A stretch of DNA of 64,000 nt from Rhodothermales bacterium (GTDB lineage Bacteria > Bacteroidota > Rhodothermia > Rhodothermales > JANQRZ01). The DNA lies in assembly GCA_039944855.1 (NCBI GenBank), contig JBDUXZ010000019.1, positions 1-64,000 of the forward strand, written 5' to 3'. How positions within the stretch are numbered: the stretch's first letter is position 1; each line of letters begins with the position of its first letter. Below the pieces are notes generated by a model. That model searched no databases and was not told the DNA's origin. It saw only the letters and a program-made list of their open reading frames with translations. The translations under genes and the position numbers were made by a program. Positions 1 through 64,000 of this stretch are shown piece after piece.

Positions 1-130
1 CTCCCCCTCGGAGGGGGAGGACAGGTGGGGGTCCGCCTCGCTCGACGCGACCGCATCGGGCTCCTCGAACGCTGCGGACCCCCCGCTCGCCCCGCAAGCG
101 GGGCTTGCTGCCCCCCTCCGAGGGGGGCGA
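1..130. repeat. Nested palindromic intergenic element
   Basis: The stretch before the first gene is built from nested inverted repeats. CTCCCCCTC and GAGGGGGAG face each other at 1-19. GGGGGTCCGC (28-37) is answered by GCGGACCCCCC near 75-85. A second palindrome of the CCCCCTC/GAGGGGG type closes the element at about 111-128. It holds no convincing reading frame. A structurally similar element lies at 51315-51424. It could act as a terminator for a gene left of the window or be a small dispersed repeat; the sequence alone does not decide. Confidence 0.5.
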
Positions 131-194
131 GTCCATAACACACTCTAGCGGCGACCGCGCGGTCGCCGTCCCCCTCCCCCTCATCCCACCCACC

Positions 195-1058
195 ATGTCT
201 GACTACGCCAACCCCGACGTCCTCGTCTCCACCGAGTGGGTCGCCGAGCACCTCAGCGACACGCAGCACGTCCGCATCGTCGAGTCCAACGAGGACCTCC
301 TGCTCTACAGCACCGGCCACGTCCCCGGCGCCGTCCACATCGACTGGGTGAACGACCTCCAGGACGACACCGTCCGCGACTACATCGGCCGCGACGAGTT
401 CGCCCGCCTCTGCTCCGAGCGCGGCATCGCCGACGACACGACGGTCGTGTTCTACGGCGACAAGAACAACTGGTGGGCCTGCTACGCCTTCTGGACCTTC
501 AAGCTCTTCGGCCACGCCGACTGCCGGATCATGAACGGCGGGCGCGACAAGTGGATCGCCGAGGACCGCTCGCTCACCAAGACCGTCCCCCACTACCCCT
601 CGACCGACTACGAGCCGCAGGACCCCGACCTCTCGATCCGCGCCTTCCGCGACGAGGTGCTCAAGCACATGAAGAAGGGCGGCGCGATGGTCGATGTTCG
701 CAGCCCGCAGGAGTACATCGGCGAGCTGATGCACATCCCCGGCTACCCCGACGAGGGCGCGCTCCGCGGCGGCCACATCCCCGGCGCCGCGAACGTCCCG
801 TGGTCCCGCGCTGCCGCCGAGGACGGCACGTTCAAGTCGCGCGAGGAGTTGGAGGCGATCTACCTCGACGAGCAGGGCCTCGACGCGAAGGAGGACACGA
901 TTGCGTACTGCCGTATCGGCGAGCGCTCCAGCCACACATGGTTCGTGCTGAAGTACCTCCTCGGCTTCAAGGACGTCAAGAACTACGACGGGAGTTGGAC
1001 CGAGTGGGGCAACCTCGTCGGCGTGCCCATCGAGAAGGGCGAACGCGAGGACGGGTGA
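195..1058 (+). CDS. Thiosulfate/3-mercaptopyruvate sulfurtransferase (two rhodanese domains)
   Basis: This 287-residue protein has two rhodanese domains, roughly residues 8-125 and 150-285. It would move sulfane sulfur from thiosulfate or mercaptopyruvate through an active-site cysteine persulfide. The C-terminal domain has the catalytic loop CRIGERSS with Cys239, followed by [11 protein letters not shown]. The N-terminal domain has the rhodanese signature around [11 protein letters not shown] and a non-cysteine loop (GDKNNWW), as in actinobacterial CysA/SseA-type enzymes. The ATG at 195 opens conserved sequence ([13 protein letters not shown]); an in-frame ATG at 105 only adds low-complexity sequence from the upstream repeat. 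It lies just before sufE, so the two may share a role in sulfur mobilisation. Confidence 0.9.
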
Positions 1059-1098
1059 CAGAGGACGGAGGACAGAGGACAGAGGACAGAGGACAGAA
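1057..1098. repeat. Short tandem repeat, 7-bp unit
   Basis: Six units of a 7-bp motif (GACAGAG, with GACGGAG and a GACAGAA end variant) run from the stop codon of the sulfurtransferase into the intergenic space. The array could expand or contract by slippage; it is outside coding sequence. Confidence 0.8.
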
Positions 1099-1122
1099 AC
1101 TTATCCCTGACCCATCGCGCCC

Positions 1123-1146
1123 GTAGAGACGCAGCATGCTGCGTCT
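1123..1146. repeat. Dispersed GTAG palindrome, copy 1
   Basis: GTAG is followed by a perfect 20-bp palindrome at 1127-1146 (AGACGCAGCA and its complement). Similar palindromes occur at 24513, 25993, 28802, 40397, 48436, 57206 and 57304. The ATG inside the core creates a false upstream start for sufE. Confidence 0.85.
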
Positions 1147-1186
1147 GGCCGAACCGCCCCCGCCCCATCCGAAGGCGTCGAACGAC

Positions 1187-1606
1187 ATGAACGAGAAGCT
1201 GCAAGAGGCCGTCGAGAACTTCCAGATGCTGGACCCGCAGCTCCGGCTGGAGATGCTGCTGGACTACGCGAACGCGCTGCCCCCGCTCCCCGAGCGGCTC
1301 CATGCCCAGCGCGACGCCGGGCTCGGCCGCGTCGTGGAGTGCCAGTCGCCGGTCTACCTCTTCACCTCCGTCGACGACGGCACCGTCCGCCTCTTCGCCG
1401 ACGTGCCCGAGCAGGCGCCGACCGTGCGCGGCTTCGTCTCCCTCCTCGTCGACGCGCTCGACGGCGCGCCGCCCGCCGAGGTCGCCGCCGTGCCGGACGA
1501 CCTCCTCCGCCAGCTCGGCATCGCGCAAACGCTCGGGATGACGCGGCAACGCGGCCTCGGCGCCGTCCTCCACCGCATCAAGCACGCCGTCGCCGAAGCG
1601 GCGTAG
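1187..1606 (+). CDS. sufE: Cysteine desulfuration protein SufE
   Basis: The protein is 139 residues, the usual SufE length. SufE accepts persulfide sulfur from the cysteine desulfurase SufS and passes it to the SUF scaffold for iron-sulfur cluster assembly in the cytoplasm. The acceptor cysteine is Cys52 in the ECQSPVYLF loop, matching the family's (G/E)CQSxVW motif. The upstream helix (NFQMLDPQLRLEMLLDYANALPPLP) also fits SufE. The start at 1187 (MNEKLQEAV) is preferred because the earlier ATG at 1136 lies in a dispersed palindrome. No other suf genes are in the window. Part of its 3' end is repeated at 2911-2953. Confidence 0.9.
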   Translation: MNEKLQEAVENFQMLDPQLRLEMLLDYANALPPLPERLHAQRDAGLGRVVECQSPVYLFTSVDDGTVRLFADVPEQAPTVRGFVSLLVDALDGAPPAEVAAVPDDLLRQLGIAQTLGMTRQRGLGAVLHRIKHAVAEAA

Positions 1607-1682
1607 CTGCGCGACTCCGCAGGCACAGCACACTGTATAAACGGCCGGCCGAGGCCGTGCAGGCGCCGGCGGCACCGGTCTG

Positions 1683-2714
1683 TTACAGGAGCGCCATGGC
1701 GTCGCCGTACGAGTAAAAGCGATACCCGCGCGCCACCGCATCCCGGTACGTCTCCATCGTCAGTTCGTACCCCGCGAACGCGGCGACGAGCATGAGGAGC
1801 GTCGAGCGGGGGAGGTGGAAATTGGTGATGAGGCGGTCCACGGCGCGGAACCGGTACGGGGACTGGATGAAGATGTCGGTCCAGCCGCTGCCAGCGTGGA
1901 CGCGGCCGTGCTCGTCGGCCACGCTTTCTAGCGTGCGGACGGTGGTGGTGCCCACTGCCCAGACCGCGCTGCCGCGGGCACGAGCGGCGTTGACGGCGTC
2001 GGCGGCCTCCGGCGGGACGCGGTACCACTCCTTATGCATCGGGTGGTCGGCCGGGTCGTCCACCTCCACGGGGCGGAACGTGCCCACGCCCACGTGGAGC
2101 ACTAGCCGGGCCAGCTCTACCCCCGCCTCTTGCAGCCGCTCGATCAGCTCCGGCGTGAAGTGCAGGCCCGCCGTCGGGGCGGCCACCGAGCCCCGTTCGC
2201 GCGCGTAGACCGTCTGATACCGGTCCCGGTCGTCCTCGGTGACCTCCCGTTTCATGTACGGTGGAAGCGGCATCTCGCCGTAGCGAGCGAGCGCGTCCTC
2301 CACCGCGAGCGCGCTGCGCAGGCGCACCACGCGTTCGCCGCTGGGAAGGACCTCCACGACCTCGACCGACATCTCGGGCGAGACGTCGATCACGCGGCCG
2401 GGGCGCATCTTGGTCCCCGGGCGGACGAGGGCCGTCCAGAGCGATTCGTCCTCCCCCGGGTGCAGGAGGAGCACCTCCGCCTCGCCGCCGCCGGAGCGCC
2501 GGCCCCGCAGGCGAGCCGGGAAAACGCGCGTCTCGTTGACCACGAGCACATCACCGGGACGAACGTACGCTACGAGGTCCGAGAACAGGCGGTGGGTCCG
2601 TTCCCCGCTCTCGCGGTCGATCACCAAGAGCCTGCTCTGATCGCGGCGCTCGGCCGGATGCTGGGCAATCTGATCGGCGGGGAGGTCGTAGTCGTAGTCG
2701 GAGGTTCGATGCAT
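1683..2714 (-). CDS. queA: S-adenosylmethionine:tRNA ribosyltransferase-isomerase
   Basis: QueA transfers and isomerises the ribosyl group of SAM onto 7-aminomethyl-7-deazaguanine in tRNA, the penultimate step of queuosine synthesis. The 343-residue product begins MHRTSDYDYDLPADQIAQHP. It carries the family blocks APTAGLHFTPEL, LHVGVGTFRPVEVDD, MHKEWYRVP and the terminal RGYRFYSYGDAMALL, so it looks complete. The ATG at 2714 matches the canonical N-terminus; the open frame extends upstream without conserved sequence. It converges on sufE with 76 bp between them. It lies between sufE and a 43-bp repeat of the sufE 3' end, so this segment may have been rearranged. Confidence 0.95.
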   Translation of the reverse strand: MHRTSDYDYDLPADQIAQHPAERRDQSRLLVIDRESGERTHRLFSDLVAYVRPGDVLVVNETRVFPARLRGRRSGGGEAEVLLLHPGEDESLWTALVRPGTKMRPGRVIDVSPEMSVEVVEVLPSGERVVRLRSALAVEDALARYGEMPLPPYMKREVTEDDRDRYQTVYARERGSVAAPTAGLHFTPELIERLQEAGVELARLVLHVGVGTFRPVEVDDPADHPMHKEWYRVPPEAADAVNAARARGSAVWAVGTTTVRTLESVADEHGRVHAGSGWTDIFIQSPYRFRAVDRLITNFHLPRSTLLMLVAAFAGYELTMETYRDAVARGYRFYSYGDAMALL

Positions 2715-2910
2715 GCAAAGACGAGCGGATAGAGGCACAGGGGCGGCAGGGCGCGGGGGCCAACGGGCGGACCAGCCCGGCAAGGTACCGCCCGGAGCGG
2801 GGGCGACTCCGACCGGCACCGGTTCCTCGCCGTCATGCGTAACCCTGTCGGGATGGCGTTCCGGGGCGCAGCGGGGGCCCGTCCTCAACGAGAGAGGGCG
2901 ATAGCGCAGG

Positions 2911-2953
2911 CTCGGCGCCGTCCTCCACCGCACCAAGCACGCCGTCGCCGAAG
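2911..2953 (+). repeat. Copy of the sufE 3' end
   Basis: Bases 2911-2953 match 1556-1598, inside the last codons of sufE, with one mismatch in 43 (C at 2933 where sufE has T at 1578). The copy is in the same orientation. Similarity ends three codons before the sufE stop. It is too short to encode anything; the rest of 2715-2966 shows no gene. Confidence 0.9.
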
Positions 2954-2966
2954 TCAAGTATAGCTA

Positions 2967-4313
2967 CTAGCGGAAATGGCGCTCGAAGGCGTCGAAGATG
3001 TCCGCACGCAGCGCTTTGCGCCCGGCCTTTGGTCCGCCGTTGATCATAATGACGATTCCGTTCTTCAGGGAACGATCGACGCTGAAGTATGTAGTCACAC
3101 CGTCCTGTCCGCCCAAGTGGTGCAGCGTGCGCGAGTAGCCGCCCACGTCGCGATCTGGGCTCAGGTGGACCCCGGTGCCGTACCACCCGCCCGCCTCACC
3201 GCCACTGTTCTCTTCATTGCCCGTTTCAAGCGGCTGGATGCACGTGCCGGTGTGACAGATCGGGTTGATCGAACCCAGAATCGGCAAGGGCGGGCAGCCC
3301 GCATCACTGGTGCAGGATGCGTTCGAGCTTAGCGTTGCGTGCTGGGCAGGGCGGAGCGCTTCGTGCAGATCGTCTGCCGTGAGGCCGCCTCGCCCCACGC
3401 CATCCACGCTGACATTCATGACCTCGCGCAAGAAGGCCGCATACTCCACCGGATGGGCCAGCAGACCGCCCGGAAACTTGACCTCGGCGTACTCGACCTC
3501 GCATGCGCAGGGCTCGCTGTCGCAGCCGCGTGCGAGATGGTCCATGCTGGCGGATGCGTCAGCGAAGGTGCTCTCGTCCATACCGAACGGCTCCAAAATC
3601 TCGGTCTCCAAGAACTCCTCCCCGTTGCGTCCTGTCTCGGCCAGCAACATCGCTTCGGCCAGCGCGAAGCCCCCGCTCGAATACTTCCACTTCGTGCCGG
3701 GCGTGCCAACGATCTCCACGGGATCGGAGCCAATCGGGGTCAGTAGGTCGTCCAGACCGGTCGTCGCGCTGGGGTGAGAGCACTCGGTCCCCGTGGTGGG
3801 GCGGTTGAGTCCGGCTGCGTTCTTCAGCAGTCGCCGAATGGAAATCATCTGTGTCGCAGCTACCGCCGCTACGCCCTGAATCCCCTGCACATTGACCCAT
3901 ACGCTCACCAGGCTGCCGGCGTGGCCGGACGCCGTATCGCTCACTTTGCGGCCCAGCCCGAACTCGCCGTGCAGCCGTGCCCCTTTCACCATGCCCAGCC
4001 CGGCGACGAACTTGGATAGCGAGGCCGCCTGATAGATCGTCTGGCCGTCTGTCTCGATGCCCGCAGCTCGGTCCTGATAGCCGTAGTGGCCCCGCAGTAG
4101 CGTAGGCACGCCGTCCTCGAACACCACGACCGTCGCGCCATCGGCCCCGTGATGTTCCAAGGCTTCGTCGATGGAGACCCCGCTCGCCCCGTCGATCTGA
4201 ATGTCCTGCGTCATCGCTTGAAAGCGCGTGGCCTCATCGAGCACAGGCCCGCCGCTTCCCGAGCATCCAGCGACGAGGAGAACCAAGCAACCTCCCAGCA
4301 TCACGTTCTTCAT
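2967..4313 (-). CDS. Serine hydrolase lipoprotein (class C beta-lactamase/esterase-like)
   Basis: This 448-residue lipoprotein has a lipobox ending at Cys17 (LLVAGC). The class C beta-lactamase/PBP4 fold motifs are readable: SxxK as S98-L-S-K101, the Tyr motif as Y211-S-S, and H399-L-G in place of KTG. It probably hydrolyses an ester, amide or peptide at the cell envelope; the substrate cannot be told. The ATG at 4313 has a good ribosome site (GGAGGGT) and a lipoprotein signal; upstream ATGs do not. Seven cysteines lie between residues 264 and 358, in a Cys-rich insert (CTSDAGC, CHTGTC) that looks more like myxobacterial secreted proteins. The gene and its AT-rich upstream region (4340-4400) are less GC-rich than their surroundings, which suggests acquisition. 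Confidence 0.85.
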   Translation of the reverse strand: MKNVMLGGCLVLLVAGCSGSGGPVLDEATRFQAMTQDIQIDGASGVSIDEALEHHGADGATVVVFEDGVPTLLRGHYGYQDRAAGIETDGQTIYQAASLSKFVAGLGMVKGARLHGEFGLGRKVSDTASGHAGSLVSVWVNVQGIQGVAAVAATQMISIRRLLKNAAGLNRPTTGTECSHPSATTGLDDLLTPIGSDPVEIVGTPGTKWKYSSGGFALAEAMLLAETGRNGEEFLETEILEPFGMDESTFADASASMDHLARGCDSEPCACEVEYAEVKFPGGLLAHPVEYAAFLREVMNVSVDGVGRGGLTADDLHEALRPAQHATLSSNASCTSDAGCPPLPILGSINPICHTGTCIQPLETGNEENSGGEAGGWYGTGVHLSPDRDVGGYSRTLHHLGGQDGVTTYFSVDRSLKNGIVIMINGGPKAGRKALRADIFDAFERHFR

Positions 4314-4421
4314 GTGACCCTCCGTAAGCGACGGCCGCGACCGCGCACATAGGTTTACTATAAACAAATAATTACACTCTATTATAACGTGCCGACCTGT
4401 GCGAAGTGCGTCGGGTATTGA

Positions 4422-6095
4422 CTACCCAAGCACGAGGCGCAGCCAGCGGTCGAGGTAGGCCGTCGCGCCGGGCAGGAGGGGGATTGCGCCGACGCCGACG
4501 GCCTCCACCGCCGTCCACAGCTTGCTCGCGGCGAACGCGCCCGGCGCGGGCTCGCGGTATGGGAAGAGTGCGACGGCCTGCTCGACGGTCCGCTCCCCCG
4601 CCGCGCTCACGATCGCGTCGCGGTAACGGTGGAGGTCGCCGAGGGCGGGCTCGGGCGGGCCGGGCGCGCCGTGCCGCCGGGCGTACCCGGTGCTGTCGTC
4701 ACGGCGGTACTTCGCGTCGAGCACGAAGCGGCGCGTGGTGCCGTCCCGCTCGATGGTCAGCAGCACGTCGGGGCGCTGCGCGAGGAGGCCGGCGCGGGCG
4801 GGGAAGCGCGGGTTGTACGTCACCGTCACCCGCCGCCCGTCGGCTTCGAACGCGACGCCGTGCCGCCGCCCGCGCCGCAACAGGAACCGGATGCCGCGGT
4901 GCTCGGCGCGGAAGAAGTCGTGCGGGGAGATCGGCCGGTCCAGCACGCGGGCCACGGCGCGGACGACGGTGAGGTAGGCCCACACCTCGTAGAGTGCCCA
5001 CAGGTCGTTCGTCGCGTGCGGGACGGGGCCGTCGGCGAGGCGGAGGCCGAGCGTGAGCGACTGACAGGCGGCGTGGGCTTCGGCGTAGCCGGGCGCGGTG
5101 AGCAGGCGTGGCGTCGGCGCCGGCGGCGGGCCGGGCGAGGCAGCGGCGAGCGGCGCGAGCCGGAGAAGTCGGGCGAGGCGGGCTTCGGTGTCGGCGAGGT
5201 CGGCGAGCACGCGGCGGCGGCGGGCCGAGGCCGGGCCACGGGACTCGTCGGCGTGGAGTTCGGCAAGCGTGCGGCGGGCGGCGGCGGTGCGGGCGCGGAG
5301 CCAGCGGTGCTCGGACGTATCGAGCGTGGCGCGGGCGAGGCGTTCCGTGAGGCGGGCGCGGACGGGCACGCCGGACCGGAGCGCCTGCACAGGACCGGCA
5401 CCGCGCCCCTGCCGGACGGCGGCACGCAGCGAGGCATCGGGCCGCTGCACGCGCTCGGCGCGGACGAGCGTCGGCTCGCGGAGGAGATCGCGGCGGGGGT
5501 GCGCGGCGATGTGGTCGAGCGCGGCTTCGAGCGTGGGGAGCGCGCGGCGGACGAGCGTCAGCCACGTCGCCCGGCGCGGCGGGGCCGAGGTCGCGACGGC
5601 AGGCGACGCCGTCGCGCGGAGATAGTCCAGCGCGAGCCCGGCGAGGGCTTCGTCCACCTCGTCGCGCATCGCCTCCACGTCCGCCCACGCCGCCTTTGTC
5701 GGCTCCACGTCCACCTCGAACGCGACCTCCTCCTCCCCATCGACGGCGATGACGAACGTGCTCCGCCCAATCTGCCCGCCGAAATTGACCGTGCCCGCGA
5801 CGACGCGCCCGCCGTCCTCCCGCGCGAGGCCGCCCACGACTACGGGGTCGCGGTGCCGGATCTCGACCACTCCGTGCGGGCTCGCAGCGAACAGGCGGTA
5901 CGTCGTCTGCTCGGCCAACCGGAGCGGAGCGCCGGCTACGACGGGCATGCCGTTCGCTTCGACGTGCGGCGCCGCGTCGGTCCGAAGCGGGCGTACGGCG
6001 AGGACGCCGGGCGGAGCCGTGGCGTCGGGCGGAGCGGTGGGGCCGCTCCAGGTCAGCCGAACGCGATTGGTGGTGATGGAGAACAGCGGGGGCAT
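4422..6095 (-). CDS. DUF2357/PD-(D/E)XK nuclease, McrC-like partner
   Basis: The 557-residue protein has the layout of DUF2357 proteins with a C-terminal PDDEXK_7 nuclease domain. The first 300 residues are a beta-rich region followed by an Arg-rich helical part. The nuclease core starts near residue 362 with the family's LYEVWAYL helix. The catalytic residues are Asp443 (QRPDVLL) and Asp460-Ala-Lys462 (FVLDAKYR), then the DLHRYRDAI helix. Such proteins pair with McrB-type AAA+ motors as the cutting subunit of McrBC-like restriction systems. The matching motor ends at 6836, also on the minus strand, with a GNAT gene between them. Cleavage activity is inferred from motifs only. Confidence 0.8.
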   Translation of the reverse strand: MPPLFSITTNRVRLTWSGPTAPPDATAPPGVLAVRPLRTDAAPHVEANGMPVVAGAPLRLAEQTTYRLFAASPHGVVEIRHRDPVVVGGLAREDGGRVVAGTVNFGGQIGRSTFVIAVDGEEEVAFEVDVEPTKAAWADVEAMRDEVDEALAGLALDYLRATASPAVATSAPPRRATWLTLVRRALPTLEAALDHIAAHPRRDLLREPTLVRAERVQRPDASLRAAVRQGRGAGPVQALRSGVPVRARLTERLARATLDTSEHRWLRARTAAARRTLAELHADESRGPASARRRRVLADLADTEARLARLLRLAPLAAASPGPPPAPTPRLLTAPGYAEAHAACQSLTLGLRLADGPVPHATNDLWALYEVWAYLTVVRAVARVLDRPISPHDFFRAEHRGIRFLLRRGRRHGVAFEADGRRVTVTYNPRFPARAGLLAQRPDVLLTIERDGTTRRFVLDAKYRRDDSTGYARRHGAPGPPEPALGDLHRYRDAIVSAAGERTVEQAVALFPYREPAPGAFAASKLWTAVEAVGVGAIPLLPGATAYLDRWLRLVLG

Positions 6096-6207
6096 GGGAA
6101 ATCGGGCGTGAGAAAGCGCGCGTTCTCCCCGAACAGGCGGTCGCCCAAATCGGTTGCACCAGAGTCCCCCCGTCCGTAACTAAGGACCCCGCCCGCTCCT
6201 CCCCTCC

Positions 6208-6834
6208 ATGCTCCCTGCCTCCGACCCGCCAGCCCCTCGCGGACCGTCGCTCCACCTCAAGTTGGAGGACGGGCGGCCGGTCCTGCTCCGCCCGGTCCTG
6301 CCGGAGGACGCACCGCTGATCCAGCAAGGGTTGGAGCGGCTGTCGGCCGCCTCCCGGACCTCGCGCTTCTTCGCCCCGGTGTCCCACCTCTCCGACGCCC
6401 AGCTCGACTACCTCACCCACGTCGACCAGGTGAACCACGTCGCGTGGGGCGCGCTCGACCTCTCGACGGACGAGGTTCTCGGGCTCGGCATCGGCCGGTT
6501 CGCGCGGCTGCCGTCCGAGCCCGAGGTCGCCGAAGTCGCCCTCGCCGTCGTCGATGCATCGCAAGGGCATGGGCTCGGGAGCCTCCTGTTCGGCGTGCTC
6601 TACTGCCTCGCCCGCGCGCAGGGCGTGACCGCGTTCCGCGCCGTCGTCATGCCGCACAACCAGGGCCTCGTCGAGCGCCTCCGCGCGATCGGCGGGGTCG
6701 TGCACCACGAAGAGGGGCAGGTGCTCATCGACGTGCCCGTCGTGACCGACACCGACCTGCTGCCGTCCACGCCCGAAGCGGACGGCCTCAAGCGCGTACT
6801 CCGCATGGTGGAAGCGGCGCTCGCCGAGGCGTGA
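6208..6834 (+). CDS. GNAT-family N-acetyltransferase
   Basis: The 208-residue protein has the GNAT fold from about residue 15. RPVLPEDAPLIQQGLERLS marks the first helix. ALAVVDASQGHGLGSLLFGVLYCLARAQG holds the acetyl-CoA-binding Q/RxxGxG/A motif as QGHGLGS. The later VMPHNQGLVERLRAIGG segment also fits the family and resembles the acetyltransferase domains of Pat-type enzymes, but no nucleotide-binding domain is present. The substrate is unknown. The gene lies inside the McrBC-like locus on the opposite strand, and its stop is one base from the stop of the EVE-McrB gene. It could be an unrelated insertion or a modifier of the system. Confidence 0.85.
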   Translation: MLPASDPPAPRGPSLHLKLEDGRPVLLRPVLPEDAPLIQQGLERLSAASRTSRFFAPVSHLSDAQLDYLTHVDQVNHVAWGALDLSTDEVLGLGIGRFARLPSEPEVAEVALAVVDASQGHGLGSLLFGVLYCLARAQGVTAFRAVVMPHNQGLVERLRAIGGVVHHEEGQVLIDVPVVTDTDLLPSTPEADGLKRVLRMVEAALAEA

Positions 6835-6835
6835 G

Positions 6836-8521
6836 TTACTCCCAGAACGACGCGAACCCGTCGGCCAGCAGCCGGTCCGTCATGAGCGCGAGGCGGGCGG
6901 CGGTGCGGGGATAGCGCGCCGCAGGCATCACCGGCGGGCGACCGCTGCGCTCCCACGCTTCGATCCGCTCGCGCACGTCATCGTCCAAGCGGAGCGGCGT
7001 GCCGTCGGAGGCCCAGCCCAGGAGCGCGAAGAGGGCCTGCCGGACGCTGCGGCTGCCCCCGGCGATGCGCGGCAGCAGCTTCATGAACAGGGCGAGGTCG
7101 AGCGGGTCAACGGCCTCGCCGTCGCGGGTGCGGAAGGCGTCGGGCGTTTCCGCCGCGTGGAGGACGAAGAGCGCCGCCTCGTCGCGCAGCCGGTAGCCGA
7201 CGCCGAGCCCGGCGGGCGCGAGCAGCCCGTTCGCCTCCGTCAGCACGGCGACGACGCGCTCGACCTTCGCGGCCACCCGCTCCGAGAGATCGGCGAGCCC
7301 GCCGAGGGTGAGGGCACGTGGTCGCCACGCCGCGACGGGCCACGGCTCCGGCGGCGACATTTCCTCCTGCGGCGACACCTTGCGCCACGTCCCGAGGTCC
7401 ACGTCGGAGAGTTCGAGCGTGAACGCGCGGTCGAGCACCTTCCGGCTGAACCCGTACGCGCTCTCGTCCATGTTCACCGTCCCGACGAGCCCGAGGTTCG
7501 GCGGCAGCGTCACAGCGCGGTCGGCGAGAAGCGGTGCGCTCTCGAACCCGCCGCCGGGCGCGAGGCGGCGGCTCTCGATCCGGCTCAGCACTTCGGCGAG
7601 GTAGTGCTCGGGCCGGGCGAGGTTCATCTCGTCGAGCACGGCGACGGTGAAGCCCCCGCGCTCGGCGGCTTCGCGGGCGACGGTGAGGAGCGCGCCGGGC
7701 CGGAAGTCGCCCTGCAGATCGGTGTAGCCGAGCACATCGGCGCTGTCGGTCCAGTCGGGGCGCACGGGGATGACGTGGGCGGTTCCGCCCGTGGCCTCCG
7801 CCACGAGTACGGGGAGCCGGCTCTTCCCGACGCCCGTCACCCCGGCGAGGATCACGAGCGGCTTCGTCCGCAGCGCCGTCACATACGCCGCGATCTGCCA
7901 CGGCTGATACACGAACCCCCGCGCCGCGACGGCGTCGATCAGCCGTTCCAGCGCCGCCGCTCGGTCCCACTCCGCCAGTTCGGGCTGATAACCGCTCGCC
8001 GGCTCGCCGACGACCGAGGCGGGCTCCTCGCCCCGCTGCGCCTGCCGGAGCCGCTCGAACGCCGCCATCAGCTCGTCGAAGCTGCGGCCTTCGCGGGCGC
8101 GGACGAGGAACTCCAGCACCTTCCCGTCGATGCTCGGGAGCGGGTGGACGACGCGCTGCGCGACGGCGCGGAACTGCCGGTCGGGGTCGTCGAGGTCCGG
8201 GTACTCGTCGAGCACGGTGAGCTTGCCGGCGAAGGCGTCGTAAGCCACCCACGCCTCCTCGCTCAGCCGGACGAGCGGGCGGACGCGGACACGGTGCGGG
8301 TAGTGGCCGCCCGGCACGAGCGCCGTCGCGTCCTCGAACGGTGGACTCGTCACTTCGTAGAGCCCGGCGATGACGCGGCGGCCCGGGAGGTACGCCACGA
8401 TCCGGTCGCCCGGCCGAACCGCCTGCATCGCCTGCCGCCCCACGCGCCGCACGGCGAACGTGCCGGCGCGGTCGTAGACCGGGAAATTGTCGGGAGGGAC
8501 GGACCAGAGCCAGTAAGCCAT
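6836..8521 (-). CDS. EVE-domain McrB-like AAA+ motor
   Basis: The 561-residue protein joins an N-terminal EVE (PUA-like) domain, about residues 1-140 (MAYWLWSVPPDNFPVY start), to a McrB-family AAA+ domain, about residues 200-480. Walker A is GVTGVGKS at 227-234, Walker B is VAVLDEMN with Asp297-Glu298, and the sensor-like GTVNMDES is at 348-354. EVE domains are known or proposed to recognise modified bases such as 5-methylcytosine. McrB AAA+ domains hydrolyse GTP to drive DNA translocation. The protein is therefore predicted to sense modified DNA and activate the nuclease encoded at 4422-6095. The ATG at 8521 begins the EVE fold; the longer frame upstream has no conserved sequence. Confidence 0.85.
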   Translation of the reverse strand: MAYWLWSVPPDNFPVYDRAGTFAVRRVGRQAMQAVRPGDRIVAYLPGRRVIAGLYEVTSPPFEDATALVPGGHYPHRVRVRPLVRLSEEAWVAYDAFAGKLTVLDEYPDLDDPDRQFRAVAQRVVHPLPSIDGKVLEFLVRAREGRSFDELMAAFERLRQAQRGEEPASVVGEPASGYQPELAEWDRAAALERLIDAVAARGFVYQPWQIAAYVTALRTKPLVILAGVTGVGKSRLPVLVAEATGGTAHVIPVRPDWTDSADVLGYTDLQGDFRPGALLTVAREAAERGGFTVAVLDEMNLARPEHYLAEVLSRIESRRLAPGGGFESAPLLADRAVTLPPNLGLVGTVNMDESAYGFSRKVLDRAFTLELSDVDLGTWRKVSPQEEMSPPEPWPVAAWRPRALTLGGLADLSERVAAKVERVVAVLTEANGLLAPAGLGVGYRLRDEAALFVLHAAETPDAFRTRDGEAVDPLDLALFMKLLPRIAGGSRSVRQALFALLGWASDGTPLRLDDDVRERIEAWERSGRPPVMPAARYPRTAARLALMTDRLLADGFASFWE

Positions 8522-8720
8522 CGGAGAGCGAAATGGGAGGCGGAGGGTCGCGCGGCGGCGCCCGGTTCGGACGGGCCGCGCCCGGCCGGGATCGGACGCA
8601 ACGCCGTGAAGATAGGCGAGGCTCCACGAACGGAGGCCGCGCCGGGCCGACGGGGCTTGTCCTGCGTGCGGCACGGCGTTACCATTGCTCCTTCTCCTCA
8701 ACCCATCCCACGGCCTCCCT

Positions 8721-10247
8721 ATGCTGCACCTGCGCTCCCGTTTCCTCCCCGTGCTCTGCCTCGGCACCCTCCTCCTCGCCCTCCCCGCCTGCGACTCCGA
8801 CGATCCGGTCGACCAAGACAGCATCGTCGTGATCGCGCAGGACACGCCCGAACTGAGCATCCTCGTCCAGGCCCTCACCGAAGCGAACCTCGTGACGGCG
8901 CTCAACGGCACCGGCCCGTTCACGGTCTTCGCTCCGACGGACGCCGCGTTCGAAGCCTTCCTCGACGAGCGCGAGATCACGGCCGCGCAGCTCCTCGCCC
9001 GGCCCGACCTCGCCCAGATCCTGCGCTACCACGTCGTCCAGACGGCCGCGCTCTCGTCCGACCTCACCGACGGCCAGACCCTCACGACGCTCGAAGGCAG
9101 CACGCTCGAAGTCGACATCGACGGCGACACGATCTCGCTCATCGGCGAGACCAACACCGTCACCGTCACGACGGCCAACATCGAGGCGAGCAACGGCGTC
9201 GTCCACCTCGTCGACGACGTGCTCCTCCCGGCCGACCTCATCGGCGACGGCCCGCTCGCCGACGCGGCGACGAACCCCGGCACGTGGACGTTCGTCGAGA
9301 CCGACGGCGCGAAGTGCCGCGACGGCTCCGACACCGGCTTCGGCGTCCGGCTCCAGGAAGGCGCCGAGAACCTCATGATCTACCTCGAAGGCGGCGGCGC
9401 GTGCTTCAACGAGCAGACCTGCGGCAGCAATCGGTCGAGCTTCGATGCGAACGACTTCGCAGCTCTCGCGGCAGCGCGCGGGAACGCCGGCATCTTCAAC
9501 ACCACGCTGAGCGGTAACCCCGTCAGCGCGTGGAACATGGTCTATGTCCCGTACTGCACAGGCGACGTGCAAGGCGGCAACGCGCCGAACGCCGTCGTGC
9601 CCGGCGTGCCCGGCATGCAGCAGTTCGTCGGCCACCGGAACGTCGGGCTCTACCTCGACATCCTCGACCGCTACCTAGAGGACGCGGACCAAGTGCTCCT
9701 GACCGGCGCGAGCGCGGGCGGCTTCGGCACGCTCGTCAACTTCGCCCAGGTCGCCGACACGTTCGAGGGCGCCGACCTCACGCTCTACGACGACTCCGGC
9801 CCGGCCTTCTTCGCCGACGACGTGTTCAGCCCCCAGCTCGGCGGCGCGTTCGTCGCGCTCTACAACTTCCCCGCCTCCTTCCCCGCCGACGCCGCCCCGC
9901 TCTTCGCGCCCGACGGCCTCCAAGGGATCTACGCCTACTACGACGCCCGCTACCCGGACGCGAACTTCGGCCTCTCGTCGTACCTCGAAGACCAGACGAT
10001 CCGGTTCTTCTTCGGCTTCGGCCAGCCTGACGGCACGATCACCGGGCCGGAGTACGAGGCCGGACTCCTGGACCTCAACGCTATGGCGCCGGAGAGTTGG
10101 AAGGTGTACTACGCCCCCGGCACGGCGCACACCTTCATCGGCGCCGACGCGACCTACTTCGGCACCTCGGAGGGCGTCGCGCTCAACAGCTGGCTCGGAG
10201 CGCTCCTCGACGGTGACGCCCCCGACGTAATCCCCGTCACGCCGTAA
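8721..10247 (+). CDS. Fasciclin (FAS1)-pectinacetylesterase-like lipoprotein
   Basis: This 508-residue lipoprotein (lipobox LLALPAC, Cys24) joins two known modules. Residues 33-170 are a FAS1 domain (GPFTVFAPTDAAFEAF, then LRYHVV and ASNGVVHLVDDVLLP), typical of surface adhesion. Residues 185-500 resemble the pectinacetylesterase/NOTUM alpha/beta hydrolases: YLEGGGACFN at 221-230 forms the likely oxyanion region, Ser331 in GASAGGFG is the nucleophile, and Asp in YDDSGP and His in GTAHTF complete a possible triad. Removal of acetyl or acyl groups from polysaccharide or another surface ligand is plausible, but the substrate is unknown. The start at 8721 gives the lipoprotein signal. A terminator follows at 10284. 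Confidence 0.85.
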   Translation: MLHLRSRFLPVLCLGTLLLALPACDSDDPVDQDSIVVIAQDTPELSILVQALTEANLVTALNGTGPFTVFAPTDAAFEAFLDEREITAAQLLARPDLAQILRYHVVQTAALSSDLTDGQTLTTLEGSTLEVDIDGDTISLIGETNTVTVTTANIEASNGVVHLVDDVLLPADLIGDGPLADAATNPGTWTFVETDGAKCRDGSDTGFGVRLQEGAENLMIYLEGGGACFNEQTCGSNRSSFDANDFAALAAARGNAGIFNTTLSGNPVSAWNMVYVPYCTGDVQGGNAPNAVVPGVPGMQQFVGHRNVGLYLDILDRYLEDADQVLLTGASAGGFGTLVNFAQVADTFEGADLTLYDDSGPAFFADDVFSPQLGGAFVALYNFPASFPADAAPLFAPDGLQGIYAYYDARYPDANFGLSSYLEDQTIRFFFGFGQPDGTITGPEYEAGLLDLNAMAPESWKVYYAPGTAHTFIGADATYFGTSEGVALNSWLGALLDGDAPDVIPVTP

Positions 10248-10283
10248 CCGGCAGCCCACGGATCGCGCTCGCCGCGCTTCGCG

Positions 10284-10316
10284 ACCCCGCTCTGGATTCG
10301 TCCGGGGCGGGGTTTT
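10284..10316 (+). terminator. Intrinsic terminator after the FAS1-esterase gene
   Basis: ACCCCGC at 10284-10290 pairs with GCGGGGT at 10307-10313, and a TTTT run follows. It lies about 40 bp past the stop codon. Confidence 0.65.
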
Positions 10317-10366
10317 CTGTGGGCCCCCGGCGGAACGCGCACGCGCTGAGGCTCTTACAACAGGCT

Positions 10367-10388
10367 CGGTGCCATAGCGTTGGCACCG
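10367..10388. promoter_or_regulatory. Inverted repeat upstream of uvrB, candidate operator
   Basis: CGGTGCCA (10367-10374), a 6-base spacer, and TGGCACCG (10381-10388) form a perfect 8-bp-arm inverted repeat, 50 bp before the uvrB start. Position and symmetry suggest a regulator site. It matches no LexA consensus I know, so a damage-response role is only a guess. Confidence 0.4.
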
Positions 10389-10438
10389 CTGGATCGTATG
10401 CTGCCGCGTTCGCCCTCTCCCAAGCCTCCCCCCGCCCG

Positions 10439-12508
10439 ATGGCCATCACGAAGATCGACACGCCGTTCCGCCTCGACGCCCCGTTCCGGCCGATGGGCGA
10501 CCAGCCCGGCGCGATCGCCGAGCTGACCGAGGGCGTCTTCCGCGGCGACCGCTACCAGACGCTCCTCGGCGCGACGGGCACGGGCAAGACCTTCAGCGTC
10601 AGCCACGTCGTCCAGAACGCGGGTAAGCCGACGCTCGTCATCTCGCACAATAAGACGCTCGCGGCCCAGCTCTACGCCGAGCTCCGCTCGTTCTTCCCGA
10701 ACAACGCCGTCGAGTTCTTCATCTCGTACTACGACTACTACCAGCCCGAGGCGTACATCGTCTCCTCGGACACGTACATCGAGAAGGACCTCGCCATCAA
10801 TGAGGAGATCGACCGGCTCCGGCTCCGCGCCACGTCGGCGCTCGTGAGCGGGCGGCAGGACGTGATCATCGTCGCGTCGGTGTCGTGCATCTACGGCCTC
10901 GGCGACCCGAAGGAGTACAAGGCGCAGATCGTCCAGGTCAGCCCCGGCGCCGTCGTCCCGCGCGACGAACTCCTGCGGAAGCTGGTCAACATTTTCTATA
11001 CGCGCAACGACATCGAGTTCGAGCCCGGCATGTTCCGCGTGCGCGGCGACGTCGTCGAGATCTTCCCGGCCTACCTCGAAGACCTCGCCTACCGGATCTC
11101 GATGTGGGGCGATGAGGTCGAGTCCGTCGCCACGTTCGACCCGGTGACGGGGCAGGAGAAGGCGAAGGAGAACCTCCTCACGATCTACCCCGCGAAACAC
11201 TTCGTCACGCCGAAGGACCAGATCGACCGCTCGATCGCGAGCATCGAGGAGGAGCTGCGGTGGCGGCTCGCCGTGCTCCGCAACGAGGGCAACATGATCG
11301 CGGCGCAGCGGCTGGAGCAGCGGACCGTCTTCGATATCGAGATGATCAAGGAGATCGGCTACTGCTCGGGGATCGAGAACTACTCGCGCCACATGGACGG
11401 CCGCGCGCCCGGCACCCGCCCCTACTGCCTGCTCGACTACTTCCAGCAGAGCGTCGGCGACGAATGGATGATGGTGATCGACGAGAGCCACGTCACGATC
11501 CCGCAGGTGCGCGGGATGTACAACGGCGACCGCGCCCGCAAGCTGAACCTCGTCGAACACGGCTTCCGCCTGCCGTCGGCGCTCGACAACCGGCCGCTGA
11601 CGTTCGAGGAGTTCGAGAACTTCCACCACCGTGTCCTCTTCGTCAGCGCCACGCCCGCCGACTACGAGTTGGAGCAGAGCGAGGGCATCGTCGTCGAGCA
11701 GATCATCCGCCCGACCGGCATCCTCGATCCCGAGGTCGATGTCCGCCCCGTCGACAACCAGATCGACGACCTCCTCGACGAGATCCGCACGCGTGTCAAC
11801 CGGAACGAGCGCGTGCTCGTGACCACGCTTACGAAGCGGATGAGCGAGGACCTGACCGACTACCTCGACAGCTTCGGCGTCCGCGTCCAGTACCTCCACT
11901 CTGACATCGATGCGCTCGCCCGCGTCGACATCCTCCGCGACCTCCGCCTCGGCGAGTTCGACGTGCTCGTCGGCGTAAACCTCCTGCGCGAGGGGCTCGA
12001 CCTCCCCGAAGTCTCGCTCGTCGCGATCCTCGACGCCGACAAAGAGGGCTTCCTCCGCTCCGAGCGCTCGCTGATCCAGACGGCGGGCCGTGCCGCACGC
12101 AACGCGAACTCGCGCGTGATCATGTACGCCAACAAGGTCACGGACTCGATGCAGCGGATGATGGACGAGACCGAGCGCCGCCGCGAGATCCAGCAGGCCT
12201 ACAACGAGGAGCACGGCATCACCCCGACGACCGTCACGAAGTCCACGGACCAGATCCGCCGCGGCACTGCGATCGCCGACCACAAGCCGGCCCACGACGA
12301 GCGGCGCGACGTGCAGTACTACGCCGGCCCCGACCAGCTCCCCCGCGTCGCCGACCCCGTGGTGAAGTACCTCACCGACGACCAGAAGCGCGACCTCGTC
12401 GCCCAGCTCACGCGCGAGATGGAGACGGCCGCGGAGAACCTCGAGTTCGAGAAGGCCGCCGAGCTCCGCGACTCGATCGCTCAGATCGAAGGCGAACTCG
12501 CGGCCTGA
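10439..12508 (+). CDS. uvrB: Excinuclease ABC subunit B
   Basis: UvrB is the damage-verifying helicase-like subunit of nucleotide excision repair, working with UvrA and UvrC. The 689-residue product is of normal length. It has Walker A GATGTGKT at 44-51, the beta-hairpin region rich in tyrosines (YYDYYQPEAY), the helicase motif VIDESH, the C-terminal helicase block (LLREGLDLPEVSLVAILDAD, QTAGRAARN) and a final UVR motif (ENLEFEKAAELRDSI) that contacts UvrC. The ATG at 10439 matches the usual MxxxxIDTPFRL start; upstream in-frame sequence is not conserved. The MntA/HepT genes follow after only 17 bp, so they may be read from the same transcript. Confidence 0.97.
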   Translation: MAITKIDTPFRLDAPFRPMGDQPGAIAELTEGVFRGDRYQTLLGATGTGKTFSVSHVVQNAGKPTLVISHNKTLAAQLYAELRSFFPNNAVEFFISYYDYYQPEAYIVSSDTYIEKDLAINEEIDRLRLRATSALVSGRQDVIIVASVSCIYGLGDPKEYKAQIVQVSPGAVVPRDELLRKLVNIFYTRNDIEFEPGMFRVRGDVVEIFPAYLEDLAYRISMWGDEVESVATFDPVTGQEKAKENLLTIYPAKHFVTPKDQIDRSIASIEEELRWRLAVLRNEGNMIAAQRLEQRTVFDIEMIKEIGYCSGIENYSRHMDGRAPGTRPYCLLDYFQQSVGDEWMMVIDESHVTIPQVRGMYNGDRARKLNLVEHGFRLPSALDNRPLTFEEFENFHHRVLFVSATPADYELEQSEGIVVEQIIRPTGILDPEVDVRPVDNQIDDLLDEIRTRVNRNERVLVTTLTKRMSEDLTDYLDSFGVRVQYLHSDIDALARVDILRDLRLGEFDVLVGVNLLREGLDLPEVSLVAILDADKEGFLRSERSLIQTAGRAARNANSRVIMYANKVTDSMQRMMDETERRREIQQAYNEEHGITPTTVTKSTDQIRRGTAIADHKPAHDERRDVQYYAGPDQLPRVADPVVKYLTDDQKRDLVAQLTREMETAAENLEFEKAAELRDSIAQIEGELAA

Positions 12509-12525
12509 CGCCGTATGTTGGAGCC

Positions 12526-12852
12526 ATGCTCGACCTCACACCCCACCGAGAAGCCATCGCCGACTTCGCCCGCCGCTGGAAGGTGAAGGAGCTGGCGCTG
12601 TTCGGCTCCGCCCTCCGCGACGACTTCGGGCCGGAGAGCGACGTGGACCTCCTCGTCACGTTCGAGCCCGACGCTCCGTGGAGCCTGTTCGACATCGTCA
12701 CGATGCAGGACGAATTGGTCACCGTGTTCCAGCGGCCGGTGGACCTCATATCGCGCCGTGCCGTGAGGCGAAGCAAGAACCCGCTTCGCCGGGCGTCCAT
12801 CCTCGACTCGGCCCGCACGATCTATGAAGCACGTCCGCGTCACGCTGCTTGA
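12526..12852 (+). CDS. mntA: MntA-type nucleotidyltransferase antitoxin
   Basis: The 108-residue protein has the minimal nucleotidyltransferase signature GSX10DXD (GSALRDDFGPESDVDLLV, residues 27-44). In the HepT/MntA system such enzymes silence the HEPN toxin by adding AMP to a tyrosine. The next gene is a HEPN protein carrying the matching target motif, and the two reading frames overlap by 29 bp. A GGAG ribosome site stands just before the ATG. The C-terminal part (residues 75-108) is basic. The antitoxin role is inferred from family and pairing; a stand-alone housekeeping role is unlikely. Confidence 0.85.
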   Translation: MLDLTPHREAIADFARRWKVKELALFGSALRDDFGPESDVDLLVTFEPDAPWSLFDIVTMQDELVTVFQRPVDLISRRAVRRSKNPLRRASILDSARTIYEARPRHAA

Positions 12853-13168
12853 TGTCTATCAAGCGGGACAGCTCGCCCTAGACTTCGCGCGCGATGTGCC
12901 CAGTGCCGCGGCCCTCCAGGACGACCTCAAGACGAGGGCGGCTGTGCTGCACCAACTCCTCGTCCTCGGAGAGGCCGTCAAGCGACTGCCGGATTCCTTT
13001 CGCGCAGGTCACCCTGCGATCCCGTGGAGGCAGATGAGCGGACTGCGCGACGTGCTGATCCACGCCTATGACGCCGTGGACGAGGAGGAAGTCTGGCGCG
13101 TCCTCCAGCACGATCTCCCCACTGTGCTGGCCCAACTCGAACCCCTGCTCCCGCCTATCCCGGAGTGA
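12824..13168 (+). CDS. hepT: HepT-type HEPN ribonuclease toxin
   Basis: This 114-residue all-helical protein belongs to the HEPN/DUF86 family. The active motif RX4HXY is intact as R-DVLI-H-A-Y near residues 69-75, after the usual IPWRQMSGLRD helix. HepT proteins act as RNases, and the tyrosine of this motif is the residue AMPylated by MntA. With the overlapping mntA gene this forms a complete type VII-like toxin-antitoxin pair. The start at 12824 (MKHVRVTLLDVYQ) lies within mntA, which indicates translational coupling. The gene ends 15 bp from the convergent TonB-receptor gene. Confidence 0.87.
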   Translation: MKHVRVTLLDVYQAGQLALDFARDVPSAAALQDDLKTRAAVLHQLLVLGEAVKRLPDSFRAGHPAIPWRQMSGLRDVLIHAYDAVDEEEVWRVLQHDLPTVLAQLEPLLPPIPE

Positions 13169-13183
13169 CGCGACGCCGCCCCA

Positions 13184-15793
13184 CTACCACCGGAGCGCGA
13201 GGTCGAGCGTCGGCAGGATGCCGGCGTCGTAGACGTCGAGTGGAACGCGGCCGAGGCGGGTCTGCCCGGTGAGCGTGCGCCGGAGGACGGCAGTCGACTC
13301 GCGCGTGACGGCGTTGTCGGTGTCGAGCACGTTCCGCACGGCGAGGCTCAGCGAGGCCGTCGTGCCTCCCCACCGACGGCGGGCGGTGAGGCGGAGGTCG
13401 AGCCGCGAGATCGGGTCGAGCCGGTCCGCTTCGCGGAACCGTTCGGCGAGCGGATTCGGCGCGCCGGAGGCGACGGTCCACGCCGTCGCGAGCCAGAGGC
13501 CGGGCAGGATCGGGCCGTCGGCGAGGAAGGTGGCCTGGAGCCGGCGGTCCCAGTCGGCGGCGAACGGCTCGCCGCCGCCGAGCGCGGGGTGCTGGAGCTC
13601 GACGCGGGCGAGGGCCGCGCTCGCGCCGAGGCTCCACGGGCGGACGGGGACGCGGACGAGCGCTTCGAGCCCGCGCGCTCGGCTGTCCACGTCGGGCAGC
13701 CACGGGAACTGGAGTACGGTCCGGTTGGCGAGGTCGCGAATCGACCGGTCCTCGATGTGGAGCCACTGCCCCCGCGTCCGCTTGACGTAGCCCGTGAGCT
13801 GCGCCGTGACGCCGCCCGCGCCGACATCGACGGTCGCCTCAGCGAGATCAGCCTCCGTCACCGTCTCGCCGTCGTCGGAGAGCACCCACGCGGCGGCCCC
13901 GACGGCGTCGCCGAGCGTGAGCCGGTGGAGGAACTGCGCGCTCCGCCCGACCGCGCCCGAGACCGCGAGCCCCGGCGCGAGGTCGAAGCGGGCGCGGACG
14001 CGGGGGCTGAGACGGACGCCGCCGGCCGAATAGAGGTGGGTCCGCAACCCGGCGGCGAGGTCGAGCGCGGGGAGCACCCGCCCGCTCCACTCGGCGTGGA
14101 GGTCGAGCCGCGTCGCCGTCTGATCGGCGACGAAAACTTGGCGGTTGGCGGCGGTCTCTTCGTAGCGCTGACGGTAGAGGTGGAGGCTGTAGCCGCCCGA
14201 GGCGAGCCCGCCGCCGAGCACCACGTCGAGGCGCTGCGCTACGATCCCCTCGCGCAGCTCGTTGTCGTAGCCGAGCGTGTCGACGAAGGCGGCGAGCGGG
14301 TTGATGCGGTCGGGGTTGAACGTGAAGTCGCTCTGGCCGAAGCGGGCGTCGTAGGCGCTGCCGCCGAGGCGGGAGTGGAGGACGAGGCGGGGCGAGAGCG
14401 GGCGCTGGTCGAGCAGGCTCGCCGCCCGGCTCCCCCACCGGTTCCGCGTCGCCACGGGGCGACGGCTGGGCGGCGTGCCGTCGTCCTCGCCGCTGAAGAA
14501 TCGCTGCGCTTCCAGGCTCGTGTCGTCGCCGCCCGCGTAGACCGTCACGGCGGTCCGCCCGCCGCCGGCGCGCTCGTCCGCACCGCCGACGTGGAGATCC
14601 CAGAACGACGCGCTCGTGGTCTGCACCTCGACGACGCGGGAGAGCACCTCGGCCGTCGCGACCGGGAGCGGACTCGTCCGGCGCACGGCGCCGAGCCCCT
14701 CTTCCACGAGCGCATCGCCGACCCACGGGGACGCGCCCAGGAGCGACGTGCGCCCGCCGACGAGGACGGTCGTCCGGCCCGGCCGCAGCGGGACGGCGAC
14801 GGCGCCTCGGGCAGCGAGGCTGGACACGCCGAACTCCACCGACGGCCCGCGCGGCGAGCCCGTCGCCGTGACGTACTCGACGGCCCCGCCCGGCGCAACC
14901 GCGACGCGCGCGGGTGCCACCCCGACGTAGAGCGCGACGGCGCGGAGCGCATCGCTGTTGAACGCATCGACGAGGCCGAACAGGTGGCGCGGGCTGTAGA
15001 CTGGAACGCCGTCGAGCCGGACTTCGAACGCATCACTCGGACTGCCGCGGACGATCGGGCCGTCGTCGAAGGCGACCGACGGGGCGACGGACGGCAGCAC
15101 GTCGAGCGCGCGGAGCCCACCTCCTTCGCCGACGGCATCGTAGAGCCCCGGCCGGAGCCGCGCCGCCCACGCCGTATCGACGGGAGCCGAGAATGTGAGC
15201 GCGTTCACCACGACGGCCGGGTACGTCCCCGCCTCGGGCCGAAGCCGGAACGAGAGGGCGTCTCCGCGCGGCGCGGCCGTCTCCGGGTCGTATCCGACGA
15301 ACGAGGCCGTGAGCGCCGGGAGCGGCGCCGCGTCGTCGGCCCGGAGCGAGAGGACGAACGCGCCACCCTCGTCCGCGACGACGCCGCGCCGTCCGCCGTC
15401 CCACGTCACGGTCGCGAACGGGAGCGGCTCGCCGGTCTCGCCGTCGAGAACGCGCCCGCGCACGATGCGGTCGCGCTGCACCGCCGTCGGGTTCGACGCG
15501 GGAACGAGCAAGATCCGTCGCCGCTCGACGTCTGTTTCGACGCCGATGCCCTGCGGCGCGACAGCGCGAGCGAGGGCATCGGGCAGCGCTCCCGGGTCGG
15601 TCCGGAGTCCGACACGCTTGCCCGCCACGAGCGCGTCGGCGTAGAGAAAGCGCCAGTCCGTGCGGCGCTCCACGTCCTCAATCACGTCGCGCAGGCGGGC
15701 GTCGTCGTACGTCAGCGTCTGCGCCTGCACCGCGCTCCCGAGCAGCGCGGCCAGCCCGATGAGCGCGCCGAGCGCGTGGCGACGGGCCGTCAC
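13184..15793 (-). CDS. TonB-dependent receptor with N-terminal STN signalling domain
   Basis: This 869-residue outer-membrane receptor begins with a signal peptide (cut after about AQA, residue 24). Residues 27-95 form an STN (secretin/TonB N-terminal) domain, which relays ligand occupancy to a FecR anti-sigma factor. Residues 110-190 resemble a carboxypeptidase-regulatory-like domain (GRVLDGETGEPLPFATV). The plug follows (VRGSPSDAFEVRLDGVPVY) and then a beta barrel ending DLALRW. The gene is last in a leftward operon and overlaps fecR by 4 bp (ATGA). It probably imports a chelate or oligosaccharide and controls its own expression. The ligand cannot be read from sequence. Confidence 0.9.
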   Translation of the reverse strand: MTARRHALGALIGLAALLGSAVQAQTLTYDDARLRDVIEDVERRTDWRFLYADALVAGKRVGLRTDPGALPDALARAVAPQGIGVETDVERRRILLVPASNPTAVQRDRIVRGRVLDGETGEPLPFATVTWDGGRRGVVADEGGAFVLSLRADDAAPLPALTASFVGYDPETAAPRGDALSFRLRPEAGTYPAVVVNALTFSAPVDTAWAARLRPGLYDAVGEGGGLRALDVLPSVAPSVAFDDGPIVRGSPSDAFEVRLDGVPVYSPRHLFGLVDAFNSDALRAVALYVGVAPARVAVAPGGAVEYVTATGSPRGPSVEFGVSSLAARGAVAVPLRPGRTTVLVGGRTSLLGASPWVGDALVEEGLGAVRRTSPLPVATAEVLSRVVEVQTTSASFWDLHVGGADERAGGGRTAVTVYAGGDDTSLEAQRFFSGEDDGTPPSRRPVATRNRWGSRAASLLDQRPLSPRLVLHSRLGGSAYDARFGQSDFTFNPDRINPLAAFVDTLGYDNELREGIVAQRLDVVLGGGLASGGYSLHLYRQRYEETAANRQVFVADQTATRLDLHAEWSGRVLPALDLAAGLRTHLYSAGGVRLSPRVRARFDLAPGLAVSGAVGRSAQFLHRLTLGDAVGAAAWVLSDDGETVTEADLAEATVDVGAGGVTAQLTGYVKRTRGQWLHIEDRSIRDLANRTVLQFPWLPDVDSRARGLEALVRVPVRPWSLGASAALARVELQHPALGGGEPFAADWDRRLQATFLADGPILPGLWLATAWTVASGAPNPLAERFREADRLDPISRLDLRLTARRRWGGTTASLSLAVRNVLDTDNAVTRESTAVLRRTLTGQTRLGRVPLDVYDAGILPTLDLALRW

Positions 15794-16713
15794 GGGCGGA
15801 GGAATTGATACCCGCCGCTGCCGTCCCGCTCGAACCGTCCGCCGAGGATCGTCCCGAGGTCGCCGAGCGTCTGCGCCGCGCTCTCCAGCACGATCACGCC
15901 CGAGATGGATTCCCGCGCCGCGTCGGCCGGCAGCACGATGGCGATGCCGAAATGCTGGGCGAGTTCGTCAGCCACGCGGCGGACGGGTTCGCGCTCGAAC
16001 ACGATCTCGCCGCGTTGCCAGTCGAGGAAGGTATCCGCGCTCGCGGTCGGGAGCACGCGGACGCCCGCCGTGCCGGCCTCCGCCGCCTCGCCCGCGCCGA
16101 GCACGACGGCTTCGGCGTCGGCGCGCACCTCGACCCGGCCTTCTTCGACGAACACCTCGACGACCTCGCCCCACGTGCTCACATCGAACCGCGTCCCGAG
16201 CACGCGAACGGCGGCAGGGCCGGCTTCCACGGTGAACGGAGCATCGGGGTCGTGAGCGACGTCGAAAAATGCTTCGCCCTTTAACCGGTACGTCCGCTCA
16301 TCGTCGAGACGGATGAGCCAACTGTTGGGCCGGAGCGTGACTGTCGACCCGTCGGACGCTTCCCATGTCACGATGTCCGTCGTAGCAACGGCTACGAGTT
16401 CGGGGCGAGACTGGACAAACCAGGCCCACACACCGAAGCCCACGAGAACGACGGCCGCGACCGCCCACCGCATCACGCGCGGGCGGACGAGGCGCAGCGG
16501 CGGACGATCCGAATAGCCGGACGGCGCGGTCCCGATCTCGGCCGCGATGCCCGCCCACAGCCTGTCCGCCTCGCCCGCGTCGGGCGCTGCCGGCGCGGGC
16601 TGCACGGAGCGGAGCGCGTCGTGCAGCGCGTCCGAACCGTCCGCCGCCTCGCCCGCGTCGAGGCGGCGGGCGAGGCGGAGGTCGCGGTCGTTATCGGGGA
16701 GCGGTGTGGACAC
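15790..16713 (-). CDS. fecR: FecR-family anti-sigma/sigma-regulator
   Basis: The 307-residue inner-membrane regulator has a cytoplasmic N-terminal part (residues 1-80), one membrane helix near 83-103 (WAVAAVVLVGFGVWAWF) and a periplasmic FecR domain (TVTLRPNSWLIRL, GEAFFDVAHD, VRVLGTRFDVSTW). The C-terminal 70 residues resemble DUF4974, an STN-like fold. FecR proteins hold or activate a cognate ECF sigma factor in response to a TonB receptor. The cognate sigma (17777-18409) and receptor (overlapping by 4 bp) are both present, so the three-part surface-signalling path looks complete. Confidence 0.9.
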   Translation of the reverse strand: MSTPLPDNDRDLRLARRLDAGEAADGSDALHDALRSVQPAPAAPDAGEADRLWAGIAAEIGTAPSGYSDRPPLRLVRPRVMRWAVAAVVLVGFGVWAWFVQSRPELVAVATTDIVTWEASDGSTVTLRPNSWLIRLDDERTYRLKGEAFFDVAHDPDAPFTVEAGPAAVRVLGTRFDVSTWGEVVEVFVEEGRVEVRADAEAVVLGAGEAAEAGTAGVRVLPTASADTFLDWQRGEIVFEREPVRRVADELAQHFGIAIVLPADAARESISGVIVLESAAQTLGDLGTILGGRFERDGSGGYQFLRP

Positions 16714-16776
16714 AGCGGCAAGATAGGAGGGGCCGCGTCCGGGCTGGCGAGGCCGACCCGGACGCGGCGAGAATCC

Positions 16777-17682
16777 CTACGGGTTGAGGACCGTCGCGCC
16801 ATCGCCGAGCGAGACCCGGTAGACGCCCCGGAGCCCGATGATGCGGAAGAGCGCGCGGCCGTTCGCTTCGAGCTCGATCGTACCCTCGACGGTGCGCGTC
16901 CGGGTCTGCCCGTTGCGCTCGACTTCCATCGTGAGCACGTACGCGAGCTCGCCGACGGCCATGTAGCCCATCCCGTCATCGCCGGCGCGGATCTCGATGC
17001 CCTGACCGCTCAGGTCGACGGAGAACGTGCGGGAGCCTGATCCACCGGGACCCGTCCGAGCGTGCGTCCCGCTCCGCTGCTGGCGGCCCGAAAGAATCGC
17101 CGGGCCCTCGCTGGTGAGGTCCGACAGCGTCCACCGGCCGACCTGCTCGAACACGGACTCGCTGCTGAACTCGCCGCGGTTGATCAGCACGGAGCCCTCG
17201 CGGGTGCCGCCGAAGGCGACGGAATCGACGGTGTCCCAGTTCGCGGCGGGGCGCGGGATGAAGCCGCCGTCGGCGTCGCGGTACTGGTACGAGAGGCGCG
17301 AGGCGTAGCTCTTCTGCACGCGGTCGGTCTCGACGCTGCACGTGTACGCGACGACGTGCGTGCCCGTCTCCGCGTTGTAGGTCAGGCTGTACTCGCCGCC
17401 CCGGCAGCGGGCGCGGCCGTCGCGGTGGCCGGGCACCGAGCGCGGGCCGTCGGCGAGGCCTTCGTCAGTTACAGACGAGGTGAGGTCGCGGGCCGAGGCG
17501 AAGAGGCCACCACCGTCTTCAGCGAGGGCGTCGGCGACGATCTGCGTCGCTTCGGTGACCTCGGCATCGGTGAGGTCGGGCGCGTTGGCGTCGTCGGGTT
17601 CGATCGAGGCGTCGCACGCTGCGAGCGTGAGGGCCACGCCGAGGACGAGCGCGAGGGAGCGGAGGGAGGCGAAGCGTGTCAT
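16777..17682 (-). CDS. Lipoprotein of unknown function inside the sigma/FecR operon
   Basis: I do not recognise a family for this 301-residue protein. It has a lipobox (VALTLAACD, Cys23), then an acidic helical segment (residues 30-65) and a beta-rich body with many paired charged and aromatic residues. It contains one short Arg/Gly-rich stretch near 202-218. It lies between the ECF sigma gene (94 bp upstream) and fecR (63 bp downstream) on the same strand, a place where such operons usually have no extra gene. It may help the receptor capture ligand or modulate signalling; that is inference from position only. Confidence 0.75.
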   Translation of the reverse strand: MTRFASLRSLALVLGVALTLAACDASIEPDDANAPDLTDAEVTEATQIVADALAEDGGGLFASARDLTSSVTDEGLADGPRSVPGHRDGRARCRGGEYSLTYNAETGTHVVAYTCSVETDRVQKSYASRLSYQYRDADGGFIPRPAANWDTVDSVAFGGTREGSVLINRGEFSSESVFEQVGRWTLSDLTSEGPAILSGRQQRSGTHARTGPGGSGSRTFSVDLSGQGIEIRAGDDGMGYMAVGELAYVLTMEVERNGQTRTRTVEGTIELEANGRALFRIIGLRGVYRVSLGDGATVLNP

Positions 17683-17776
17683 GGGTTCATCGGGTTGATG
17701 GAGGTTGCAAGGGGGATCGACGGTCGCCCGTCACTCCCACTACACGGTGCGCGCCGTCGTCCCCCTATTCGTCTGT

Positions 17777-18409
17777 TCAACTTTTTTCCGTACGCGGTAT
17801 CGGCTCGTCCAAAAACGGAGCGAGGTGGGCTCGGATCGCCTTCAGCGCGTGCGCCATCTGATGCTCTACGGTGCGGGGGCTCACGTCCATTACTTCGGCC
17901 GCCTCGCGGTGCGTCAGCCCATCGGTGAAGCAGAGCGCGAACGTCTCACGGCGGCGCTCCGGGAGGGCGGCGACGGCTTCGGCGAGCGCCCGGCGGAGGT
18001 CGGCGAGCGCGGCCGGATCGCCCTCCCGCTCCCCGGCCAACTCGAAATCGGGCAGCGACTCGGTGCGGCCGTGGTCGCGGAGGTGGTTCAGCCCGCGCGT
18101 CAGCCCGATGCGGAAGAGCAGGCCCCGGAGCGACTTGGTTTCGTCGATGCGGTCGCGGTGCTCCCAGAGCCAGACGTACGCTTTCTGCGCCACGTCCTCG
18201 GCGGCAGCAGCGTCGAGTCCCCGGCGGCGGAGCGCGCGGAGGAAGTCGGCGTGGGTGGCATCGAAGAAGCGGCGAAACGCCGTGCGATCTCCGTCGCGGA
18301 TGCGGGCTGCCGTACGCCGCGCATCTTCCTCCGACGCACGCTCGCGCCCCGTGCTCGCCAGCAACACGGCGAGCCACACGGCAGAGACGAGGGAGGCAGA
18401 CGCAGGCAT
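17777..18409 (-). CDS. ECF (sigma-70 family) RNA polymerase sigma factor, FecI-like
   Basis: The 210-residue protein has region 2 at about residues 40-108 (FRRFFDATHADFLRAL, DVAQKAYVWLWEHRD, LRGLLFRIGLTRGLNHLRD) and region 4 at about 135-195 (LPERRRETFALCFTDGLTHREAAEVMDVSPRTVEHQMAHALKAIR). It should direct transcription of the receptor operon behind it when released by FecR. Residues 1-25 are an unusual hydrophobic stretch (SLVSAVWLAVLLAS). A shorter start at an internal GTG would remove it, so the true start is uncertain. The gene starts 34 bp after the upstream T9SS-protein gene. Confidence 0.88.
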   Translation of the reverse strand: MPASASLVSAVWLAVLLASTGRERASEEDARRTAARIRDGDRTAFRRFFDATHADFLRALRRRGLDAAAAEDVAQKAYVWLWEHRDRIDETKSLRGLLFRIGLTRGLNHLRDHGRTESLPDFELAGEREGDPAALADLRRALAEAVAALPERRRETFALCFTDGLTHREAAEVMDVSPRTVEHQMAHALKAIRAHLAPFLDEPIPRTEKS

Positions 18410-18443
18410 GCCGCCAAGATACTCGCCCGACCGATCCGGTCGC

Positions 18444-20573
18444 TCAGCGCGCGACAGCGATCCGCCGTGCGGCCGTCCGCCCGCCCGCGCGGAGCGTGAC
18501 GATGTAGACCCCGCTCGCGGCTCCGGCGGCGTCCCACATCACCTCCTGTTCTCCGGCCGGGAGCACGGCATCCACGAGCGTGGCGACGCGGCGGCCGAGC
18601 ACGTCGTGAACGGTGAGCGTCACCGGCCCCGCCTCGGACAGCGCGAACGGGATACGCATCGAGGAAGCGGCGGGGTTGGGATAAGCCGGTGCGAGCGCGA
18701 ACGCCAACGCACCTTCTGGCTCGATCTCGCCACTCACAGGCAGAGGCGCAGCGCTGCGGTAAGCACCCTGGTTTGTGCCAGCCCACAGGTACCCCGCTCG
18801 GTCGATGAACAGGACCGATACGGATCGCTCCTCAAGGCCATCGTTGGCGAGCGTCCACGTCTGGCCGCCGTCACTGCTCCGGTAGACGCTACCGCTAGCG
18901 GCAAAGACGGCATCGCTCGCATCCACAATGAGGTCGCTTACACGCTCTTCAAGCCCGGTCAGCGTCCATGTTTGCCCAGCGTCGTCGCTTCGGTAAACCC
19001 CCTCGCTTAGATCTCCTTCGTAGCCATCCACGCTTGCGTACACGGCCCCGTCTGTGTCTACGATGATCGCATTGACGTTCGTTCCGTTGAGACTCGTCGA
19101 GGTCCACGTCCTCCCGTCATCGAACGAGCGGGACACGCCGCCGACACCGCCCTCGAACGTTCCGACCATTCCCGCATACAGGGTCTCGTCGGGACCGGCT
19201 GCTACGTCGGTGATATAGCCGGCCAGAGTAGCCGTCAGCATCCACGTTTCCTCGTCCTCGGAGCGGTAGACTCGTCCCCCCGATGCTCCGGCCACGACAG
19301 TCCCTGTGGACGTCACCGCGAAGGCTATCGCGCGCACAGTTCCAAGACCGGACAGCTCCCAGGTAGCCCCGCCGTCCTCCGACTGATAGGTTCCCCCGTT
19401 GGCTACGCCCAGGAGCGTCCCGTTGGACATCGCTGTGAGTACGCGGAGACGGTTATTGTCGCCAATGGGTAGCCCTTCGCCCCCTGTCTCGGCCCATAGC
19501 TCGGGGTTCTCGCCCAGCAAATAGATGCCTCTGGTGCCGTACTCCTGATAGGACCCCGCGGCAAAAATGCCTGCATCCGTCTGAGCGAACGCAGACGGAG
19601 AGGGCGCACGCTCGAACCCCTCCTCCATCTCCACCCATTCGTCCGTTCCCTCCGACAGACGGTAGATGTGAGACAGCGTGCCTGCGAATGCGTGGGTCCC
19701 AGCTCCGGCTTCGGCTAACAGGGCGTAGGCTCCGAATATGCCTTCGCCCGGTTCTGCGAGCCGAGTCCAGGTTACACCATCCTCAGACCTGTAAACCCCT
19801 GCTTCAACGTCGTAGCCAAACACGACCGATGCGAGGAGATAGCCGTCCGATGTGACGGCCATGTCGCCCATGAGTTCACCTTCGAGACCGACCACAGCCC
19901 ACGTAGCTCCTCCGTCTGTAGATCTGTAGACACTCTGGTTTCCCGCGGCGTAGGCCGCACCCCCTATGAAAAAAACGCGACTCACAATCGGCGCATTGCT
20001 AACCTGGTTCCAGATGTCGCCACCATCTAGAGTCCTGAAGATTCCAGTTCTAGATGTCAGATATACAGCCCTGTCAGGGCCGAAGGACATATTTATATCT
20101 CCAAGTAGATCGACGGAATAGACCTCTTCCCAAATTGTGCCGCTGTCCTCAGAACGATAGACCACGCCCGGGAAGCCGCCCGATGCGGCGAAGATGGCAT
20201 CCTCCGTAGCTGTGATCGCTGATGCACGCCCGATGTCTGCTCCCATTCGCTCCCACGTTTCACCGGTTGCCGAACGGAAGATGCCTGTCGAGGTCGCAGC
20301 GAGTAATCCTCCGCCGGGCTTCTCAGCGAGAGCAAAGACTGTATTGCTCCTGAGCGGGGCATCCACAGGCGTCCATAGCCCACCCTCATCGTCAGATTGG
20401 TAAAGCCCATCGCCCACCGAGCCGGCAAGCACCCTTCCTTCGGCAGTGCGAATGAAGGCCAAAATCCGTGGGTCATAAGGCTCAACCCAACCCTCGTTCA
20501 CTGTCACCCAGGCTTGCGCCTTGAGCGGTGTAGCCATCATTACCCAGAGCATGCAGAATAATAGTGGTCGCAT
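18444..20573 (-). CDS. Secreted beta-propeller protein with type IX sorting domain
   Basis: The 709-residue protein has a signal peptide (MRPLLFCMLWVMMATPLKAQA) and about twelve repeats of a sialidase/photosynthesis-system-like type: GxYRSxDGGxTWxxxxxG. These fold as beta-propeller blades. Residues 625-709 are a T9SS type A sorting domain (PAYPNPAASSMRIPFALSE, VHDVLGRRVATLV, SGVYIVTLRAGG), so the protein is exported and attached to the cell surface. A strong ribosome site (GGAGG) precedes the ATG. The base composition is lower in GC than in neighbouring genes. Its function is not known; glycan or protein binding is typical of propellers. Confidence 0.88.
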   Translation of the reverse strand: MRPLLFCMLWVMMATPLKAQAWVTVNEGWVEPYDPRILAFIRTAEGRVLAGSVGDGLYQSDDEGGLWTPVDAPLRSNTVFALAEKPGGGLLAATSTGIFRSATGETWERMGADIGRASAITATEDAIFAASGGFPGVVYRSEDSGTIWEEVYSVDLLGDINMSFGPDRAVYLTSRTGIFRTLDGGDIWNQVSNAPIVSRVFFIGGAAYAAGNQSVYRSTDGGATWAVVGLEGELMGDMAVTSDGYLLASVVFGYDVEAGVYRSEDGVTWTRLAEPGEGIFGAYALLAEAGAGTHAFAGTLSHIYRLSEGTDEWVEMEEGFERAPSPSAFAQTDAGIFAAGSYQEYGTRGIYLLGENPELWAETGGEGLPIGDNNRLRVLTAMSNGTLLGVANGGTYQSEDGGATWELSGLGTVRAIAFAVTSTGTVVAGASGGRVYRSEDEETWMLTATLAGYITDVAAGPDETLYAGMVGTFEGGVGGVSRSFDDGRTWTSTSLNGTNVNAIIVDTDGAVYASVDGYEGDLSEGVYRSDDAGQTWTLTGLEERVSDLIVDASDAVFAASGSVYRSSDGGQTWTLANDGLEERSVSVLFIDRAGYLWAGTNQGAYRSAAPLPVSGEIEPEGALAFALAPAYPNPAASSMRIPFALSEAGPVTLTVHDVLGRRVATLVDAVLPAGEQEVMWDAAGAASGVYIVTLRAGGRTAARRIAVAR

Positions 20574-20635
20574 ATCGATCCTCCAGCGATTGCTCTGTGT
20601 CTGGGTTACGTGACGACTTCTGTCCCAGCTAATCC

Positions 20636-20664
20636 AATTAAAGCCAGCGACTCCCCTTAGTCAA
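20636..20664 (-). promoter_or_regulatory. Possible promoter of the propeller-protein gene
   Basis: On the minus strand TTGACT (20659-20664) lies 17 bp before TTAATT (20636-20641) in an AT-rich gap, about 60 bp ahead of the start codon. The -10 match is poor. Confidence 0.35.
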
Positions 20665-20721
20665 CCCATCTCCTTCTCTCATCCATCCTTTGCGAAGACA
20701 GAAGGAACTCAGGCGCGGGAC

Positions 20722-20750
20722 TTGGCGCGGCGCGGACGATCCTGTATTTT
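20722..20750 (+). promoter_or_regulatory. Promoter-like signal of rpmE
   Basis: TTGGCG (20722-20727), 17 bp, then TATTTT (20745-20750) stands 38 bp before the rpmE start. The rpsU promoter at 41155 has the same arrangement and the same -10 sequence, which supports both. Confidence 0.6.
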
Positions 20751-20788
20751 CCGTGTCTGCCCACGCCGCAGCTACCCTTTTGAGAGCC

Positions 20789-21043
20789 ATGAAGACCGAC
20801 ATCCACCCCGACTACCACTTCGTCACCGTCAAGCTCGCCGACGGGACCACGTACCAGACCCGTTCGACGATGAAGGGCGACACGTTCAACTCCGAAGTGG
20901 ACGCGACGAACCACCCCTTCTACACCGGCAAGAAGACGATGGTCGACACCACCGGCCGCGTCGAGAAATTCCGCCGCCGCTACGGCAAGCCGAACGCCGG
21001 CAACGAGGACGCGACGGAAGCGACGACCGAAGAGAACGCGTAG
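20789..21043 (+). CDS. rpmE: 50S ribosomal protein L31
   Basis: The 84-residue product begins [27 protein letters not shown] and continues with [32 protein letters not shown], the L31 core. The family's two zinc-binding CxxC pairs are absent, so this is a zinc-free (C-minus) L31, which keeps working when zinc is scarce. The tail (residues 70-84) is acidic and rich in Glu, Ala and Thr. An in-frame TTG upstream at 20690 would overlap the promoter signal and adds no conserved sequence, so the ATG at 20789 is preferred. A terminator follows. Confidence 0.95.
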
Positions 21044-21058
21044 TACGCGCGCTCTTCC

Positions 21059-21112
21059 CGAGTCTTCGGGACTCGTCCCTTCGAGGCGGCTCGCCAGACG
21101 GCGGGCCGCCTC
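21059..21112. terminator. Double hairpin between convergent genes
   Basis: Two hairpins lie between rpmE and the convergent oxidoreductase gene. CGAGTC-TTCGG-GACTCG (21059-21075) has a stable UUCG-type loop. GAGGCGGC (21083-21090) pairs with GCCGCCTC (21105-21112). The second can serve both directions; a long U-run is lacking. Confidence 0.6.
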
Positions 21113-21119
21113 GTCGTGT

Positions 21120-22154
21120 CTACGGCTCCAGCACCACCTTCCCCACGTTCTGCCGGCTCTCGATATAGCGGTGCGCCGCGGCGGCCTCGGCGAGTGGGAA
21201 GGCGCGGTCCACGTGCGGGCGGATCTCGCCGCGCTCGTAGTAGCGCAGCAGCTTCCGGCTCCACTGCGCCACCTCGTCCGCCATGTGCCACAGGTGGCCG
21301 ACGTTGACGCCGAGTACGCCGTGATTGCGGTTCATCAGCGAGATCGGGCTGAACTTCAGCCACGGCACCTGCGCCGCCGCCTTCAGCATCCCGAGCTTGC
21401 CGCCGCCCGTCATCGTGGACATGCCGAACACGACGAGCCTGCCGGTGGGCGCGAGCACGTCGAGGCTCTGCGCCCAGTGCTTCCCGCCGATGGCGTCGAG
21501 GACGAGGTCGACGCCGCGCCCGCCGGTGAGGTCCATCACCTCGGCGGTCCAGTCGTCGTTCCGGTAATCGATCGCGTGGTCGTAGCCGCGCTCGCGGACG
21601 TAGTCGTGCTTGCCGGGCGACGCAGTGCCGAAGAGTTCGACGCCGTAGATCTGCCCGATGTCGCAGGCGGCCGTGCCGACACCGCCGGACGCGCCGTGGA
21701 CGAGCACGCGCATCCGCGCCCCGCCGAGCTCCTGCGCGTGGCGGATGCCGCCCATCACCACGAGCGATTGGAACGCCGTGAGGTAGTTGACGGGGAGCGC
21801 CGCGCCGAGCGCCGCCGTCATCCCCTCTGGACGCTTAAACGCCTGCCCCTCTTTCACGACGACGTGCGACGCGTACCCGCCGAACCGGGTCATCGCCAGC
21901 ATATCGTCGCCTTCCGCGAGGTCGGTCACGCCCTCCCCCACCGCCTCCACGACGCCGCCCACCTCGTAGCCGACGACGGCGGGGAGCGGCGGCGCGTCGG
22001 GGTAGAGCCCCTGCCGCGCGAGGATATCGGCGAAGTTGATCCCGCTCGCCTCGACGCGGATCAGCACCTCGCCGGGGCCGGGCGTGGGCGTCGGCGCCTC
22101 GCGGAGTTCGAGTACGTCGGGGTCGCCGGCGTGTGTAATCCAGACCTGTTTCAT
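21120..22154 (-). CDS. Zinc-independent alcohol dehydrogenase/quinone oxidoreductase-like protein
   Basis: The 344-residue protein belongs to the medium-chain dehydrogenase/reductase superfamily, quinone-oxidoreductase/VAT1 branch. The N-terminal GroES-like domain has the signature EASGINFADILARQGLYPDAPPLPAVVGYEVGG. The NAD(P)H-binding Rossmann part follows with VHGASGGVGTAACDIGQIYG and DLVLDAIGGKHWAQSLD. Structural zinc cysteines are absent, as expected for this branch. It probably reduces quinones or enones with NADPH; the substrate is unknown. I chose the ATG at 22154 (MKQVWITHAG). An alternative ATG four codons upstream is possible and would bring the gene close to the divergent deoA. Confidence 0.85.
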   Translation of the reverse strand: MKQVWITHAGDPDVLELREAPTPTPGPGEVLIRVEASGINFADILARQGLYPDAPPLPAVVGYEVGGVVEAVGEGVTDLAEGDDMLAMTRFGGYASHVVVKEGQAFKRPEGMTAALGAALPVNYLTAFQSLVVMGGIRHAQELGGARMRVLVHGASGGVGTAACDIGQIYGVELFGTASPGKHDYVRERGYDHAIDYRNDDWTAEVMDLTGGRGVDLVLDAIGGKHWAQSLDVLAPTGRLVVFGMSTMTGGGKLGMLKAAAQVPWLKFSPISLMNRNHGVLGVNVGHLWHMADEVAQWSRKLLRYYERGEIRPHVDRAFPLAEAAAAHRYIESRQNVGKVVLEP

Positions 22155-22243
22155 GAGAACGTCCAATGGGCGAGGGATGGCGGGGCTACTTTTACGGCAG
22201 CACGTCCCCTACCTCTTCCCCCGATTCGCAGATCCGTAGCCGC

Positions 22244-23596
22244 GTGAATACCGCCGAACTCATCCGCACGAAACGCGACGGCGGCGCCCTCTCCGCCGAC
22301 CAGATCACCGCCCTCGTCGACGCCTACACCGCCGGCGACATCCCCGACTACCAGGTGAGCGCGTTCCTCATGGCCGCGTTCCTCCGCGGGATGGACGACG
22401 CCGAGACCGCCGCGCTCACCCGCGCCATGCTCCACTCCGGCGACGTGCTCGACCTCTCCGCCATTGCCGGAACCAAAGTCGACAAGCACTCGACGGGCGG
22501 CGTCGGCGACAAGGTCTCCGTCATCCTCGCCCCGCTCGTGGCGGCCTGCGGCGTGCCCGTCCCGATGATCTCCGGCCGCGGCCTCGGCCACTCCGGCGGC
22601 ACGCTCGACAAGCTCGAGAGCCTCCCCGGCTTCCGCACCGACCTCTCGATCGCCGACTACCGCGCGCAGCTCGACCGGCTCGGCGTCGTGATGATCGGGC
22701 AGACCGACGAGATCGCCCCCGCCGACCGCAAGCTCTACGCGCTCCGCGACGTGACGGCGACCGTCGAGTTCATCCCGTTCATCGCCGCCAGCATCATGTC
22801 GAAGAAGCTCGCCGAGGGCATCGACGCGCTCGTGCTCGACGTGAAGTGCGGGCGCGGCGCGTTCATGCAGACCGAGCCCGAGGCGCGGAAGCTGGCCGAG
22901 ACGCTCGTCGGCATCGGCCTCGAATTTGGGAAACCAACCGTCGCGCGGCTGACGCGGATGGACGTGCCGCTCGGCCGCGCGATTGGCAACTGGCCCGAGA
23001 TGGCCGAGTCGATCCGCGTCCTCCGGGGCGAAGAGCCCGCCGGCGGCGAGGTGGACGACCTCCTCGAAGTCACGCTCGCGCTCGCGGGCGAGATGCTCTG
23101 GCTCGGCGGCGCGGCGGACGATTTCGAGGACGGCCACGCGAAAGCGACCGTCGCCCTCGCCGACGGCAGCGCGCTCGCGAAGTTCAAAGAGCTCGTCGAG
23201 GCTCAGGGCGGCGACGTGTCGCTCCTCGACGACCCCGACGCCCGCGACGGCGCGCAGCCCGTCGCCACGGTCGAAGCGCCCGCCGATGCGCGCGGCTTCG
23301 TCGCCGACATCGACGCGCTCGCGCTCGGGTGGGCCGCCGTCCGCCTCGGCGCGGGCCGGGCTAAGAAAGAGGACGCCGTAGACCCGACCGCCGGGTTCGT
23401 CCTGCTCAAAAAGCCCGGCGAAGCGGTGACGCCGGGCGAGCCGATCGCGCAGGTCTTCGCCCGCGACGCGAGCCGCGTGGACACGGCCGCCGTGCGCGAC
23501 GCGTTCGCCTTCGCCGACGCGCCGCCGGAGCCGCGCTCCCTCCTCCTCGACCGCTACGACGGCGAGGGCTGGGAGCGGGCGTCGGTGCAACAATAG
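22244..23596 (+). CDS. deoA: Thymidine/pyrimidine-nucleoside phosphorylase
   Basis: This 450-residue enzyme splits thymidine or other pyrimidine nucleosides with phosphate, releasing base and deoxyribose-1-phosphate for nucleoside salvage. The family signature SGRGLGHSGGTLDKLES is intact, as are KVDKHSTGGVGDKVS (phosphate binding) and DVKCGRGAFMQ. The C-terminal third (residues 345-440) is the usual PYNP C-terminal domain. The start is a GTG at 22244 (encoded as MNTAELIRTKRDGG), which fits the family N-terminus; an upstream ATG at 22166 only adds unconserved residues. A CNT nucleoside transporter encoded at 62001 could supply its substrate. Confidence 0.93.
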   Translation: MNTAELIRTKRDGGALSADQITALVDAYTAGDIPDYQVSAFLMAAFLRGMDDAETAALTRAMLHSGDVLDLSAIAGTKVDKHSTGGVGDKVSVILAPLVAACGVPVPMISGRGLGHSGGTLDKLESLPGFRTDLSIADYRAQLDRLGVVMIGQTDEIAPADRKLYALRDVTATVEFIPFIAASIMSKKLAEGIDALVLDVKCGRGAFMQTEPEARKLAETLVGIGLEFGKPTVARLTRMDVPLGRAIGNWPEMAESIRVLRGEEPAGGEVDDLLEVTLALAGEMLWLGGAADDFEDGHAKATVALADGSALAKFKELVEAQGGDVSLLDDPDARDGAQPVATVEAPADARGFVADIDALALGWAAVRLGAGRAKKEDAVDPTAGFVLLKKPGEAVTPGEPIAQVFARDASRVDTAAVRDAFAFADAPPEPRSLLLDRYDGEGWERASVQQ

Positions 23597-23714
23597 CGGC
23601 CCCCTTGCGTCTCCTCGGTGCGCCTGCGGGCGGGCGACGCCCGTTCGGCGGCATACCCTACTTTTCGTAGCTTCTAGTCCGAACCCACACCTTTTCGTCC
23701 TGCCCCCTCCGACC

Positions 23715-24494
23715 ATGTGGAAGCGATTTACCCGGCTCATCAAGTCCCTCTTCGGCGGCGCCATCTCCGCGATGGAGGACCCCCGTCTGATCCTCGAGCA
23801 GAACATGCGCGAGCTCAACGATCAGGTCCCGAAGATGAACGAGAACATCGCGACCGTGAAGGCGAACGCGATGCTGCTCCAGAAGGAGCACAAGCGCTAC
23901 ACGCTCGAACTCCAGAGCCTCACCGCGAAGATCAAAGCCGCCATCCAGGCCGGCCGTGACGACATCGCGCAGCAGTACGCCGTCAACCTCCAGCAGACCA
24001 AAGAGGCGCAGGCCCGCACCTCCGAACAGCTCCAGTACGCCGAGCAAGCCTACGAGAAGTCGCTGCAGGTCAAGAAGGCGTTCATGCGCGAGCGCGAGAA
24101 GAAGATCTCCGAGGCGAAGGAAGCCCTCCGCGCCCACGAACGCGCGCAGTGGCAGGCGAAGATCGCCGATACGCTGGAGCAGTTCGAGGTCGCCGGCGTC
24201 GACCAGACGCACGACGAGATGATCAACCGTGTCAACGAGCGGACGGCGAAGCAGGAAGCCCGCATGGAGCTCGCCCTCGACTCGATCGACACGCAGGCGA
24301 TGCAGATCGAGGAGGACGCGCAGGCCATTCAGGCGGCCGAGCTCGTCAAGCAGTTCAAGCTGGAGATGGGGATGACGGAGCCCGCCGCCGCCCAGGCCGA
24401 GCCCGAGCTCCAGATCCCCGAGAGCGAAGAGGCCGCGCCTGAAAAGACCGCCGGCCGCACCGGCCAGCGAACCTCCTCCGGCGACTCGATGTAG
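23715..24494 (+). CDS. pspA: PspA/IM30 family membrane-stress protein
   Basis: The 259-residue protein is a PspA/Vipp1-type ESCRT-III-like coiled coil. Residues 1-25 (MWKRFTRLIKSLFGGAISAMEDP) form the amphipathic membrane-binding helix. Residues 26-220 are long heptad-rich helices (LILEQNMRELNDQVPKMNENI onward), and the last 35 residues are an acidic, disordered tail. PspA assembles on damaged inner membrane and limits proton leakage. It opens a three-gene rightward cluster; the next gene copies part of its C-terminal half. A dispersed palindrome separates the two genes. Confidence 0.93.
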   Translation: MWKRFTRLIKSLFGGAISAMEDPRLILEQNMRELNDQVPKMNENIATVKANAMLLQKEHKRYTLELQSLTAKIKAAIQAGRDDIAQQYAVNLQQTKEAQARTSEQLQYAEQAYEKSLQVKKAFMREREKKISEAKEALRAHERAQWQAKIADTLEQFEVAGVDQTHDEMINRVNERTAKQEARMELALDSIDTQAMQIEEDAQAIQAAELVKQFKLEMGMTEPAAAQAEPELQIPESEEAAPEKTAGRTGQRTSSGDSM

Positions 24495-24512
24495 TAAGAG
24501 GCCGAGACGTTC

Positions 24513-24540
24513 GTGGGGGCGACCGGCCGGTCGCCCCTAC
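24513..24540. repeat. Dispersed GTAG palindrome, copy 2
   Basis: A 28-bp near-perfect palindrome: GTGGGGGCGACCGG faces CCGGTCGCCCCTAC, with one G-T mismatch. It lies between pspA and its partial paralog, inside the likely operon, and could stabilise or shorten the message. Confidence 0.85.
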
Positions 24541-24561
24541 CCATCTCACCCCATCGCTCTC

Positions 24562-25116
24562 ATGGACCGCGACGAATTCGAACGGCTGAAGGAAGAGGAG
24601 AAGGCGCACCTCCGCAAGGTCCGCGTGCTCAAGCAGCAGCTCCGCGAGGCCAAGCGCAAGCAGGGCGTGCTCGGTGCGCTGCAGGGTCTCGATACGTCCG
24701 GGCTCGACGCGACGCACGAGGAGATGCTGCGGAAGGTGACCGAGAAGAACGTCACCGCCGAGGCCCGCTTCGAGCTCGCGATGGAGGCCCTCGACGAAGC
24801 CGAGAAGCAGGAGGCCACGCGCGAGGAGATGGCCCGGATCGAGGCCGAGCGGCAGAAGACCGCCGCCGCCGACCTCGTCCGCCAGATGAAAGCGCAAATG
24901 CTCGGCGACGCCGCGGAGCACGTCGAAGCGCAGCAGCCCACCGAGCGCCTGGCTCCGACCACCGAGGCGCCCTCGGCCCCGCCCGCCAAAACCATCGGCC
25001 CCACCGCCGGCCCCGACGACGCCGACCCCGCGGGGGAGCCCGACGCAGGCCGAGCGGACGACGCCCCGCCGGCCCGATCGATCGGCCGGTTCGGCCGCGA
25101 CCCCAAGAGGGACTAG
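24562..25116 (+). CDS. Short PspA-related coiled-coil protein
   Basis: The 184-residue protein has no membrane-binding helix. Residues 43-112 (GLDATHEEMLRKVTEKN and the helix beyond) align by eye with pspA residues about 163-222, where pspA has GVDQTHDEMINRVNER. Both carry the DxTHxEM turn and a following helix ending in DLVRQMKAQM/ELVKQFKLEM. The N-terminal 40 residues are a charged helix. Residues 115-184 are Pro/Ala/acid-rich and probably disordered. It seems to be a partial duplicate of pspA that could join or cap PspA polymers; this is inference. The ATG at 24562 follows the palindrome. Confidence 0.8.
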   Translation: MDRDEFERLKEEEKAHLRKVRVLKQQLREAKRKQGVLGALQGLDTSGLDATHEEMLRKVTEKNVTAEARFELAMEALDEAEKQEATREEMARIEAERQKTAAADLVRQMKAQMLGDAAEHVEAQQPTERLAPTTEAPSAPPAKTIGPTAGPDDADPAGEPDAGRADDAPPARSIGRFGRDPKRD

Positions 25117-25124
25117 CCCCACCT

Positions 25125-25973
25125 ATGGCCGACGAACCGATTAACTACACCAAAGAGGCCTTCCTCACGCCGTGGAACCTCGTGTTCCTCATCATGGCGA
25201 TGGTCACGGCGTTCGTCCTCACGGGGACCGGCATCGCCAACTTCGTGCTCCTCTTCGCGGCGGCGCTCGAACTCCTCTACCTCGGGATGATGCCCCGGCA
25301 GGAGCGGTTCCGCCGCGTCGTCCGCTCGCGCAAGATGGAGGAGCGGAACAAGCCGCCGAGCGAGAAGGAAGTCTTCCGCCAACTCTCGAAGGCCAGCCAG
25401 AAGCGCTACATCCGCTTCCGCAACATCGAGAAGGCCGTCCGCGAGAACTACGAGAAGCTCTCTTACGCCTCGCAGGGCATGCTCGAATCGCACCTCAAGA
25501 AGATCGACAACCTCCTCGACTCGTACCTCAACATGCTCCAGCAGAAGGAGCGCTACGAGCGGTTCTCGCAGCAGGCCACCGAGGACGAGGTCATCAACGC
25601 GATGGCGCGGCTGCGGGAGGAGATGACCGACGACTCGCCGAAGGTGCAGCAGATCAAGCAGAAGCGGCTCGACATCCTCGAAAAGCGCCTCGTCAAGTTC
25701 AAGAAATCGCACGAGAACCTCGCCGTCATCGAGGCCCAGCTCGAGACGATCGAGGACGTGACGAAGTACATCCACGAGCAGTCGTTGACGATGCAGAACC
25801 CGGAGGAGATCTCGTTCCAGCTCGACACGCTCGTCTCCGAGGTCGAAGAAACGCAGGCGTCGATCGGCGAGCTCGAAGAGGTCTTCGCCCGCCCCACCGA
25901 CCTCCTCGACGACCTCGACACGTTCGAGGACCCGACGACGGCCGGCCCGACCCGCGACCGCCTCCGCAACTGA
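25125..25973 (+). CDS. Membrane-anchored coiled-coil protein of the psp cluster
   Basis: The 282-residue protein has one or two membrane helices at about residues 16-55 (PWNLVFLIMAMVTAFVLTG, IANFVLLFAAALELLYLG). The rest is long charged coiled coils (KPPSEKEVFRQLSKASQKRYIRFRNIEKAVRENYEKLSYASQG and onward to residue 255), then an acidic tail. No named family was recognised. It starts 8 bp after the preceding stop, so the three genes form one operon. It could be the inner-membrane partner that docks PspA, the role that PspB/C or LiaF-like proteins play elsewhere, without sequence relationship to them. Confidence 0.82.
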   Translation: MADEPINYTKEAFLTPWNLVFLIMAMVTAFVLTGTGIANFVLLFAAALELLYLGMMPRQERFRRVVRSRKMEERNKPPSEKEVFRQLSKASQKRYIRFRNIEKAVRENYEKLSYASQGMLESHLKKIDNLLDSYLNMLQQKERYERFSQQATEDEVINAMARLREEMTDDSPKVQQIKQKRLDILEKRLVKFKKSHENLAVIEAQLETIEDVTKYIHEQSLTMQNPEEISFQLDTLVSEVEETQASIGELEEVFARPTDLLDDLDTFEDPTTAGPTRDRLRN

Positions 25974-25992
25974 CCGGGGCCGCCTGTTCCCC

Positions 25993-26018
25993 GTAGGGAC
26001 ACGATGCATCGTGTCCCT
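25993..26018. repeat. Dispersed GTAG palindrome, copy 3
   Basis: GTAGGGAC leads into a perfect 24-bp palindrome at 25995-26018 (AGGGACACGATG and its complement), between the psp cluster and the enoyl-CoA hydratase gene. Confidence 0.85.
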
Positions 26019-26039
26019 CTCTCGCCTCTCCCCTTTCCT

Positions 26040-26837
26040 ATGGAATCCCCTGCCAGCCCGTACGCCACGCTCCGCTACGACGTCGACGACGACGGCGTGG
26101 CCGTCATCACGCTCGACCGGCCCGACAAGCTCAACGCCATCAGCATCCAGCTCCTCGGCGACCTCAACCGCGCGTTCCGGCAGGCCCGCGCCGACGACGG
26201 CGTGCGCGGCGTCGTGCTCACCGGCTCGGGCGACAAAGCGTTCGCGGCCGGGGCCGACATCGAGGAGTTCGCCGAGCTCGACGCGCTCGAAGGGAACCGG
26301 TTCGCGCTGCGTGGACAGGCCGTGCTCAACACCATCGAGGGCATGCCGAAGCCCGTCGTGGCGGCCGTCAACGGGTTCGCGCTCGGCGGCGGGTGCGAGC
26401 TCGCCCTCGCGTGCCACCTCCGCGTGGCGAGCGAGAACGCGCAGTTCGGCCAGCCCGAAGTCAACCTCGGCCTGATCCCCGGCTACGGCGGGACGCAGCG
26501 GCTCCCCCGCCTCGTCGGGCGCGGCATCGCCACGGAGCTAATCCTCACGGGCGACCGGATCACGGCGCAGCGGGCCTACGAGATCGGCCTCGTCAACCAC
26601 GTCGCCACAGCCGATGCGCTGCTCGGCGTCGCGAAGGGGCTCGTCGTCAAGATTGCCTCGAAGGCGCCCGTCGCCGTGGCGATGGCGCTCAACGCGATCC
26701 GCGCCGTGGACCTCCCGCAGCCGCAAGGGCTCCAGCTCGAAGCTGCCCTCTTCGGACAGGCCTGCGGCACCGATGACTTCCGCGAGGGCGTCCACGCCTT
26801 CCTCAACAAGCAGAAGCCCGAGTTCAGCGGGCGCTAA
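26040..26837 (+). CDS. Enoyl-CoA hydratase/isomerase family protein
   Basis: The 265-residue crotonase-fold enzyme should add water to trans-2-enoyl-CoA in fatty-acid beta-oxidation or a related CoA pathway. The oxyanion-hole segment is present (KAFAAGADIEEFAEL) and both catalytic glutamates are retained: one in ALGGGCELALA and one in GQPEVNLGLIPGYGGTQRLPR. C-terminal FLNKQKPEFSGR is typical of crotonases. The ATG at 26040 gives the normal family N-terminus; the in-frame extension lies in a palindrome. No other beta-oxidation genes are close, so it may act with enzymes encoded elsewhere. Confidence 0.92.
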   Translation: MESPASPYATLRYDVDDDGVAVITLDRPDKLNAISIQLLGDLNRAFRQARADDGVRGVVLTGSGDKAFAAGADIEEFAELDALEGNRFALRGQAVLNTIEGMPKPVVAAVNGFALGGGCELALACHLRVASENAQFGQPEVNLGLIPGYGGTQRLPRLVGRGIATELILTGDRITAQRAYEIGLVNHVATADALLGVAKGLVVKIASKAPVAVAMALNAIRAVDLPQPQGLQLEAALFGQACGTDDFREGVHAFLNKQKPEFSGR

Positions 26838-26843
26838 CCCTTC

Positions 26844-26899
26844 ATTGGGTGATTGGCTGATTCACTGATGGGGTGAGTTCAGTGCCCCAATCACCCAAT
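26844..26899. repeat. Inverted repeat before the CNNM gene
   Basis: ATTGGGTGATTGG (26844-26856) pairs with CCAATCACCCAAT (26887-26899). Further imperfect copies of GATTCACT and AATCAGCGA flank the arms up to the next start codon. It is AT-richer than the region and could be a small mobile palindrome or a terminator for the hydratase gene. Confidence 0.7.
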
Positions 26900-26921
26900 C
26901 AGCGATTCACTCAATCAGCGA

Positions 26922-28226
26922 ATGACGATAGCTCTCATCGTGCTGATGATCGTGCTGAGCGCGTTCTTCTCGGGCTCCGAGATCGCGTTCGTCACGGCCA
27001 ACCGGCTCCGGGCCGAGGTACGCGCCCACCGCGAGGGCTTCGTCGGGAACGTCGTCCGCGAGTTCATCCGCGAGCCCGCGCGCTTCCTCACGACGACGCT
27101 CGTCGGCAACAACGTCGCGCTCGTGCTCTACTCGGCGCTGATGGCGCTCTACCTCGATCCCCTCCTGCGGTCGTCGCTGCTCGGCCTGCTCGGGCCGGAG
27201 ACGCCCGTCGAGGGCTTGGTGCTGATCCTCCAGACGATCATCGCCTCGACGGTCATCCTCATCTTCGGCGAGATCATCCCGAAGTCGCTCTTCCGCGAGC
27301 CCGCCGATCAGGTCGTCTTCGCGTGCGCCGTCCCGCTCAAGGTCACGTACTGGCTCTTCCTCCCCATCATCAAAGTCGCCGGGTGGACGAGCTCGCTCCT
27401 CGTCCGCCTCACCGGCGTCGAGGCGCAGACGTTCCAGCAGTTCCTCCGCAGCGACTACGAGGCCGTCGTCCGCGAGAGTCGCGAGAGCGGGACGCTCGAC
27501 CTCGACGAGGAGGAGAGCGAGATCCTCTCGAACGTGTTCGAGCTCCGCCACCTCCGCGTGAAAGACTCGATGGTGCCGCGCACCGACGTCGAGGGGATCG
27601 AGGAGGGCGCGACGATGGCCGAGGCGCAAGCTCGCTTCGTCGAGACCGGCTTCTCGCGGCTCCCCGTGTACCGCGAAAACATCGACCGCATCGTCGGCGT
27701 CGTCGTCGCCCACGACCTGTTCCTCCGGCCCGCGAAGCTCTCCGACATCACGCGCGACGTGCCGTTCGTACCGGAGTCGAAGCGGGCGAAAGACCTCCTC
27801 TACGAGTTCCTCGCCAAGGGTACGTCGATGGCCGTCGTGATCGACGAGTACGGCGGGACGGCCGGGCTGATCTCGGTCGAGGACCTGCTCGAAGAGCTCT
27901 TCGGCGACATCCGCGACGAGTTCGACGAGGAGGAAGAGGGCGTCCGCCGCGTCGACGAGCACACGCTCCTCGTCAGCGGCCGGACCGAGGTCCACACGCT
28001 CGTCGAGGACTACGGGCTAACGCTCGACGAGGGCGACTACGACACCATCGCCGGCCTCCTGCTCGACCGGCTCTCGTCGATCCCGCAGGAGCGCGAGGAG
28101 TTCGAACTCGACGGCTACCGCTTCACGATCCTGAAGGCGACGGCGAACCGGATCGACACGCTGCGGATCGTCCGCGAAACGCCGGGCCGCCTCGACCCGG
28201 GCGGCACGCCTCCCATCTCGGGTTAG
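26922..28226 (+). CDS. CNNM/CBS-domain membrane protein (CorC/HlyC family)
   Basis: The 434-residue protein has the standard order: CNNM (DUF21) membrane domain (residues 1-190, beginning MTIALIVLMIVLSAFFSGSEIAFV), tandem CBS domains (about 205-325, with SMVPRTDVEGIEEG and DEYGGTAGLISVEDLLEELFGDI) and a C-terminal CorC/HlyC transporter-associated domain (340-425). Proteins of this type are linked to magnesium export or sodium/magnesium exchange, with nucleotide sensing by the CBS pair. The older label hemolysin is misleading. The start codon follows the inverted repeat directly. The stop overlaps the convergent unknown gene by 4 bp. Confidence 0.92.
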   Translation: MTIALIVLMIVLSAFFSGSEIAFVTANRLRAEVRAHREGFVGNVVREFIREPARFLTTTLVGNNVALVLYSALMALYLDPLLRSSLLGLLGPETPVEGLVLILQTIIASTVILIFGEIIPKSLFREPADQVVFACAVPLKVTYWLFLPIIKVAGWTSSLLVRLTGVEAQTFQQFLRSDYEAVVRESRESGTLDLDEEESEILSNVFELRHLRVKDSMVPRTDVEGIEEGATMAEAQARFVETGFSRLPVYRENIDRIVGVVVAHDLFLRPAKLSDITRDVPFVPESKRAKDLLYEFLAKGTSMAVVIDEYGGTAGLISVEDLLEELFGDIRDEFDEEEEGVRRVDEHTLLVSGRTEVHTLVEDYGLTLDEGDYDTIAGLLLDRLSSIPQEREEFELDGYRFTILKATANRIDTLRIVRETPGRLDPGGTPPISG

Positions 28227-28786
28227 CCTTCGGCCGTCTCCCCACCCTCACGCTGCGCGAAGGCGAGGACGAGGCGGAGGTGGCCGGCGAGGAGATCGAC
28301 GAGGCCCGTGTCGCCGAGCCGCTCGCCGGGCGTCGTCGGCAGCTTCGGCGGGGAGATGCGGCCCATCCACAGCGGCAGCTTGTCGTCGAGCGCGCGCGGA
28401 CCGGGGAAGCGGCCGACGGGGAAGTGCACGCCGTAGAACTCCATCTTCCGCCCGAGCCGGCCGTACACGCTCTGGTCGACCTCCACGTCGCCCTCCGCGC
28501 CCTCGGCCACGAGCCGGGCTCCGAGCAGGAAGTCGTGGTAGAGGAACGGCGTCTCCAGCACCGTCGTGGCGACGGCTTCGACGAGCCCGGCCTCGCTCCG
28601 CAGCCCGACCTCGACGGCGCGCGCCGTCGTCGTCGCCACGAGCGCGAGGGTTTCTTCGGCGACGAGGTCGGGGCTCGCGGCGTCGGTCAGGCTCGGGAGC
28701 ACGGCGCGGACGAGGTCCTGCGTCGTGCTGAGCACGCCGAGCGAGGCGAAGGCGGTGACGCGGGCGGCGCGGAGGTCGGCGGACAT
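28223..28786 (-). CDS. Protein of unknown function
   Basis: I do not recognise this 187-residue protein. Its first 110 residues look mostly helical and alanine/valine-rich (ARVTAFASLGVLSTTQDLVRAVLP). The second half has aromatic residues and a conserved-looking KMEFYGVHFPVGRFPGPRALDDKLPLWMGR block. It has no signal peptide or membrane helix. The start is set at 28786 (MSADLRAARV); the in-frame ATG ten codons upstream falls in a dispersed palindrome. It converges on the CNNM gene with a 4-bp overlap, and its codon use is like that of its neighbours, so it is probably expressed. Confidence 0.7.
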   Translation of the reverse strand: MSADLRAARVTAFASLGVLSTTQDLVRAVLPSLTDAASPDLVAEETLALVATTTARAVEVGLRSEAGLVEAVATTVLETPFLYHDFLLGARLVAEGAEGDVEVDQSVYGRLGRKMEFYGVHFPVGRFPGPRALDDKLPLWMGRISPPKLPTTPGERLGDTGLVDLLAGHLRLVLAFAQREGGETAEG

Positions 28787-28801
28787 AGATGGGGGAAATG
28801 G

Positions 28802-28829
28802 GTAGGGGCGACGCATGCGTCGCCCCTAC
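28802..28829. repeat. Dispersed GTAG palindrome, copy 4
   Basis: The most regular member of the family: GTAGGGGCGACGCA (28802-28815) faces its exact complement (28816-28829). It lies between the unknown gene and floA, both on the minus strand. Confidence 0.9.
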
Positions 28830-28853
28830 GGCGGTGTCGAGAGCGGAGGCGGG

Positions 28854-29843
28854 CTATTCGGCGCTGGAGCCGGACGTCTCCTCGCCGCCAATCGAGCGGC
28901 GCATCTGCGTGTCGGCCTGCACGTTGCGGAGGTTGTAGTAGTCCATCACCCCGAGGTTGCCCTTGCGGAAGGCCTCGGCGATGGCCTGCGGAATCTCGGC
29001 CTCGGCGGCGACGAGGCGAGCGCGTTGCTCCTGCACCGCGGCGCGCATCTCCTGCTCCAGCGCGACGGCGGCGGCGCGGCGCTCCTCGGCCTTCGCGCGG
29101 GCCACCTGCAAGTCGGCCTCGGCCTGGTCGGTCTGCAGCTTCGCGCCGATGTTCTCGCCCACGTCCACATCCGCGATGTCGATCGAGAGGATTTCGAACG
29201 CGGTCCCGCTGTCGAGCCCTTTTGCAAGGACGGTCTTCGAGATGTTATCCGGGTTTTCGAGCACCTGCGCGTGCGTGTCCGCCGAGCCGATCGTGCTCAC
29301 GATGCCCTCGCCGACGCGGGCGATGATCGTCTCCTCGCCCGCGCCGCCGACGAGCCGCTCGATGTTGGCGCGGACCGTGACGCGGGCGATCGCGCGGACC
29401 TGGATGCCGTCCTTCGCCACGGCCGAGACGGGCGGCGTCTCGATGACTTTGGGATTGACCGACACCTGCACCGCCTCGAACACGTCACGCCCGGCGAGGT
29501 CGATGGCCGTCGCGCGCTCGAACGTGAGGTCGATGTTCGCCTTATCGGCTGAGATCAGCGCGTTGACGACCTGCTGGACGTGGCCGCCCGCGAGGTAGTG
29601 CGCTTCGAGCTGGCTCGTCGTGACGGGGACGCCGGCCTTGTGCGCCGTGATGAGCGGGTTAACGATGCGCGCCGGCGGCACCGTCCGCAGCCGCATCCCG
29701 ACGAGGTCGAGCAGGCGGAGCGGGACGCCTGCCGAGATCGCCGAGACCCACAGCCGGACCGGGACGAAGTAGAGCAGGAGGATGAGAAACGCGACGACGA
29801 GCAGAATGACGAGCACGCCGCCGGTAGCGAATAATGCGTCCAT
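28854..29843 (-). CDS. floA: Flotillin-like protein FloA
   Basis: The 329-residue product matches the FloA (UPF0365) family over its whole length. One membrane helix lies at residues 8-30, followed by the SPFH domain ([43 protein letters not shown]) and the EA-rich helix ([26 protein letters not shown]). FloA scaffolds ordered membrane microdomains. No NfeD partner gene is next to it. It sits about 3 kb from the psp cluster, so the region groups two membrane-integrity functions. Confidence 0.93.
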
Positions 29844-29981
29844 GCGAATAGGGATCTGGGTGAGAGCTAAGGGTACGCACGGAGCGCGATAGGTTTCAAA
29901 TGCGCATGCCGCGGAATGCCACTCGTTCTTTAGACTCTCTCTGAAGATCGATGACGCTCATTCGCAGACCTCTCTGTAGCC

Positions 29982-30896
29982 ATGAAATACATCATTACAG
30001 ACAAACCTCATTACAGGAGACCCGACCTCCATCAAATCCAGGCCGTCCGAGATATTCCGTTTTCTTCACGGCTGAGAGGTGCTGCTATCCGCGCAGAGGA
30101 GTTCGTTCGCGCCGGAGATCTAGGAGGCTATGTGTCCTCCGAAGGTAATCTTGCACAAGACGGCATCGCCTGGATATACGACGAGGCCCAAGTCTACGAC
30201 GAAGCTCACGTCTCCGACTCGGCCAGGGTCTTCGGCGACGCCCGGGTGTATAACAAGGCCCGAGTATGTGACGAAGCCCGCGTCTACGAATCAGCTAGAG
30301 TTGGTGGTGAGGCCAAGGTATACCAGTCGGCCAAGATCTCCGGTTATGGCAGTGTCTACGACAGCGTCAAAGTTTCTGGCAGTGCCAAGGTCTTCGGCTC
30401 TGCCAATGTTTTCGGTTACGCTACGCTCTACCACAGCGCGAGGATCTACGGCTACGCCCAAGTGCATGGTAACAGCAGAGTGTATGGCTCGGCCGAGGTG
30501 TATGGGCACGCAAGGGTCAATGGCAGCACTGAAATCCAAGACAACGCAAAGGTCTTTGGCAAGAGTGGAGTAACGGGAGAGGCCTGGGTTAGGGAAGCCG
30601 CGCACCTCCAGGGCGGTGTCGTCTCTGGCCGGACGGTACTCGCTGGTCTCACGGTCATTGATTCTACGCGCGATTACCTGTGTCTCGGGCCGATGGGACC
30701 CAACGGCTTGTATTACACCATCACCGGCGATGGCTACGTCTTCACTGGCCAGCGCCGTCGCGAAGACCGCTTCTCGGGTACGATTGAAGAGTTCGAGACA
30801 CATGTGGACAACGCGCCTAGGAATAACGAATTCAGTCGGCAGTTCCAAGCCATGCTCGCCCTTGCTCGCACGTGGCCTTTTCCGGTAAAGACATGA
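29982..30896 (+). CDS. Left-handed beta-helix repeat protein, prophage-type
   Basis: The 304-residue protein is mostly repeats of six residues with A-x-V/I spacing, such as ARVFGDARVYNKARVCDEARVYESARV, covering about residues 65-205. This is the left-handed beta-helix pattern of hexapeptide-repeat proteins. The entry block LGGYVSSEGNLAQDGIAWIYDEAQV is typical of YdcK-like and phage-encoded members rather than of acyltransferases, and no acyltransferase histidine was recognised. A C-terminal globular part (residues 225-304) is not recognised. Base composition is clearly less GC-rich than the flanks, which suggests horizontal transfer. The function is unknown. Confidence 0.82.
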   Translation: MKYIITDKPHYRRPDLHQIQAVRDIPFSSRLRGAAIRAEEFVRAGDLGGYVSSEGNLAQDGIAWIYDEAQVYDEAHVSDSARVFGDARVYNKARVCDEARVYESARVGGEAKVYQSAKISGYGSVYDSVKVSGSAKVFGSANVFGYATLYHSARIYGYAQVHGNSRVYGSAEVYGHARVNGSTEIQDNAKVFGKSGVTGEAWVREAAHLQGGVVSGRTVLAGLTVIDSTRDYLCLGPMGPNGLYYTITGDGYVFTGQRRREDRFSGTIEEFETHVDNAPRNNEFSRQFQAMLALARTWPFPVKT

Positions 30897-31005
30897 TGCG
30901 TTCCGCCCGTTGTTCTCTTCCCGATGTGGGTTCGACAGTATGCCCCAGCTTTCCCTTTGCCGCTTGCACATCCCTACCCACCTAGAAACTGACAGTCGGT
31001 CTCGG

Positions 31006-31122
31006 TCATCCGCTGCGACGGTAGTCGCCGCTCTGGCCGCCGATTTTGGCGAGGAGGTGGGTGTCGGTGATCGCGATGTCCTTCGAGACCGACTTGCACA
31101 TGTCGTAACCGTCAGCGCGGCG
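31006..31122 (-). pseudogene. Remnant of a moaC 3' end
   Basis: These 117 bases match 31763-31880, the last 118 bases of intact moaC including its stop, at about 93% identity by eye. There are several substitutions and a 1-base deletion near 31107. It has no start and is frameshifted, so it cannot encode MoaC. It lies just downstream of the DUF2442/DUF4160 pair, so the pair is bracketed by direct copies of the moaC end. The bases just left of it (30897-31005) show no gene. Confidence 0.9.
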
Positions 31123-31140
31123 AGGGATCGCGAGGGAAGA

Positions 31141-31416
31141 TCAGCTAGTTGCCGGCACAGCGCCTACCTCTTCGAGATCGTAGAGCGCCGATGGGGCAAG
31201 GTCGGCCCCGTTCGGCCAGACCACCGTACCACAGACCGGGTCTACACTCACCCGGCTGAAGTAGACCGGATCACGCAACGGCTCGAAGACGGGACCACCC
31301 ACACGCTCCACGAGAGGCAGAGCATCTACGGTGCGGCGCTCGCCTGTGCTGAAGAGGAGGTGGAGTCGGTGACCACCGAACGCGTCGGCGTCAACGATGC
31401 GGAGGACGTCGGCCAT
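31141..31416 (-). CDS. DUF2442 domain protein
   Basis: The 91-residue protein fits DUF2442: ADVLRIVDADAFGGHRLHLLFSTGERRTVDALPLV, then PVFEPLRDPVYFSRVSVDPVCGTVVWPNGADLAPSALY. The family is of unknown function and is commonly found as a neighbour of DUF4160, here 23 bp upstream on the same strand. A toxin-antitoxin or related two-component small module has been suspected for such pairs, but I cannot show it from sequence. The start at 31416 (MADVLRIVD) is chosen; the longer frame upstream overlaps the DUF4160 gene without conserved sequence. Confidence 0.85.
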   Translation of the reverse strand: MADVLRIVDADAFGGHRLHLLFSTGERRTVDALPLVERVGGPVFEPLRDPVYFSRVSVDPVCGTVVWPNGADLAPSALYDLEEVGAVPATS

Positions 31417-31439
31417 CAGGCTAAGGGTTTGGGAGGGGG

Positions 31440-31700
31440 CTACGCGAGGGGAGGGATCGGGTTCAACGTCTGGCCCTGCCGAGCACGTTCCCAATCCTCT
31501 AGGAGCTCGTCCCGGTACGCCTCCGCCCACTCCCGAACGAGGCGGAGCGCCCGCTTCGGTAGCGCGCCAACCAAGACCTCACCGGTACGGATGTCGACCT
31601 CCGCCTGCTGCCCTCCATAGACAGCGCGGAAGTGCGGCGGATTGTGGTCAGCGTAGTAGAGGTAGATGGCGATGCCGTAGAACTCGGAGACGCGAGGCAT
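31440..31700 (-). CDS. DUF4160 domain protein
   Basis: The 86-residue protein is a standard full-length DUF4160: MPRVSEFYGIAIYLYYADHNPPHFRAVYGG with the DHNPPHF motif, then VDIRTGEVLVGALPKRALRLVREW and DELLEDWERARQGQ. The function of the family is unknown; the conserved Asp-His/His pair might bind metal. It is the first gene of a two-gene cassette with DUF2442. The cassette lies between the intact and the decayed 3' ends of moaC. Confidence 0.88.
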   Translation of the reverse strand: MPRVSEFYGIAIYLYYADHNPPHFRAVYGGQQAEVDIRTGEVLVGALPKRALRLVREWAEAYRDELLEDWERARQGQTLNPIPPLA

Positions 31701-31762
31701 AATCGAGGGCCTGTCAAAATCCGAGGGACCGCTGCAGTCTGCGAAGCTGGAGGACTAACTCC

Positions 31763-32263
31763 TCATCCGCTGCGGCGGTAGTCGCCGCTCTGCCCGCCGG
31801 TCTTGGCGAGGAGGTGCGTGTCGGTGATCGCGATGTCCTTCGAGACCGACTTGCACATGTCGTAGATCGTCAGCGCGGCGACACTCACGGCGGTGAGCGC
31901 TTCCATCTCCACGCCCGTCGGCCCCGTCGTCTTGACGAAGGCGCGGACGTCGATCGCGAAGACGTCCTCGTTGAGTTCGAGGTCGAGGTCGACGCCTTCG
32001 AGGAGGACGTCGTGGCAGAGCGGGATGAGGCGGCTCGTCTGCTTCGCGCCGAGGATGCCGGCGACCTGCGCCACGCTCAGCACGTCACCCTTCCGGATGC
32101 GGTTCTCCTGCACGAGCCGGAACGCCTCCTCGCCGATGAGCACACGGCCCCGCGCCACGGCCGTGCGCACCGTCGCGGACTTCGCGCTGATGTCGACCAT
32201 GCGAGCGCGGCCTTCGTCGTCGAGGTGGCTGAGGGTGAGGGATTCGGCTTCGGGCATCGGCAT
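31763..32263 (-). CDS. moaC: Cyclic pyranopterin monophosphate synthase
   Basis: MoaC turns the MoaA product into cyclic pyranopterin monophosphate, the first stable molybdopterin intermediate. The 166-residue protein has the full family pattern: [52 protein letters not shown] (with the catalytic Lys/Asp segment) and the terminal [13 protein letters not shown]. It lies downstream of moaA on the same strand, 171 bp away. The stop codon and last 118 bp are part of the duplicated segment, so the 3' end may have been replaced by recombination; the reading frame is intact. Confidence 0.96.
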   Translation of the reverse strand: MPMPEAESLTLSHLDDEGRARMVDISAKSATVRTAVARGRVLIGEEAFRLVQENRIRKGDVLSVAQVAGILGAKQTSRLIPLCHDVLLEGVDLDLELNEDVFAIDVRAFVKTTGPTGVEMEALTAVSVAALTIYDMCKSVSKDIAITDTHLLAKTGGQSGDYRRSG

Positions 32264-32434
32264 CGGCGTGGTAGGGTTGGGGTCGTAGCGTGCGCGCTAG
32301 TACGGTGGAGCCGCGCATCGGTGCCGCGCTCACCAGGTCTTCGCAGGGAGCGCACGCGGCCGGAAGCTAGCACTCCGCAGGCGAGCCGTGCAACGTATCC
32401 GCTCTCCACTTCCGGCTCACTCCGTGGTCACCCA

Positions 32435-33442
32435 TCACCCACCGATCAGGATCATCGGGCGGTTCTCGTCGCGCCGGGCGGCGTCGGCGATCTCGGCGAT
32501 GCCGTCGTGGGCGGCGGCTTTGCGGAGGACGGCGGCGCGGATCGTCGCCCGCAACTCGTCGTCGCTCGCGCCCGCACGCATCGGGTCCCGGAGGGAGACC
32601 TCGGCCCGGCCGAAGAGACAGACTTTGAGCGCGCCGTCGGCGGTGAGGCGGAGGCGGTTGCAGCCGTCGCAGAACGGCGTCGTCATCGACGTGATGAAGC
32701 CGATCCGGCCCGCGTGCCTGGCGACGCGGTACGTCTTCGCCGTCTCCGTCGGCCCGTCCGCCACCCGCTCCAGCGCGAACCGCGCGCCGATCCGGTCGAG
32801 GAGCTCGCGGTACGGGACGAGCCGGTCTCTCGCCCATTCGTTCCCGCCGAACGGCATGAACTCGATGAACCGGACTTCGATGGGCCTCGCCTCGGTGAGC
32901 GCCACGAAGTCCTCGACCTCGTCGTCGTTCACCCCGCGCATGACGACACAGTTGACCTTCAGCGTGTCGTCGGCGTAGCCGTAGGCGAGCGCGAGGTCGA
33001 GCGCGGCGAGCACGCGGTCCAGACCGGGGCGGAGCGTGAGCGACTCGAAGCGGTCGGCGCGGAGCGTGTCAAGCGAGAGGTTGAGGTGGGTGAGCCCGGC
33101 GCGGTGGAGCCCGTCGAGCTTCCGGTCGAGGAGGAGCCCGTTCGTCGTGAGCGCGAGCACCCGCAGCCCCGGCAGCGCGCCGAGCGCGTCGGCCACCTCC
33201 TCGATGTCTTTCCGCACGAGCGGCTCGCCGCCCGTCAGCCGGATTTTGTCGACGCCGGCCGCGACGAAGATCCGGGCGAGGCGGGCGATCTCGTCCGTCG
33301 TCAGCAGGCCGTCGCGGGGCGTGAGCGCGACGCCCTCGGCGGGCATGCAGTACCGGCAGCGGAGGTTGCACCGCCCGGTGAGCGAGACGCGGAGGTAGGT
33401 GTGGCGGCGGCCGAAGCGGTCCGTCAGCAGGTCCGAAGGCAT
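32435..33442 (-). CDS. moaA: GTP 3',8-cyclase
   Basis: MoaA is the radical-SAM enzyme that rearranges GTP in the first step of molybdenum-cofactor synthesis. The 335-residue protein has the N-terminal radical-SAM cluster motif (TGRCNLRCRYCMP), the LTGGEPLVRKDI block, and the C-terminal second cluster site CDGCNRLRLTADGALKVCLFG. The final GG residues (MILIGG), needed in many MoaA proteins, are present. It pairs with moaC downstream. The upstream winged-helix/TolB gene ends 6 bp before its start, so they may share a transcript. Confidence 0.97.
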   Translation of the reverse strand: MPSDLLTDRFGRRHTYLRVSLTGRCNLRCRYCMPAEGVALTPRDGLLTTDEIARLARIFVAAGVDKIRLTGGEPLVRKDIEEVADALGALPGLRVLALTTNGLLLDRKLDGLHRAGLTHLNLSLDTLRADRFESLTLRPGLDRVLAALDLALAYGYADDTLKVNCVVMRGVNDDEVEDFVALTEARPIEVRFIEFMPFGGNEWARDRLVPYRELLDRIGARFALERVADGPTETAKTYRVARHAGRIGFITSMTTPFCDGCNRLRLTADGALKVCLFGRAEVSLRDPMRAGASDDELRATIRAAVLRKAAAHDGIAEIADAARRDENRPMILIGG

Positions 33443-33448
33443 GGCGGC

Positions 33449-35761
33449 CTATTGGAAGTCCTCGACGAGGACGATGTCGCTCTCGTTGCGGTCGACGTGG
33501 GTGTAGAGCAGTACGCGGCCGTCGGGCGAGACGGCGAGGCTCGGCTGATCGGGCACGTCATCGAGCGAGGCGATGGGCGAGGAGCGGCCGGAGAGGAAGC
33601 TGTAGAAGCGGATCGTCGGGCCGGTCGCTTCGCGGCGGATGAAGTAGATGCCGGCGTCGGTGACGGCCCAGTTACCCCAGTCGAACGGTTCGAGCGCGCC
33701 GAGCACGAGCGTCTCCTCCTCGTCGTCGGCCCCGCGTCGCCAGAGGCCGGGCTCGCCCTTTTTCGCGTAGTAGAGGATGCGCCCGTCCGGCGACTCGAAC
33801 GCGTTGTAGCCGCCGTGGTATGTCACGCGCGCGGGCGTCCCACCGCTCGCCGGCATCCGCCAGACCTCCCACGTCCCGCTGCGGTTCGAGGAGAAGTAGA
33901 CCGTCGTCGAGTCCTGCGACCAGCTCGGGGCGACGTCCGAGGCCTCGTGCTCGGTCAGCCGCACGGGCGCGCCGCCGTTCGCGTCGATGACGTAGATGTC
34001 CGCATTCCCGTCGACGCGCGCGCCGAACGCGATCTGCCGGCCGTCGGGCGCCCAGCGCGGCGTGGCGACGGGCGGGCCGCCGAAGTCGGTGAGTTGGATG
34101 GGGTCGATCCCCTCGTCGTTTACGACCCACACCTCGGGACTACCGGATCGGTCAGAGGCGAAGGCAATGCGCGCGCCGTCCGGGGCGAACTGCGGGTTGG
34201 AGTCCCACCGCGTCGAGCGGATGAGCGGGGCGCGCTCGAAGCGGCCCTGCCGGATGGCCCAGATGTTGGCGTCGGCCGAGCGCTGCTCGTAGGTCAGCCG
34301 CCGCCCGCGCCGCGCCACCGACGGCCGCTGCACGCCCTCGCCCTCCCCCGCCATCGCGATCCACTCGGGCGCGCCGCCCGCCACGGCGACCCGCCACAGC
34401 CCCGACCCCTCGCGCCGCCGCGAGGCGAAGACGAGGTCCTGCCCGTCCGGCGTCCAGTCGATCCCGACGATCTCGCGCTCGCCCTGCGTAAGCCGGCCCG
34501 GCTCGCCGCCGCGCGCGGGCACGACGAAGAGGTCCTCGCCGCCCCGGTTCGAGCCGCGCACGAACGCCACGCGCCCGCCGTCAGGCGAGAACGACGGGCT
34601 GACATCGCCGCCTTCGACGAGGTCCGGCTCCGTGAGTCGCCGCATGTCGAGCGTCTCAGCGGAGAGGAGGAACAGGCTGAACGGCTCGGCCGGGGCGGCC
34701 TGCGCCGAGAGCGCGAGCGTCTCGCCATCGGGCGCCCACGCGATGCCCGACACCTCGCGGCCTTCGAACTCGACGAGCGTCCGCTCGCCCCCGCCGATCG
34801 CCGGGACGACAACGACGGCGTGGGCGCCGCTCTCGGTGGCGCGGACGAACGCGATGCGGAGGCCGTCCGGCGACCACGCCGGGCTCCACTCGTCGTCGGG
34901 CGTGTCGGTGAGTTGGAGCGGGGTCTCGGCGCCGGGCTGCTTGACGTAGATGTCGGCCGCACCGCCCTCCGTCCCCTCCCACGTGAACGCGATCTGCTCG
35001 CCGTTCGGGGAGAACGCGGGCTCCGCCTCTTGACCGGGGAAGCTCGTGAACGGCACCGTGGCGAGTGGACCGTCAGCCTCGCCCCGCAACGCGAAGAGCC
35101 CGACGACGAGCGCCACCACCACGACGGCCGCCGCAATCCCAGCCCAGCGCAGCGTCTCGTGCCATTTCGACCGCGCCGACGCGTGCACGGGAACGGGCAG
35201 CGCGGGCTCGTAGGAATCCGGTGTGGGCACGACCTCGTCCGGCTCCGCCTCCAGCACGGCGACCTCGGGCTCGTCTAGAGCGAGCGGGGACGCCGCCATC
35301 GCTACGTCCCGCACGCCGACGGTCGGGGCCGGCTCGACGGGCGGCGCCACATCCGGCTCGGGCACGGACTCCGGCTCCGGCGCGGCGGCGACCGGGGCCT
35401 CGGGCTCGGCGTGAGCGATGGGTTCGGTGACGGGCGCGATGAGGCGGTAGCCGGACTTCCGAATCGTCTCGATGTAGTCCGGCGAGCGGGGGTTGTCGCC
35501 GAAGACCTTCCGTAGCTCCGAGATGCAGCGGGCGAGCACGTCGTCCGAGACGACGGTGCCGGTCCACACCTGGTCCATGAACTCCTCCTTCGTCACGGTG
35601 CGGCCGGGCCGGGCGGCGAGGCACGTGAGCACCTCCATCACCTTCGGCTCCAGGCGGACGTCCCCCTCGGGACCGGCCAGCCGATTCCCGCGCGGGGCGA
35701 CCAGCCAGTCGCCCACTTTGAACTGGAAAGCCGGCCCTCCCGGCGTCGTCCGCTCACTCAT
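33449..35761 (-). CDS. Winged-helix, membrane-anchored, TolB-like beta-propeller regulator
   Basis: The 770-residue protein starts with an OmpR/CadC-type winged-helix DNA-binding domain (residues 11-108, LEPKVMEVLTCLAARPGRTVTKEEFMDQVW, ISELRKVFGD, IETIRKSGYRL). A Pro/Glu-rich linker and one membrane helix at about 208-228 (WAGIAAAVVVVALVVGLFAL) follow. The extracytoplasmic part has about ten PD40/TolB-type blades (AFSPNGEQIAFTWEG, SPAWSPDGLRIAFV). Such proteins are ToxR/CadC-like one-component regulators that sense the periplasm. The regulated genes are not known; moaA lies 6 bp behind it. Confidence 0.9.
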   Translation of the reverse strand: MSERTTPGGPAFQFKVGDWLVAPRGNRLAGPEGDVRLEPKVMEVLTCLAARPGRTVTKEEFMDQVWTGTVVSDDVLARCISELRKVFGDNPRSPDYIETIRKSGYRLIAPVTEPIAHAEPEAPVAAAPEPESVPEPDVAPPVEPAPTVGVRDVAMAASPLALDEPEVAVLEAEPDEVVPTPDSYEPALPVPVHASARSKWHETLRWAGIAAAVVVVALVVGLFALRGEADGPLATVPFTSFPGQEAEPAFSPNGEQIAFTWEGTEGGAADIYVKQPGAETPLQLTDTPDDEWSPAWSPDGLRIAFVRATESGAHAVVVVPAIGGGERTLVEFEGREVSGIAWAPDGETLALSAQAAPAEPFSLFLLSAETLDMRRLTEPDLVEGGDVSPSFSPDGGRVAFVRGSNRGGEDLFVVPARGGEPGRLTQGEREIVGIDWTPDGQDLVFASRRREGSGLWRVAVAGGAPEWIAMAGEGEGVQRPSVARRGRRLTYEQRSADANIWAIRQGRFERAPLIRSTRWDSNPQFAPDGARIAFASDRSGSPEVWVVNDEGIDPIQLTDFGGPPVATPRWAPDGRQIAFGARVDGNADIYVIDANGGAPVRLTEHEASDVAPSWSQDSTTVYFSSNRSGTWEVWRMPASGGTPARVTYHGGYNAFESPDGRILYYAKKGEPGLWRRGADDEEETLVLGALEPFDWGNWAVTDAGIYFIRREATGPTIRFYSFLSGRSSPIASLDDVPDQPSLAVSPDGRVLLYTHVDRNESDIVLVEDFQ

Positions 35762-36101
35762 CCTTGGCGCTCAATCTTGGGGCACGCCGCGTGTCGGCGC
35801 CCACCTCGTTACTCCATCCATTTCGAACAGGAACCCGTGGGGGCTGTTCCGTGCCCCATTGGAAGGAACGACACGGATGCGCCGCGCCCAAACAATCGCA
35901 GAGTATTTCTCCCGATGATCTCGGATCCCATAAAAATAGCTTTTCTGAGCCGATACGCTGGCTTTCATCAGCTAACGCTCAGGCTATGCTCATGGAGAGA
36001 CAGCGGACGGCGGCGTAGGATGGGACCACTCGCTCGCCGGGTCCCGGCCAGCGCCCCCCCACCCCAGCGTTCGCCCACCACGCACGACTTCCCCTGCTTC
36101 T
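35762..36101. other. AT-richer intergenic region
   Basis: 340 bp without a credible gene. The part from 35900 to 36000 is less GC-rich than the surroundings and likely carries the divergent promoters of the winged-helix gene (leftward) and the FAS1 gene (rightward). I found no clean consensus. Confidence 0.5.
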
Positions 36102-36728
36102 ATGAAACCCACCACGTTCCCCCTCGCCGCGCTGCTTGCCCTGCTGCTCGCCGCCCCCGTCAGCCTCGCCCAGGGCGACGCCGCCGAGCTTCAGGCCCAG
36201 GCCGCCCAGGAAGACATCGTCACCACCCTCGTCGATCGGGGCGACTTCACGATCCTCGTCGACGCCCTCCGCTCCACCGGCCTCGACGCGGCCCTCGCGT
36301 CCGGCGAGGCGTTTACCCTCTTCGCCCCCACCGACGCCGCGTTCGCGAAGCTGCCCGCCGGCACGCTCGAAGGGCTGACGCCCGAGCAGCTCACCGGCAT
36401 CCTCCGCTACCACGTGCTAGTCGGCGCCGCCTCCTCGGAGGACGCCGCTGCGCTCGACGCCGCCCCCTCGGTGCAGGGTAGCGACCTCACGTTCTACGCC
36501 TCCGACGCCGGCCTCACCGTGAACGGCGCCGCGATCACTGAAGCCGACGTGCAGGCTTCGAACGGCGTCATCCACGTAATCGACACCGTCCTCCTCCCCG
36601 AAGCTGATGCCCCGATGGACGACGACATGATGGATGAGGAGATGCACGAAGAGCACATGGACAAGGAGATGATGGACGACGCGGACACCTCCGCCGACCA
36701 GAGCCTCCCCACTGACGACCAGCGCTGA
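36102..36728 (+). CDS. Secreted FAS1 domain protein with Met/acid-rich tail
   Basis: The 208-residue protein has a signal peptide (cut near Ala23) and one fasciclin domain at about residues 36-167 (FTLFAPTDAAFAKLPAGTLEGL, LRYHVLVG, ASNGVIHVIDTVLLP). Its tail, residues 168-208, holds seven methionines, two histidines and many acidic residues (MDDDMMDEEMHEEHMDKEMM), a pattern seen in copper- or other metal-binding segments. FAS1 domains mediate adhesion. The tail may add metal binding; this is inference. A paralogous FAS1 domain is fused to an esterase at 8721. A strong terminator follows. Confidence 0.9.
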   Translation: MKPTTFPLAALLALLLAAPVSLAQGDAAELQAQAAQEDIVTTLVDRGDFTILVDALRSTGLDAALASGEAFTLFAPTDAAFAKLPAGTLEGLTPEQLTGILRYHVLVGAASSEDAAALDAAPSVQGSDLTFYASDAGLTVNGAAITEADVQASNGVIHVIDTVLLPEADAPMDDDMMDEEMHEEHMDKEMMDDADTSADQSLPTDDQR

Positions 36729-36840
36729 GCCCAGCGGAACCGAGCGTCCCGTCCGTGCGACACACGACCTGAGCCCCCGCGTGTCACCCACCACCACGGA
36801 TCACCTCTGACGCCTCGGTCGACGCAAGCCTGTCGTCAGC

Positions 36841-36888
36841 AAAGCCCTCGCGCCCAGCCCCGTAAGGCTGCCGGCGCGAGGGCTTCTC
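36841..36888 (+). terminator. Strong intrinsic terminator
   Basis: AGCCCTCGCGCC (36843-36854) pairs with GGCGCGAGGGCT (36873-36884), followed by TCTCTT. It lies between the FAS1 gene and the convergent amidohydrolase gene and may work in both directions. Confidence 0.8.
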
Positions 36889-36912
36889 TTATGTCGCTGC
36901 GCTTCGGTTCCG

Positions 36913-38565
36913 CTACAGCCCGCCGTAGATCGGCGCGCCGTCGAGGAAGGTCGCCACGACGTCGGTCTCCAGAATCTCGGGCGCGGGCACGGTCATGATG
37001 TCGCGGGAGAGCACGACGAAATCGGCGCGCTTGCCCGGTTCGAGCGAGCCGACCGCGTCCTCCATGAACGCGGCGTAGGCGGCGTCGAGGGTGAAGCCGC
37101 GGAGGGCCTCGGCCCGCGTGAGGCGCTGATCGGGGAACCACCCGCCGTCGGGCCGCTGCTCGGCGTCCTGCCGGGTGATGGCGGCGTAGAACCCGAGGAG
37201 CGGGCTGACCTGCTCGACGGGGAAGTCGGAGCCGAGCGCGAGGCGAGCGCCGCTGTCGAGGAACGTCCGCCACGCGTACCCGCCCTCAATGCGGGCCGGC
37301 CCGACGCGGGCCTCGGCCCACGGCATGTCGCTCGTCGCGTGCGTCGGCTGCATCGAGGCGATGATGCCGAGCGGGGCGAAGCGGGCGATGTCGTCCGGCG
37401 TCACGACGATTTGAGCGTGCTCGATGCGGTGGCGGCCCGGCCCGCCGCCCGTCGCCGCGATCGCGCGCTCGTAGGTGTCGAGCACGATCCGGTTGGCGCG
37501 GTCGCCGATGGCGTGGGTGTTCACCTGCAGATCGCAGCGCATCGCCCGCTCCACGATCCCGCCGAACGCATCGGGCGGGGTGACGAGGAGCCCCGCGTTG
37601 CCGGGGTCGTCGCTGTAGTCTTCGAGAAGAGCCGCGCCCCGGCTGCCGAGCGCGCCGTCCATGTACAGCTTGACGGAGCGGACGGTGAGCCGCCCGGCGT
37701 AGTCGACGAGCGGGCCGGTCTCGCAGAAGTGGTCCAGCGTCTCGCCCGCCCCGCCGATCATCGCGTAGAGCCGGATCGGAAACTGCCCGACGTCGGCGGC
37801 GGCGAGGTAGAGCGAGATTGTCGGGAGGTCGACGCCTGCTTCGTGCACGCCGGTGAGGCCGTAGCGTGCCGTCTCGGCGAGGGCGCGCTCCATCCGAAGC
37901 TGCCGCTCCACCTCCGTCGGCGGCGGGATGAGGCCTCCGACGAGCGGCATCGCGGCGTCGACGAACACGCCCGTCGGGCGGCCATCAGCATCGCGGACGA
38001 TGCGCCCCCCCTCGGGATCGGGCATCGCATCGAGGCTGTCCACGAGCGCGAGCGCGGCCGAGTTCGCCCACGCGGCGTGCCCGTCGATGCGGCGGATCCA
38101 CACAGGCCGGTCGGGGAAGGCGGCGTCGAGATCGGCGGCGGTGGGGAACGCGCCGTCGCCACCCCAGTCGTTCTGGTCCCAGCCGCGCCCCGTCACCCAC
38201 GCGCTGTCGGGGAGCGTGAGCGCGAAGCGTTGCAAACGCTCGACGACATCCGCTTTCGAGACCGTTCCCACGAGGTCGGCCTGCAGCAGCGACGCCCCGA
38301 GATTCATCAGGTGGGCGTGCGCGTCGATGAGGCCGGGGACAACGGTGCGGCCTTCGGCGTCGAGGCGCCGGGCGTCGGGGTAGGCCGCGAGCACGTCGGC
38401 CTCGGAGCCGACGGCGAGGATCTGTCCGCCGTCGAACGCGAGCGCCTCGGCCGTAGGCTGCGCCGGATCGACGGTGTAAATCGTGGCGTTGTGGAGCACG
38501 GTGGGCTGCGCCTGCGCCGCGACGGCGGGCAGCGTGAGAAGGGCGAGCAGGAGGAGTCGGATCAT
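36913..38565 (-). CDS. Secreted amidohydrolase (amidohydro_3/YtcJ-like)
   Basis: The 550-residue metal-dependent hydrolase has a signal peptide (MIRLLLLALLTLPAVAAQAQ). The TIM-barrel amidohydrolase metal motif is H83-A-H85 (GLIDAHAHLMNLG). Further metal and active-site segments are visible: VNTHAIGDRANR, RIEHAQIV and LALGSDFPVE. A C-terminal composite beta-sandwich closes the fold (LEPGKRADFVVLSRD). Members hydrolyse amide or ester bonds of diverse compounds, so the substrate is open. It works in the periplasm or outside. It stands alone between convergent and divergent neighbours. Confidence 0.9.
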   Translation of the reverse strand: MIRLLLLALLTLPAVAAQAQPTVLHNATIYTVDPAQPTAEALAFDGGQILAVGSEADVLAAYPDARRLDAEGRTVVPGLIDAHAHLMNLGASLLQADLVGTVSKADVVERLQRFALTLPDSAWVTGRGWDQNDWGGDGAFPTAADLDAAFPDRPVWIRRIDGHAAWANSAALALVDSLDAMPDPEGGRIVRDADGRPTGVFVDAAMPLVGGLIPPPTEVERQLRMERALAETARYGLTGVHEAGVDLPTISLYLAAADVGQFPIRLYAMIGGAGETLDHFCETGPLVDYAGRLTVRSVKLYMDGALGSRGAALLEDYSDDPGNAGLLVTPPDAFGGIVERAMRCDLQVNTHAIGDRANRIVLDTYERAIAATGGGPGRHRIEHAQIVVTPDDIARFAPLGIIASMQPTHATSDMPWAEARVGPARIEGGYAWRTFLDSGARLALGSDFPVEQVSPLLGFYAAITRQDAEQRPDGGWFPDQRLTRAEALRGFTLDAAYAAFMEDAVGSLEPGKRADFVVLSRDIMTVPAPEILETDVVATFLDGAPIYGGL

Positions 38566-38757
38566 GGTGGTCGGGAGCGAGCGGTGGAGAGGAGAGCGAA
38601 GATACAGGTCCCGTTATCACCTGCGGCGGCGGTGCGTCGGCTCGATGCACCCTCCATTCATCGGGTGGTACGAACCGCTCGCACATGTCACGGTCGGATG
38701 CCGCATATTGCCCTTGCGCCCGCCCGACAAAACCGTCACCTTTACCGCCGCCACCCG

Positions 38758-39282
38758 ATGCCCGACCTCCGCCCCGAAGCCGTCTACTGGACGCCGTTCA
38801 CGACCCCGCTCGGCACGGCCTTCGCCGCGTCGACGCGCGCGGGCCTCTGCCGGCTGACGCTCCCGGAGGAGACCGAAGCCCACTTCACCGTCTGGCTCCA
38901 CGACCACTTCGCCCCCGATCAGATCCGCCCCCACCCCGAACCGAACCTTGACGTGATCGAGCAGATCGACGCATACTGGAAGGGCGCGCGAACCAGGTTC
39001 GAGCTGCGGCTCGACCTGCGCGGCACGCCGTTTCAGCGCGCCGTGTGGGACCGGCTGCTGCGGATCCCGTTCGGGCAGACGGTGACGTACAGCGAGCTCG
39101 CCGACGCGGCAGGCGCGCCGCAGGGGTATCAGGCGGCGGGCGCGGCCGTCGGGCAGAACCCCGTTCGCCTCGTCGTCCCCTGCCACCGCGTGCTCGGCGC
39201 GGACGGCGGGCTGACGGGCTTCGCATCGGGCATCCCGACGAAGCAATGGCTCCTCCGCCACGAAGGCGCTCTCCTCCTCTAA
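38758..39282 (+). CDS. ogt: Methylated-DNA-[protein]-cysteine S-methyltransferase
   Basis: The 174-residue suicide enzyme takes methyl groups from O6-methylguanine or O4-methylthymine in DNA. The acceptor is Cys142 in the PCHRV motif. The helix-turn-helix that enters the DNA (PFGQTVTYSELADAAGAPQG) and the Asn hinge region (GQNPVRLVVPCHRVLGADGGLTGF) are intact. The N-terminal half (residues 1-85) is short and lacks the zinc-binding residues of Ada. The ATG at 38758 starts the conserved region; the long open frame upstream is the reverse complement of the amidohydrolase gene. The lipoprotein gene follows after 13 bp. Confidence 0.95.
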   Translation: MPDLRPEAVYWTPFTTPLGTAFAASTRAGLCRLTLPEETEAHFTVWLHDHFAPDQIRPHPEPNLDVIEQIDAYWKGARTRFELRLDLRGTPFQRAVWDRLLRIPFGQTVTYSELADAAGAPQGYQAAGAAVGQNPVRLVVPCHRVLGADGGLTGFASGIPTKQWLLRHEGALLL

Positions 39283-39295
39283 CGCCTCTCGCTCC

Positions 39296-39874
39296 GTGAT
39301 CTCCTCCCTCCGCACTCTCGCGCTGCTCGGCCTCCTCGTCGCCACGGGGTGCAGCGGGCCGAAGCCGGGTCCGCCGCCGCCGGCCCCCGCCGAGGCCGGG
39401 CTCGACCCGCATTACGAGCGGGCCTACGCCGCGCTCCGCGTCCACCCCGCCGTGCAGGCCTTCGCCGCGAAGCACCTCGACCCGTCGGAACCGATGGCGA
39501 TCGAAGTCTCCTCCGAGCTCGTCCCGACAGACTACGCCCTCCTCGCCCCGGCCGTGCTCCAGGCCGACGGCCCGACCGCCTCGCCCGACCGCCTCGCCGC
39601 CGTCCGCGACTCCCTCGCCGGCCTCGCCACCGCCGACCGCTTCACGCCGGTCACCGACGACGCCCTCCCCCTCCTCTCGATGCGGCAGCAGCGCCCGCTC
39701 GTCCTCTTCTTCAACCGGATGAGCGACGGTCGCCTCGGCGCCCAACTCTACCCGAATCCGTACCGCCGCCGCTCGTACGAAACCGTCCGCGACGGCGCGC
39801 CCGGCCTCGTCCTCCTCGTCCTCTTCGACGGCGGCAGCGTGGCGCGGGTCTACGTCGAAGAGATCGAGCCGTGA
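39296..39874 (+). CDS. Small lipoprotein of unknown function
   Basis: The 192-residue lipoprotein starts at GTG 39296. It has a lipobox ending at Cys19 (LLVATGC) and a proline-rich linker (GPPPPAPAEAG). The remainder looks like one alpha/beta domain: DPHYERAYAALRVHPAVQAFAAKHLDP, DRLAAVRDSLAGLA, RPLVLFFNRMSDGRLGAQLYP and a C-terminal hydrophobic strand pair. I recognised no family. It is 13 bp downstream of the methyltransferase gene and probably read with it. Its stop meets that of dtd on the other strand. Confidence 0.75.
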   Translation: MISSLRTLALLGLLVATGCSGPKPGPPPPAPAEAGLDPHYERAYAALRVHPAVQAFAAKHLDPSEPMAIEVSSELVPTDYALLAPAVLQADGPTASPDRLAAVRDSLAGLATADRFTPVTDDALPLLSMRQQRPLVLFFNRMSDGRLGAQLYPNPYRRRSYETVRDGAPGLVLLVLFDGGSVARVYVEEIEP

Positions 39875-39875
39875 G

Positions 39876-40328
39876 CTACACCTCGCGCCGCCGCTCCACC
39901 CACAGCGTCACCGGGCCGTCGTTCGCCAGCCGCACGTCCATGTGCGCGCCGAAGACGCCCGTCGGCACCGACCGGCCGAGGAGGTCGCCGAGCGCCGCGA
40001 CGAACGCTTCGTAGAGCGCCTCCGCCTGCTCCGGCGGAGCCGATTCTACGAACGACGGCCGGTTGCCCTTACGCGTGTCGCCGTAGAGCGTGAACTGTGA
40101 GACGACAAGCGCCTCGCCGCCGGTGTCGAGGAGCGAGCGGTTCATGCGCCCCTCGTCGTCGGGGAAGATGCGGAGGTTGGCGACTTTGTTGACGACCCAC
40201 GCCAGTTCGGCGTCGGTGTCGTCGCGGTGCACGCCGAGGAGGACGAGCAGGCCCGGCCCGATCGCCCCGGTCACGTCGCCGTCGACGGTGACGCTCGCTT
40301 CAGAAACACGTTGTACGAGGGCCACCAT
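39876..40328 (-). CDS. dtd: D-aminoacyl-tRNA deacylase
   Basis: DTD removes D-amino acids wrongly attached to tRNA, and glycine from tRNA(Ala). The 150-residue protein has the family's two active-site motifs: SQFTLYGD (with TRKGNRPSF after it) and the cross-subunit [10 protein letters not shown] (GPVTL in place of the more common GPVTI). The N-terminus [17 protein letters not shown] is standard, so start and length are secure. It converges on the lipoprotein gene with one base between the stops and lies 102 bp downstream of rdgB. Confidence 0.95.
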
Positions 40329-40396
40329 CGGTGCGAGTCGAAAGAGGACAAGAGCGAAACGAGAGAAGGACCGACGGCTGCCTGACCGCGGTGCCC

Positions 40397-40421
40397 GTAG
40401 AGACGCAGCATGCTGCGTCTC
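40397..40421. repeat. Dispersed GTAG palindrome, copy 5
   Basis: GTAG is followed by a 22-bp perfect palindrome at 40400-40421 whose core (AGACGCAGCA and its complement) is identical to copy 1 at 1127. It lies between rdgB and dtd. Confidence 0.9.
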
Positions 40422-40430
40422 GAGGAATGG

Positions 40431-41024
40431 CTACTGCGTCTCCGACAGGCGGCCGTGCAGCCACGCTTCGAACGCCCGGAGCGCGCGACCTCGGTGGCTG
40501 ATCTGGTTCTTAGCCTCGGCCGGCATCTCGGCGAACGTCCGCGTCTCGCCCTCGGGCTCGAACAAAGCATCGTATCCGAAGCCGCCTTCGCCGCGCTCAG
40601 CCTCCGTGATCTGCCCCTCGCAGACGCCGTCGAAGCACCGCACATCGTCGCCGTCGGCAAAAGCGAGCACGGTGCGAAAGCGGGCCGCTCGGTCGTCGGC
40701 ACCGGTGAGGTCGCGGAGGAGACGGGCGCGATTCGCTTCGGCATCCGCCTCGGGGCCGGCGAAGCGGGCGGAGTGGACGCCGGGCGCCCCGTCGAGCGCG
40801 TCGACTTCGAGCCCGGTGTCGTCGGCGAGCGACGGCAGGCCGGTGTGGGCATGCAGCGCTTCAGCTTTCTTCCGGGCGTTGCCTCTGAGCGTCGGCGCGT
40901 CCTCTTCTACCTCGGGCGCGCCCTCTACTTCGGCGGCGCTGATGAGGTCGACGGGGAGATCGGCGAGGAGGGCGCGGAGCTCGGCGACTTTGCCGGGGTT
41001 GCGGGTGGCGAGGACGATGCGCAC
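40431..41024 (-). CDS. rdgB: XTP/dITP diphosphatase (RdgB/HAM1 family)
   Basis: The 197-residue pyrophosphatase removes non-canonical purine nucleotides (dITP, XTP) so that they are not built into DNA or RNA. The family blocks are visible: LATRNPGKVAELRALL (start), LADDTGLEVDALDGAPGVHSARFAG, and GEGGFGYDALFEPEGETRTFAEM, SHRGRAL at the end. The start at MRIVLATRNPGK is standard. It is followed by dtd on the same strand; both are quality-control enzymes. Confidence 0.96.
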   Translation of the reverse strand: MRIVLATRNPGKVAELRALLADLPVDLISAAEVEGAPEVEEDAPTLRGNARKKAEALHAHTGLPSLADDTGLEVDALDGAPGVHSARFAGPEADAEANRARLLRDLTGADDRAARFRTVLAFADGDDVRCFDGVCEGQITEAERGEGGFGYDALFEPEGETRTFAEMPAEAKNQISHRGRALRAFEAWLHGRLSETQ

Positions 41025-41154
41025 AGGCGAGGATGATGCGGTGGAAGGAGCCCGAAGATAGCGGCGGCTCGCGCGTCAGGGCACCCCTCCCATCACGGCC
41101 GATGGAACACCCCGCACCTTCGTTCCGTTTTCAATGTCTCTAAGCGCGCAAGCG

Positions 41155-41183
41155 TTGCCATCGGCCCGCGCGCGTGCTATTTT
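41155..41183 (+). promoter_or_regulatory. Promoter-like signal of rpsU
   Basis: TTGCCA (41155-41160), 17 bp, TATTTT (41178-41183). The start codon is 45 bp further on. The -10 is identical to that of rpmE. Confidence 0.65.
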
Positions 41184-41227
41184 AGGAAGCTCTCAATTGT
41201 TCACCCTGCACCCACTCGGAGGTCACG

Positions 41228-41419
41228 TTGTCCGTAGGCATCAAAGTTCGTGATAAGGAATCCATCGACCGCGCCCTGCGCCGCTTCAAGCGCGCCGTGA
41301 ACCGTAGCCGCATCCTGCGCATCTACCGCGGCAACATGGCTTTCGTGAAGCCCTCCGAGGAGCGCCGCCTCGCCAAGGAGAAGGCGATGCGCAACGCCCG
41401 CAAGCGCCGCCACTACTAG
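41228..41419 (+). CDS. rpsU: 30S ribosomal protein S21
   Basis: The 63-residue product begins MSVGIKVRDKESIDRALRRFKRAVNRSRILRIYRG and is a complete bS21. The start codon is TTG, but it is preceded by a strong Shine-Dalgarno sequence (CGGAGGTCAC). In Bacteroidota, most messages lack Shine-Dalgarno sequences, while rpsU is one of the few that keep one, and bS21 level is thought to be sensed through it. The weak start codon with a strong site would fit such feedback here, by inference. The gene has its own promoter and terminator and is monocistronic. Confidence 0.95.
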   Translation: MSVGIKVRDKESIDRALRRFKRAVNRSRILRIYRGNMAFVKPSEERRLAKEKAMRNARKRRHY

Positions 41420-41445
41420 GCCGCGCTCGCCCCTCCCCCTTTGAG

Positions 41446-41483
41446 AAAGGGCGGCTCCGACCGAGTTCGGAGCCGCCCTTTTC
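41446..41483 (+). terminator. Intrinsic terminator of rpsU
   Basis: AAAGGGCGGCTCCGA (41446-41460) pairs perfectly with TCGGAGCCGCCCTTT (41467-41481), with more T after it. It starts 27 bp past the rpsU stop. Confidence 0.92.
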
Positions 41484-41536
41484 AGGTTCGCGCTGCACGC
41501 AACGAGCGCCGCGCTCTGTTGAGATGCTCTCTTCTT

Positions 41537-41641
41537 TGTCACCCTGAGCTTGTCGAAGGATCTCTCCGAGGCACCGCGTTGCTATCAGAGATGGGCTTCG
41601 CCGAGCCCTGCGGGGTTCCTCGGCTGCGCTCGGGATGACAC
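41537..41641. repeat. Short non-coding element with imperfect terminal inverted repeats
   Basis: The 105-bp stretch starts TGTCACCCTGAGC and ends GCTCGGGATGACAC, which are near inverted copies of each other. The left part continues TTGTCGAAGGATC, a wording common to intergenic repeats of many bacterial genomes. There is no reading frame of note. It may be a MITE-like or REP-type element. Confidence 0.6.
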
Positions 41642-41677
41642 GGAGGAGTGTTCAACTGTTAACAGAGTGACGCCGCG

Positions 41678-44600
41678 TCAGCCCTCGACGGTGAGGGCCT
41701 CGGTGACGATCCGGTCCTGCTGCGCGGCGTGGACGCGGGCGCTGCCCGTCGCCGGACTCGCACTCGCCACGCGGCCGACGTACTCGAGCCGGACGCAGCA
41801 GTCGTCGTGCTGGGCTTTGATGAGGGCGTCGAACCGGGGCGCGACGAACGTCCACGCGCCCATGTTCTGCGGCTCCTCCTGCACCCAGCGGATGTCCTGC
41901 ACGTGCCCGAACCGCTTGAGCTCGGCCGCGACGTCCTCGTCGGGGAACGGGTAGAACTGCTCCAGCCGCGCGATCGCGACCTCGGCGGGATTGTCCAGCT
42001 CCTCGCGGGCTTTGAGCAGGTCGTAGTAGACCTTCCCGCTGCAGAACAGCAGGCGCTTCGCCGCGCCCGGCTCGGTCTCGGCGGGGAACAGCTCGTGGAA
42101 CGTGCCCTCGGCCAGCTCTTCGGCCGTGGCGACGACGGCGGGGTGGCGGAGCAGGCTCTTCGGCGTCATCACGACGAGCGGCTTGCCGACCTCCCGCTTC
42201 ATCTGCCGCCGCAGCGCGTGGAAGTAGTTCGCCGGCGTCGAGAAGTTGGCGACGATGATGTTCTCCTCGGCGCAGGCCTGGAGGAAGCGTTCGAGCCGGG
42301 CCGACGAGTGCTCCGGCCCCTGCCCTTCGTACCCGTGCGGGAGCAGCATCACGAGGCGGCACGACTGGTTCCACTTCTCCTCGGCCGCCGTGATGAACTG
42401 GTCGATCATGATCTGCGCGCCGTTGACGAAGTCGCCGAACTGCGCTTCCCACAGCACGAGCGCGTCGGGCGTCGCGACGGAGTAGCCGTACTCGAAGCCG
42501 AGCGCGGCATATTCCGAAAGCAGGCTGTCGTAGACCTGGAACTGCGCCTGCTCGTCCGCGATGTGGTTGAGCGGGATGTAGAGGTGAGCGTCCTCCTGGT
42601 CGTGGAGCACGACGTGGCGCTGGCTGAACGTGCCGCGCCCGGAGTCCTGCCCGCTGAGCCGGACGGGCGTCCCCTCGCGCAGGAGCGTCCCGAAGGCGAG
42701 CGTCTCGGCGAAGGCCCAGTCGATCTTCCCGCTCGTGAACTGCTCGTCCTTCCGCTCGATCAGCCGACCGAGCTTGGGGTGGACGTGGAAGCTCTCAGGA
42801 AGGTCGATGATTGCGCGGACGACCTCGTCGAGCACGCTACGCGCGACCGTCGTGTCGACGTTCCGCGACGCGACGGAGACGGGCGACTCCTCGGTGAACA
42901 CCGCGACAGCCGTGTCCTGCTCTTCCGTCAGCTCCTTCGTGTCCTCGAAGGCCTGCTGGAGCTTGGCGTGGAAGTCGTCGAGCATCTGCTCGGCGGCGGC
43001 GGGGTCGAGGTCGCCGCGCCGGAGGAGGAGCTCGGTGTACTTCTTCCGCACCGAGCGGTGGCCCTTGATCTTGCCGTACATCAGCGGCTGCGTGTAGCTT
43101 GGCTCGTCGCCCTCGTTGTGGCCATGCTGGCGGTAGCAAACCATGTCGATGACGACGTCCTTTTTGAACACCTGCCGGTAATCGAGCGCGAGCCGGGCGA
43201 CGCGGATCGCGGCCTCGGGGTCGTCGCCGTTGACGTGGAAGATCGGGGCCTGGATCATCCGCGCGATGTCGGTGGCGTAGGCCGACGAGCGCGCGTGCAT
43301 CGGGAGCGTCGTGAACCCGATCTGGTTGTTGACGACGATGTGGACCGTGCCGCCGGTCTTGTAGCCGTCGAGCTGGGAGAGGTTGAGCGTCTCGGCGACG
43401 ACGCCCTGCCCGGCGAACGCGGCGTCGCCGTGGATGAGGATGGGGAGCACCTCGTCGCGGTTCGTGTCGCCGCGCTGCTGCTGCTTGGCGCGGACCATGC
43501 CTTCGACCACGGGGTTGACCGCTTCGAGGTGGCTCGGGTTGCCGGCGAGCGTGAGGTCGACGGTCGTCCCGCTCGGCGCGTGGTGCGTGCCGTGGGCGCC
43601 GAGGTGGTACTTCACGTCGCCCGAGCCGTGGGACGTGCCGATGTCGAGGTTGCCCTCGAACTCGCCGAAGATGGCGGAGTACGGCTTGCCCATCACGTTC
43701 GCGAGCACGTTGAGCCGGCCGCGGTGCGCCATCCCGATCACGGCCTCGTCCACCTCCTGATCGGCCGCGTCCGAGAGGATCTGGTCGAGGATGGGGATGA
43801 GCGTCTCGGCCCCTTCGAGCGAGAAGCGCTTGTGGCCGATGTACTTCGTGTGGATGAACCGCTCGAACGCCTCGGCGGCGTTGAGCCGGTCGAGGATGCG
43901 CTTCTTCTGGTCGAGCGAGATCGGGTCCATCATCCGCTGCGGCTCGATCCGCTCGATGAGCCACCGCTTCTCGGTCGGGTCCGAGATGTGCATGAACTCC
44001 ACCCCGACATGGCGGGTGTAGGTCTCCCACACCACGTCGAGGATCTCGCGGAGCGGGAGCACGTCCTTGCCCCCGAGCCCGCCGCCGACGGTGCCGACGC
44101 CGCCCGTCGCGAACGCCCGGTCGAGGTCCCAGATCGTGAGGCCGTAGGACGCCGGGTCGAGCTCGTCGTGCTGGCGGAGGTCGCCGCCGAGGGGGTTGAG
44201 GTCGGCCATGAGGTGGCCGCGCACGCGGTACGCCCGGATGAGCTGGAGCACGCGCGCCTGCTTCTCGACGAGCGCCTGCTCGTCGGTCTTGCCGAGGACG
44301 GGCGTGGTGTCGGCGCTCATCTTGAGCGGCGGCATCGTCAGGCCGAGCTCTTTGAAGACGCGCTCGTAGAACCCGTGCTTGCCCGTGAGGAGGGCGCCGA
44401 CGTAGGCGAGGAACTCCCCGCTCTCGGCGCCCTGGATCACGCGATGGTCGTAGGTGCTCGTGATCGTCATGACCTCGCTGATGCCGAGGCGCGAGACCTC
44501 GGTGGGCGGGAGCGCGAGGAACTCCGGCGGGTAGCCGATGCTCCCGACGGCGAGGATGAGGCCCTGCCCCTGCATCAGCCGCGGCACGCTCATCACCGTC

Positions 44601-45406
44601 CCGATCATGCCGGGGTTCGTGAGCGTCGCCGTCGTGCCCTGGAAGTCGGCGATCTCGAGCTTGCCGTCGCGGGCGCGGCGGACGATGTCGTTGTAGGCGC
44701 CGAGGAAGGTCGGGAACGTCATCGTCTGGGCATCGCGGACGTTCGGCACCATCAGCGTGCGCTGCCCGTTCTTCCGCTCGACATCGATCGCGAGCCCGAA
44801 GTTGACGCTGGCGGGCTCGACGCGTTCGAGCGTGGAACTCCCGTCATCGGCGATCTCGCGGCGGAAGGCGTGATTCATCGCCGGATACTTCTTCAGCGAT
44901 TCGACGAGAGCGTAGGCGATGAGGTGCGTGAACGACACCTTCTCGCCGCCGACGGTCCGCTGGTAGTCGTTGATGAGCCGGCGGTTCTCGGCCATCAGCT
45001 TGACCGGGATCTGCCGCGCGGAGGTCGCCGTCGGGATTTCGAGGCTGGCCTCCATGTTCTCGACGATCCGCGCGGCAGCGCCCCGGAGCGGGACGCGCTC
45101 GGCGCCATCGGGCACGGGCGGCGAGGCCTTCTCGGCGGGCGCTTTCGCCTGCGGCGTCGGCGCCGCGGTCGACGCGCCGTCGCCCGAGGGTTTGGCCGCA
45201 CGGGCCTCCACCTTCGGCTCGGCGAGTTGGGGCGGCTCGGCCGTGGCGGCATCGCCGTCGGAGGCGGAGGCGGGGGGATGGAACGTGGGGCCCGGCTTGT
45301 AGTCGGCGAAGAACTCGCGCCAGCGCTCGCTGACGGACTCGGGGTTTTCGAGGTACTGAGCGTACAGCTCTTCGACGTAGCCAGAGTTGAATCCGAAGGT
45401 GCTCAC
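41678..45406 (-). CDS. kgd: Multifunctional 2-oxoglutarate decarboxylase/dehydrogenase E1 with fused E2 catalytic domain
   Basis: The 1,242-residue protein has the order known from actinobacterial Kgd/OdhA. A short E1 N-terminal segment (FGFNSGYVEELYAQYLENPESVSERWREFF) comes first, then a Pro/Ala linker (45-100). An E2 succinyltransferase catalytic domain (105-345) has His321 in TYDHRVIQGAESG. A thiamine-diphosphate E1 part (390-1242) has GMAHRGRLNVL and GDAAFAGQGVVAETLNLS. It should oxidatively decarboxylate 2-oxoglutarate in the citric acid cycle. No lipoyl domain is present, so lipoyl and E3 functions must come from other proteins. The start is GTG at 45406; the open frame extends upstream without conserved sequence. 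Confidence 0.93.
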   Translation of the reverse strand: MSTFGFNSGYVEELYAQYLENPESVSERWREFFADYKPGPTFHPPASASDGDAATAEPPQLAEPKVEARAAKPSGDGASTAAPTPQAKAPAEKASPPVPDGAERVPLRGAAARIVENMEASLEIPTATSARQIPVKLMAENRRLINDYQRTVGGEKVSFTHLIAYALVESLKKYPAMNHAFRREIADDGSSTLERVEPASVNFGLAIDVERKNGQRTLMVPNVRDAQTMTFPTFLGAYNDIVRRARDGKLEIADFQGTTATLTNPGMIGTVMSVPRLMQGQGLILAVGSIGYPPEFLALPPTEVSRLGISEVMTITSTYDHRVIQGAESGEFLAYVGALLTGKHGFYERVFKELGLTMPPLKMSADTTPVLGKTDEQALVEKQARVLQLIRAYRVRGHLMADLNPLGGDLRQHDELDPASYGLTIWDLDRAFATGGVGTVGGGLGGKDVLPLREILDVVWETYTRHVGVEFMHISDPTEKRWLIERIEPQRMMDPISLDQKKRILDRLNAAEAFERFIHTKYIGHKRFSLEGAETLIPILDQILSDAADQEVDEAVIGMAHRGRLNVLANVMGKPYSAIFGEFEGNLDIGTSHGSGDVKYHLGAHGTHHAPSGTTVDLTLAGNPSHLEAVNPVVEGMVRAKQQQRGDTNRDEVLPILIHGDAAFAGQGVVAETLNLSQLDGYKTGGTVHIVVNNQIGFTTLPMHARSSAYATDIARMIQAPIFHVNGDDPEAAIRVARLALDYRQVFKKDVVIDMVCYRQHGHNEGDEPSYTQPLMYGKIKGHRSVRKKYTELLLRRGDLDPAAAEQMLDDFHAKLQQAFEDTKELTEEQDTAVAVFTEESPVSVASRNVDTTVARSVLDEVVRAIIDLPESFHVHPKLGRLIERKDEQFTSGKIDWAFAETLAFGTLLREGTPVRLSGQDSGRGTFSQRHVVLHDQEDAHLYIPLNHIADEQAQFQVYDSLLSEYAALGFEYGYSVATPDALVLWEAQFGDFVNGAQIMIDQFITAAEEKWNQSCRLVMLLPHGYEGQGPEHSSARLERFLQACAEENIIVANFSTPANYFHALRRQMKREVGKPLVVMTPKSLLRHPAVVATAEELAEGTFHELFPAETEPGAAKRLLFCSGKVYYDLLKAREELDNPAEVAIARLEQFYPFPDEDVAAELKRFGHVQDIRWVQEEPQNMGAWTFVAPRFDALIKAQHDDCCVRLEYVGRVASASPATGSARVHAAQQDRIVTEALTVEG

Positions 45407-45537
45407 GGCAGGGGATTCGGTTGCGTGATGGGGAGCGATGCCCCCGTTCGGGGGCGCGGGTGGAAGGTACGCCGCCCGATGGGCAGAGATTCCCAAAGAA
45501 ACGCCGTAGCCGATCGACGGGGTCGCCTTCCGTCCCC

Positions 45538-46515
45538 TCAGAGCCAGCCCTCGGCGCGGTACCACGCCACCGTCTCGCGCATCCCCTCCTCCAGTCCGAC
45601 CGTCTGCCGGTAGCCCACATCGTGCAGCGCCTTCGCCGGCGAGCACAGCCACGCTGCCTTCGCCTCGCGCGCCTTCTCCCGGTTCAGCGGCGGATACGTC
45701 CCCGTCAGCTTCCCCACGCCTTCCACCGCCGCGCCGACGAGCCCGACGAGCGGACGGGGCACGTTCAGCTTGAACGCCCCGTGCCCGAGCGCGCCGAGGA
45801 TCGCGTCGCGGATCTCGTTCCACGAATAGTACGTGTCGGACCCGAGGAAGTACGTCTCCCCCGCCGTCGCGTCCGACTCGGCGACGTCGGCCATGCCGCG
45901 CACCAGGTCGCGGACGTGGACGAGCGAGAGCTGGGGCTTCCACCCGTCGCCGACGATGGGAAACACGCGCTGCCGGTCGGCCGCTTTGATGATCGTGAAG
46001 ATGTCGGCTTCGCGCGGGCCGTAGACCGCCGGCGGCCGGACGATCGTGACGGGCAGATCGCGGTAGCGCTCCTGCACGACGGCCTCCATCTTCTCTTTGC
46101 TCCGGCCGTAGCGCGTGATCGGGCGGAGCGGGTCGGCCTCGGTGAGCGGACGCTCGCGGCTCGGCCCGCACGCGGCGAGCGACGAGGTGACGACGACCTT
46201 CCCCAGCTCCGGCGCGGCCTCGCGCACGGCGTCGAGCAGGTTCACCGTCCCGTCCACGTTCGCCCGGTCGAGCGCCTCCTGCGTCTCGGCCCGCGTCAGC
46301 CCGGCGACGTGGTAGACGACGTCGACGCCGCGCACGCCCTCGCGCAGCGCGGCGGCGTCGAAGAGGTCGCCTTGGACGGGTGTGATCGGCAGCCCGTCGA
46401 GCCACTTCAGCTCGGAGCGGACGAGGCAGCGCACTTCGTCGTAGCCCCGACGCCGCAGTTCCTCGACGAGGTGGCTGCCGACAAACCCGGTCCCGCCGGT
46501 GACGAATGCACGCAT
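45538..46515 (-). CDS. NAD-dependent epimerase/dehydratase (extended SDR)
   Basis: The 325-residue protein is an extended short-chain dehydrogenase. The NAD-binding motif is TGGTGFVGSHL at 6-16 and the catalytic pair is Tyr136-x3-Lys140 (YGRSK), with the Ser region at SSLAACG. It resembles nucleotide-sugar epimerases and hopanoid/3-beta-HSD-like enzymes (KVVVTSSLAACGPS, VRPPAVYGPREADIFTIIKAA). The substrate is not evident. The start at 46515 (MRAFVTGGTG) is firm. It lies upstream of the fused oxoglutarate gene on the same strand with a 131-bp gap, which argues against tight coupling. Confidence 0.88.
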   Translation of the reverse strand: MRAFVTGGTGFVGSHLVEELRRRGYDEVRCLVRSELKWLDGLPITPVQGDLFDAAALREGVRGVDVVYHVAGLTRAETQEALDRANVDGTVNLLDAVREAAPELGKVVVTSSLAACGPSRERPLTEADPLRPITRYGRSKEKMEAVVQERYRDLPVTIVRPPAVYGPREADIFTIIKAADRQRVFPIVGDGWKPQLSLVHVRDLVRGMADVAESDATAGETYFLGSDTYYSWNEIRDAILGALGHGAFKLNVPRPLVGLVGAAVEGVGKLTGTYPPLNREKAREAKAAWLCSPAKALHDVGYRQTVGLEEGMRETVAWYRAEGWL

Positions 46516-46620
46516 CGTGATGTGGTTAGTGTCTCTCCCGAAAATACGAGCCGGAACCGCACGCGTCCCCCGTCCATCCAACCCGTCTCCTCTCGCCCGC
46601 CCCTCTCCTCCGCTCGTCCC

Positions 46621-46962
46621 ATGCCCATCATCCCACCCATCGTCCTCGCCCTCGGCGCACTCATCGGCCTCGCCATGGCCATCGCCCACTTCCGCGGGAA
46701 GACATCGCCCCAGGCGATCGGCTACCTCCACGGCGCGTTCACCGTCGGCGGCGTCCTGCTCTTCCTCGCCGTCCTCCTCGACGGCGAGACCGAAGTGGGG
46801 AATGGCTGGCTCATCCTCGGCCTCTTCGTGCTCGCCGCCCTCGGCGGCGGCTACCTCCACTACCGCAAGCATAATGACAAGCCGTGGCCGGCCGCCGTTA
46901 TCCTCGCCCACGGCGGCCTCGCCCTCACCGCTCTCGTTCTCCTCTTCCTCTGGGTCCGCTGA
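46621..46962 (+). CDS. Small integral membrane protein, four helices
   Basis: The 113-residue protein has about four membrane helices: 4-23, 34-53, 62-79 and 92-111. Histidines lie close to helix ends (AIAHFRGK, YLHGAF, YLHYRKH, ILAHGG), a distribution that could bind heme or metal. I did not recognise a family. The ATG at 46621 follows a spacer with no gene and its codon use is typical of the region. It converges on rlmD with 17 bp between the stops. Confidence 0.7.
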   Translation: MPIIPPIVLALGALIGLAMAIAHFRGKTSPQAIGYLHGAFTVGGVLLFLAVLLDGETEVGNGWLILGLFVLAALGGGYLHYRKHNDKPWPAAVILAHGGLALTALVLLFLWVR

Positions 46963-46979
46963 GCGCTCGCCCTCGCGCA

Positions 46980-48407
46980 TCACACTGCTTGGAGCTTCGC
47001 GACGGTCTCGACGTGGTGCGTGTGCGGGAAGAGGTCGACGGGCTGCACGGCTTCGATGCGGTAGTGGTCCTTCAGGAGCGCGAGGTCGCGCGCCTGCGTC
47101 TGCGGGTTGCAGCTCACGTAGACGAACCGCTCGGGCCGGAGCCGGGCGATCTGCTCGACGACCTTCGGGTGCATCCCCGCGCGCGGCGGGTCGACGATGA
47201 GCACGTCCGGCCGCCCGTGCGTCTCCACGAAGTCCGGCGTGAACAGCTTCAGCATGTCGCCCGCGACGAACGTGCAGTTTTCGACGCCGTTTGCCGCCGC
47301 GTTCGCGTGCGCATTCGCGATCGCCTCCTCTACGAGTTCGACGCCGACGACGTGGCGGACGTGCTCGGAGACGTAGAGCGAGATCGACCCCGCGCCGCAG
47401 TAGAGATCGTAGACGAGGTCGTCGGGCTGGAAGTCGGCGAACTCGGTGGCGAGAGCGTAGAGCTTCTCGGCTTGGCGTGTATTCGTCTGAAAGAACGCAT
47501 TCGGCGCGATCTCGAACGTGTAGTCCCCGATCCGGTCGTGGACGACGCCGGGGCCGAAGACGGTCACGATCTCCTCGCCGAAGGCCGTCTGCGCGACGCC
47601 CGTGTTGATCGTGTTGACGAACGTCGTCGTCTCGGGAAACTCGGCGCGGAGGAAGGCGGCGAACTGCGCCATCCGCTCGTCGTCGCGGCCGTTCGTGACG
47701 AGGTTCACCATCCGCTCGTCGGTGTTCGCAGGCGTGCGGAGGACGAGGTGGCGGAGGAAGCCGGTCTGCTTGTGCACGTCCCACGGCGTCCACCCGTGCT
47801 CCTTCGCGAAGGCGCGCGTGGCGTTGACGAGGTTCGCGCTCCACTCCGACTGGAGGTAGCACGCCTTGAGGTCGAGGACTTTATCGTAGCGCCCGGGGAC
47901 GTGGAGGCCGAGCGCGAAGTCGCGGTCGAAGTCGGTGCCGGAGGCGATCTCCCAATCCGTCAGCCAGCGGTGCGCGGCGAAGGAGAACTCCATCTTGTTG
48001 CGGTAGAAATAGAGTTCGTCGGCCCCGATCGTCGGGCGGACTTCGACGTCGGCGAAGCCGCCGGTGTGACGGAGCGCATCCTCGACGCTCTGCCGCTTCG
48101 CATCACGCTGCGCGTCATACTGCACGTGCTGCCACTTGCAGCCGCCGCAGGCGTCGAAGTACTCGCAGCGTGGCGTGGTGCGGAGCGGACTCGGCTCCAA
48201 TACTTCGAGCAGACGGGCCTCACCGAAACCGCGCTTTCGCTTGAACAGCTTCGCGCGGACGCGGTCGCCCGGCACCGCCCCCGCGACGAACACGACGTAG
48301 CCGTCAAGCCGCGCGAGGGACTTCCCCCGGTCGGCGAACTTCTCGATGTCGATGTCGAGCGTGGCGCCGCGCTGGGGGCGTTGTGCGGGAGGTCGGTTCG
48401 TTGCCAT
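46980..48407 (-). CDS. rlmD: 23S rRNA (uracil-5-)-methyltransferase RlmD/TrmA family
   Basis: The 475-residue protein methylates C5 of a uridine in 23S rRNA (U1939 in E. coli) with SAM. It has an N-terminal TRAM domain (residues 14-72). The iron-sulfur site is Cys81, Cys87 and Cys90 (CEYFDACGGC), with a fourth Cys in DLKACYLQ. The SAM motif is DLYCGAGSISLYVS, then DPPRAGMHP and the catalytic cysteine in VSCNPQT. The C-terminal PVDLFPHTHHVETVAKL is standard. The ATG at 48407 was preferred to one nine codons upstream. The exact RNA target is inferred; RlmCD-like dual specificity is possible. Confidence 0.92.
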   Translation of the reverse strand: MATNRPPAQRPQRGATLDIDIEKFADRGKSLARLDGYVVFVAGAVPGDRVRAKLFKRKRGFGEARLLEVLEPSPLRTTPRCEYFDACGGCKWQHVQYDAQRDAKRQSVEDALRHTGGFADVEVRPTIGADELYFYRNKMEFSFAAHRWLTDWEIASGTDFDRDFALGLHVPGRYDKVLDLKACYLQSEWSANLVNATRAFAKEHGWTPWDVHKQTGFLRHLVLRTPANTDERMVNLVTNGRDDERMAQFAAFLRAEFPETTTFVNTINTGVAQTAFGEEIVTVFGPGVVHDRIGDYTFEIAPNAFFQTNTRQAEKLYALATEFADFQPDDLVYDLYCGAGSISLYVSEHVRHVVGVELVEEAIANAHANAAANGVENCTFVAGDMLKLFTPDFVETHGRPDVLIVDPPRAGMHPKVVEQIARLRPERFVYVSCNPQTQARDLALLKDHYRIEAVQPVDLFPHTHHVETVAKLQAV

Positions 48408-48435
48408 AGGTCTGTCTGTTATCGTTGATCCCACC

Positions 48436-48463
48436 GTAGAGACGCAGCATGCTGCATCTCTAC
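48436..48463. repeat. Dispersed GTAG palindrome, copy 6
   Basis: GTAGAGACGCAGCA (48436-48449) faces TGCTGCATCTCTAC (48450-48463), one mismatch in 14 pairs. Both GTAG/CTAC ends are present. It lies between rlmD and the BamA-like gene. Confidence 0.9.
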
Positions 48464-48482
48464 CTCTCGGTTGGACACCGCG

Positions 48483-50873
48483 CTAAAACGCTTGGCCGAT
48501 GCCGAAGTGGAAGAGCGGGCGGTTGCCTTCGGGGAAGAGGCCGGTTCCGGCGACGGGCGAGTGGACCTGCCAGCCGAGGTCGAACCGGAGAATGAGGAAG
48601 TCCCACGCCACGCGCAGCCCGGTCCCGGCCCCGACGGCGATCTCGTCGTAGAACGAGTCCAACCGGAACTGGCCGTCGGGGTTGCCGGGGTTGCGCGGGC
48701 CGAACCACACGTTCCCCGCGTCGGAGAAGAGGGCGAGCGACCAGTTCGCGGCGAAGAGATCACGGAGCAGGATCGTGCGCAGTTCGAGCCCGAACTCCAG
48801 CTTGACGTCGCCGCCCTGCACGAAGGCGGCCTCGCCCGGCAGCACGCCGCCCGGCCCGAGCGTGCGAAGCTGCCACCCGCGCACGCTGTTGGCCCCACCG
48901 ACGTAGAATCGCCGGTCGAACGGCACCACGGGCGCATCACCCGTCGGGTGCGCGATGCCGACGATGGCTTTCATCGCAAGCGTCGAGAGCCGCCCGAGCG
49001 GCCGGTACTCGCGCACGTCGGCGACGAAGCGGACGTACTGCCGGTATTCCAGCCGGCTCGATCCGCCGAAGATGGGGAGGCCGGGCAGGGTTCCTTCGAG
49101 CGTGTCGGGCGAGAAGACGAAGCGGTCGAGGAGGTACGGGAGGTTGCCCCCGGCCTCGACGGCGACCTCGCGCGCGTGGCCCCGGTCCCGCCGGAAGAGG
49201 TCGGCGGTGACGGCGCGGAGCGTGTAGCGAAAGGCGTTGTTGACTTGGGGCCGGGTGTAGTCTTCGAGCACGAACGCGCGGGCGACGGGGTCTTCGACGA
49301 GGTCGAGGAACTCGTTCGCGAAGCCGCTGAGCGTGTCGGGGTCGGAGAGGCGGAAGTCAACGATGTCGAGGAGCGACGAGAGCGTCGGCGTGTGCTGGAC
49401 CTCGAGGCGGAGCCCGGCGCTCGCGCGGCCCCGGATGATCAGGCGAAGCTCGTCGCGCCGCGCCGTGAGGAAGCCGAGCGAGAGCTGCGTTCGCGTGTTG
49501 AACGGGCGGAGCGCGCGCTCGATGAAGCCGAACGGGGGCACGAGGTAGGGGTACGCGAGCGAGGTCGTGACCTCAGCCTGCGCCGTGGGAAACTCGCCGA
49601 ACTCGCCCGCCACCGACCCGCTCGCGCGCACGCCGAACGCTTCGCCGCCGCCGAACGCGTTCGCATTCCGGTACGCCGCGCCGACGCCGAAGCCGAGCTC
49701 GTCGCCGCCGAGGTTGCTGCCCTCCGGCGTGAGGAGCCCCGTCCGCTGGAGCACGAACCCCTCGAGCCGGATGTTGTGGCGCCGCCGCGTCCGCAGCCCG
49801 ATGCGGTGCGCGATCCGCGGCATCGAATCCGTCGCGGCCCCCCCGCCGGTGCGGGGCAGGCTGTCGGCGAGCGGCGTGATCTCGCTGAACGAGAAGACGC
49901 CGGTGCGTTCCAGTCGCCGTTTCGTGGCGAGCAGCTCGCTCCGATCGTAGGTCTCGCCCGGCCGGAACCGGAGCGAGCGCAGGAGGAGGCCGGGCTCGAG
50001 CGACTCCTCGCCCTCGTAGCGCACCGTCACGAGGCCATCGCCGAGCTGCAGCGTGTCGGTGCGCGGCGGTGCCTCTTCCGGCCCCGTCACCTCGAAGCGC
50101 ACGTCGCCGAAGTCGTAGCGCGGGCCGGGGCGGACGCGGAAGGCGATGTCGAACGCGCGGGGTCCGGCCTCGAACGCGACGGCCTGGATCGAGTCGCGGG
50201 TGATGCGGGCAAAGCCTTCGTCGCGCAGGAACGTGAGGAGGCGCCGGCGCTCTTCCAACAGGGCCGGCTCCGAAAAGCGCTGGTCGCGTGCGGCGAACGC
50301 GAGCGTGTCGGCGCCACGGATCTCGTCGAGCTGCAGCGTCGTGCCCCGCGCGAATCGGCGTCGCGCGTCGGCGTCGAGCGCGCCCAACCCTTCGTAGCGC
50401 ACGGTCTCGATCGTGCTCGGCGCGCCCAGCGCCGTGTGGAACCGAACGCGCACGGCGTCCGGCCTGACCGGGTCCACGGAGGCGGTCACGCTCGCGTCCC
50501 GGAATCCCTCTTGCCGGTAGAGCAGTTCGAGCCGCGCCCGATCCGCTTCAACGTCTTCAGGCTCGAGCACCGCTGGAGGCTCCCCGCTGCGCTCGAAGGC
50601 CCGCGCGATGGGGCGGGGGAAGATGCCGGCGGTGCCGAGTCGGTAGGTCCAGAGCCCCGGCGTGAGGCCGGGGATGCCGAGGAAGCGGCGGTTCGGCCGG
50701 GTCTGCAGCAGCTCCTGTAAGATCTCGGCGTCGAACGGGCCGAGGTCGCCGGTGAGGCGAACCGACGTGATGCGCTGGGGCTCGGGAGGGCCGGACTGCG
50801 CGGCGGCCGGCGCGGCGAGCGAAGCCCCGAGGGCCACCGTCAGCAAGCAGAGGAAGAGCGCGAGGCGTCGCAC
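48483..50873 (-). CDS. BamA/TamA-type outer-membrane assembly protein
   Basis: The 796-residue protein has a signal peptide (LALFLCLLTVALGASLAAPAAAQ), several POTRA-like modules between about residues 30 and 380 (VRYEGLGALDADARRRF, YDFGDVRFEVTG) and a C-terminal Omp85 beta barrel. The barrel keeps the diagnostic loop motif VRGW (GGANSVRGWQLRTLG), equivalent to the (V/I)RGF lock of BamA, and ends in phenylalanine. It should help insert outer-membrane proteins or export surface proteins. The start is taken as GTG 50873, directly before the signal peptide. Whether it is the essential BamA or an accessory paralog cannot be told here. Confidence 0.9.
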   Translation of the reverse strand: MRRLALFLCLLTVALGASLAAPAAAQSGPPEPQRITSVRLTGDLGPFDAEILQELLQTRPNRRFLGIPGLTPGLWTYRLGTAGIFPRPIARAFERSGEPPAVLEPEDVEADRARLELLYRQEGFRDASVTASVDPVRPDAVRVRFHTALGAPSTIETVRYEGLGALDADARRRFARGTTLQLDEIRGADTLAFAARDQRFSEPALLEERRRLLTFLRDEGFARITRDSIQAVAFEAGPRAFDIAFRVRPGPRYDFGDVRFEVTGPEEAPPRTDTLQLGDGLVTVRYEGEESLEPGLLLRSLRFRPGETYDRSELLATKRRLERTGVFSFSEITPLADSLPRTGGGAATDSMPRIAHRIGLRTRRRHNIRLEGFVLQRTGLLTPEGSNLGGDELGFGVGAAYRNANAFGGGEAFGVRASGSVAGEFGEFPTAQAEVTTSLAYPYLVPPFGFIERALRPFNTRTQLSLGFLTARRDELRLIIRGRASAGLRLEVQHTPTLSSLLDIVDFRLSDPDTLSGFANEFLDLVEDPVARAFVLEDYTRPQVNNAFRYTLRAVTADLFRRDRGHAREVAVEAGGNLPYLLDRFVFSPDTLEGTLPGLPIFGGSSRLEYRQYVRFVADVREYRPLGRLSTLAMKAIVGIAHPTGDAPVVPFDRRFYVGGANSVRGWQLRTLGPGGVLPGEAAFVQGGDVKLEFGLELRTILLRDLFAANWSLALFSDAGNVWFGPRNPGNPDGQFRLDSFYDEIAVGAGTGLRVAWDFLILRFDLGWQVHSPVAGTGLFPEGNRPLFHFGIGQAF

Positions 50874-50907
50874 GAGGGGTCGGGGGCACGCCGCCGGATG
50901 CGGACGG

Positions 50908-51126
50908 CTACTCGTCCTCGTAGTAGAAATCGTCGTTGTTGATCGGGTAATCCGGCCAGATCTCCTCGATGCTCTCGTAGGGCTCCCCATCGTCGTCCAT
51001 CTCGGTCAGGTTCTGCCTGACTTCGAGCGGCGCGCCGGTCCGATCACAGTAGTCGATGAGCTCGTCCTTCGTGGCCGGCCACGGGGCGTCTTCGAGATAC
51101 GCCGCAAGCTCCAGCGTCCAGTACAT
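50908..51126 (-). CDS. DUF2795 protein
   Basis: The 72-residue protein matches DUF2795: MYWTLELAAYLEDAPWPATKDELIDYCDRTGAPLEVRQNLTEM, then a very acidic tail (DDGEPYESIEEIWPDYPINNDDFYYEDE). The family is small, cytoplasmic and of unknown function, and common in this lineage. It lies 34 bp before the BamA-like gene on the same strand, so the two may be co-expressed. The net charge is strongly negative. Confidence 0.9.
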   Translation of the reverse strand: MYWTLELAAYLEDAPWPATKDELIDYCDRTGAPLEVRQNLTEMDDDGEPYESIEEIWPDYPINNDDFYYEDE

Positions 51127-51314
51127 AGGGGGAGGGGAATCTTTGAAAAGAGGCGGGCAGCCCGTCGGTCGGGCGTGGGCTGCACGATAAAGCGATTGCA
51201 GGGCAAAAGCAACCGCGCGCTATCTGTTCCCGCAATCTAGATGAAGTCCCCGGTTAACGGCCTCGGCTCGCCCCTCCCCGTGTCCCAGAGACGGTTTGGT
51301 AACGGGTCAAGAAG

Positions 51315-51424
51315 CCCTCCCCCTGGACAGGGGGAGTCCCGCGCAACGGGGAGGGGGTAGATCAGGCCGAGCATCCGCCCTCGTCCACCACCCCTATCCC
51401 CTCCTGTCCAGGAGGGGGACTCCA
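51315..51424. repeat. Nested palindromic intergenic element, second copy type
   Basis: CCCTCCCCCTGGACAGGGGGAG (in two halves, 51315-51336) and a second G/C palindrome (CCTCCTGTCC/AGGAGGGGGACTCC, about 51400-51424) face each other, like the element at 1-130. This fills much of the 402-bp gap 51127-51528; no gene is seen in it. Confidence 0.5.
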
Positions 51425-51468
51425 TCTCAATGGTCACTAAACAGTCTCTCAGGGGACACTCGCTGCAT

Positions 51469-51504
51469 AAAAAGAGCGGAACGCAGGGCCGCTGCGTTCC
51501 GCTC
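51469..51504 (-). terminator. Intrinsic terminator of the M23 peptidase gene
   Basis: GAGCGGAACGCAG (51474-51486) pairs with CTGCGTTCCGCTC (51492-51504). On the minus strand the stem is followed by five U. It begins 25 bp past the stop codon. Confidence 0.9.
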
Positions 51505-51528
51505 GGAAACTCGGTGGCGACGTTCGAC

Positions 51529-52503
51529 TCAGTCGAGCGGCGCGTTCTCGCTCTCTGCCACCCGAACCAGCTCGTGGTACTCGGAGGGCCGGACGCCCGG
51601 CGCGAAGGAGTAGATCGGGTTGACCGCTTCGTCGTTGAGGCGGCGGATCTCGTAGTGGAGGTGCGGGGACGTGGAGAGCCCCGTATTCCCGCTCTTCCCG
51701 ATCACGTCGCCGCGCTCGACGCGCGCGCCGGGGCGGATGCCCTCGGGGATCTCCGAGAGGTGGGCGTAGAGCGTGACGCGCTTCGCCTTCGGGTGGCGGA
51801 TGCGAACGTTCAACCCGTAGCCCGAACTCACGCCGGCGAACGCGATGACGCCGTCGCCCGTGGCGTAGACCGACGTGCCGGTGGGGATCGAGAAGTCAAC
51901 GCCCGCGTGCATCTTGTAGACGCGGTGGATGGGGTGCTTCCGCATCCCGAACCCGCTCGTGAGCGGCCCCGAGGTCGGGAGGATGGCGGGCATCTGCGGG
52001 ATCGCCTCGGCGCGCTCCGCGGCGAGGTCGATCAGCTCGTCGTAGCTCGAACGCTGCAGCGAGACCTGCCGCTCCAGCTTCTCGAGGGCGTTGTCGTTGT
52101 CGCGGAGGAGGCGGCTCGTGGACTCGGCGAAGCCGTCGAACTCCGTCGAACTCGCGCCGCCGACGCCGACCTGCCGGACCTCGTCCGAGATCGGGTCCGC
52201 CTGGAAGATGGTGCGGTAGAGGTCGCGGTCCGTCTCCGCCAACTCGTCGAGCCGCTCCGAGAGTTCGGTGAAGCGCTGCCCATTCGTGGTGAGCTGCTGC
52301 TGGAGCGCGCGGTTCTCCTGCGCGAGAGCGACCTCTTTCGGCGTGGAGCTGGTCTCGTAGACCGCCCACATCCCGGCACCGGCGAGGACAACCGCGAGGG
52401 CCAGCACGACGGCCGAGTGAAGGAGCACCTTGTGAGGCTTAGGCTGGACCTCTACGAACGTGCAGGCTTCGTGGTCGTAGTAGTAGTAATTGTTTTTGGG
52501 CAT
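51529..52503 (-). CDS. Membrane-anchored M23 family metallopeptidase
   Basis: The 324-residue protein has a short cytoplasmic start (MPKNNYYYYDHEACTFVEVQ, typical of Bacteroidota M23 proteins), one membrane helix at 29-49, a coiled-coil stalk (60-125) and an M23/LytM peptidase domain (200-300). Zinc ligands are His and Asp of MHAGVDFS and the HxH of SPHLHYEIR. It should cut peptidoglycan cross-bridges or, if degenerate in activity, regulate amidases. The motif set is complete, so activity is likely. The ATG at 52503 was chosen for the conserved N-terminus. Confidence 0.92.
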   Translation of the reverse strand: MPKNNYYYYDHEACTFVEVQPKPHKVLLHSAVVLALAVVLAGAGMWAVYETSSTPKEVALAQENRALQQQLTTNGQRFTELSERLDELAETDRDLYRTIFQADPISDEVRQVGVGGASSTEFDGFAESTSRLLRDNDNALEKLERQVSLQRSSYDELIDLAAERAEAIPQMPAILPTSGPLTSGFGMRKHPIHRVYKMHAGVDFSIPTGTSVYATGDGVIAFAGVSSGYGLNVRIRHPKAKRVTLYAHLSEIPEGIRPGARVERGDVIGKSGNTGLSTSPHLHYEIRRLNDEAVNPIYSFAPGVRPSEYHELVRVAESENAPLD

Positions 52504-52684
52504 AAACGGGCGAGCGGCTGGGGTGGCGAGTGGTGGGGCTCGCTCTCCGTGCTCAACGCGCCGGCCGGGGCGAGGCCAGAGCAACCTGAAACCCGTGGAG
52601 GGGTGCGTTCAGGACGGAGACACGGGGTGCAGTGTGGTGGACAAGGGCTTCCTGCTACGCGTGCAACGGCGCGGTTGGAACCGC

Positions 52685-52776
52685 AAAAGCCAGGCCACGA
52701 GAGACCTGGCTTCGTCCGTGAAACACCGTAGCGGGGAGTGGGGATGGCATAATGTCACACCGTAACTACAAACCCG
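52685..52776 (-). ncRNA. Candidate small RNA or leader with terminator hairpin
   Basis: A consensus-like minus-strand promoter (52783-52811) would start a transcript near 52776. AAGCCAGG (52687-52694) and CCTGGCTT (52705-52712) form a hairpin whose minus-strand exit reads CCTGGCTTTTG, a plausible intrinsic terminator. The transcript would be about 90 nt and contains no start-stop frame worth noting. It lies between hprK (stop 52908) and the M23 gene (start 52503), so it may be a free small RNA or an attenuated leader. The remainder of 52504-52907 shows nothing else clear. Confidence 0.45.
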
Positions 52777-52782
52777 CGATTG

Positions 52783-52811
52783 AATATATCCGGGTAACCC
52801 CTACATGTCAA
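52783..52811 (-). promoter_or_regulatory. Promoter-like signal TTGACA-17-TATATT
   Basis: On the minus strand TTGACA (52806-52811), a 17-bp spacer and TATATT (52783-52788) form the best sigma-70-type signal in the window. It is about 100 bp downstream of hprK and about 275 bp upstream of the M23 gene. Confidence 0.65.
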
Positions 52812-52907
52812 CCAAAGCGCCGGTCGAGACGAAAACTTCTCGGGTACTTTGGAACCTCTCTCCGATCACTTCTGGCGCACGCCCGCGCGCCTCACGCCCC
52901 GTGCGCC

Positions 52908-53942
52908 TCACTCCGTGTCGTGCTCGAACCACTCGGTGCCGCGGCGAGGGCGTGAGGAGTCGCCGTCGGGGAGCCCGCTCCCCTTCGAGCGGATCCGCTC
53001 GGTGAGGCGGCGGGCGAAGACCTGCGCGGGGTCGTAGCCGTAGTGCCGGAGGAGGTGGTTCATCGCGATCACCTCGCAGATCACGGTGACGTTCTTCCCC
53101 GGCACGATCGGGAGCTCGACGAGCGGGAGCGGCACGCCGAGGATGTCCTGCGCCTCCTCCACCATCCCGATCCGCGTGTACTCCTTCTCCGGCTCCCACA
53201 CCTCCATCCCCACCACGACCTCGACGCGCTTCTGAAACCGGATCGCCCGGATCCCGAACATCGCCCGGACGTCGACGATCCCGAGCCCGCGGATCTCCAT
53301 GAAGTGCTGCGTCAGCTCCGTCCCCGAGCCCATCAGCACGCCCTCGCTCTTCTTCGTCACCACCACGACGTCGTCGGCGACGAGCCGGTGGCCGCGCTCC
53401 ACGAGGTCGAGCGCGACCTCGCTCTTCCCGATCCCGCTCTTCCCGACGAGCAGCAGACCGATACCGTACACGTCGACGAGCGAGCCGTGGACGGTCTGCT
53501 GGAGCGCGAACTGGTCCTCCAGAAAGTCCCGCAGGTGGTACATGAATTCCGTCGACGGGACGGCCGTGACGTAGATGGGAATGCCCGCGTCCGTCGCCAT
53601 CTGGACGAGCGTCGGCGGGAGCGTATTGCTTTCCGTGAGGAAGATGCACGGCACGTCGAACTGGACGAGGTGGCTGAACGCCTCGATCCGCGCCTCGTCG
53701 CTGAGGTGGGAGAGGAACTGGCTCTCGGTGTTGCCGAGGACCTGGACACGCTTGTACGTGAAGAGGTCGGTGTAACCGGCGAGGGCGAGGCCAGGCCGGT
53801 GGAGGTTGCTCTCGATCACCTCGCGCTCAGATGCGTCGACGTGGTTCACTTCCGTCACGGTCATCCCCACGCGGTCGCGGATCTGCGCGACCATGAACTC
53901 GACGGAGATGGCCTCCTTCTGAAACGGTTTCGGCTGGCGCAT
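52908..53942 (-). CDS. hprK: HPr kinase/phosphorylase
   Basis: The 344-residue protein has the HprK N-terminal domain (residues 1-130) and the C-terminal kinase core. The Walker A is GKSGIGKS at 167-174, the catalytic His region is VHGSLVDVYGIGLL, and the signature EIRGLGIVDVRAMFG is present. HprK phosphorylates HPr on serine to tie carbon state to regulation. No HPr or PTS gene is in the window, so it may serve a regulatory HPr-like target. The C-terminal 30 residues (RSKGSGLPDGDSSRPRRG) extend past the family core. It is followed by a terminator-like hairpin about 200 bp away. Confidence 0.95.
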   Translation of the reverse strand: MRQPKPFQKEAISVEFMVAQIRDRVGMTVTEVNHVDASEREVIESNLHRPGLALAGYTDLFTYKRVQVLGNTESQFLSHLSDEARIEAFSHLVQFDVPCIFLTESNTLPPTLVQMATDAGIPIYVTAVPSTEFMYHLRDFLEDQFALQQTVHGSLVDVYGIGLLLVGKSGIGKSEVALDLVERGHRLVADDVVVVTKKSEGVLMGSGTELTQHFMEIRGLGIVDVRAMFGIRAIRFQKRVEVVVGMEVWEPEKEYTRIGMVEEAQDILGVPLPLVELPIVPGKNVTVICEVIAMNHLLRHYGYDPAQVFARRLTERIRSKGSGLPDGDSSRPRRGTEWFEHDTE

Positions 53943-53947
53943 GGGAA

Positions 53948-53975
53948 GAGTCGGGGGTCGAGAGTCGGGGGTCGA
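53948..53975. repeat. Two tandem copies of a 14-bp unit
   Basis: GAGTCGGGGGTCGA is repeated twice without change in the gap between moxR and hprK. It is a simple tandem duplication with no evident function. Confidence 0.85.
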
Positions 53976-53979
53976 GAGG

Positions 53980-54975
53980 CTACGGTACTTCGACGGTATC
54001 GAGGATCTGGCGGACGAGCATCTCCGAGGTGACCTCTTCGGCCTCGGCCTCGTAGGTGACGCTGATGCGGTGGCGGAGCACGTCGAGCGCCACCGAGCGG
54101 ACGTCCTCCGGCGTGACGTACGCCCGGCGCTGGAGGAACGCGTGGGCGCGGGCGGCGCGGTTGAGGTAGATCGATGCGCGCGGGGACGCGCCGTAGGCGA
54201 TGAGCCCCTCGGCCTGGCTCAGCCGGTACCGGCCCGGCTCCCGCGTGGCGAGGACGAGGTCGACGATGTAGCCCTCGACGCGCTCGTCCACGTAGAGGTC
54301 GGCGAGGACGGCGCGGGCGGTGAGGATCTGCTCGGGCTCGACGACGGGCGCGGCGGCGGGCAGGGCCTCGGGCGTGGCCATCCGCCGCATGATCTCCAGC
54401 TCTTGCTCCCGCGTCGGGTAGTCGACGACGATCTTCAGCATGAAGCGGTCCACCTGCGCCTCGGGCAGCGGGTACGTCCCCTCCTGCTCCACCGGGTTCT
54501 GCGTGGCGAGCACGAGGAACGGCTCCTTGAGGGGGAACGTCGTCTCGCCGATCGTGACCTGCCGCTCCTGCATCGCTTCGAGGAGCGCGCTCTGCACCTT
54601 CGCCGGGGCGCGGTTGATCTCGTCGGCGAGGATGAGGTTGGCGAAGATCGGGCCCTTCTTGATGAAGAACTCGGACTCTTTCTGGTTGTAAACGAGCGTG
54701 CCGAGCAGGTCGGCGGGCAGGAGGTCCGGGGTGAACTGGATACGCTGGAACCGGGCTGCAATGGCGCGCGCGAGCGTCGAGATCGTGAGCGTCTTGGCAA
54801 GGCCGGGGACGCCTTCGAGCAGGACGTGCCCCCCGCTGAGGAGCCCGATCAGCAGCCGTTCCACCATCTCGGGCTGCCCCACGACGACGCGGCGGACTTC
54901 GGCGAGGAGGGGCTCGATGAACGCGCTCTCCCGCTCGATCCGCTCGGAGAGGTGGGTGATGTCGGTTTCGGTCAT
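53980..54975 (-). CDS. MoxR-family AAA+ ATPase
   Basis: The 331-residue ATPase has Walker A GVPGLAKT at 55-62, Walker B LADEINRAPAKVQSALLEAMQE and sensor sequence VLATQNPVEQEGTYPLPEAQVDRFML, a full MoxR/RavA-type core, followed by the helical lid (EDVRSVALDVLRHRI). MoxR proteins act as chaperone-like remodellers, usually with DUF58 and von Willebrand partners. Those partners are not next to it; hprK follows 37 bp behind. Its partners here are therefore unknown. Confidence 0.93.
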   Translation of the reverse strand: MTETDITHLSERIERESAFIEPLLAEVRRVVVGQPEMVERLLIGLLSGGHVLLEGVPGLAKTLTISTLARAIAARFQRIQFTPDLLPADLLGTLVYNQKESEFFIKKGPIFANLILADEINRAPAKVQSALLEAMQERQVTIGETTFPLKEPFLVLATQNPVEQEGTYPLPEAQVDRFMLKIVVDYPTREQELEIMRRMATPEALPAAAPVVEPEQILTARAVLADLYVDERVEGYIVDLVLATREPGRYRLSQAEGLIAYGASPRASIYLNRAARAHAFLQRRAYVTPEDVRSVALDVLRHRISVTYEAEAEEVTSEMLVRQILDTVEVP

Positions 54976-55024
54976 GGGGATCGGGGCGGGCAGAAACGTT
55001 CGGAGGGGGAGTCGGGGCGCGCCT

Positions 55025-56230
55025 CTACAATACCGACGTGGCGGGGCGGATCCCGAACTCCGCTTCGAATCGCTCGGCGAGGGCGTCGAGGAAGGGGGGG
55101 ACGAGGAACGGGCGGCCTACGACGAGCAGGCCGCCGCCGACCCCGCCGCCGACGGTCCGCGCGCCGTAGATCCCCTCGGCCTTTTCTACTTCGCGGACGA
55201 CGAACTCGGCCTCGGGCGTGCCCGCCTGCCAGTCGTCGCGCCGCGAGGCCTCGGACATCAGCAGGTGCGCGCCGACGACCTGCCCGTCCCCTTTCCGCAG
55301 CGCGACGAGCAGCCGCTGCACGCGGCGGTCTTCCCCGGCGAGGTAGCGGACGATCCGCTTCGCCTCGCCGCGGAGGCTGTCGAGCGCGTCCGGCACGTCG
55401 CGGTGGTCGAGGCCACGGAGCGAGCGCAGCCCCTCGAACCCGCCGCGTCGGAGGTCGGCCACGGCGTCGTCGAGCACGGCGACGCGGTGGCGGTACGACG
55501 AGCCCACCGGCTCCGGCGCGCGGCGCGTATCGACGAAGCCCCAGCCCATGTGCTCCGGCTCCGGCAGCGCCTCCGCCCCGTGCGTCGCCGCGTCGGCGAG
55601 TACGAGCGGGCTGCCCTTCGCGGCCGCAATCAGGAGGGCCGGACCGAACGGCCTGCCGAGCACCTCGCTCACCGCTTCGGCCCCGGTCGCAACGACTCCC
55701 TCTTCAGCGCCGAATAGTGTTGCAAACGCTCGGCCTGTGGCCGACGCCGTCGCCGCGAGCAGGGCGTCGGGCTCGGGCGTCGGCGGCGCGAGGTGAAGGG
55801 CGACGGAGAGGCCGTCGGCCGGTGCGCCCTGCGCTCGGACGAGAGCGCGGACGAGGCGGGCGAGCGCGGCGTTCTCGCCCCACCCGTCGATCCCCGCGTC
55901 CATCGCACGGTTCCGGGGACGTGCATCCCCGCGCTGCACCACGAGCCGAGCCGGACCCGACGCCCGTCCCACAGCCACCGACACGCCGCCGGGCAGCCGG
56001 AGCAGCAGGGCGAGCCCGTCGAAATAGGCCGTGTGCTCGCCGCTGAGCGGGGCGTACACCGGGGCGAACGCCGCCGCCGTCGCCGCCGCGCCGAAGGCTT
56101 CGGTGAAGAGCGCGCGGACCCGCTGTCGCGCGGCCTCGGGGTCGGGCGGCGCGGGGCGCTGACCGAGCGCGCTCCGCACGCGGCGGGCGAGCGCAGGGTC
56201 CGTCGGGGCCGTGTCGTCGGAGGAGTCCAT
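55025..56230 (-). CDS. Galactokinase-like GHMP protein with degenerate motifs
   Basis: The 401-residue protein follows the galactokinase layout: the substrate loop is at 64-72 (GEHTAYFDG, where galactokinases read GEHTDYNGG), and the third GHMP motif is at 358-369 (ARTVGGGVGGG). The second motif, normally PxGxGLSSSAA for ATP, is replaced by APPTPEPDALLAA near 149-161. The region of the catalytic Asp (MDQ) reads IAAAKGSPLVLAD and lacks it. It is probably a pseudo-enzyme or has a changed reaction. The start at 56230 lies 20 bp after fmt, so it is read behind fmt. Confidence 0.75.
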   Translation of the reverse strand: MDSSDDTAPTDPALARRVRSALGQRPAPPDPEAARQRVRALFTEAFGAAATAAAFAPVYAPLSGEHTAYFDGLALLLRLPGGVSVAVGRASGPARLVVQRGDARPRNRAMDAGIDGWGENAALARLVRALVRAQGAPADGLSVALHLAPPTPEPDALLAATASATGRAFATLFGAEEGVVATGAEAVSEVLGRPFGPALLIAAAKGSPLVLADAATHGAEALPEPEHMGWGFVDTRRAPEPVGSSYRHRVAVLDDAVADLRRGGFEGLRSLRGLDHRDVPDALDSLRGEAKRIVRYLAGEDRRVQRLLVALRKGDGQVVGAHLLMSEASRRDDWQAGTPEAEFVVREVEKAEGIYGARTVGGGVGGGLLVVGRPFLVPPFLDALAERFEAEFGIRPATSVL

Positions 56231-56250
56231 CGTCACCTTCGGTCTCGGCG

Positions 56251-57195
56251 TCAGGCCAGCCGGTCGCCGGGATGGAAGGTGTAGCCGTTGAGGAACTCCT
56301 CGGCGGAGAGGACGGCGCGTCCCTCGCGCTGCACTTCTTTCACCTCCACGGCCTTCTCGCCGCACGCGATACGGAGGCAGTCGCCCGAGGACTCCAGCAC
56401 CTCGCCGGGCTCGCCCGATCCTTTCACGACGCACGTCCGGTAGATCTTTAGGAGGGTGTCGCTGTGCATCGTCCACGCCGCCGGGTACGGCGAGAGGCCA
56501 CGGACGTGGTTGTGGACCTCGTGCGCCGGCCGCGTCCAGTCGATCTCCGCGTCCTCTTTGAAGAGCTTCGGGGCGTGGCTGACGCGGTGCTCATCCTGCG
56601 GCAGCGCCTCAGCCGTCCCGTCCGCCAGGTGCCGCACCGTCTCGACGACGACCTCCGCACCGAGCTCCGCGAGCCGGTCGTGCAGCTCGCCCGCCGTCTC
56701 GTCCGGCCCGATCCCCAGCCGCCGCATCATCAGCGTGTCGCCCGTATCCACCTTCGGCTTGAGGAGGAACGTCGTCACGCCGGTCTCGATCTCGCCCGCC
56801 ATCACGGCGCGGTTGATCGGCGCCGCGCCGCGGTACTGGGGCAGGAGCGAGGCGTGGAGGTTGAACGCCCCTTTCGAGGCAAGCGTGTAGACCTCCGGCG
56901 GGAGGATGCGGAAGGCGACGACGGCGACCACGTCTGGCGCGAGCGCTTCGAGCTCGGCGATGAACCCCTCGTCGCGGAGGTCTTCGGGCTGCAGCACGCG
57001 GAGCCCGTGCCGCTCGGCGGCCTGCTTCACGGCCGGGGCCTGCACCTGCTGCCCGCGCCCCTTCGGCCGGTCGGGCACCGTCACGACGGCGGCGGGCCGG
57101 TAGCCCGCGTTCACGAGGGCTTCGAGCGAGGGCACGGCGAAGTCGGGCGTGCCCATGAACACGAGGCGGAGGTCGGAGGGCCGAGCGTCAGTCAT
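56251..57195 (-). CDS. fmt: Methionyl-tRNA formyltransferase
   Basis: Fmt formylates initiator Met-tRNA with 10-formyl-tetrahydrofolate. The 314-residue protein has the nucleotide/folate-binding N-terminus (LRLVFMGTPDFAVPSLEALV), the catalytic Asn-His-Asp set (GAFNLHASLLPQYRGAAPINRAVMAGEIETGVT) and the C-terminal RNA-binding domain (ending NGYTFHPGDRLA). The start MTDARPSDLRLVFMGTP is natural. It precedes the galactokinase-like gene by 20 bp. No def gene is beside it. Confidence 0.96.
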   Translation of the reverse strand: MTDARPSDLRLVFMGTPDFAVPSLEALVNAGYRPAAVVTVPDRPKGRGQQVQAPAVKQAAERHGLRVLQPEDLRDEGFIAELEALAPDVVAVVAFRILPPEVYTLASKGAFNLHASLLPQYRGAAPINRAVMAGEIETGVTTFLLKPKVDTGDTLMMRRLGIGPDETAGELHDRLAELGAEVVVETVRHLADGTAEALPQDEHRVSHAPKLFKEDAEIDWTRPAHEVHNHVRGLSPYPAAWTMHSDTLLKIYRTCVVKGSGEPGEVLESSGDCLRIACGEKAVEVKEVQREGRAVLSAEEFLNGYTFHPGDRLA

Positions 57196-57205
57196 AGCGA
57201 GGGCG

Positions 57206-57229
57206 GTAGAGACGCAGCATGCGGCGTCT
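57206..57229. repeat. Dispersed GTAG palindrome, copy 7
   Basis: GTAGAGACGCAGCA (57206-57219) faces TGCGGCGTCT with one mismatch. The right CTAC end is lost. It lies just upstream of fmt. Confidence 0.85.
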
Positions 57230-57264
57230 GCACGAACGAGGGTAGAGGGGGAGAAGCGAGGGCC

Positions 57265-57302
57265 AAAAATAAGCCCCGCGCCGCCGAGGGCGCAGGGCTT
57301 TT
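57265..57302 (-). terminator. Intrinsic terminator of the GWxTD gene
   Basis: AAGCCCCGCGCC (57271-57282) and GGGCGCAGGGCTT (57288-57300) form an imperfect stem. On the minus strand it is followed by ATTTTTGG. Confidence 0.8.
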
Positions 57303-57303
57303 C

Positions 57304-57328
57304 GTAGAGGCGCGCCGTGGCGCGTCTC
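57304..57328. repeat. Dispersed GTAG palindrome, copy 8
   Basis: GTAGAGGCGCGCCG (57304-57317) faces TGGCGCGTCTCC, imperfectly. The CTAC end has decayed. It abuts the terminator of the GWxTD gene. Confidence 0.75.
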
Positions 57329-57348
57329 CGCCCGATTCGGTGGACGTC

Positions 57349-58713
57349 TTACATCCGCGTCCGCTCGTCCCAGATCGGCACGAGAAGCTCGAAGTCGCCG
57401 AAGCCCGTCTCGTCCACGAAGATGAAGCGGCGGCCGATCCGGTTGTAGTACCAGATCTGGTAGGGCTTGTCGCCGTAGCTGAACGGGTGACGCTCCACGA
57501 GGTCGGGCTCGCCGAAGCGAATGAACACCTCGCCGCGGTCCGTATTCCACCCGCTGTTGGAGAACCGGCCGTAGTTCCGGTTGGCGAACGAGACGCGGAA
57601 GTAATACTCCTCCATCCGCTCGTTGCGTCGCGTGCCGGGCGTGGGGTCGCGCTTGTCCCAGAAGCTCTGGAACAGGCTGAAGCGCTCCTGCGGCGTCGCG
57701 GCGTCGCGGATGGCGTTGATCTCGCGGTCTTTGGCGATGTAGCGGAGCTGCGAGACGGCGCTTTCGAGGTCGGCGATCTGGTCGTCGAGCCCCATCCAGC
57801 GGACGGTGAGGTCCTTCGACGCCGAGGCGAGCACGGTGCCGCCTGTAGTTTCGAGCCGGACGTTGAACACGTAGTCCCCGGACGCGAACCGGTCGGTGTC
57901 GAGCGTGAGCGTGGCGGGGTTGCGGCCGGCGCGGACGTCGAGCGTCTCGGTCGTGCGGAAGTCCGGGGCGGGCTCGTCGTCCTCCTTCGGCGGCAGGCCG
58001 AGGAGCGGGCGGAGCACGGCGGGCCGCCGCCGCTCGCGGTTCTGCTTCACGACTTCGTAGCGGACGCGGAGGGTCTGGGGACGGTCCGCGTAGATCTCGT
58101 AGAAGAGCGTGAAGTCCGGCTTGTCCGTGCCCACGGCGTTCGATACGTTCGGGAAGAGCACCTGCCGCGCGGGGTCGTAGCGGTCGGCCAGGAGGAGGTC
58201 GCTCATGGCGACGGCGCCGTTGAACGAGCGGACTTCGAGCGGGTACTCGCGCACGAACGTCCGATTCGAGGCCGCGTCCTCGACCTGCACTTCGAGCGCG
58301 TACGCGCCCGGCGGGAGTTGGAGCGACTGCGTCGCGTAGTCGTAGAGCGTGTCGGCCTGCGTGGCGTCGTACGTCGGCGCCTCGACGGCGCGCTCCCACA
58401 TCCGGCTGCGCACGAGGCCCTCGACCTTGCCCTCCGCGTTCGTCCGGTAGATATCGACCGACACGCTGTAGCGCGCGGCGAACCCGTCGTCCTGGCTCAG
58501 GAAGCGGAGGCTCTGGTACGGGACCTTCGTGTAGACGTCGACGCGCGTCTCCGCCTCGCTCTCGCCGCGCACGCTCACCGCGTCCACGTCGAACTCGGGC
58601 TGGTAGGCGGGCTGGGCGAAGGCGCCGGTCGGCGCCGCGAGGAGCGCGAGCATCAGGCTCAGCAGCACGACGCGCGCCGCTCCGTTCACGTGCTGTGTAA
58701 CAGGACAACCCAT
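57349..58713 (-). CDS. GWxTD domain protein
   Basis: The 454-residue secreted protein has a signal peptide (VVLLSLMLALLAAPTGAFA, after an N-terminal extension that may be shortened by a GTG start) and two beta-sandwich-like modules (residues 40-300). A C-terminal GWxTD domain at about 320-454 contains the name motif GWNTDRGEVFIRFGEPD and the YQIWYYNRIGRRFIFVDETGFGDF ending. The domain is widespread in Bacteroidota and Acidobacteria and its role is unknown. A terminator follows, and the gene is separate from its neighbours. Confidence 0.88.
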   Translation of the reverse strand: MGCPVTQHVNGAARVVLLSLMLALLAAPTGAFAQPAYQPEFDVDAVSVRGESEAETRVDVYTKVPYQSLRFLSQDDGFAARYSVSVDIYRTNAEGKVEGLVRSRMWERAVEAPTYDATQADTLYDYATQSLQLPPGAYALEVQVEDAASNRTFVREYPLEVRSFNGAVAMSDLLLADRYDPARQVLFPNVSNAVGTDKPDFTLFYEIYADRPQTLRVRYEVVKQNRERRRPAVLRPLLGLPPKEDDEPAPDFRTTETLDVRAGRNPATLTLDTDRFASGDYVFNVRLETTGGTVLASASKDLTVRWMGLDDQIADLESAVSQLRYIAKDREINAIRDAATPQERFSLFQSFWDKRDPTPGTRRNERMEEYYFRVSFANRNYGRFSNSGWNTDRGEVFIRFGEPDLVERHPFSYGDKPYQIWYYNRIGRRFIFVDETGFGDFELLVPIWDERTRM

Positions 58714-58944
58714 AGGCTCCGGCCTCCGCTCGGCTGTGTTCTATTGCTTTATGATATGCATGACGGGGGAGTTCCGTCCAGGGCCGTCCGAACCGCTCGG
58801 CCGGCCGAGCAGGGACGGCGCGTCCGATCACAAGGTAAATATGAAGGCGCGCGAGCCGGCGGAGGAGCGGAATCGGTCGTGCCGTCCCGCGATCCCGCCG
58901 AACGGTCGCAGAGGCTCCCCGAACGGGAAGGGCGCGGGGCGCGC

Positions 58945-59898
58945 TCAGTCGAAGAGCGCGGCGACGAACGAGGAGCGGTCGAACACCTGGAGGTCGTCGA
59001 TCCCCTCCCCTACGCCGATATACTTTACGGGGATCTGGAACTCGTTCGAAATGCCAATCACAATGCCCCCCTTCGCCGTGCCGTCGAGCTTAGTGAGGAC
59101 GAGGCCGGTGACATCGACGCTCTTGGTGAACTCCTCGGCCTGGCGGATCGCGTTCTGCCCCGTCGAGGCGTCGAGGACGAGGAGGACTTCGTGCGGGGCG
59201 CCGGGCACCTGCCGGTCCATCACCCGCTTCACCTTCGAGAGCTCGTCCATCAGCCCGCCCTTCGTGTGGAGCCGACCCGCCGTGTCGATGAGCACGACGT
59301 CGGAGCCGCGCGACGTGGCGGCGGCGAGCGTGTCGAACGCGACGGCGGCGGGGTCGGCGCCGTGGTGCTGCTTGATGATGGGGACGCCCGCGCGCTGCGC
59401 CCAGATGTCGAGCTGTTCGGCCGCCGCCGCGCGGAACGTGTCGGCCGCGCCGAGCAGGACCGATTTGCCCGCCTCCTTGTAGCGGTTCGCCATCTTCCCG
59501 ATCGACGTCGTCTTCCCGACGCCATTGACGCCGACGACCATCACGACGTGCGGGTGGTTCGGAAGCGGGGCGTCGAAGTCGGCCGGCCGGTCGGGGGCGT
59601 GTTCGAGGAGGAGGCTCGCGATCTCTTCGCGGATGAGCCCGTTGAGGTCCTCCGTCGAGACGTACTTGTCGCGGGCGACGCGGGCCTCGATGCGGTGGAT
59701 GATGTCGACGGTCGTCTTCACGCCGACGTCGCTCGTGACGAGGATGCCTTCGAGGTCGTCGAGCACCTCCTCGTCCACCTGATCTTTGCCGCGGACGAGC
59801 ACGTCGAGCTTGCCGAAGAGGCTCGTCCGCGTCTTTTCGAGGCCTTCTTCGAGGCGCTCTTTCTCTTTCTGCTTTTTACCGAAGCCAAACAGGGCCAT
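58945..59898 (-). CDS. ftsY: Signal recognition particle receptor FtsY
   Basis: The 317-residue GTPase brings ribosome-SRP complexes to the membrane translocon. It has a short NG domain: a helical N part (residues 1-100) and a G domain with GVNGVGKTTSIGKMA, GAADTFRAAAAEQL, LIDTAGRLHT, TKLDGTAKGG and GVGEGIDDLQVF. The long acidic A domain of E. coli FtsY is missing; only a basic GKKQKEKERLEEGLEK start is present, as in many other phyla. The start at 59898 is standard. The phosphatidyltransferase gene lies upstream on the same strand. Confidence 0.96.
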   Translation of the reverse strand: MALFGFGKKQKEKERLEEGLEKTRTSLFGKLDVLVRGKDQVDEEVLDDLEGILVTSDVGVKTTVDIIHRIEARVARDKYVSTEDLNGLIREEIASLLLEHAPDRPADFDAPLPNHPHVVMVVGVNGVGKTTSIGKMANRYKEAGKSVLLGAADTFRAAAAEQLDIWAQRAGVPIIKQHHGADPAAVAFDTLAAATSRGSDVVLIDTAGRLHTKGGLMDELSKVKRVMDRQVPGAPHEVLLVLDASTGQNAIRQAEEFTKSVDVTGLVLTKLDGTAKGGIVIGISNEFQIPVKYIGVGEGIDDLQVFDRSSFVAALFD

Positions 59899-59955
59899 GG
59901 AGTGCGGGGGGATTTGCTGGTCGAGGGGTCGGAGGACAGAGCGCGGCGGGGTCCA

Positions 59956-60642
59956 TCACCCGGCTCCCCGGCTCCGCGTTCCCTCGGGGGGCGGGACGTT
60001 CTCGGGCAGCCGCTCGGTGACGACGGCGTCGCGGTCGTTGAGGGGCACGACCGGGCCCAGTCGCATCACGTGGGCGAAGCGCTGGAGGTAGCGGCCGAGG
60101 GAGTACGCGAGGAGCGCCGTCGTGGTCCAGACACAGACCATCAGCACGGGCGGATCGGCGCGGAGGAGCGCGGCGAGCACGGTGATGGACAGCGCCGTCA
60201 CGGCCACCTTCCCGCTCCACAGGCTCATCATCACGTACCCGAGCCGGCGGGTCTGGACGAGCCCGCCGAGCGCGATCACCGCGTCGCGTACGATCACGCA
60301 GATGACGAACCACACCGGCAGCGGCGGGCCGAGCTCTTCCGGCCGGATCACGAGGGCGACGGTGACGGCTGCCGCCGCGAGCTTGTCGGCCGTCGGGTCG
60401 AGCACCTTCCCCCACTCCGAGACGGTTCCGCTCCACCGCGCGATCTGCCCGTCGAACCAGTCGGTGGCGATCGCGAAGAGGAGCAGGCCTATGAGCAGGG
60501 GGAACGGGCCGCCCCGGTAGACGAGGACCGCGATGGGCCCGACGAGCACCATCCGCGTCATCGTGATCACGTTCGCCGCCGTCCAGAACCGGCCGAGGTC
60601 CGGGAACGCGGGGGGCGTGACGGAAGGCTGACGAGAGGGCAT
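59956..60642 (-). CDS. pgsA: CDP-alcohol phosphatidyltransferase (PgsA-like)
   Basis: The 228-residue integral membrane enzyme has the family motif DG-x2-AR-x8-G-x3-D-x3-D, here DGQIARWSGTVSEWGKVLDPTAD, which binds metal and CDP-diacylglycerol. It has about five or six membrane helices. The likely reaction is transfer of phosphatidyl to glycerol-3-phosphate; cardiolipin or phosphatidylinositol-type synthases share the motif. The ATG at 60642 (MPSRQPSVTPPAFPD) was chosen because the longer frame is unconserved. It lies just upstream of ftsY. Confidence 0.85.
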   Translation of the reverse strand: MPSRQPSVTPPAFPDLGRFWTAANVITMTRMVLVGPIAVLVYRGGPFPLLIGLLLFAIATDWFDGQIARWSGTVSEWGKVLDPTADKLAAAAVTVALVIRPEELGPPLPVWFVICVIVRDAVIALGGLVQTRRLGYVMMSLWSGKVAVTALSITVLAALLRADPPVLMVCVWTTTALLAYSLGRYLQRFAHVMRLGPVVPLNDRDAVVTERLPENVPPPEGTRSRGAG

Positions 60643-60812
60643 GAGCGCGAGCGGGAGAGAGCGACCGAAAGATACGCTCGGCGTGTGCGGACGGCAGGCC
60701 GCGCCCCGCCCCAGCGGTGCGTAATGCGTGAAACACAACGCGTTCCGCTACGCCCGGAGGTCGCGCCCGCCGCTCCGCCCGTACGTTCCGCCCTCCCCCT
60801 TCGACTGCGCCC

Positions 60813-61901
60813 ATGCTCCCCTTTTTCGCCGCGGCGCTCGCCGTGCAGATCGCCCTCTGGCTGACGCTCTCGCTCGGATTCCGCCGGGCGCGACGCGCAT
60901 CCGAGGAAGTCCCCGCGGCCGACCCTCCGCCGGTGTCCGTCGTCGTGGCAGCGCGGGACGAAATGGGGCGGCTGCCGGCCCTCCTCGTCGCACTCACGGC
61001 GCAGACGCACCCCGACTTCGAAGCCGTGATCGTGGACGACGCCTCGGTGGACGCGACCGCCGCGCTCGTGAACACGCAGTCGGCCGAGGACCCGCGCATC
61101 CGACTCGTACAAGTGCGCGACGACGAACGCCCGGCGTCGATGCCGCGGAAGAAGCATGCGCTCAGTGTCGGCATCGCCGCGGCCCGCCACGACCGCCTCG
61201 CCTTCACCGACGCCGACTGCGTCCCGCCGCCGCGTTGGCTCGACGCGCTCGCCGCCCACGCTGCCGTGGCGCCCGACGCCGTGCTCGTCGGCTACGGGCC
61301 GTACCGAAAAGAGCGCGGCGCGCTCAATGCGTTCGTCCGCTACGAAACGCTGGTGACGGCGCTCCTGACGGCGGCGGCGGTCGGTCTCGGGCGGCCCTAC
61401 ATGGCCGTCGGCCGCAACTTCAGCTACCCGAAGACGGTGTTCGAGCGCGTCGGCGGCTTCGCCCACTCGGCGGCGTCGCTCTCCGGCGACGACGACTTGC
61501 TCGTGCAGGAGGCGCACCGCCACGGCATCCCCGTCCGCTACGTCTTCGACCCCGAAACCTTCGTCGTCAGCGAGGCCCCGACGACGTGGCGGCGGTGGGC
61601 GCGGCAGAAGCTCCGCCACACCTCGGCCGGGCGGTTCTACGATCGGGGCGCGACGCTCGCGCTCGCCCTCTTCCACGGCTCGGCGCTCGCCGTGTGGCTC
61701 GCCCCCGTGTTCCTCGGGTGGACGGGGGCCGCGCTGCTCGCCGGGCGCTTCCTCGTGCAGCGCGCCGTGCTCCGCGACGCGATGCACGTCTTCGGCGAGC
61801 ACGACCTCACGCTCGCGCAGCCGCTCCTCGACGCGGGGTACGCGCTCTACAATACCGTCCTCGCCCCCATCGGCGGGCTGCTTCGGCCAAAGGCGTGGTG
61901 A
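60813..61901 (+). CDS. Family 2 glycosyltransferase, membrane-bound
   Basis: The 362-residue protein begins with a membrane helix (MLPFFAAALAVQIALWLTLSLGF). A GT-A domain follows: VSVVVAARDEMGRLPALLVAL, VIVDDASVDAT, DADC (metal DxD variant, in AFTDADCVPP) and SGDDDLLVQEA. C-terminal helices (ALALFHGSALAVWLAPVFLG, AALLAGRFLVQRAVL) return it to the membrane. It resembles cellulose-synthase/ceramide-glucosyltransferase-like enzymes with a QRHW-like site; WRRWARQKLRHTSAG fits that region. The product sugar is unknown. The next gene is 99 bp downstream. Confidence 0.88.
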   Translation: MLPFFAAALAVQIALWLTLSLGFRRARRASEEVPAADPPPVSVVVAARDEMGRLPALLVALTAQTHPDFEAVIVDDASVDATAALVNTQSAEDPRIRLVQVRDDERPASMPRKKHALSVGIAAARHDRLAFTDADCVPPPRWLDALAAHAAVAPDAVLVGYGPYRKERGALNAFVRYETLVTALLTAAAVGLGRPYMAVGRNFSYPKTVFERVGGFAHSAASLSGDDDLLVQEAHRHGIPVRYVFDPETFVVSEAPTTWRRWARQKLRHTSAGRFYDRGATLALALFHGSALAVWLAPVFLGWTGAALLAGRFLVQRAVLRDAMHVFGEHDLTLAQPLLDAGYALYNTVLAPIGGLLRPKAW

Positions 61902-62000
61902 GACGCGCACGGACACGGCGGCACTGCACACGGTTCGCCCGGCGGGAATATCTTCCCCTCGCTCTTCGTCCCCCGGCCCTCCCACCCGTTCCCCGTTTGC

Positions 62001-63389
62001 ATGGACATCGTCTCGCTGCTCCGCGGCCTGCTCGGACTCGTCTCGATCCTCGCGATTGCGTTCGCGCTCTCCTCCGACCGCCGCCGCATCAACTGGCGGA
62101 CGGTGGGGGCCGGGCTCCTGCTCCAGCTCGTCTTCGCCGTGCTCGTCCTCAAAGGCGATGAGATGGCCGACGTGTTCGCACCGCTGGGCTGGCCCAAGCT
62201 CGGCTTCGCCTTCGTAGCCGGCCTCTTCGTGAAGTTCCTCGCGGCCGTCGAGGTGGGCTCGACGTTCGTGTTCGGGAGCCTCGGGCTGCCGCCGGGCACC
62301 GAGGGCTCGCTCGGGTTCTTCTTCTTCGCCTACGTCCTCCCCACCGTCGTCGTGTTCGCCTCGCTCATGGCGATCCTCTACTACCTCGGGGTGATGCAGG
62401 TGATCGTGCGCGGCGTGGCCTACGTCGTCCGCCGCGCGCTCGGGACGAGCGGGCCGGAGTCGCTGTCGGTGAGCGCGAACATCTTCGTCGGGCAGACGGA
62501 GGCGCCGCTCGTCATCAAGCCCTACATCAAGAACCTCACGCGGAGCGAGCTCATGGCCGTGATGACGGGCGGGATGGCGACGATCGCGGGCGGCGTGCTC
62601 GCGAGCTACGTCGCGTTCCTCGGCGAGCGCTACGCCGCCGTCGCCGGGATCGCCGTCGAGGCCGGGCAGCAGCTCTTCGCCGAGCAGCTCCTCGGGGCGA
62701 GCGTGATGGCGGCGCCCGCCGCGCTCGTCCTCGCCAAGATCCTGATCCCCGAAACGCGGCCCGTCACCGACAGCGTCGTCCCCGTCACGGACGCCGATGA
62801 GGCCACGCTCCCCGCCACCTCCAGCGACGAGGCCGCCGAGGCCACCGCCGAAGCCATCGTGGACGAGGGGCCGAAGAACATCATCGACGCGGCGGCGACG
62901 GGCGCGTCGGACGGGCTCCACCTCGCGCTCAACATCGGCGCGATGCTCATCGCCTTCCTCGCGCTCATCGCCATCTTCAACGGGATCGTCGGCTGGGGCG
63001 CGGGCTTCTTCGGGCTCGACATCACCCTCGAAGGCATCCTCGGCTTCGTGCTCGCGCCCGTCGCGTGGCTCGTCGGCGTGCCGATGGCGGACATCACGGC
63101 GTTCGGCGGGCTCCTCGGGACGAAGGTGATCGCGAACGAGTTCGTCGCCTACAGCCAGCTCGCCGACGCGATCGCCGCGGGCCAGCTCCTGCCGAAGACG
63201 GTCGTGATGGCGACGTTCGCGCTGTGCGGCTTCGCCAACCTCTCGTCGATCGGGATCCAGATCGGCGGGATCGGGCCGCTCGCGCCGGAGCGGACGGGCG
63301 AGATCGCGAGCCTCGGCCTCCGCGCCGTGCTCGCCGGCACCCTCGCCAACCTCATGACCGCCACGATCGCCGGGGTCCTCCTCGGCTGA
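62001..63389 (+). CDS. Concentrative nucleoside transporter (CNT/NupC family)
   Basis: The 462-residue membrane protein has the CNT plan: three N-terminal helices, the gate domain and the conserved segment SANIFVGQTEAPLVIKPYIKNLTRSELMAVMTGGMATIAGG. The later ALCGFANLSSIGIQIGG segment completes the substrate site. It should bring nucleosides in with sodium or protons. Between helices, residues 256-292 are an acidic Ala/Thr/Glu-rich insert (TDADEATLPATSSDEAAEATAEA) that is not part of the core. It overlaps nothing and is followed by a cupin gene after 5 bp. Confidence 0.94.
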   Translation: MDIVSLLRGLLGLVSILAIAFALSSDRRRINWRTVGAGLLLQLVFAVLVLKGDEMADVFAPLGWPKLGFAFVAGLFVKFLAAVEVGSTFVFGSLGLPPGTEGSLGFFFFAYVLPTVVVFASLMAILYYLGVMQVIVRGVAYVVRRALGTSGPESLSVSANIFVGQTEAPLVIKPYIKNLTRSELMAVMTGGMATIAGGVLASYVAFLGERYAAVAGIAVEAGQQLFAEQLLGASVMAAPAALVLAKILIPETRPVTDSVVPVTDADEATLPATSSDEAAEATAEAIVDEGPKNIIDAAATGASDGLHLALNIGAMLIAFLALIAIFNGIVGWGAGFFGLDITLEGILGFVLAPVAWLVGVPMADITAFGGLLGTKVIANEFVAYSQLADAIAAGQLLPKTVVMATFALCGFANLSSIGIQIGGIGPLAPERTGEIASLGLRAVLAGTLANLMTATIAGVLLG

Positions 63390-63394
63390 CCGCG

Positions 63395-63760
63395 ATGGAC
63401 GATCCCGCGATGGAAACGCCCGACTGGCACGTCCCCGTCCGCGACGGGCTGCGCTTCCTGCCTGGCCCCGGCGGCGAGCGCTTCGCCGCCGTCTTCGCCC
63501 ACGGCTCGCTCGACGTCGAGGTCTACGCCCCGCGCGGCCATGACCCGCAGACGCCCCACGCCCGCGACGAGGTCTACGTCGTCGCCTCGGGCACCGGCAC
63601 GTTCGTCCGCGACGGCGAGCGCGTCGCGTTCGGCCCCGGCGACTTCCTCTTCGTCCCGGCCGGCGTGCCCCACCGCTTCGAAGACTTCTCCGACGACTTC
63701 GTGACGTGGGTGCTGTTCTACGGCCCCGAAGGCGGCGAAGCCGATGAGTCGGCCCTGTAG
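63395..63760 (+). CDS. Cupin domain protein
   Basis: The 121-residue protein is a single cupin barrel: VEVYAPRGHDPQTPHARDEVYVVASGTGTFVRDGE has the first motif, with His/Glu ligands (H..H.RDEVYVV). FGPGDFLFVPAGVPHRFEDFSDDFVTWVLFYGPEGG has the second motif with His. It probably binds a divalent metal. The function is unknown. It starts 5 bp after the transporter gene and is likely to be in the same operon. A second ATG at 63410 (METPDWHV) is an alternative start. Confidence 0.85.
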   Translation: MDDPAMETPDWHVPVRDGLRFLPGPGGERFAAVFAHGSLDVEVYAPRGHDPQTPHARDEVYVVASGTGTFVRDGERVAFGPGDFLFVPAGVPHRFEDFSDDFVTWVLFYGPEGGEADESAL

Positions 63761-63847
63761 GCGGCGACCGCACCGCCGCGTGCATCCCCCGGCGCGCTGA
63801 GGCGTTAGAGCCTTTCTTGCTCGACTTCCCCTCTCTCATCGTTGCCC

Positions 63848-64000
63848 ATGACTGAATCGGAAAAGCGCGCGCTGATCGACCGCTACATCGCGGCCTACAA
63901 CGCCTTCGACGTAGCGGGGATGATGGCGACCGTCCACCCCGCTGTCGAGTTCGAGAACGTGTCGGACGGCGTCGTCGATGCCGGTGAGGTCGGCGCGTTC
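63848..64000 (+). CDS. SnoaL/NTF2-like protein, truncated by the window edge
   Basis: Only 51 codons are present: MTESEKRALIDRYIAAYNAF, then DVAGMMATVHPAVEFENVSDG. The first helix (RYIAAYNAFDVAGMM) and the strand after it (ATVHPAVEFENV) are the usual start of the SnoaL-like/NTF2 fold. Such proteins bind small hydrophobic ligands or act as isomerases or dehydratases. The C-terminal part lies beyond the window, so the exact class is open. Confidence 0.7.
   Translation, partial: MTESEKRALIDRYIAAYNAFDVAGMMATVHPAVEFENVSDGVVDAGEVGAF

Follow-up and report, generated by a model that had tools for sequence, protein, structure and literature searches.

An antisense acetyltransferase gene within a probable McrBC-like restriction locus of Rhodothermales

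The genes of a restriction motor and its nuclease usually lie side by side, although contiguity of mcrB and mcrC is not a biochemical requirement. In the window (the whole stretch of 64,000 nucleotides that was analysed) a GNAT acetyltransferase gene of the opposite strand lies between such a pair, as it does in 7 relatives. The question is whether this gene belongs to the system, and what its position means for the two genes that it separates. The features of the locus are the following:

4422..6095, minus strand: McrC-type nuclease, 557 aa, with an Ig/filamin-like N-terminal beta sandwich (about residues 9-133), DUF2357 and PD-(D/E)XK
6096..6207: head-to-head spacer between the GNAT start and the nuclease start, 112 bp
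6208..6834, plus strand: Pat-like GNAT acetyltransferase, 208 aa, antisense to the motor and nuclease genes that flank it
6835..6835: the one base that separates the convergent stops of GNAT and motor
6836..8521, minus strand: EVE-McrB motor, 561 aa, with EVE (about residues 1-128), a helical linker and an AAA+ NTPase
8607..8615, minus strand: putative -10 element of the motor, CTATCTTCA, which precedes the motor start by 93 nt

The preliminary description had reported an opposite-strand GNAT between motor and nuclease with one base between the stops, and this is correct: 6834 is the last base of the GNAT stop, and the motor stop lies at 6836. On its other side GNAT starts head to head with the nuclease. 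The reading that we favour, with some but not full confidence, is that the locus is a type IV (McrBC-like) restriction system, chromosomal and passed on vertically, in which the antisense GNAT has split the operon of motor and nuclease. Its directly established foundations are the gene content, the conserved residues, the folds, the conserved arrangement and the GNAT-less alleles.

The motor and the nuclease

The motor joins an EVE domain (PF01878, residues 2-88, 28.5 bits against a Pfam cut-off of 23) to an AAA_5 domain (residues 223-353, 33.2 bits against 22), and in the structure model only short helices (130-162) lie between the two. Walker A is 227-GVTGVGKS-234 (G227, K233, S234) and Walker B is Asp297-Glu298; the motif residues are invariant in 19 homologues, which together with the Pfam matches confirms the minus-strand EVE-McrB motor proposed earlier. 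The AAA+ part matches McrB in the PDB both by profile (6hz4, E 4e-4) and by the fold of the predicted structure, and besides the Walker motifs it carries the Nx(x)D signature of a McrB-like AAA+ NTPase in the form N350-M-D352-E353, with N350, D352 and E353 again invariant in 19 homologues. The NxD branch of McrB GTPases is defined by NxD in place of NxxD, in most cases with E or D as the next residue (PMC11090510). The signature residues as defined there therefore assign the motor to this uncharacterised branch and not to the canonical NxxD McrB. The preliminary description had missed the signature.

The EVE domain appears to take the place of an N-terminal modified-base reader. Its region matches the PH1033 EVE fold (TMt 0.80, predicted structure), and near relatives outside the order carry an MrcB_N (DUF3578-type) domain at the equivalent place. 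Judged by this domain comparison, EVE against MrcB_N is a true reader swap, and the earlier suggestion that EVE replaces the usual McrB reader is borne out.

The nuclease is matched by DUF2357 (98 bits) and PDDEXK_7 (100.5 bits) in Pfam, and the residues named for it before (D443, D460, K462) do not vary among 19 homologues, nor does E370. Plain Foldseek, run with the nuclease, returned no PDB match at E <= 0.001. The McrC fold was then recovered by a second aligner, with the predicted structure matching the McrC of T. gammatolerans (6ut7_G, Z 10.1) and of E. coli (6hz4_N, Z 9.1), so that the structural check proposed for EVE and nuclease found both folds. With DUF2357 and a PD-(D/E)XK domain that has its catalytic residues, the protein has the make-up of a McrC partner. 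Motor and nuclease are probably an enzyme pair which cuts modified foreign DNA. In PADLOC the motor is a candidate-family match only (PDC-M26A), and no match was returned for the nuclease or GNAT.

EVE-McrB proteins were reported from nearly 300 genera and are abundant in Bacteroidetes (Bell et al. 2020, PMC7641849). The locus shares with these type IV systems the fusion of EVE to a McrB-like NTPase and the McrC (DUF2357-PD-(D/E)XK) partner; it differs by the antisense GNAT which interrupts the pair and by the distant loci seen in sister families. The AAA+ motor and McrC folds match those of McrBC from E. coli K-12 and Thermococcus gammatolerans; the reader of TgMcrB, a YTH domain of the EVE superfamily, is reported to bind m6A in DNA (PMC7641849). 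Unlike the motor described here, the E. coli McrB has an NxxD signature and a DUF3578 reader, and the E. coli genes are contiguous.

With NxD-branch McrBC systems, including the CoCoNuTs (Bell et al. 2024, PMC11090510), the pair shares NxD followed by E and an Ig-like domain at the nuclease N-terminus, of a type listed for the branch. However, only two proteins are seen here, with no long coiled coil (in the structure model or the neighbouring genes) and no cold-shock, HEPN or Hsp70 module. The PD-(D/E)XK domain is intact, and no HEPN or extra nuclease that could replace it adjoins the pair; the adjoining genes are GNAT, a beta-lactamase-like gene and a pectinacetylesterase. RNA is the predicted target of the CoCoNuTs of this branch (PMC11090510), which counts against our reading of DNA as the target; the pair may act on DNA or on RNA. 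As of the 2024 census no NxD-type McrB was characterised (PMC11090510), and a small two-protein system with an intact nuclease would suit as a model for the NxD branch.

Inheritance of the pair and age of the insertion

The three-gene order was sought in related genomes, as had been recommended, and it recurs in 7 others. All three genes are conserved there, and therefore the arrangement exceeds chance. The antisense GNAT stands at the same position in eight (G000, G002, G032, G039, G046, G053, G067, G071) of the 10 system-bearing genomes of two families; G021 was left out of this count, since the contig with its GNAT did not show the N-terminus of the nuclease. Presence in eight genomes also rules out an assembly or annotation artefact. 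The idea that GNAT is conserved between motor and nuclease holds for these eight but not for two clade members, G001 and G013, in which 2-3 bp separate motor and nuclease and no relative of GNAT turned up in the genome. The interposed GNATs cluster together in the tree, apart from most stand-alone GNATs. This looks like one old insertion followed by two clean losses, and several independent insertions are less likely because of the gene trees. A Pat-like GNAT gene would thus have entered the motor-nuclease junction once, in antisense orientation, in or before the common ancestor of the two Rhodothermales families.

Outside the clade the picture is different. A wider search found motor and nuclease adjacent without GNAT at 74 of 80 loci, and family f3 has the same arrangement. 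Relatives with an adjacent pair, which the preliminary description had named as a point against its reading, do exist beside the eight genomes that keep GNAT in between. Since motor and nuclease adjoin in relatives elsewhere with no GNAT between them, and two clade genomes have lost it, GNAT is not a required component, and its rank as a core component of EVE-McrBC is ruled out. In sister families the two genes occupy separate, distant loci (in G012 hundreds of kb apart). The motor nevertheless accompanies the nuclease in 24 of 24 nuclease-bearing genomes, a count that includes G007, where the motor is a mere fragment at a contig end.

Within three families the motor is present in 3/3, 7/9 and 7/7 genomes (two of the nine f12 genomes being without it), and many families of the order lack the system. 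The locus is close to uvrB in four families, the block rhodanese-SufE ... nuclease-GNAT-motor ... is common to both GNAT families, and the gene trees recover the families. By these phylogenetic signs the system is vertically inherited. A mobile defence island is unsupported, the neighbours being rhodanese, SufE, QueA and UvrB. A HepT-like gene at 12824 is part of a separate toxin-antitoxin pair beyond uvrB.

Such long vertical retention outside a defence-island context also fits a housekeeping or genome-maintenance factor, and this is a caveat to our main reading. One would argue for such a role from the inheritance near uvrB, the near-complete presence within three families and the retention of the pair even when its genes are as far apart as in G012. 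However, the pair is missing from many families and from 2/9 f12 genomes and so is not essential. Additionally, its reader, motor and nuclease residues are intact, as is typical of modification-dependent restriction, and near relatives have MrcB_N, the classical reader. We thus regard a housekeeping role as unlikely.

Promoter-like elements and transcription of the split pair

A generic sigma-70 and terminator scan of 4200-8800 found nothing, including no terminator-like hairpin at the convergent stops, and therefore the upstream regions of the relatives themselves served to build a -10 profile. The consensus (TAnCTT) was derived from the window's genome and G032, with sites picked at -38 to -22 after inspection of the position histogram. 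The putative motor element fits this consensus with a score of 11.4, which is reached by about 0.1% of random 150-nt windows. A weak symmetric element lies in the spacer; on the GNAT strand it reads GTAACTAAG and precedes the GNAT start by 31 nt (P 0.08). No convincing -10-like element was seen within 42 nt of the nuclease start (best P 0.71). In five f12 genomes, GTAGCATACG lies between the nuclease and GNAT starts and is -10-like in either direction; it precedes the nuclease start by 11 nt (P 0.002-0.015 each, for five elements of common ancestry that are not independent) and that of GNAT by 15-28 nt. Separate promoters, one of the options raised at the outset, are therefore favoured in the relatives, which show promoter-like elements for both nuclease and GNAT. 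The promoter model rests on the relatives because in the window the nuclease has no convincing element and that of GNAT is weak.

Alternatively, the locus could be a true noncontiguous operon, in which a single long motor-nuclease transcript runs antisense through GNAT, and this transcript and the GNAT mRNA repress one another through collision of polymerases and cleavage by RNase III. Known cases are menE-menC-MW1733-ytkD of S. aureus and tha/ith-1 of phage 80alpha (PMC7154746, PMC11087260). The layout is the same in outline, an antisense gene nested between co-directional partners, and one of these cases (tha/ith) controls a defence nuclease. The conservation in eight genomes, the convergent stops 1 bp apart, the lack of a terminator-like site there, and a strong -10-like element for the motor next to none for the nuclease in the window's genome all agree with it. 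However, the nested GNAT is no known inhibitor, and the promoter-like element directly before the nuclease in relatives argues partly against a single transcript. The separate loci in other families mean that co-transcription is not required. The split operon is thus a convergent/divergent array and possibly noncontiguous; the single-transcript model itself we hold as a tentative one, with an appreciable but minor chance of being right. Among titles and abstracts in the literature, no relevant paper joined McrBC with an antisense acetyltransferase.

The acetyltransferase and its likely effect

GNAT exceeds the Pfam cut-off for Acetyltransf_1 (21.6 against 20.7) and has the Q/R-x-x-G-x-G/A acetyl-CoA motif as Q119-x-x-G122-x-G124, invariant in 18 homologues. 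It matches NCBIfam Pat (E 4e-28) over the GNAT part of the model only and with 98 bits against an equivalog cut-off of 460, and therefore we call it Pat-like and not Pat. Pat-type GNATs acetylate protein lysines.

In keeping with the Pat match, GNAT could be a functional part which acetylates the motor, the nuclease or a nucleic-acid target, as a modifier or an off-switch. Its position is kept in two families over a large divergence, and fusions of EVE to GNAT form a known class, with acetylation of bases or of aminoacyl-tRNA as the proposed activity (PMC7641849). However, the whole neighbourhood is syntenic, so the conserved position alone proves little. Homologous GNATs occur in genomes without the system (e.g. 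G047, G060, G095, G099), and against such a role stand also the GNAT-less pairs of the clade and of the wider search. We find it quite improbable, and GNAT catalysis most likely has no part in the cutting.

In the split type IV system that we prefer, the EVE domain would read a modified base in DNA, the NxD-type McrB ring would translocate under stimulation by the DUF2357 part of the nuclease, and the PD-(D/E)XK domain would cut, restricting the DNA. Entry of GNAT would have turned a single operon into motor-> <-GNAT nuclease->, so that the 3' ends of motor and GNAT converge and almost touch and the starts of GNAT and nuclease diverge. Co-transcription of motor and nuclease would then no longer be obligatory, GNAT and nuclease could use a common divergent promoter region, and GNAT transcription would run antisense to any motor read-through and might control it. 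The arrangement is old, inherited across two families and later cleanly removed in some genomes, and thus what it influences is probably the switching on of the pair and not its cutting; the effect of the insertion is likely regulatory.

A bolder and rather doubtful version is that acetyltransferase transcription antisense to the motor-nuclease message decides nuclease production in a vertically inherited noncontiguous operon. If true, the Pat-like GNAT possibly ties the nuclease to the metabolic state and gives a self-dangerous type IV system a built-in safety switch. A McrBC pair can be uncoupled yet retained: here an antisense gene parts its members, and in sister families they lie wholly separate. 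Therefore the co-regulation of a self-dangerous motor and nuclease can be tested on natural GNAT-containing and GNAT-less alleles.

Motor, nuclease and acetyltransferase of the locus

The three genes lie where the preliminary description had placed them:

8521-6836, minus strand: motor, an EVE-McrB AAA+ protein of 561 aa (Pfam EVE and AAA_5, both above cut-off)
6208-6834, plus strand: GNAT, a Pat-like acetyltransferase of 208 aa (Acetyltransf_1, above cut-off)
6095-4422, minus strand: nuclease, a McrC-type protein of 557 aa (DUF2357 and PDDEXK_7, both above cut-off)

The convergent stops of GNAT and motor are separated by 1 base and the divergent starts of GNAT and nuclease by 112 bp. The residues originally read from the motor (Walker A 227-234, D297-E298) and the nuclease (D443, D460, K462) are correct, and 19 homologues show no variation at the key positions.

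In the predicted model of the motor (mean pLDDT 84.5) the N-terminus adopts a PH1033-type EVE fold (1wmm, TM 0.80 on target) and the AAA+ part matches E. coli McrB. Its signature, aligned to NTAD of McrB, is N-x-D-E instead of N-x-x-D, and therefore the sequence places the motor in the NxD branch of McrB GTPases as defined by a published census, which lists no characterised member of this branch (PMC11090510). Identity with the coiled-coil systems of this branch (CoCoNuTs) was rejected: the long coiled coil is absent and the nuclease is intact. The proposal that EVE stands in for the usual McrB reader was borne out, since MrcB_N occupies the same site in the two near relatives examined outside the order (Ectothiorhodospiraceae and Planctomycetaceae loci); within a single lineage of motors, EVE has thus taken the place of the classical reader.

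The nuclease model (pLDDT 83.8) matches McrC of T. gammatolerans (Z 10.1) and of E. coli (Z 9.1). Its residues 1-130 are predicted to fold into a sandwich of Ig/filamin-like type (Z about 6-7), a domain type also listed for NxD-branch systems. The nucleases of relatives outside the order are 820-850 aa long (L128, 7165-9636; L124, 7301-9844) and carry, C-terminal to PD-(D/E)XK, about 280 residues of no Pfam family that are missing from the window nuclease. The GNAT is similar to Pat protein acetyltransferases in their catalytic part, and its acetyl-CoA motif is intact.

Judged by what is known of the family, motor and nuclease most likely constitute a modification-dependent restriction system: the EVE domain would read a modified base of DNA or RNA, the NxD ring would translocate under stimulation by the DUF2357 domain, and the PD-(D/E)XK domain would cut. 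Such a system type is already known; this one is set apart by the EVE reader on an NxD motor and by a gene order that is interrupted in antisense and partly uncoupled.

Gene order and its history in Rhodothermales

Each protein was searched in 119 genomes of the order and the loci were mapped, which revealed four states. The antisense GNAT separates motor and nuclease in the window genome (G000) and in G002, G032, G039, G046, G053, G067 and G071; in G071 the contig ends inside the nuclease gene, the N-terminus of which is nevertheless present and divergent from GNAT. The two genes are directly adjacent in G001, G013 and all seven genomes of the family f3. They are apart in G012 (about 425 kb) and G009 (11.5 kb) and on different contigs in G008, G011, G021 and G023. 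Finally, GNAT relatives occur in genomes devoid of the system, e.g., G047, G060, G095 and G099. Thus the three-gene order, which the preliminary description proposed to seek in relatives, is kept in seven further genomes, but motor and nuclease adjoin without GNAT in f3, G001, G013 and 74 of the 80 loci of a broader search, where the nuclease directly follows the motor. The separated genes, McrB- and McrC-type and of the same family, amount to a trans-encoded McrBC pair, both being kept in one genome at separate loci:

G012: L033, L100
G009: L098
G008: L113, L114
G023: L111, L112
G011: L115, L116

The motor, nuclease and GNAT trees each recover the families. The interposed GNATs cluster (support 89/92), together with the non-interposed GNAT of G021. 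The history is most simply explained by a single insertion that preceded the split of the two GNAT-bearing families (f1 and f12), followed by losses in G001 and G013. The motor-nuclease gap is 2-3 bp in these GNAT-less genomes versus 3 bp in f3, therefore tight coupling exists or has been restored. The locus is vertically inherited, as indicated by the motor's proximity to uvrB in four families, the rhodanese and SufE genes on the side of the nuclease in the two families with GNAT, and the presence of the motor in 3/3, 7/9 and 7/7 genomes of three families. Synteny holds for the block as a whole, so the kept position of GNAT argues for function less strongly than it seems to. The antisense arrangement is real, old and conserved, and was probably cleanly lost twice.

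Two neighbours were also observed:

8685-10247, plus strand: fasciclin and pectinacetylesterase protein adjoining the motor, with similar proteins in the corresponding position of G001, G002 and G032
12526-13168, plus strand, directly 3' of uvrB: overlapping nucleotidyltransferase (NTP_transf_2, PADLOC PDC-S09) and HepT-like genes, which form a toxin-antitoxin pair of the MntA/HepT type

Promoter-like elements and expression

A generic sigma-70 scan of the locus gave no match. Upstream regions of G032 contain a -10-like TAnnnT element (consensus TAnCTT) about 26-35 nt before start codons, and a profile made from these sites was used to score the window and its relatives. The profile matches strongly 93 nt upstream of the window motor, marking a putative element there. 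In four relatives the motor element lies 11-13 nt before the start:

L083:8262 (G002)
L082:8211 (G001)
L087:6106 (G053)
L084:11426 (G013)

Five f12 genomes share GTAGCATACG between GNAT and nuclease; it scores on both strands, 11 nt upstream of the nuclease start, akin to the motor distances, and 15-28 nt upstream of the GNAT start. The distances of 11-13 nt suggest leaderless transcripts in this order. The element is rare, being absent from 400 kb of G032 outside the locus; pseudo-symmetrical bidirectional promoters are described as common in bacteria (PMC12825309).

No comparable element precedes the nuclease in GNAT-less operons (P 0.09-0.67). Therefore separate promoters for the genes, one of the options raised initially, are favoured in f12 by these sequence patterns. 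In the window, no such element precedes the nuclease (P 0.71), and the one before GNAT is weak (P 0.08). The window genome may read from motor to nuclease across GNAT, as a noncontiguous operon with an antisense gene nested inside; noncontiguous operons are a described class (PMC7154746), and the Tha defence system employs one (PMC11087260). GNAT most likely affects the timing at which the two halves are made, not their action.
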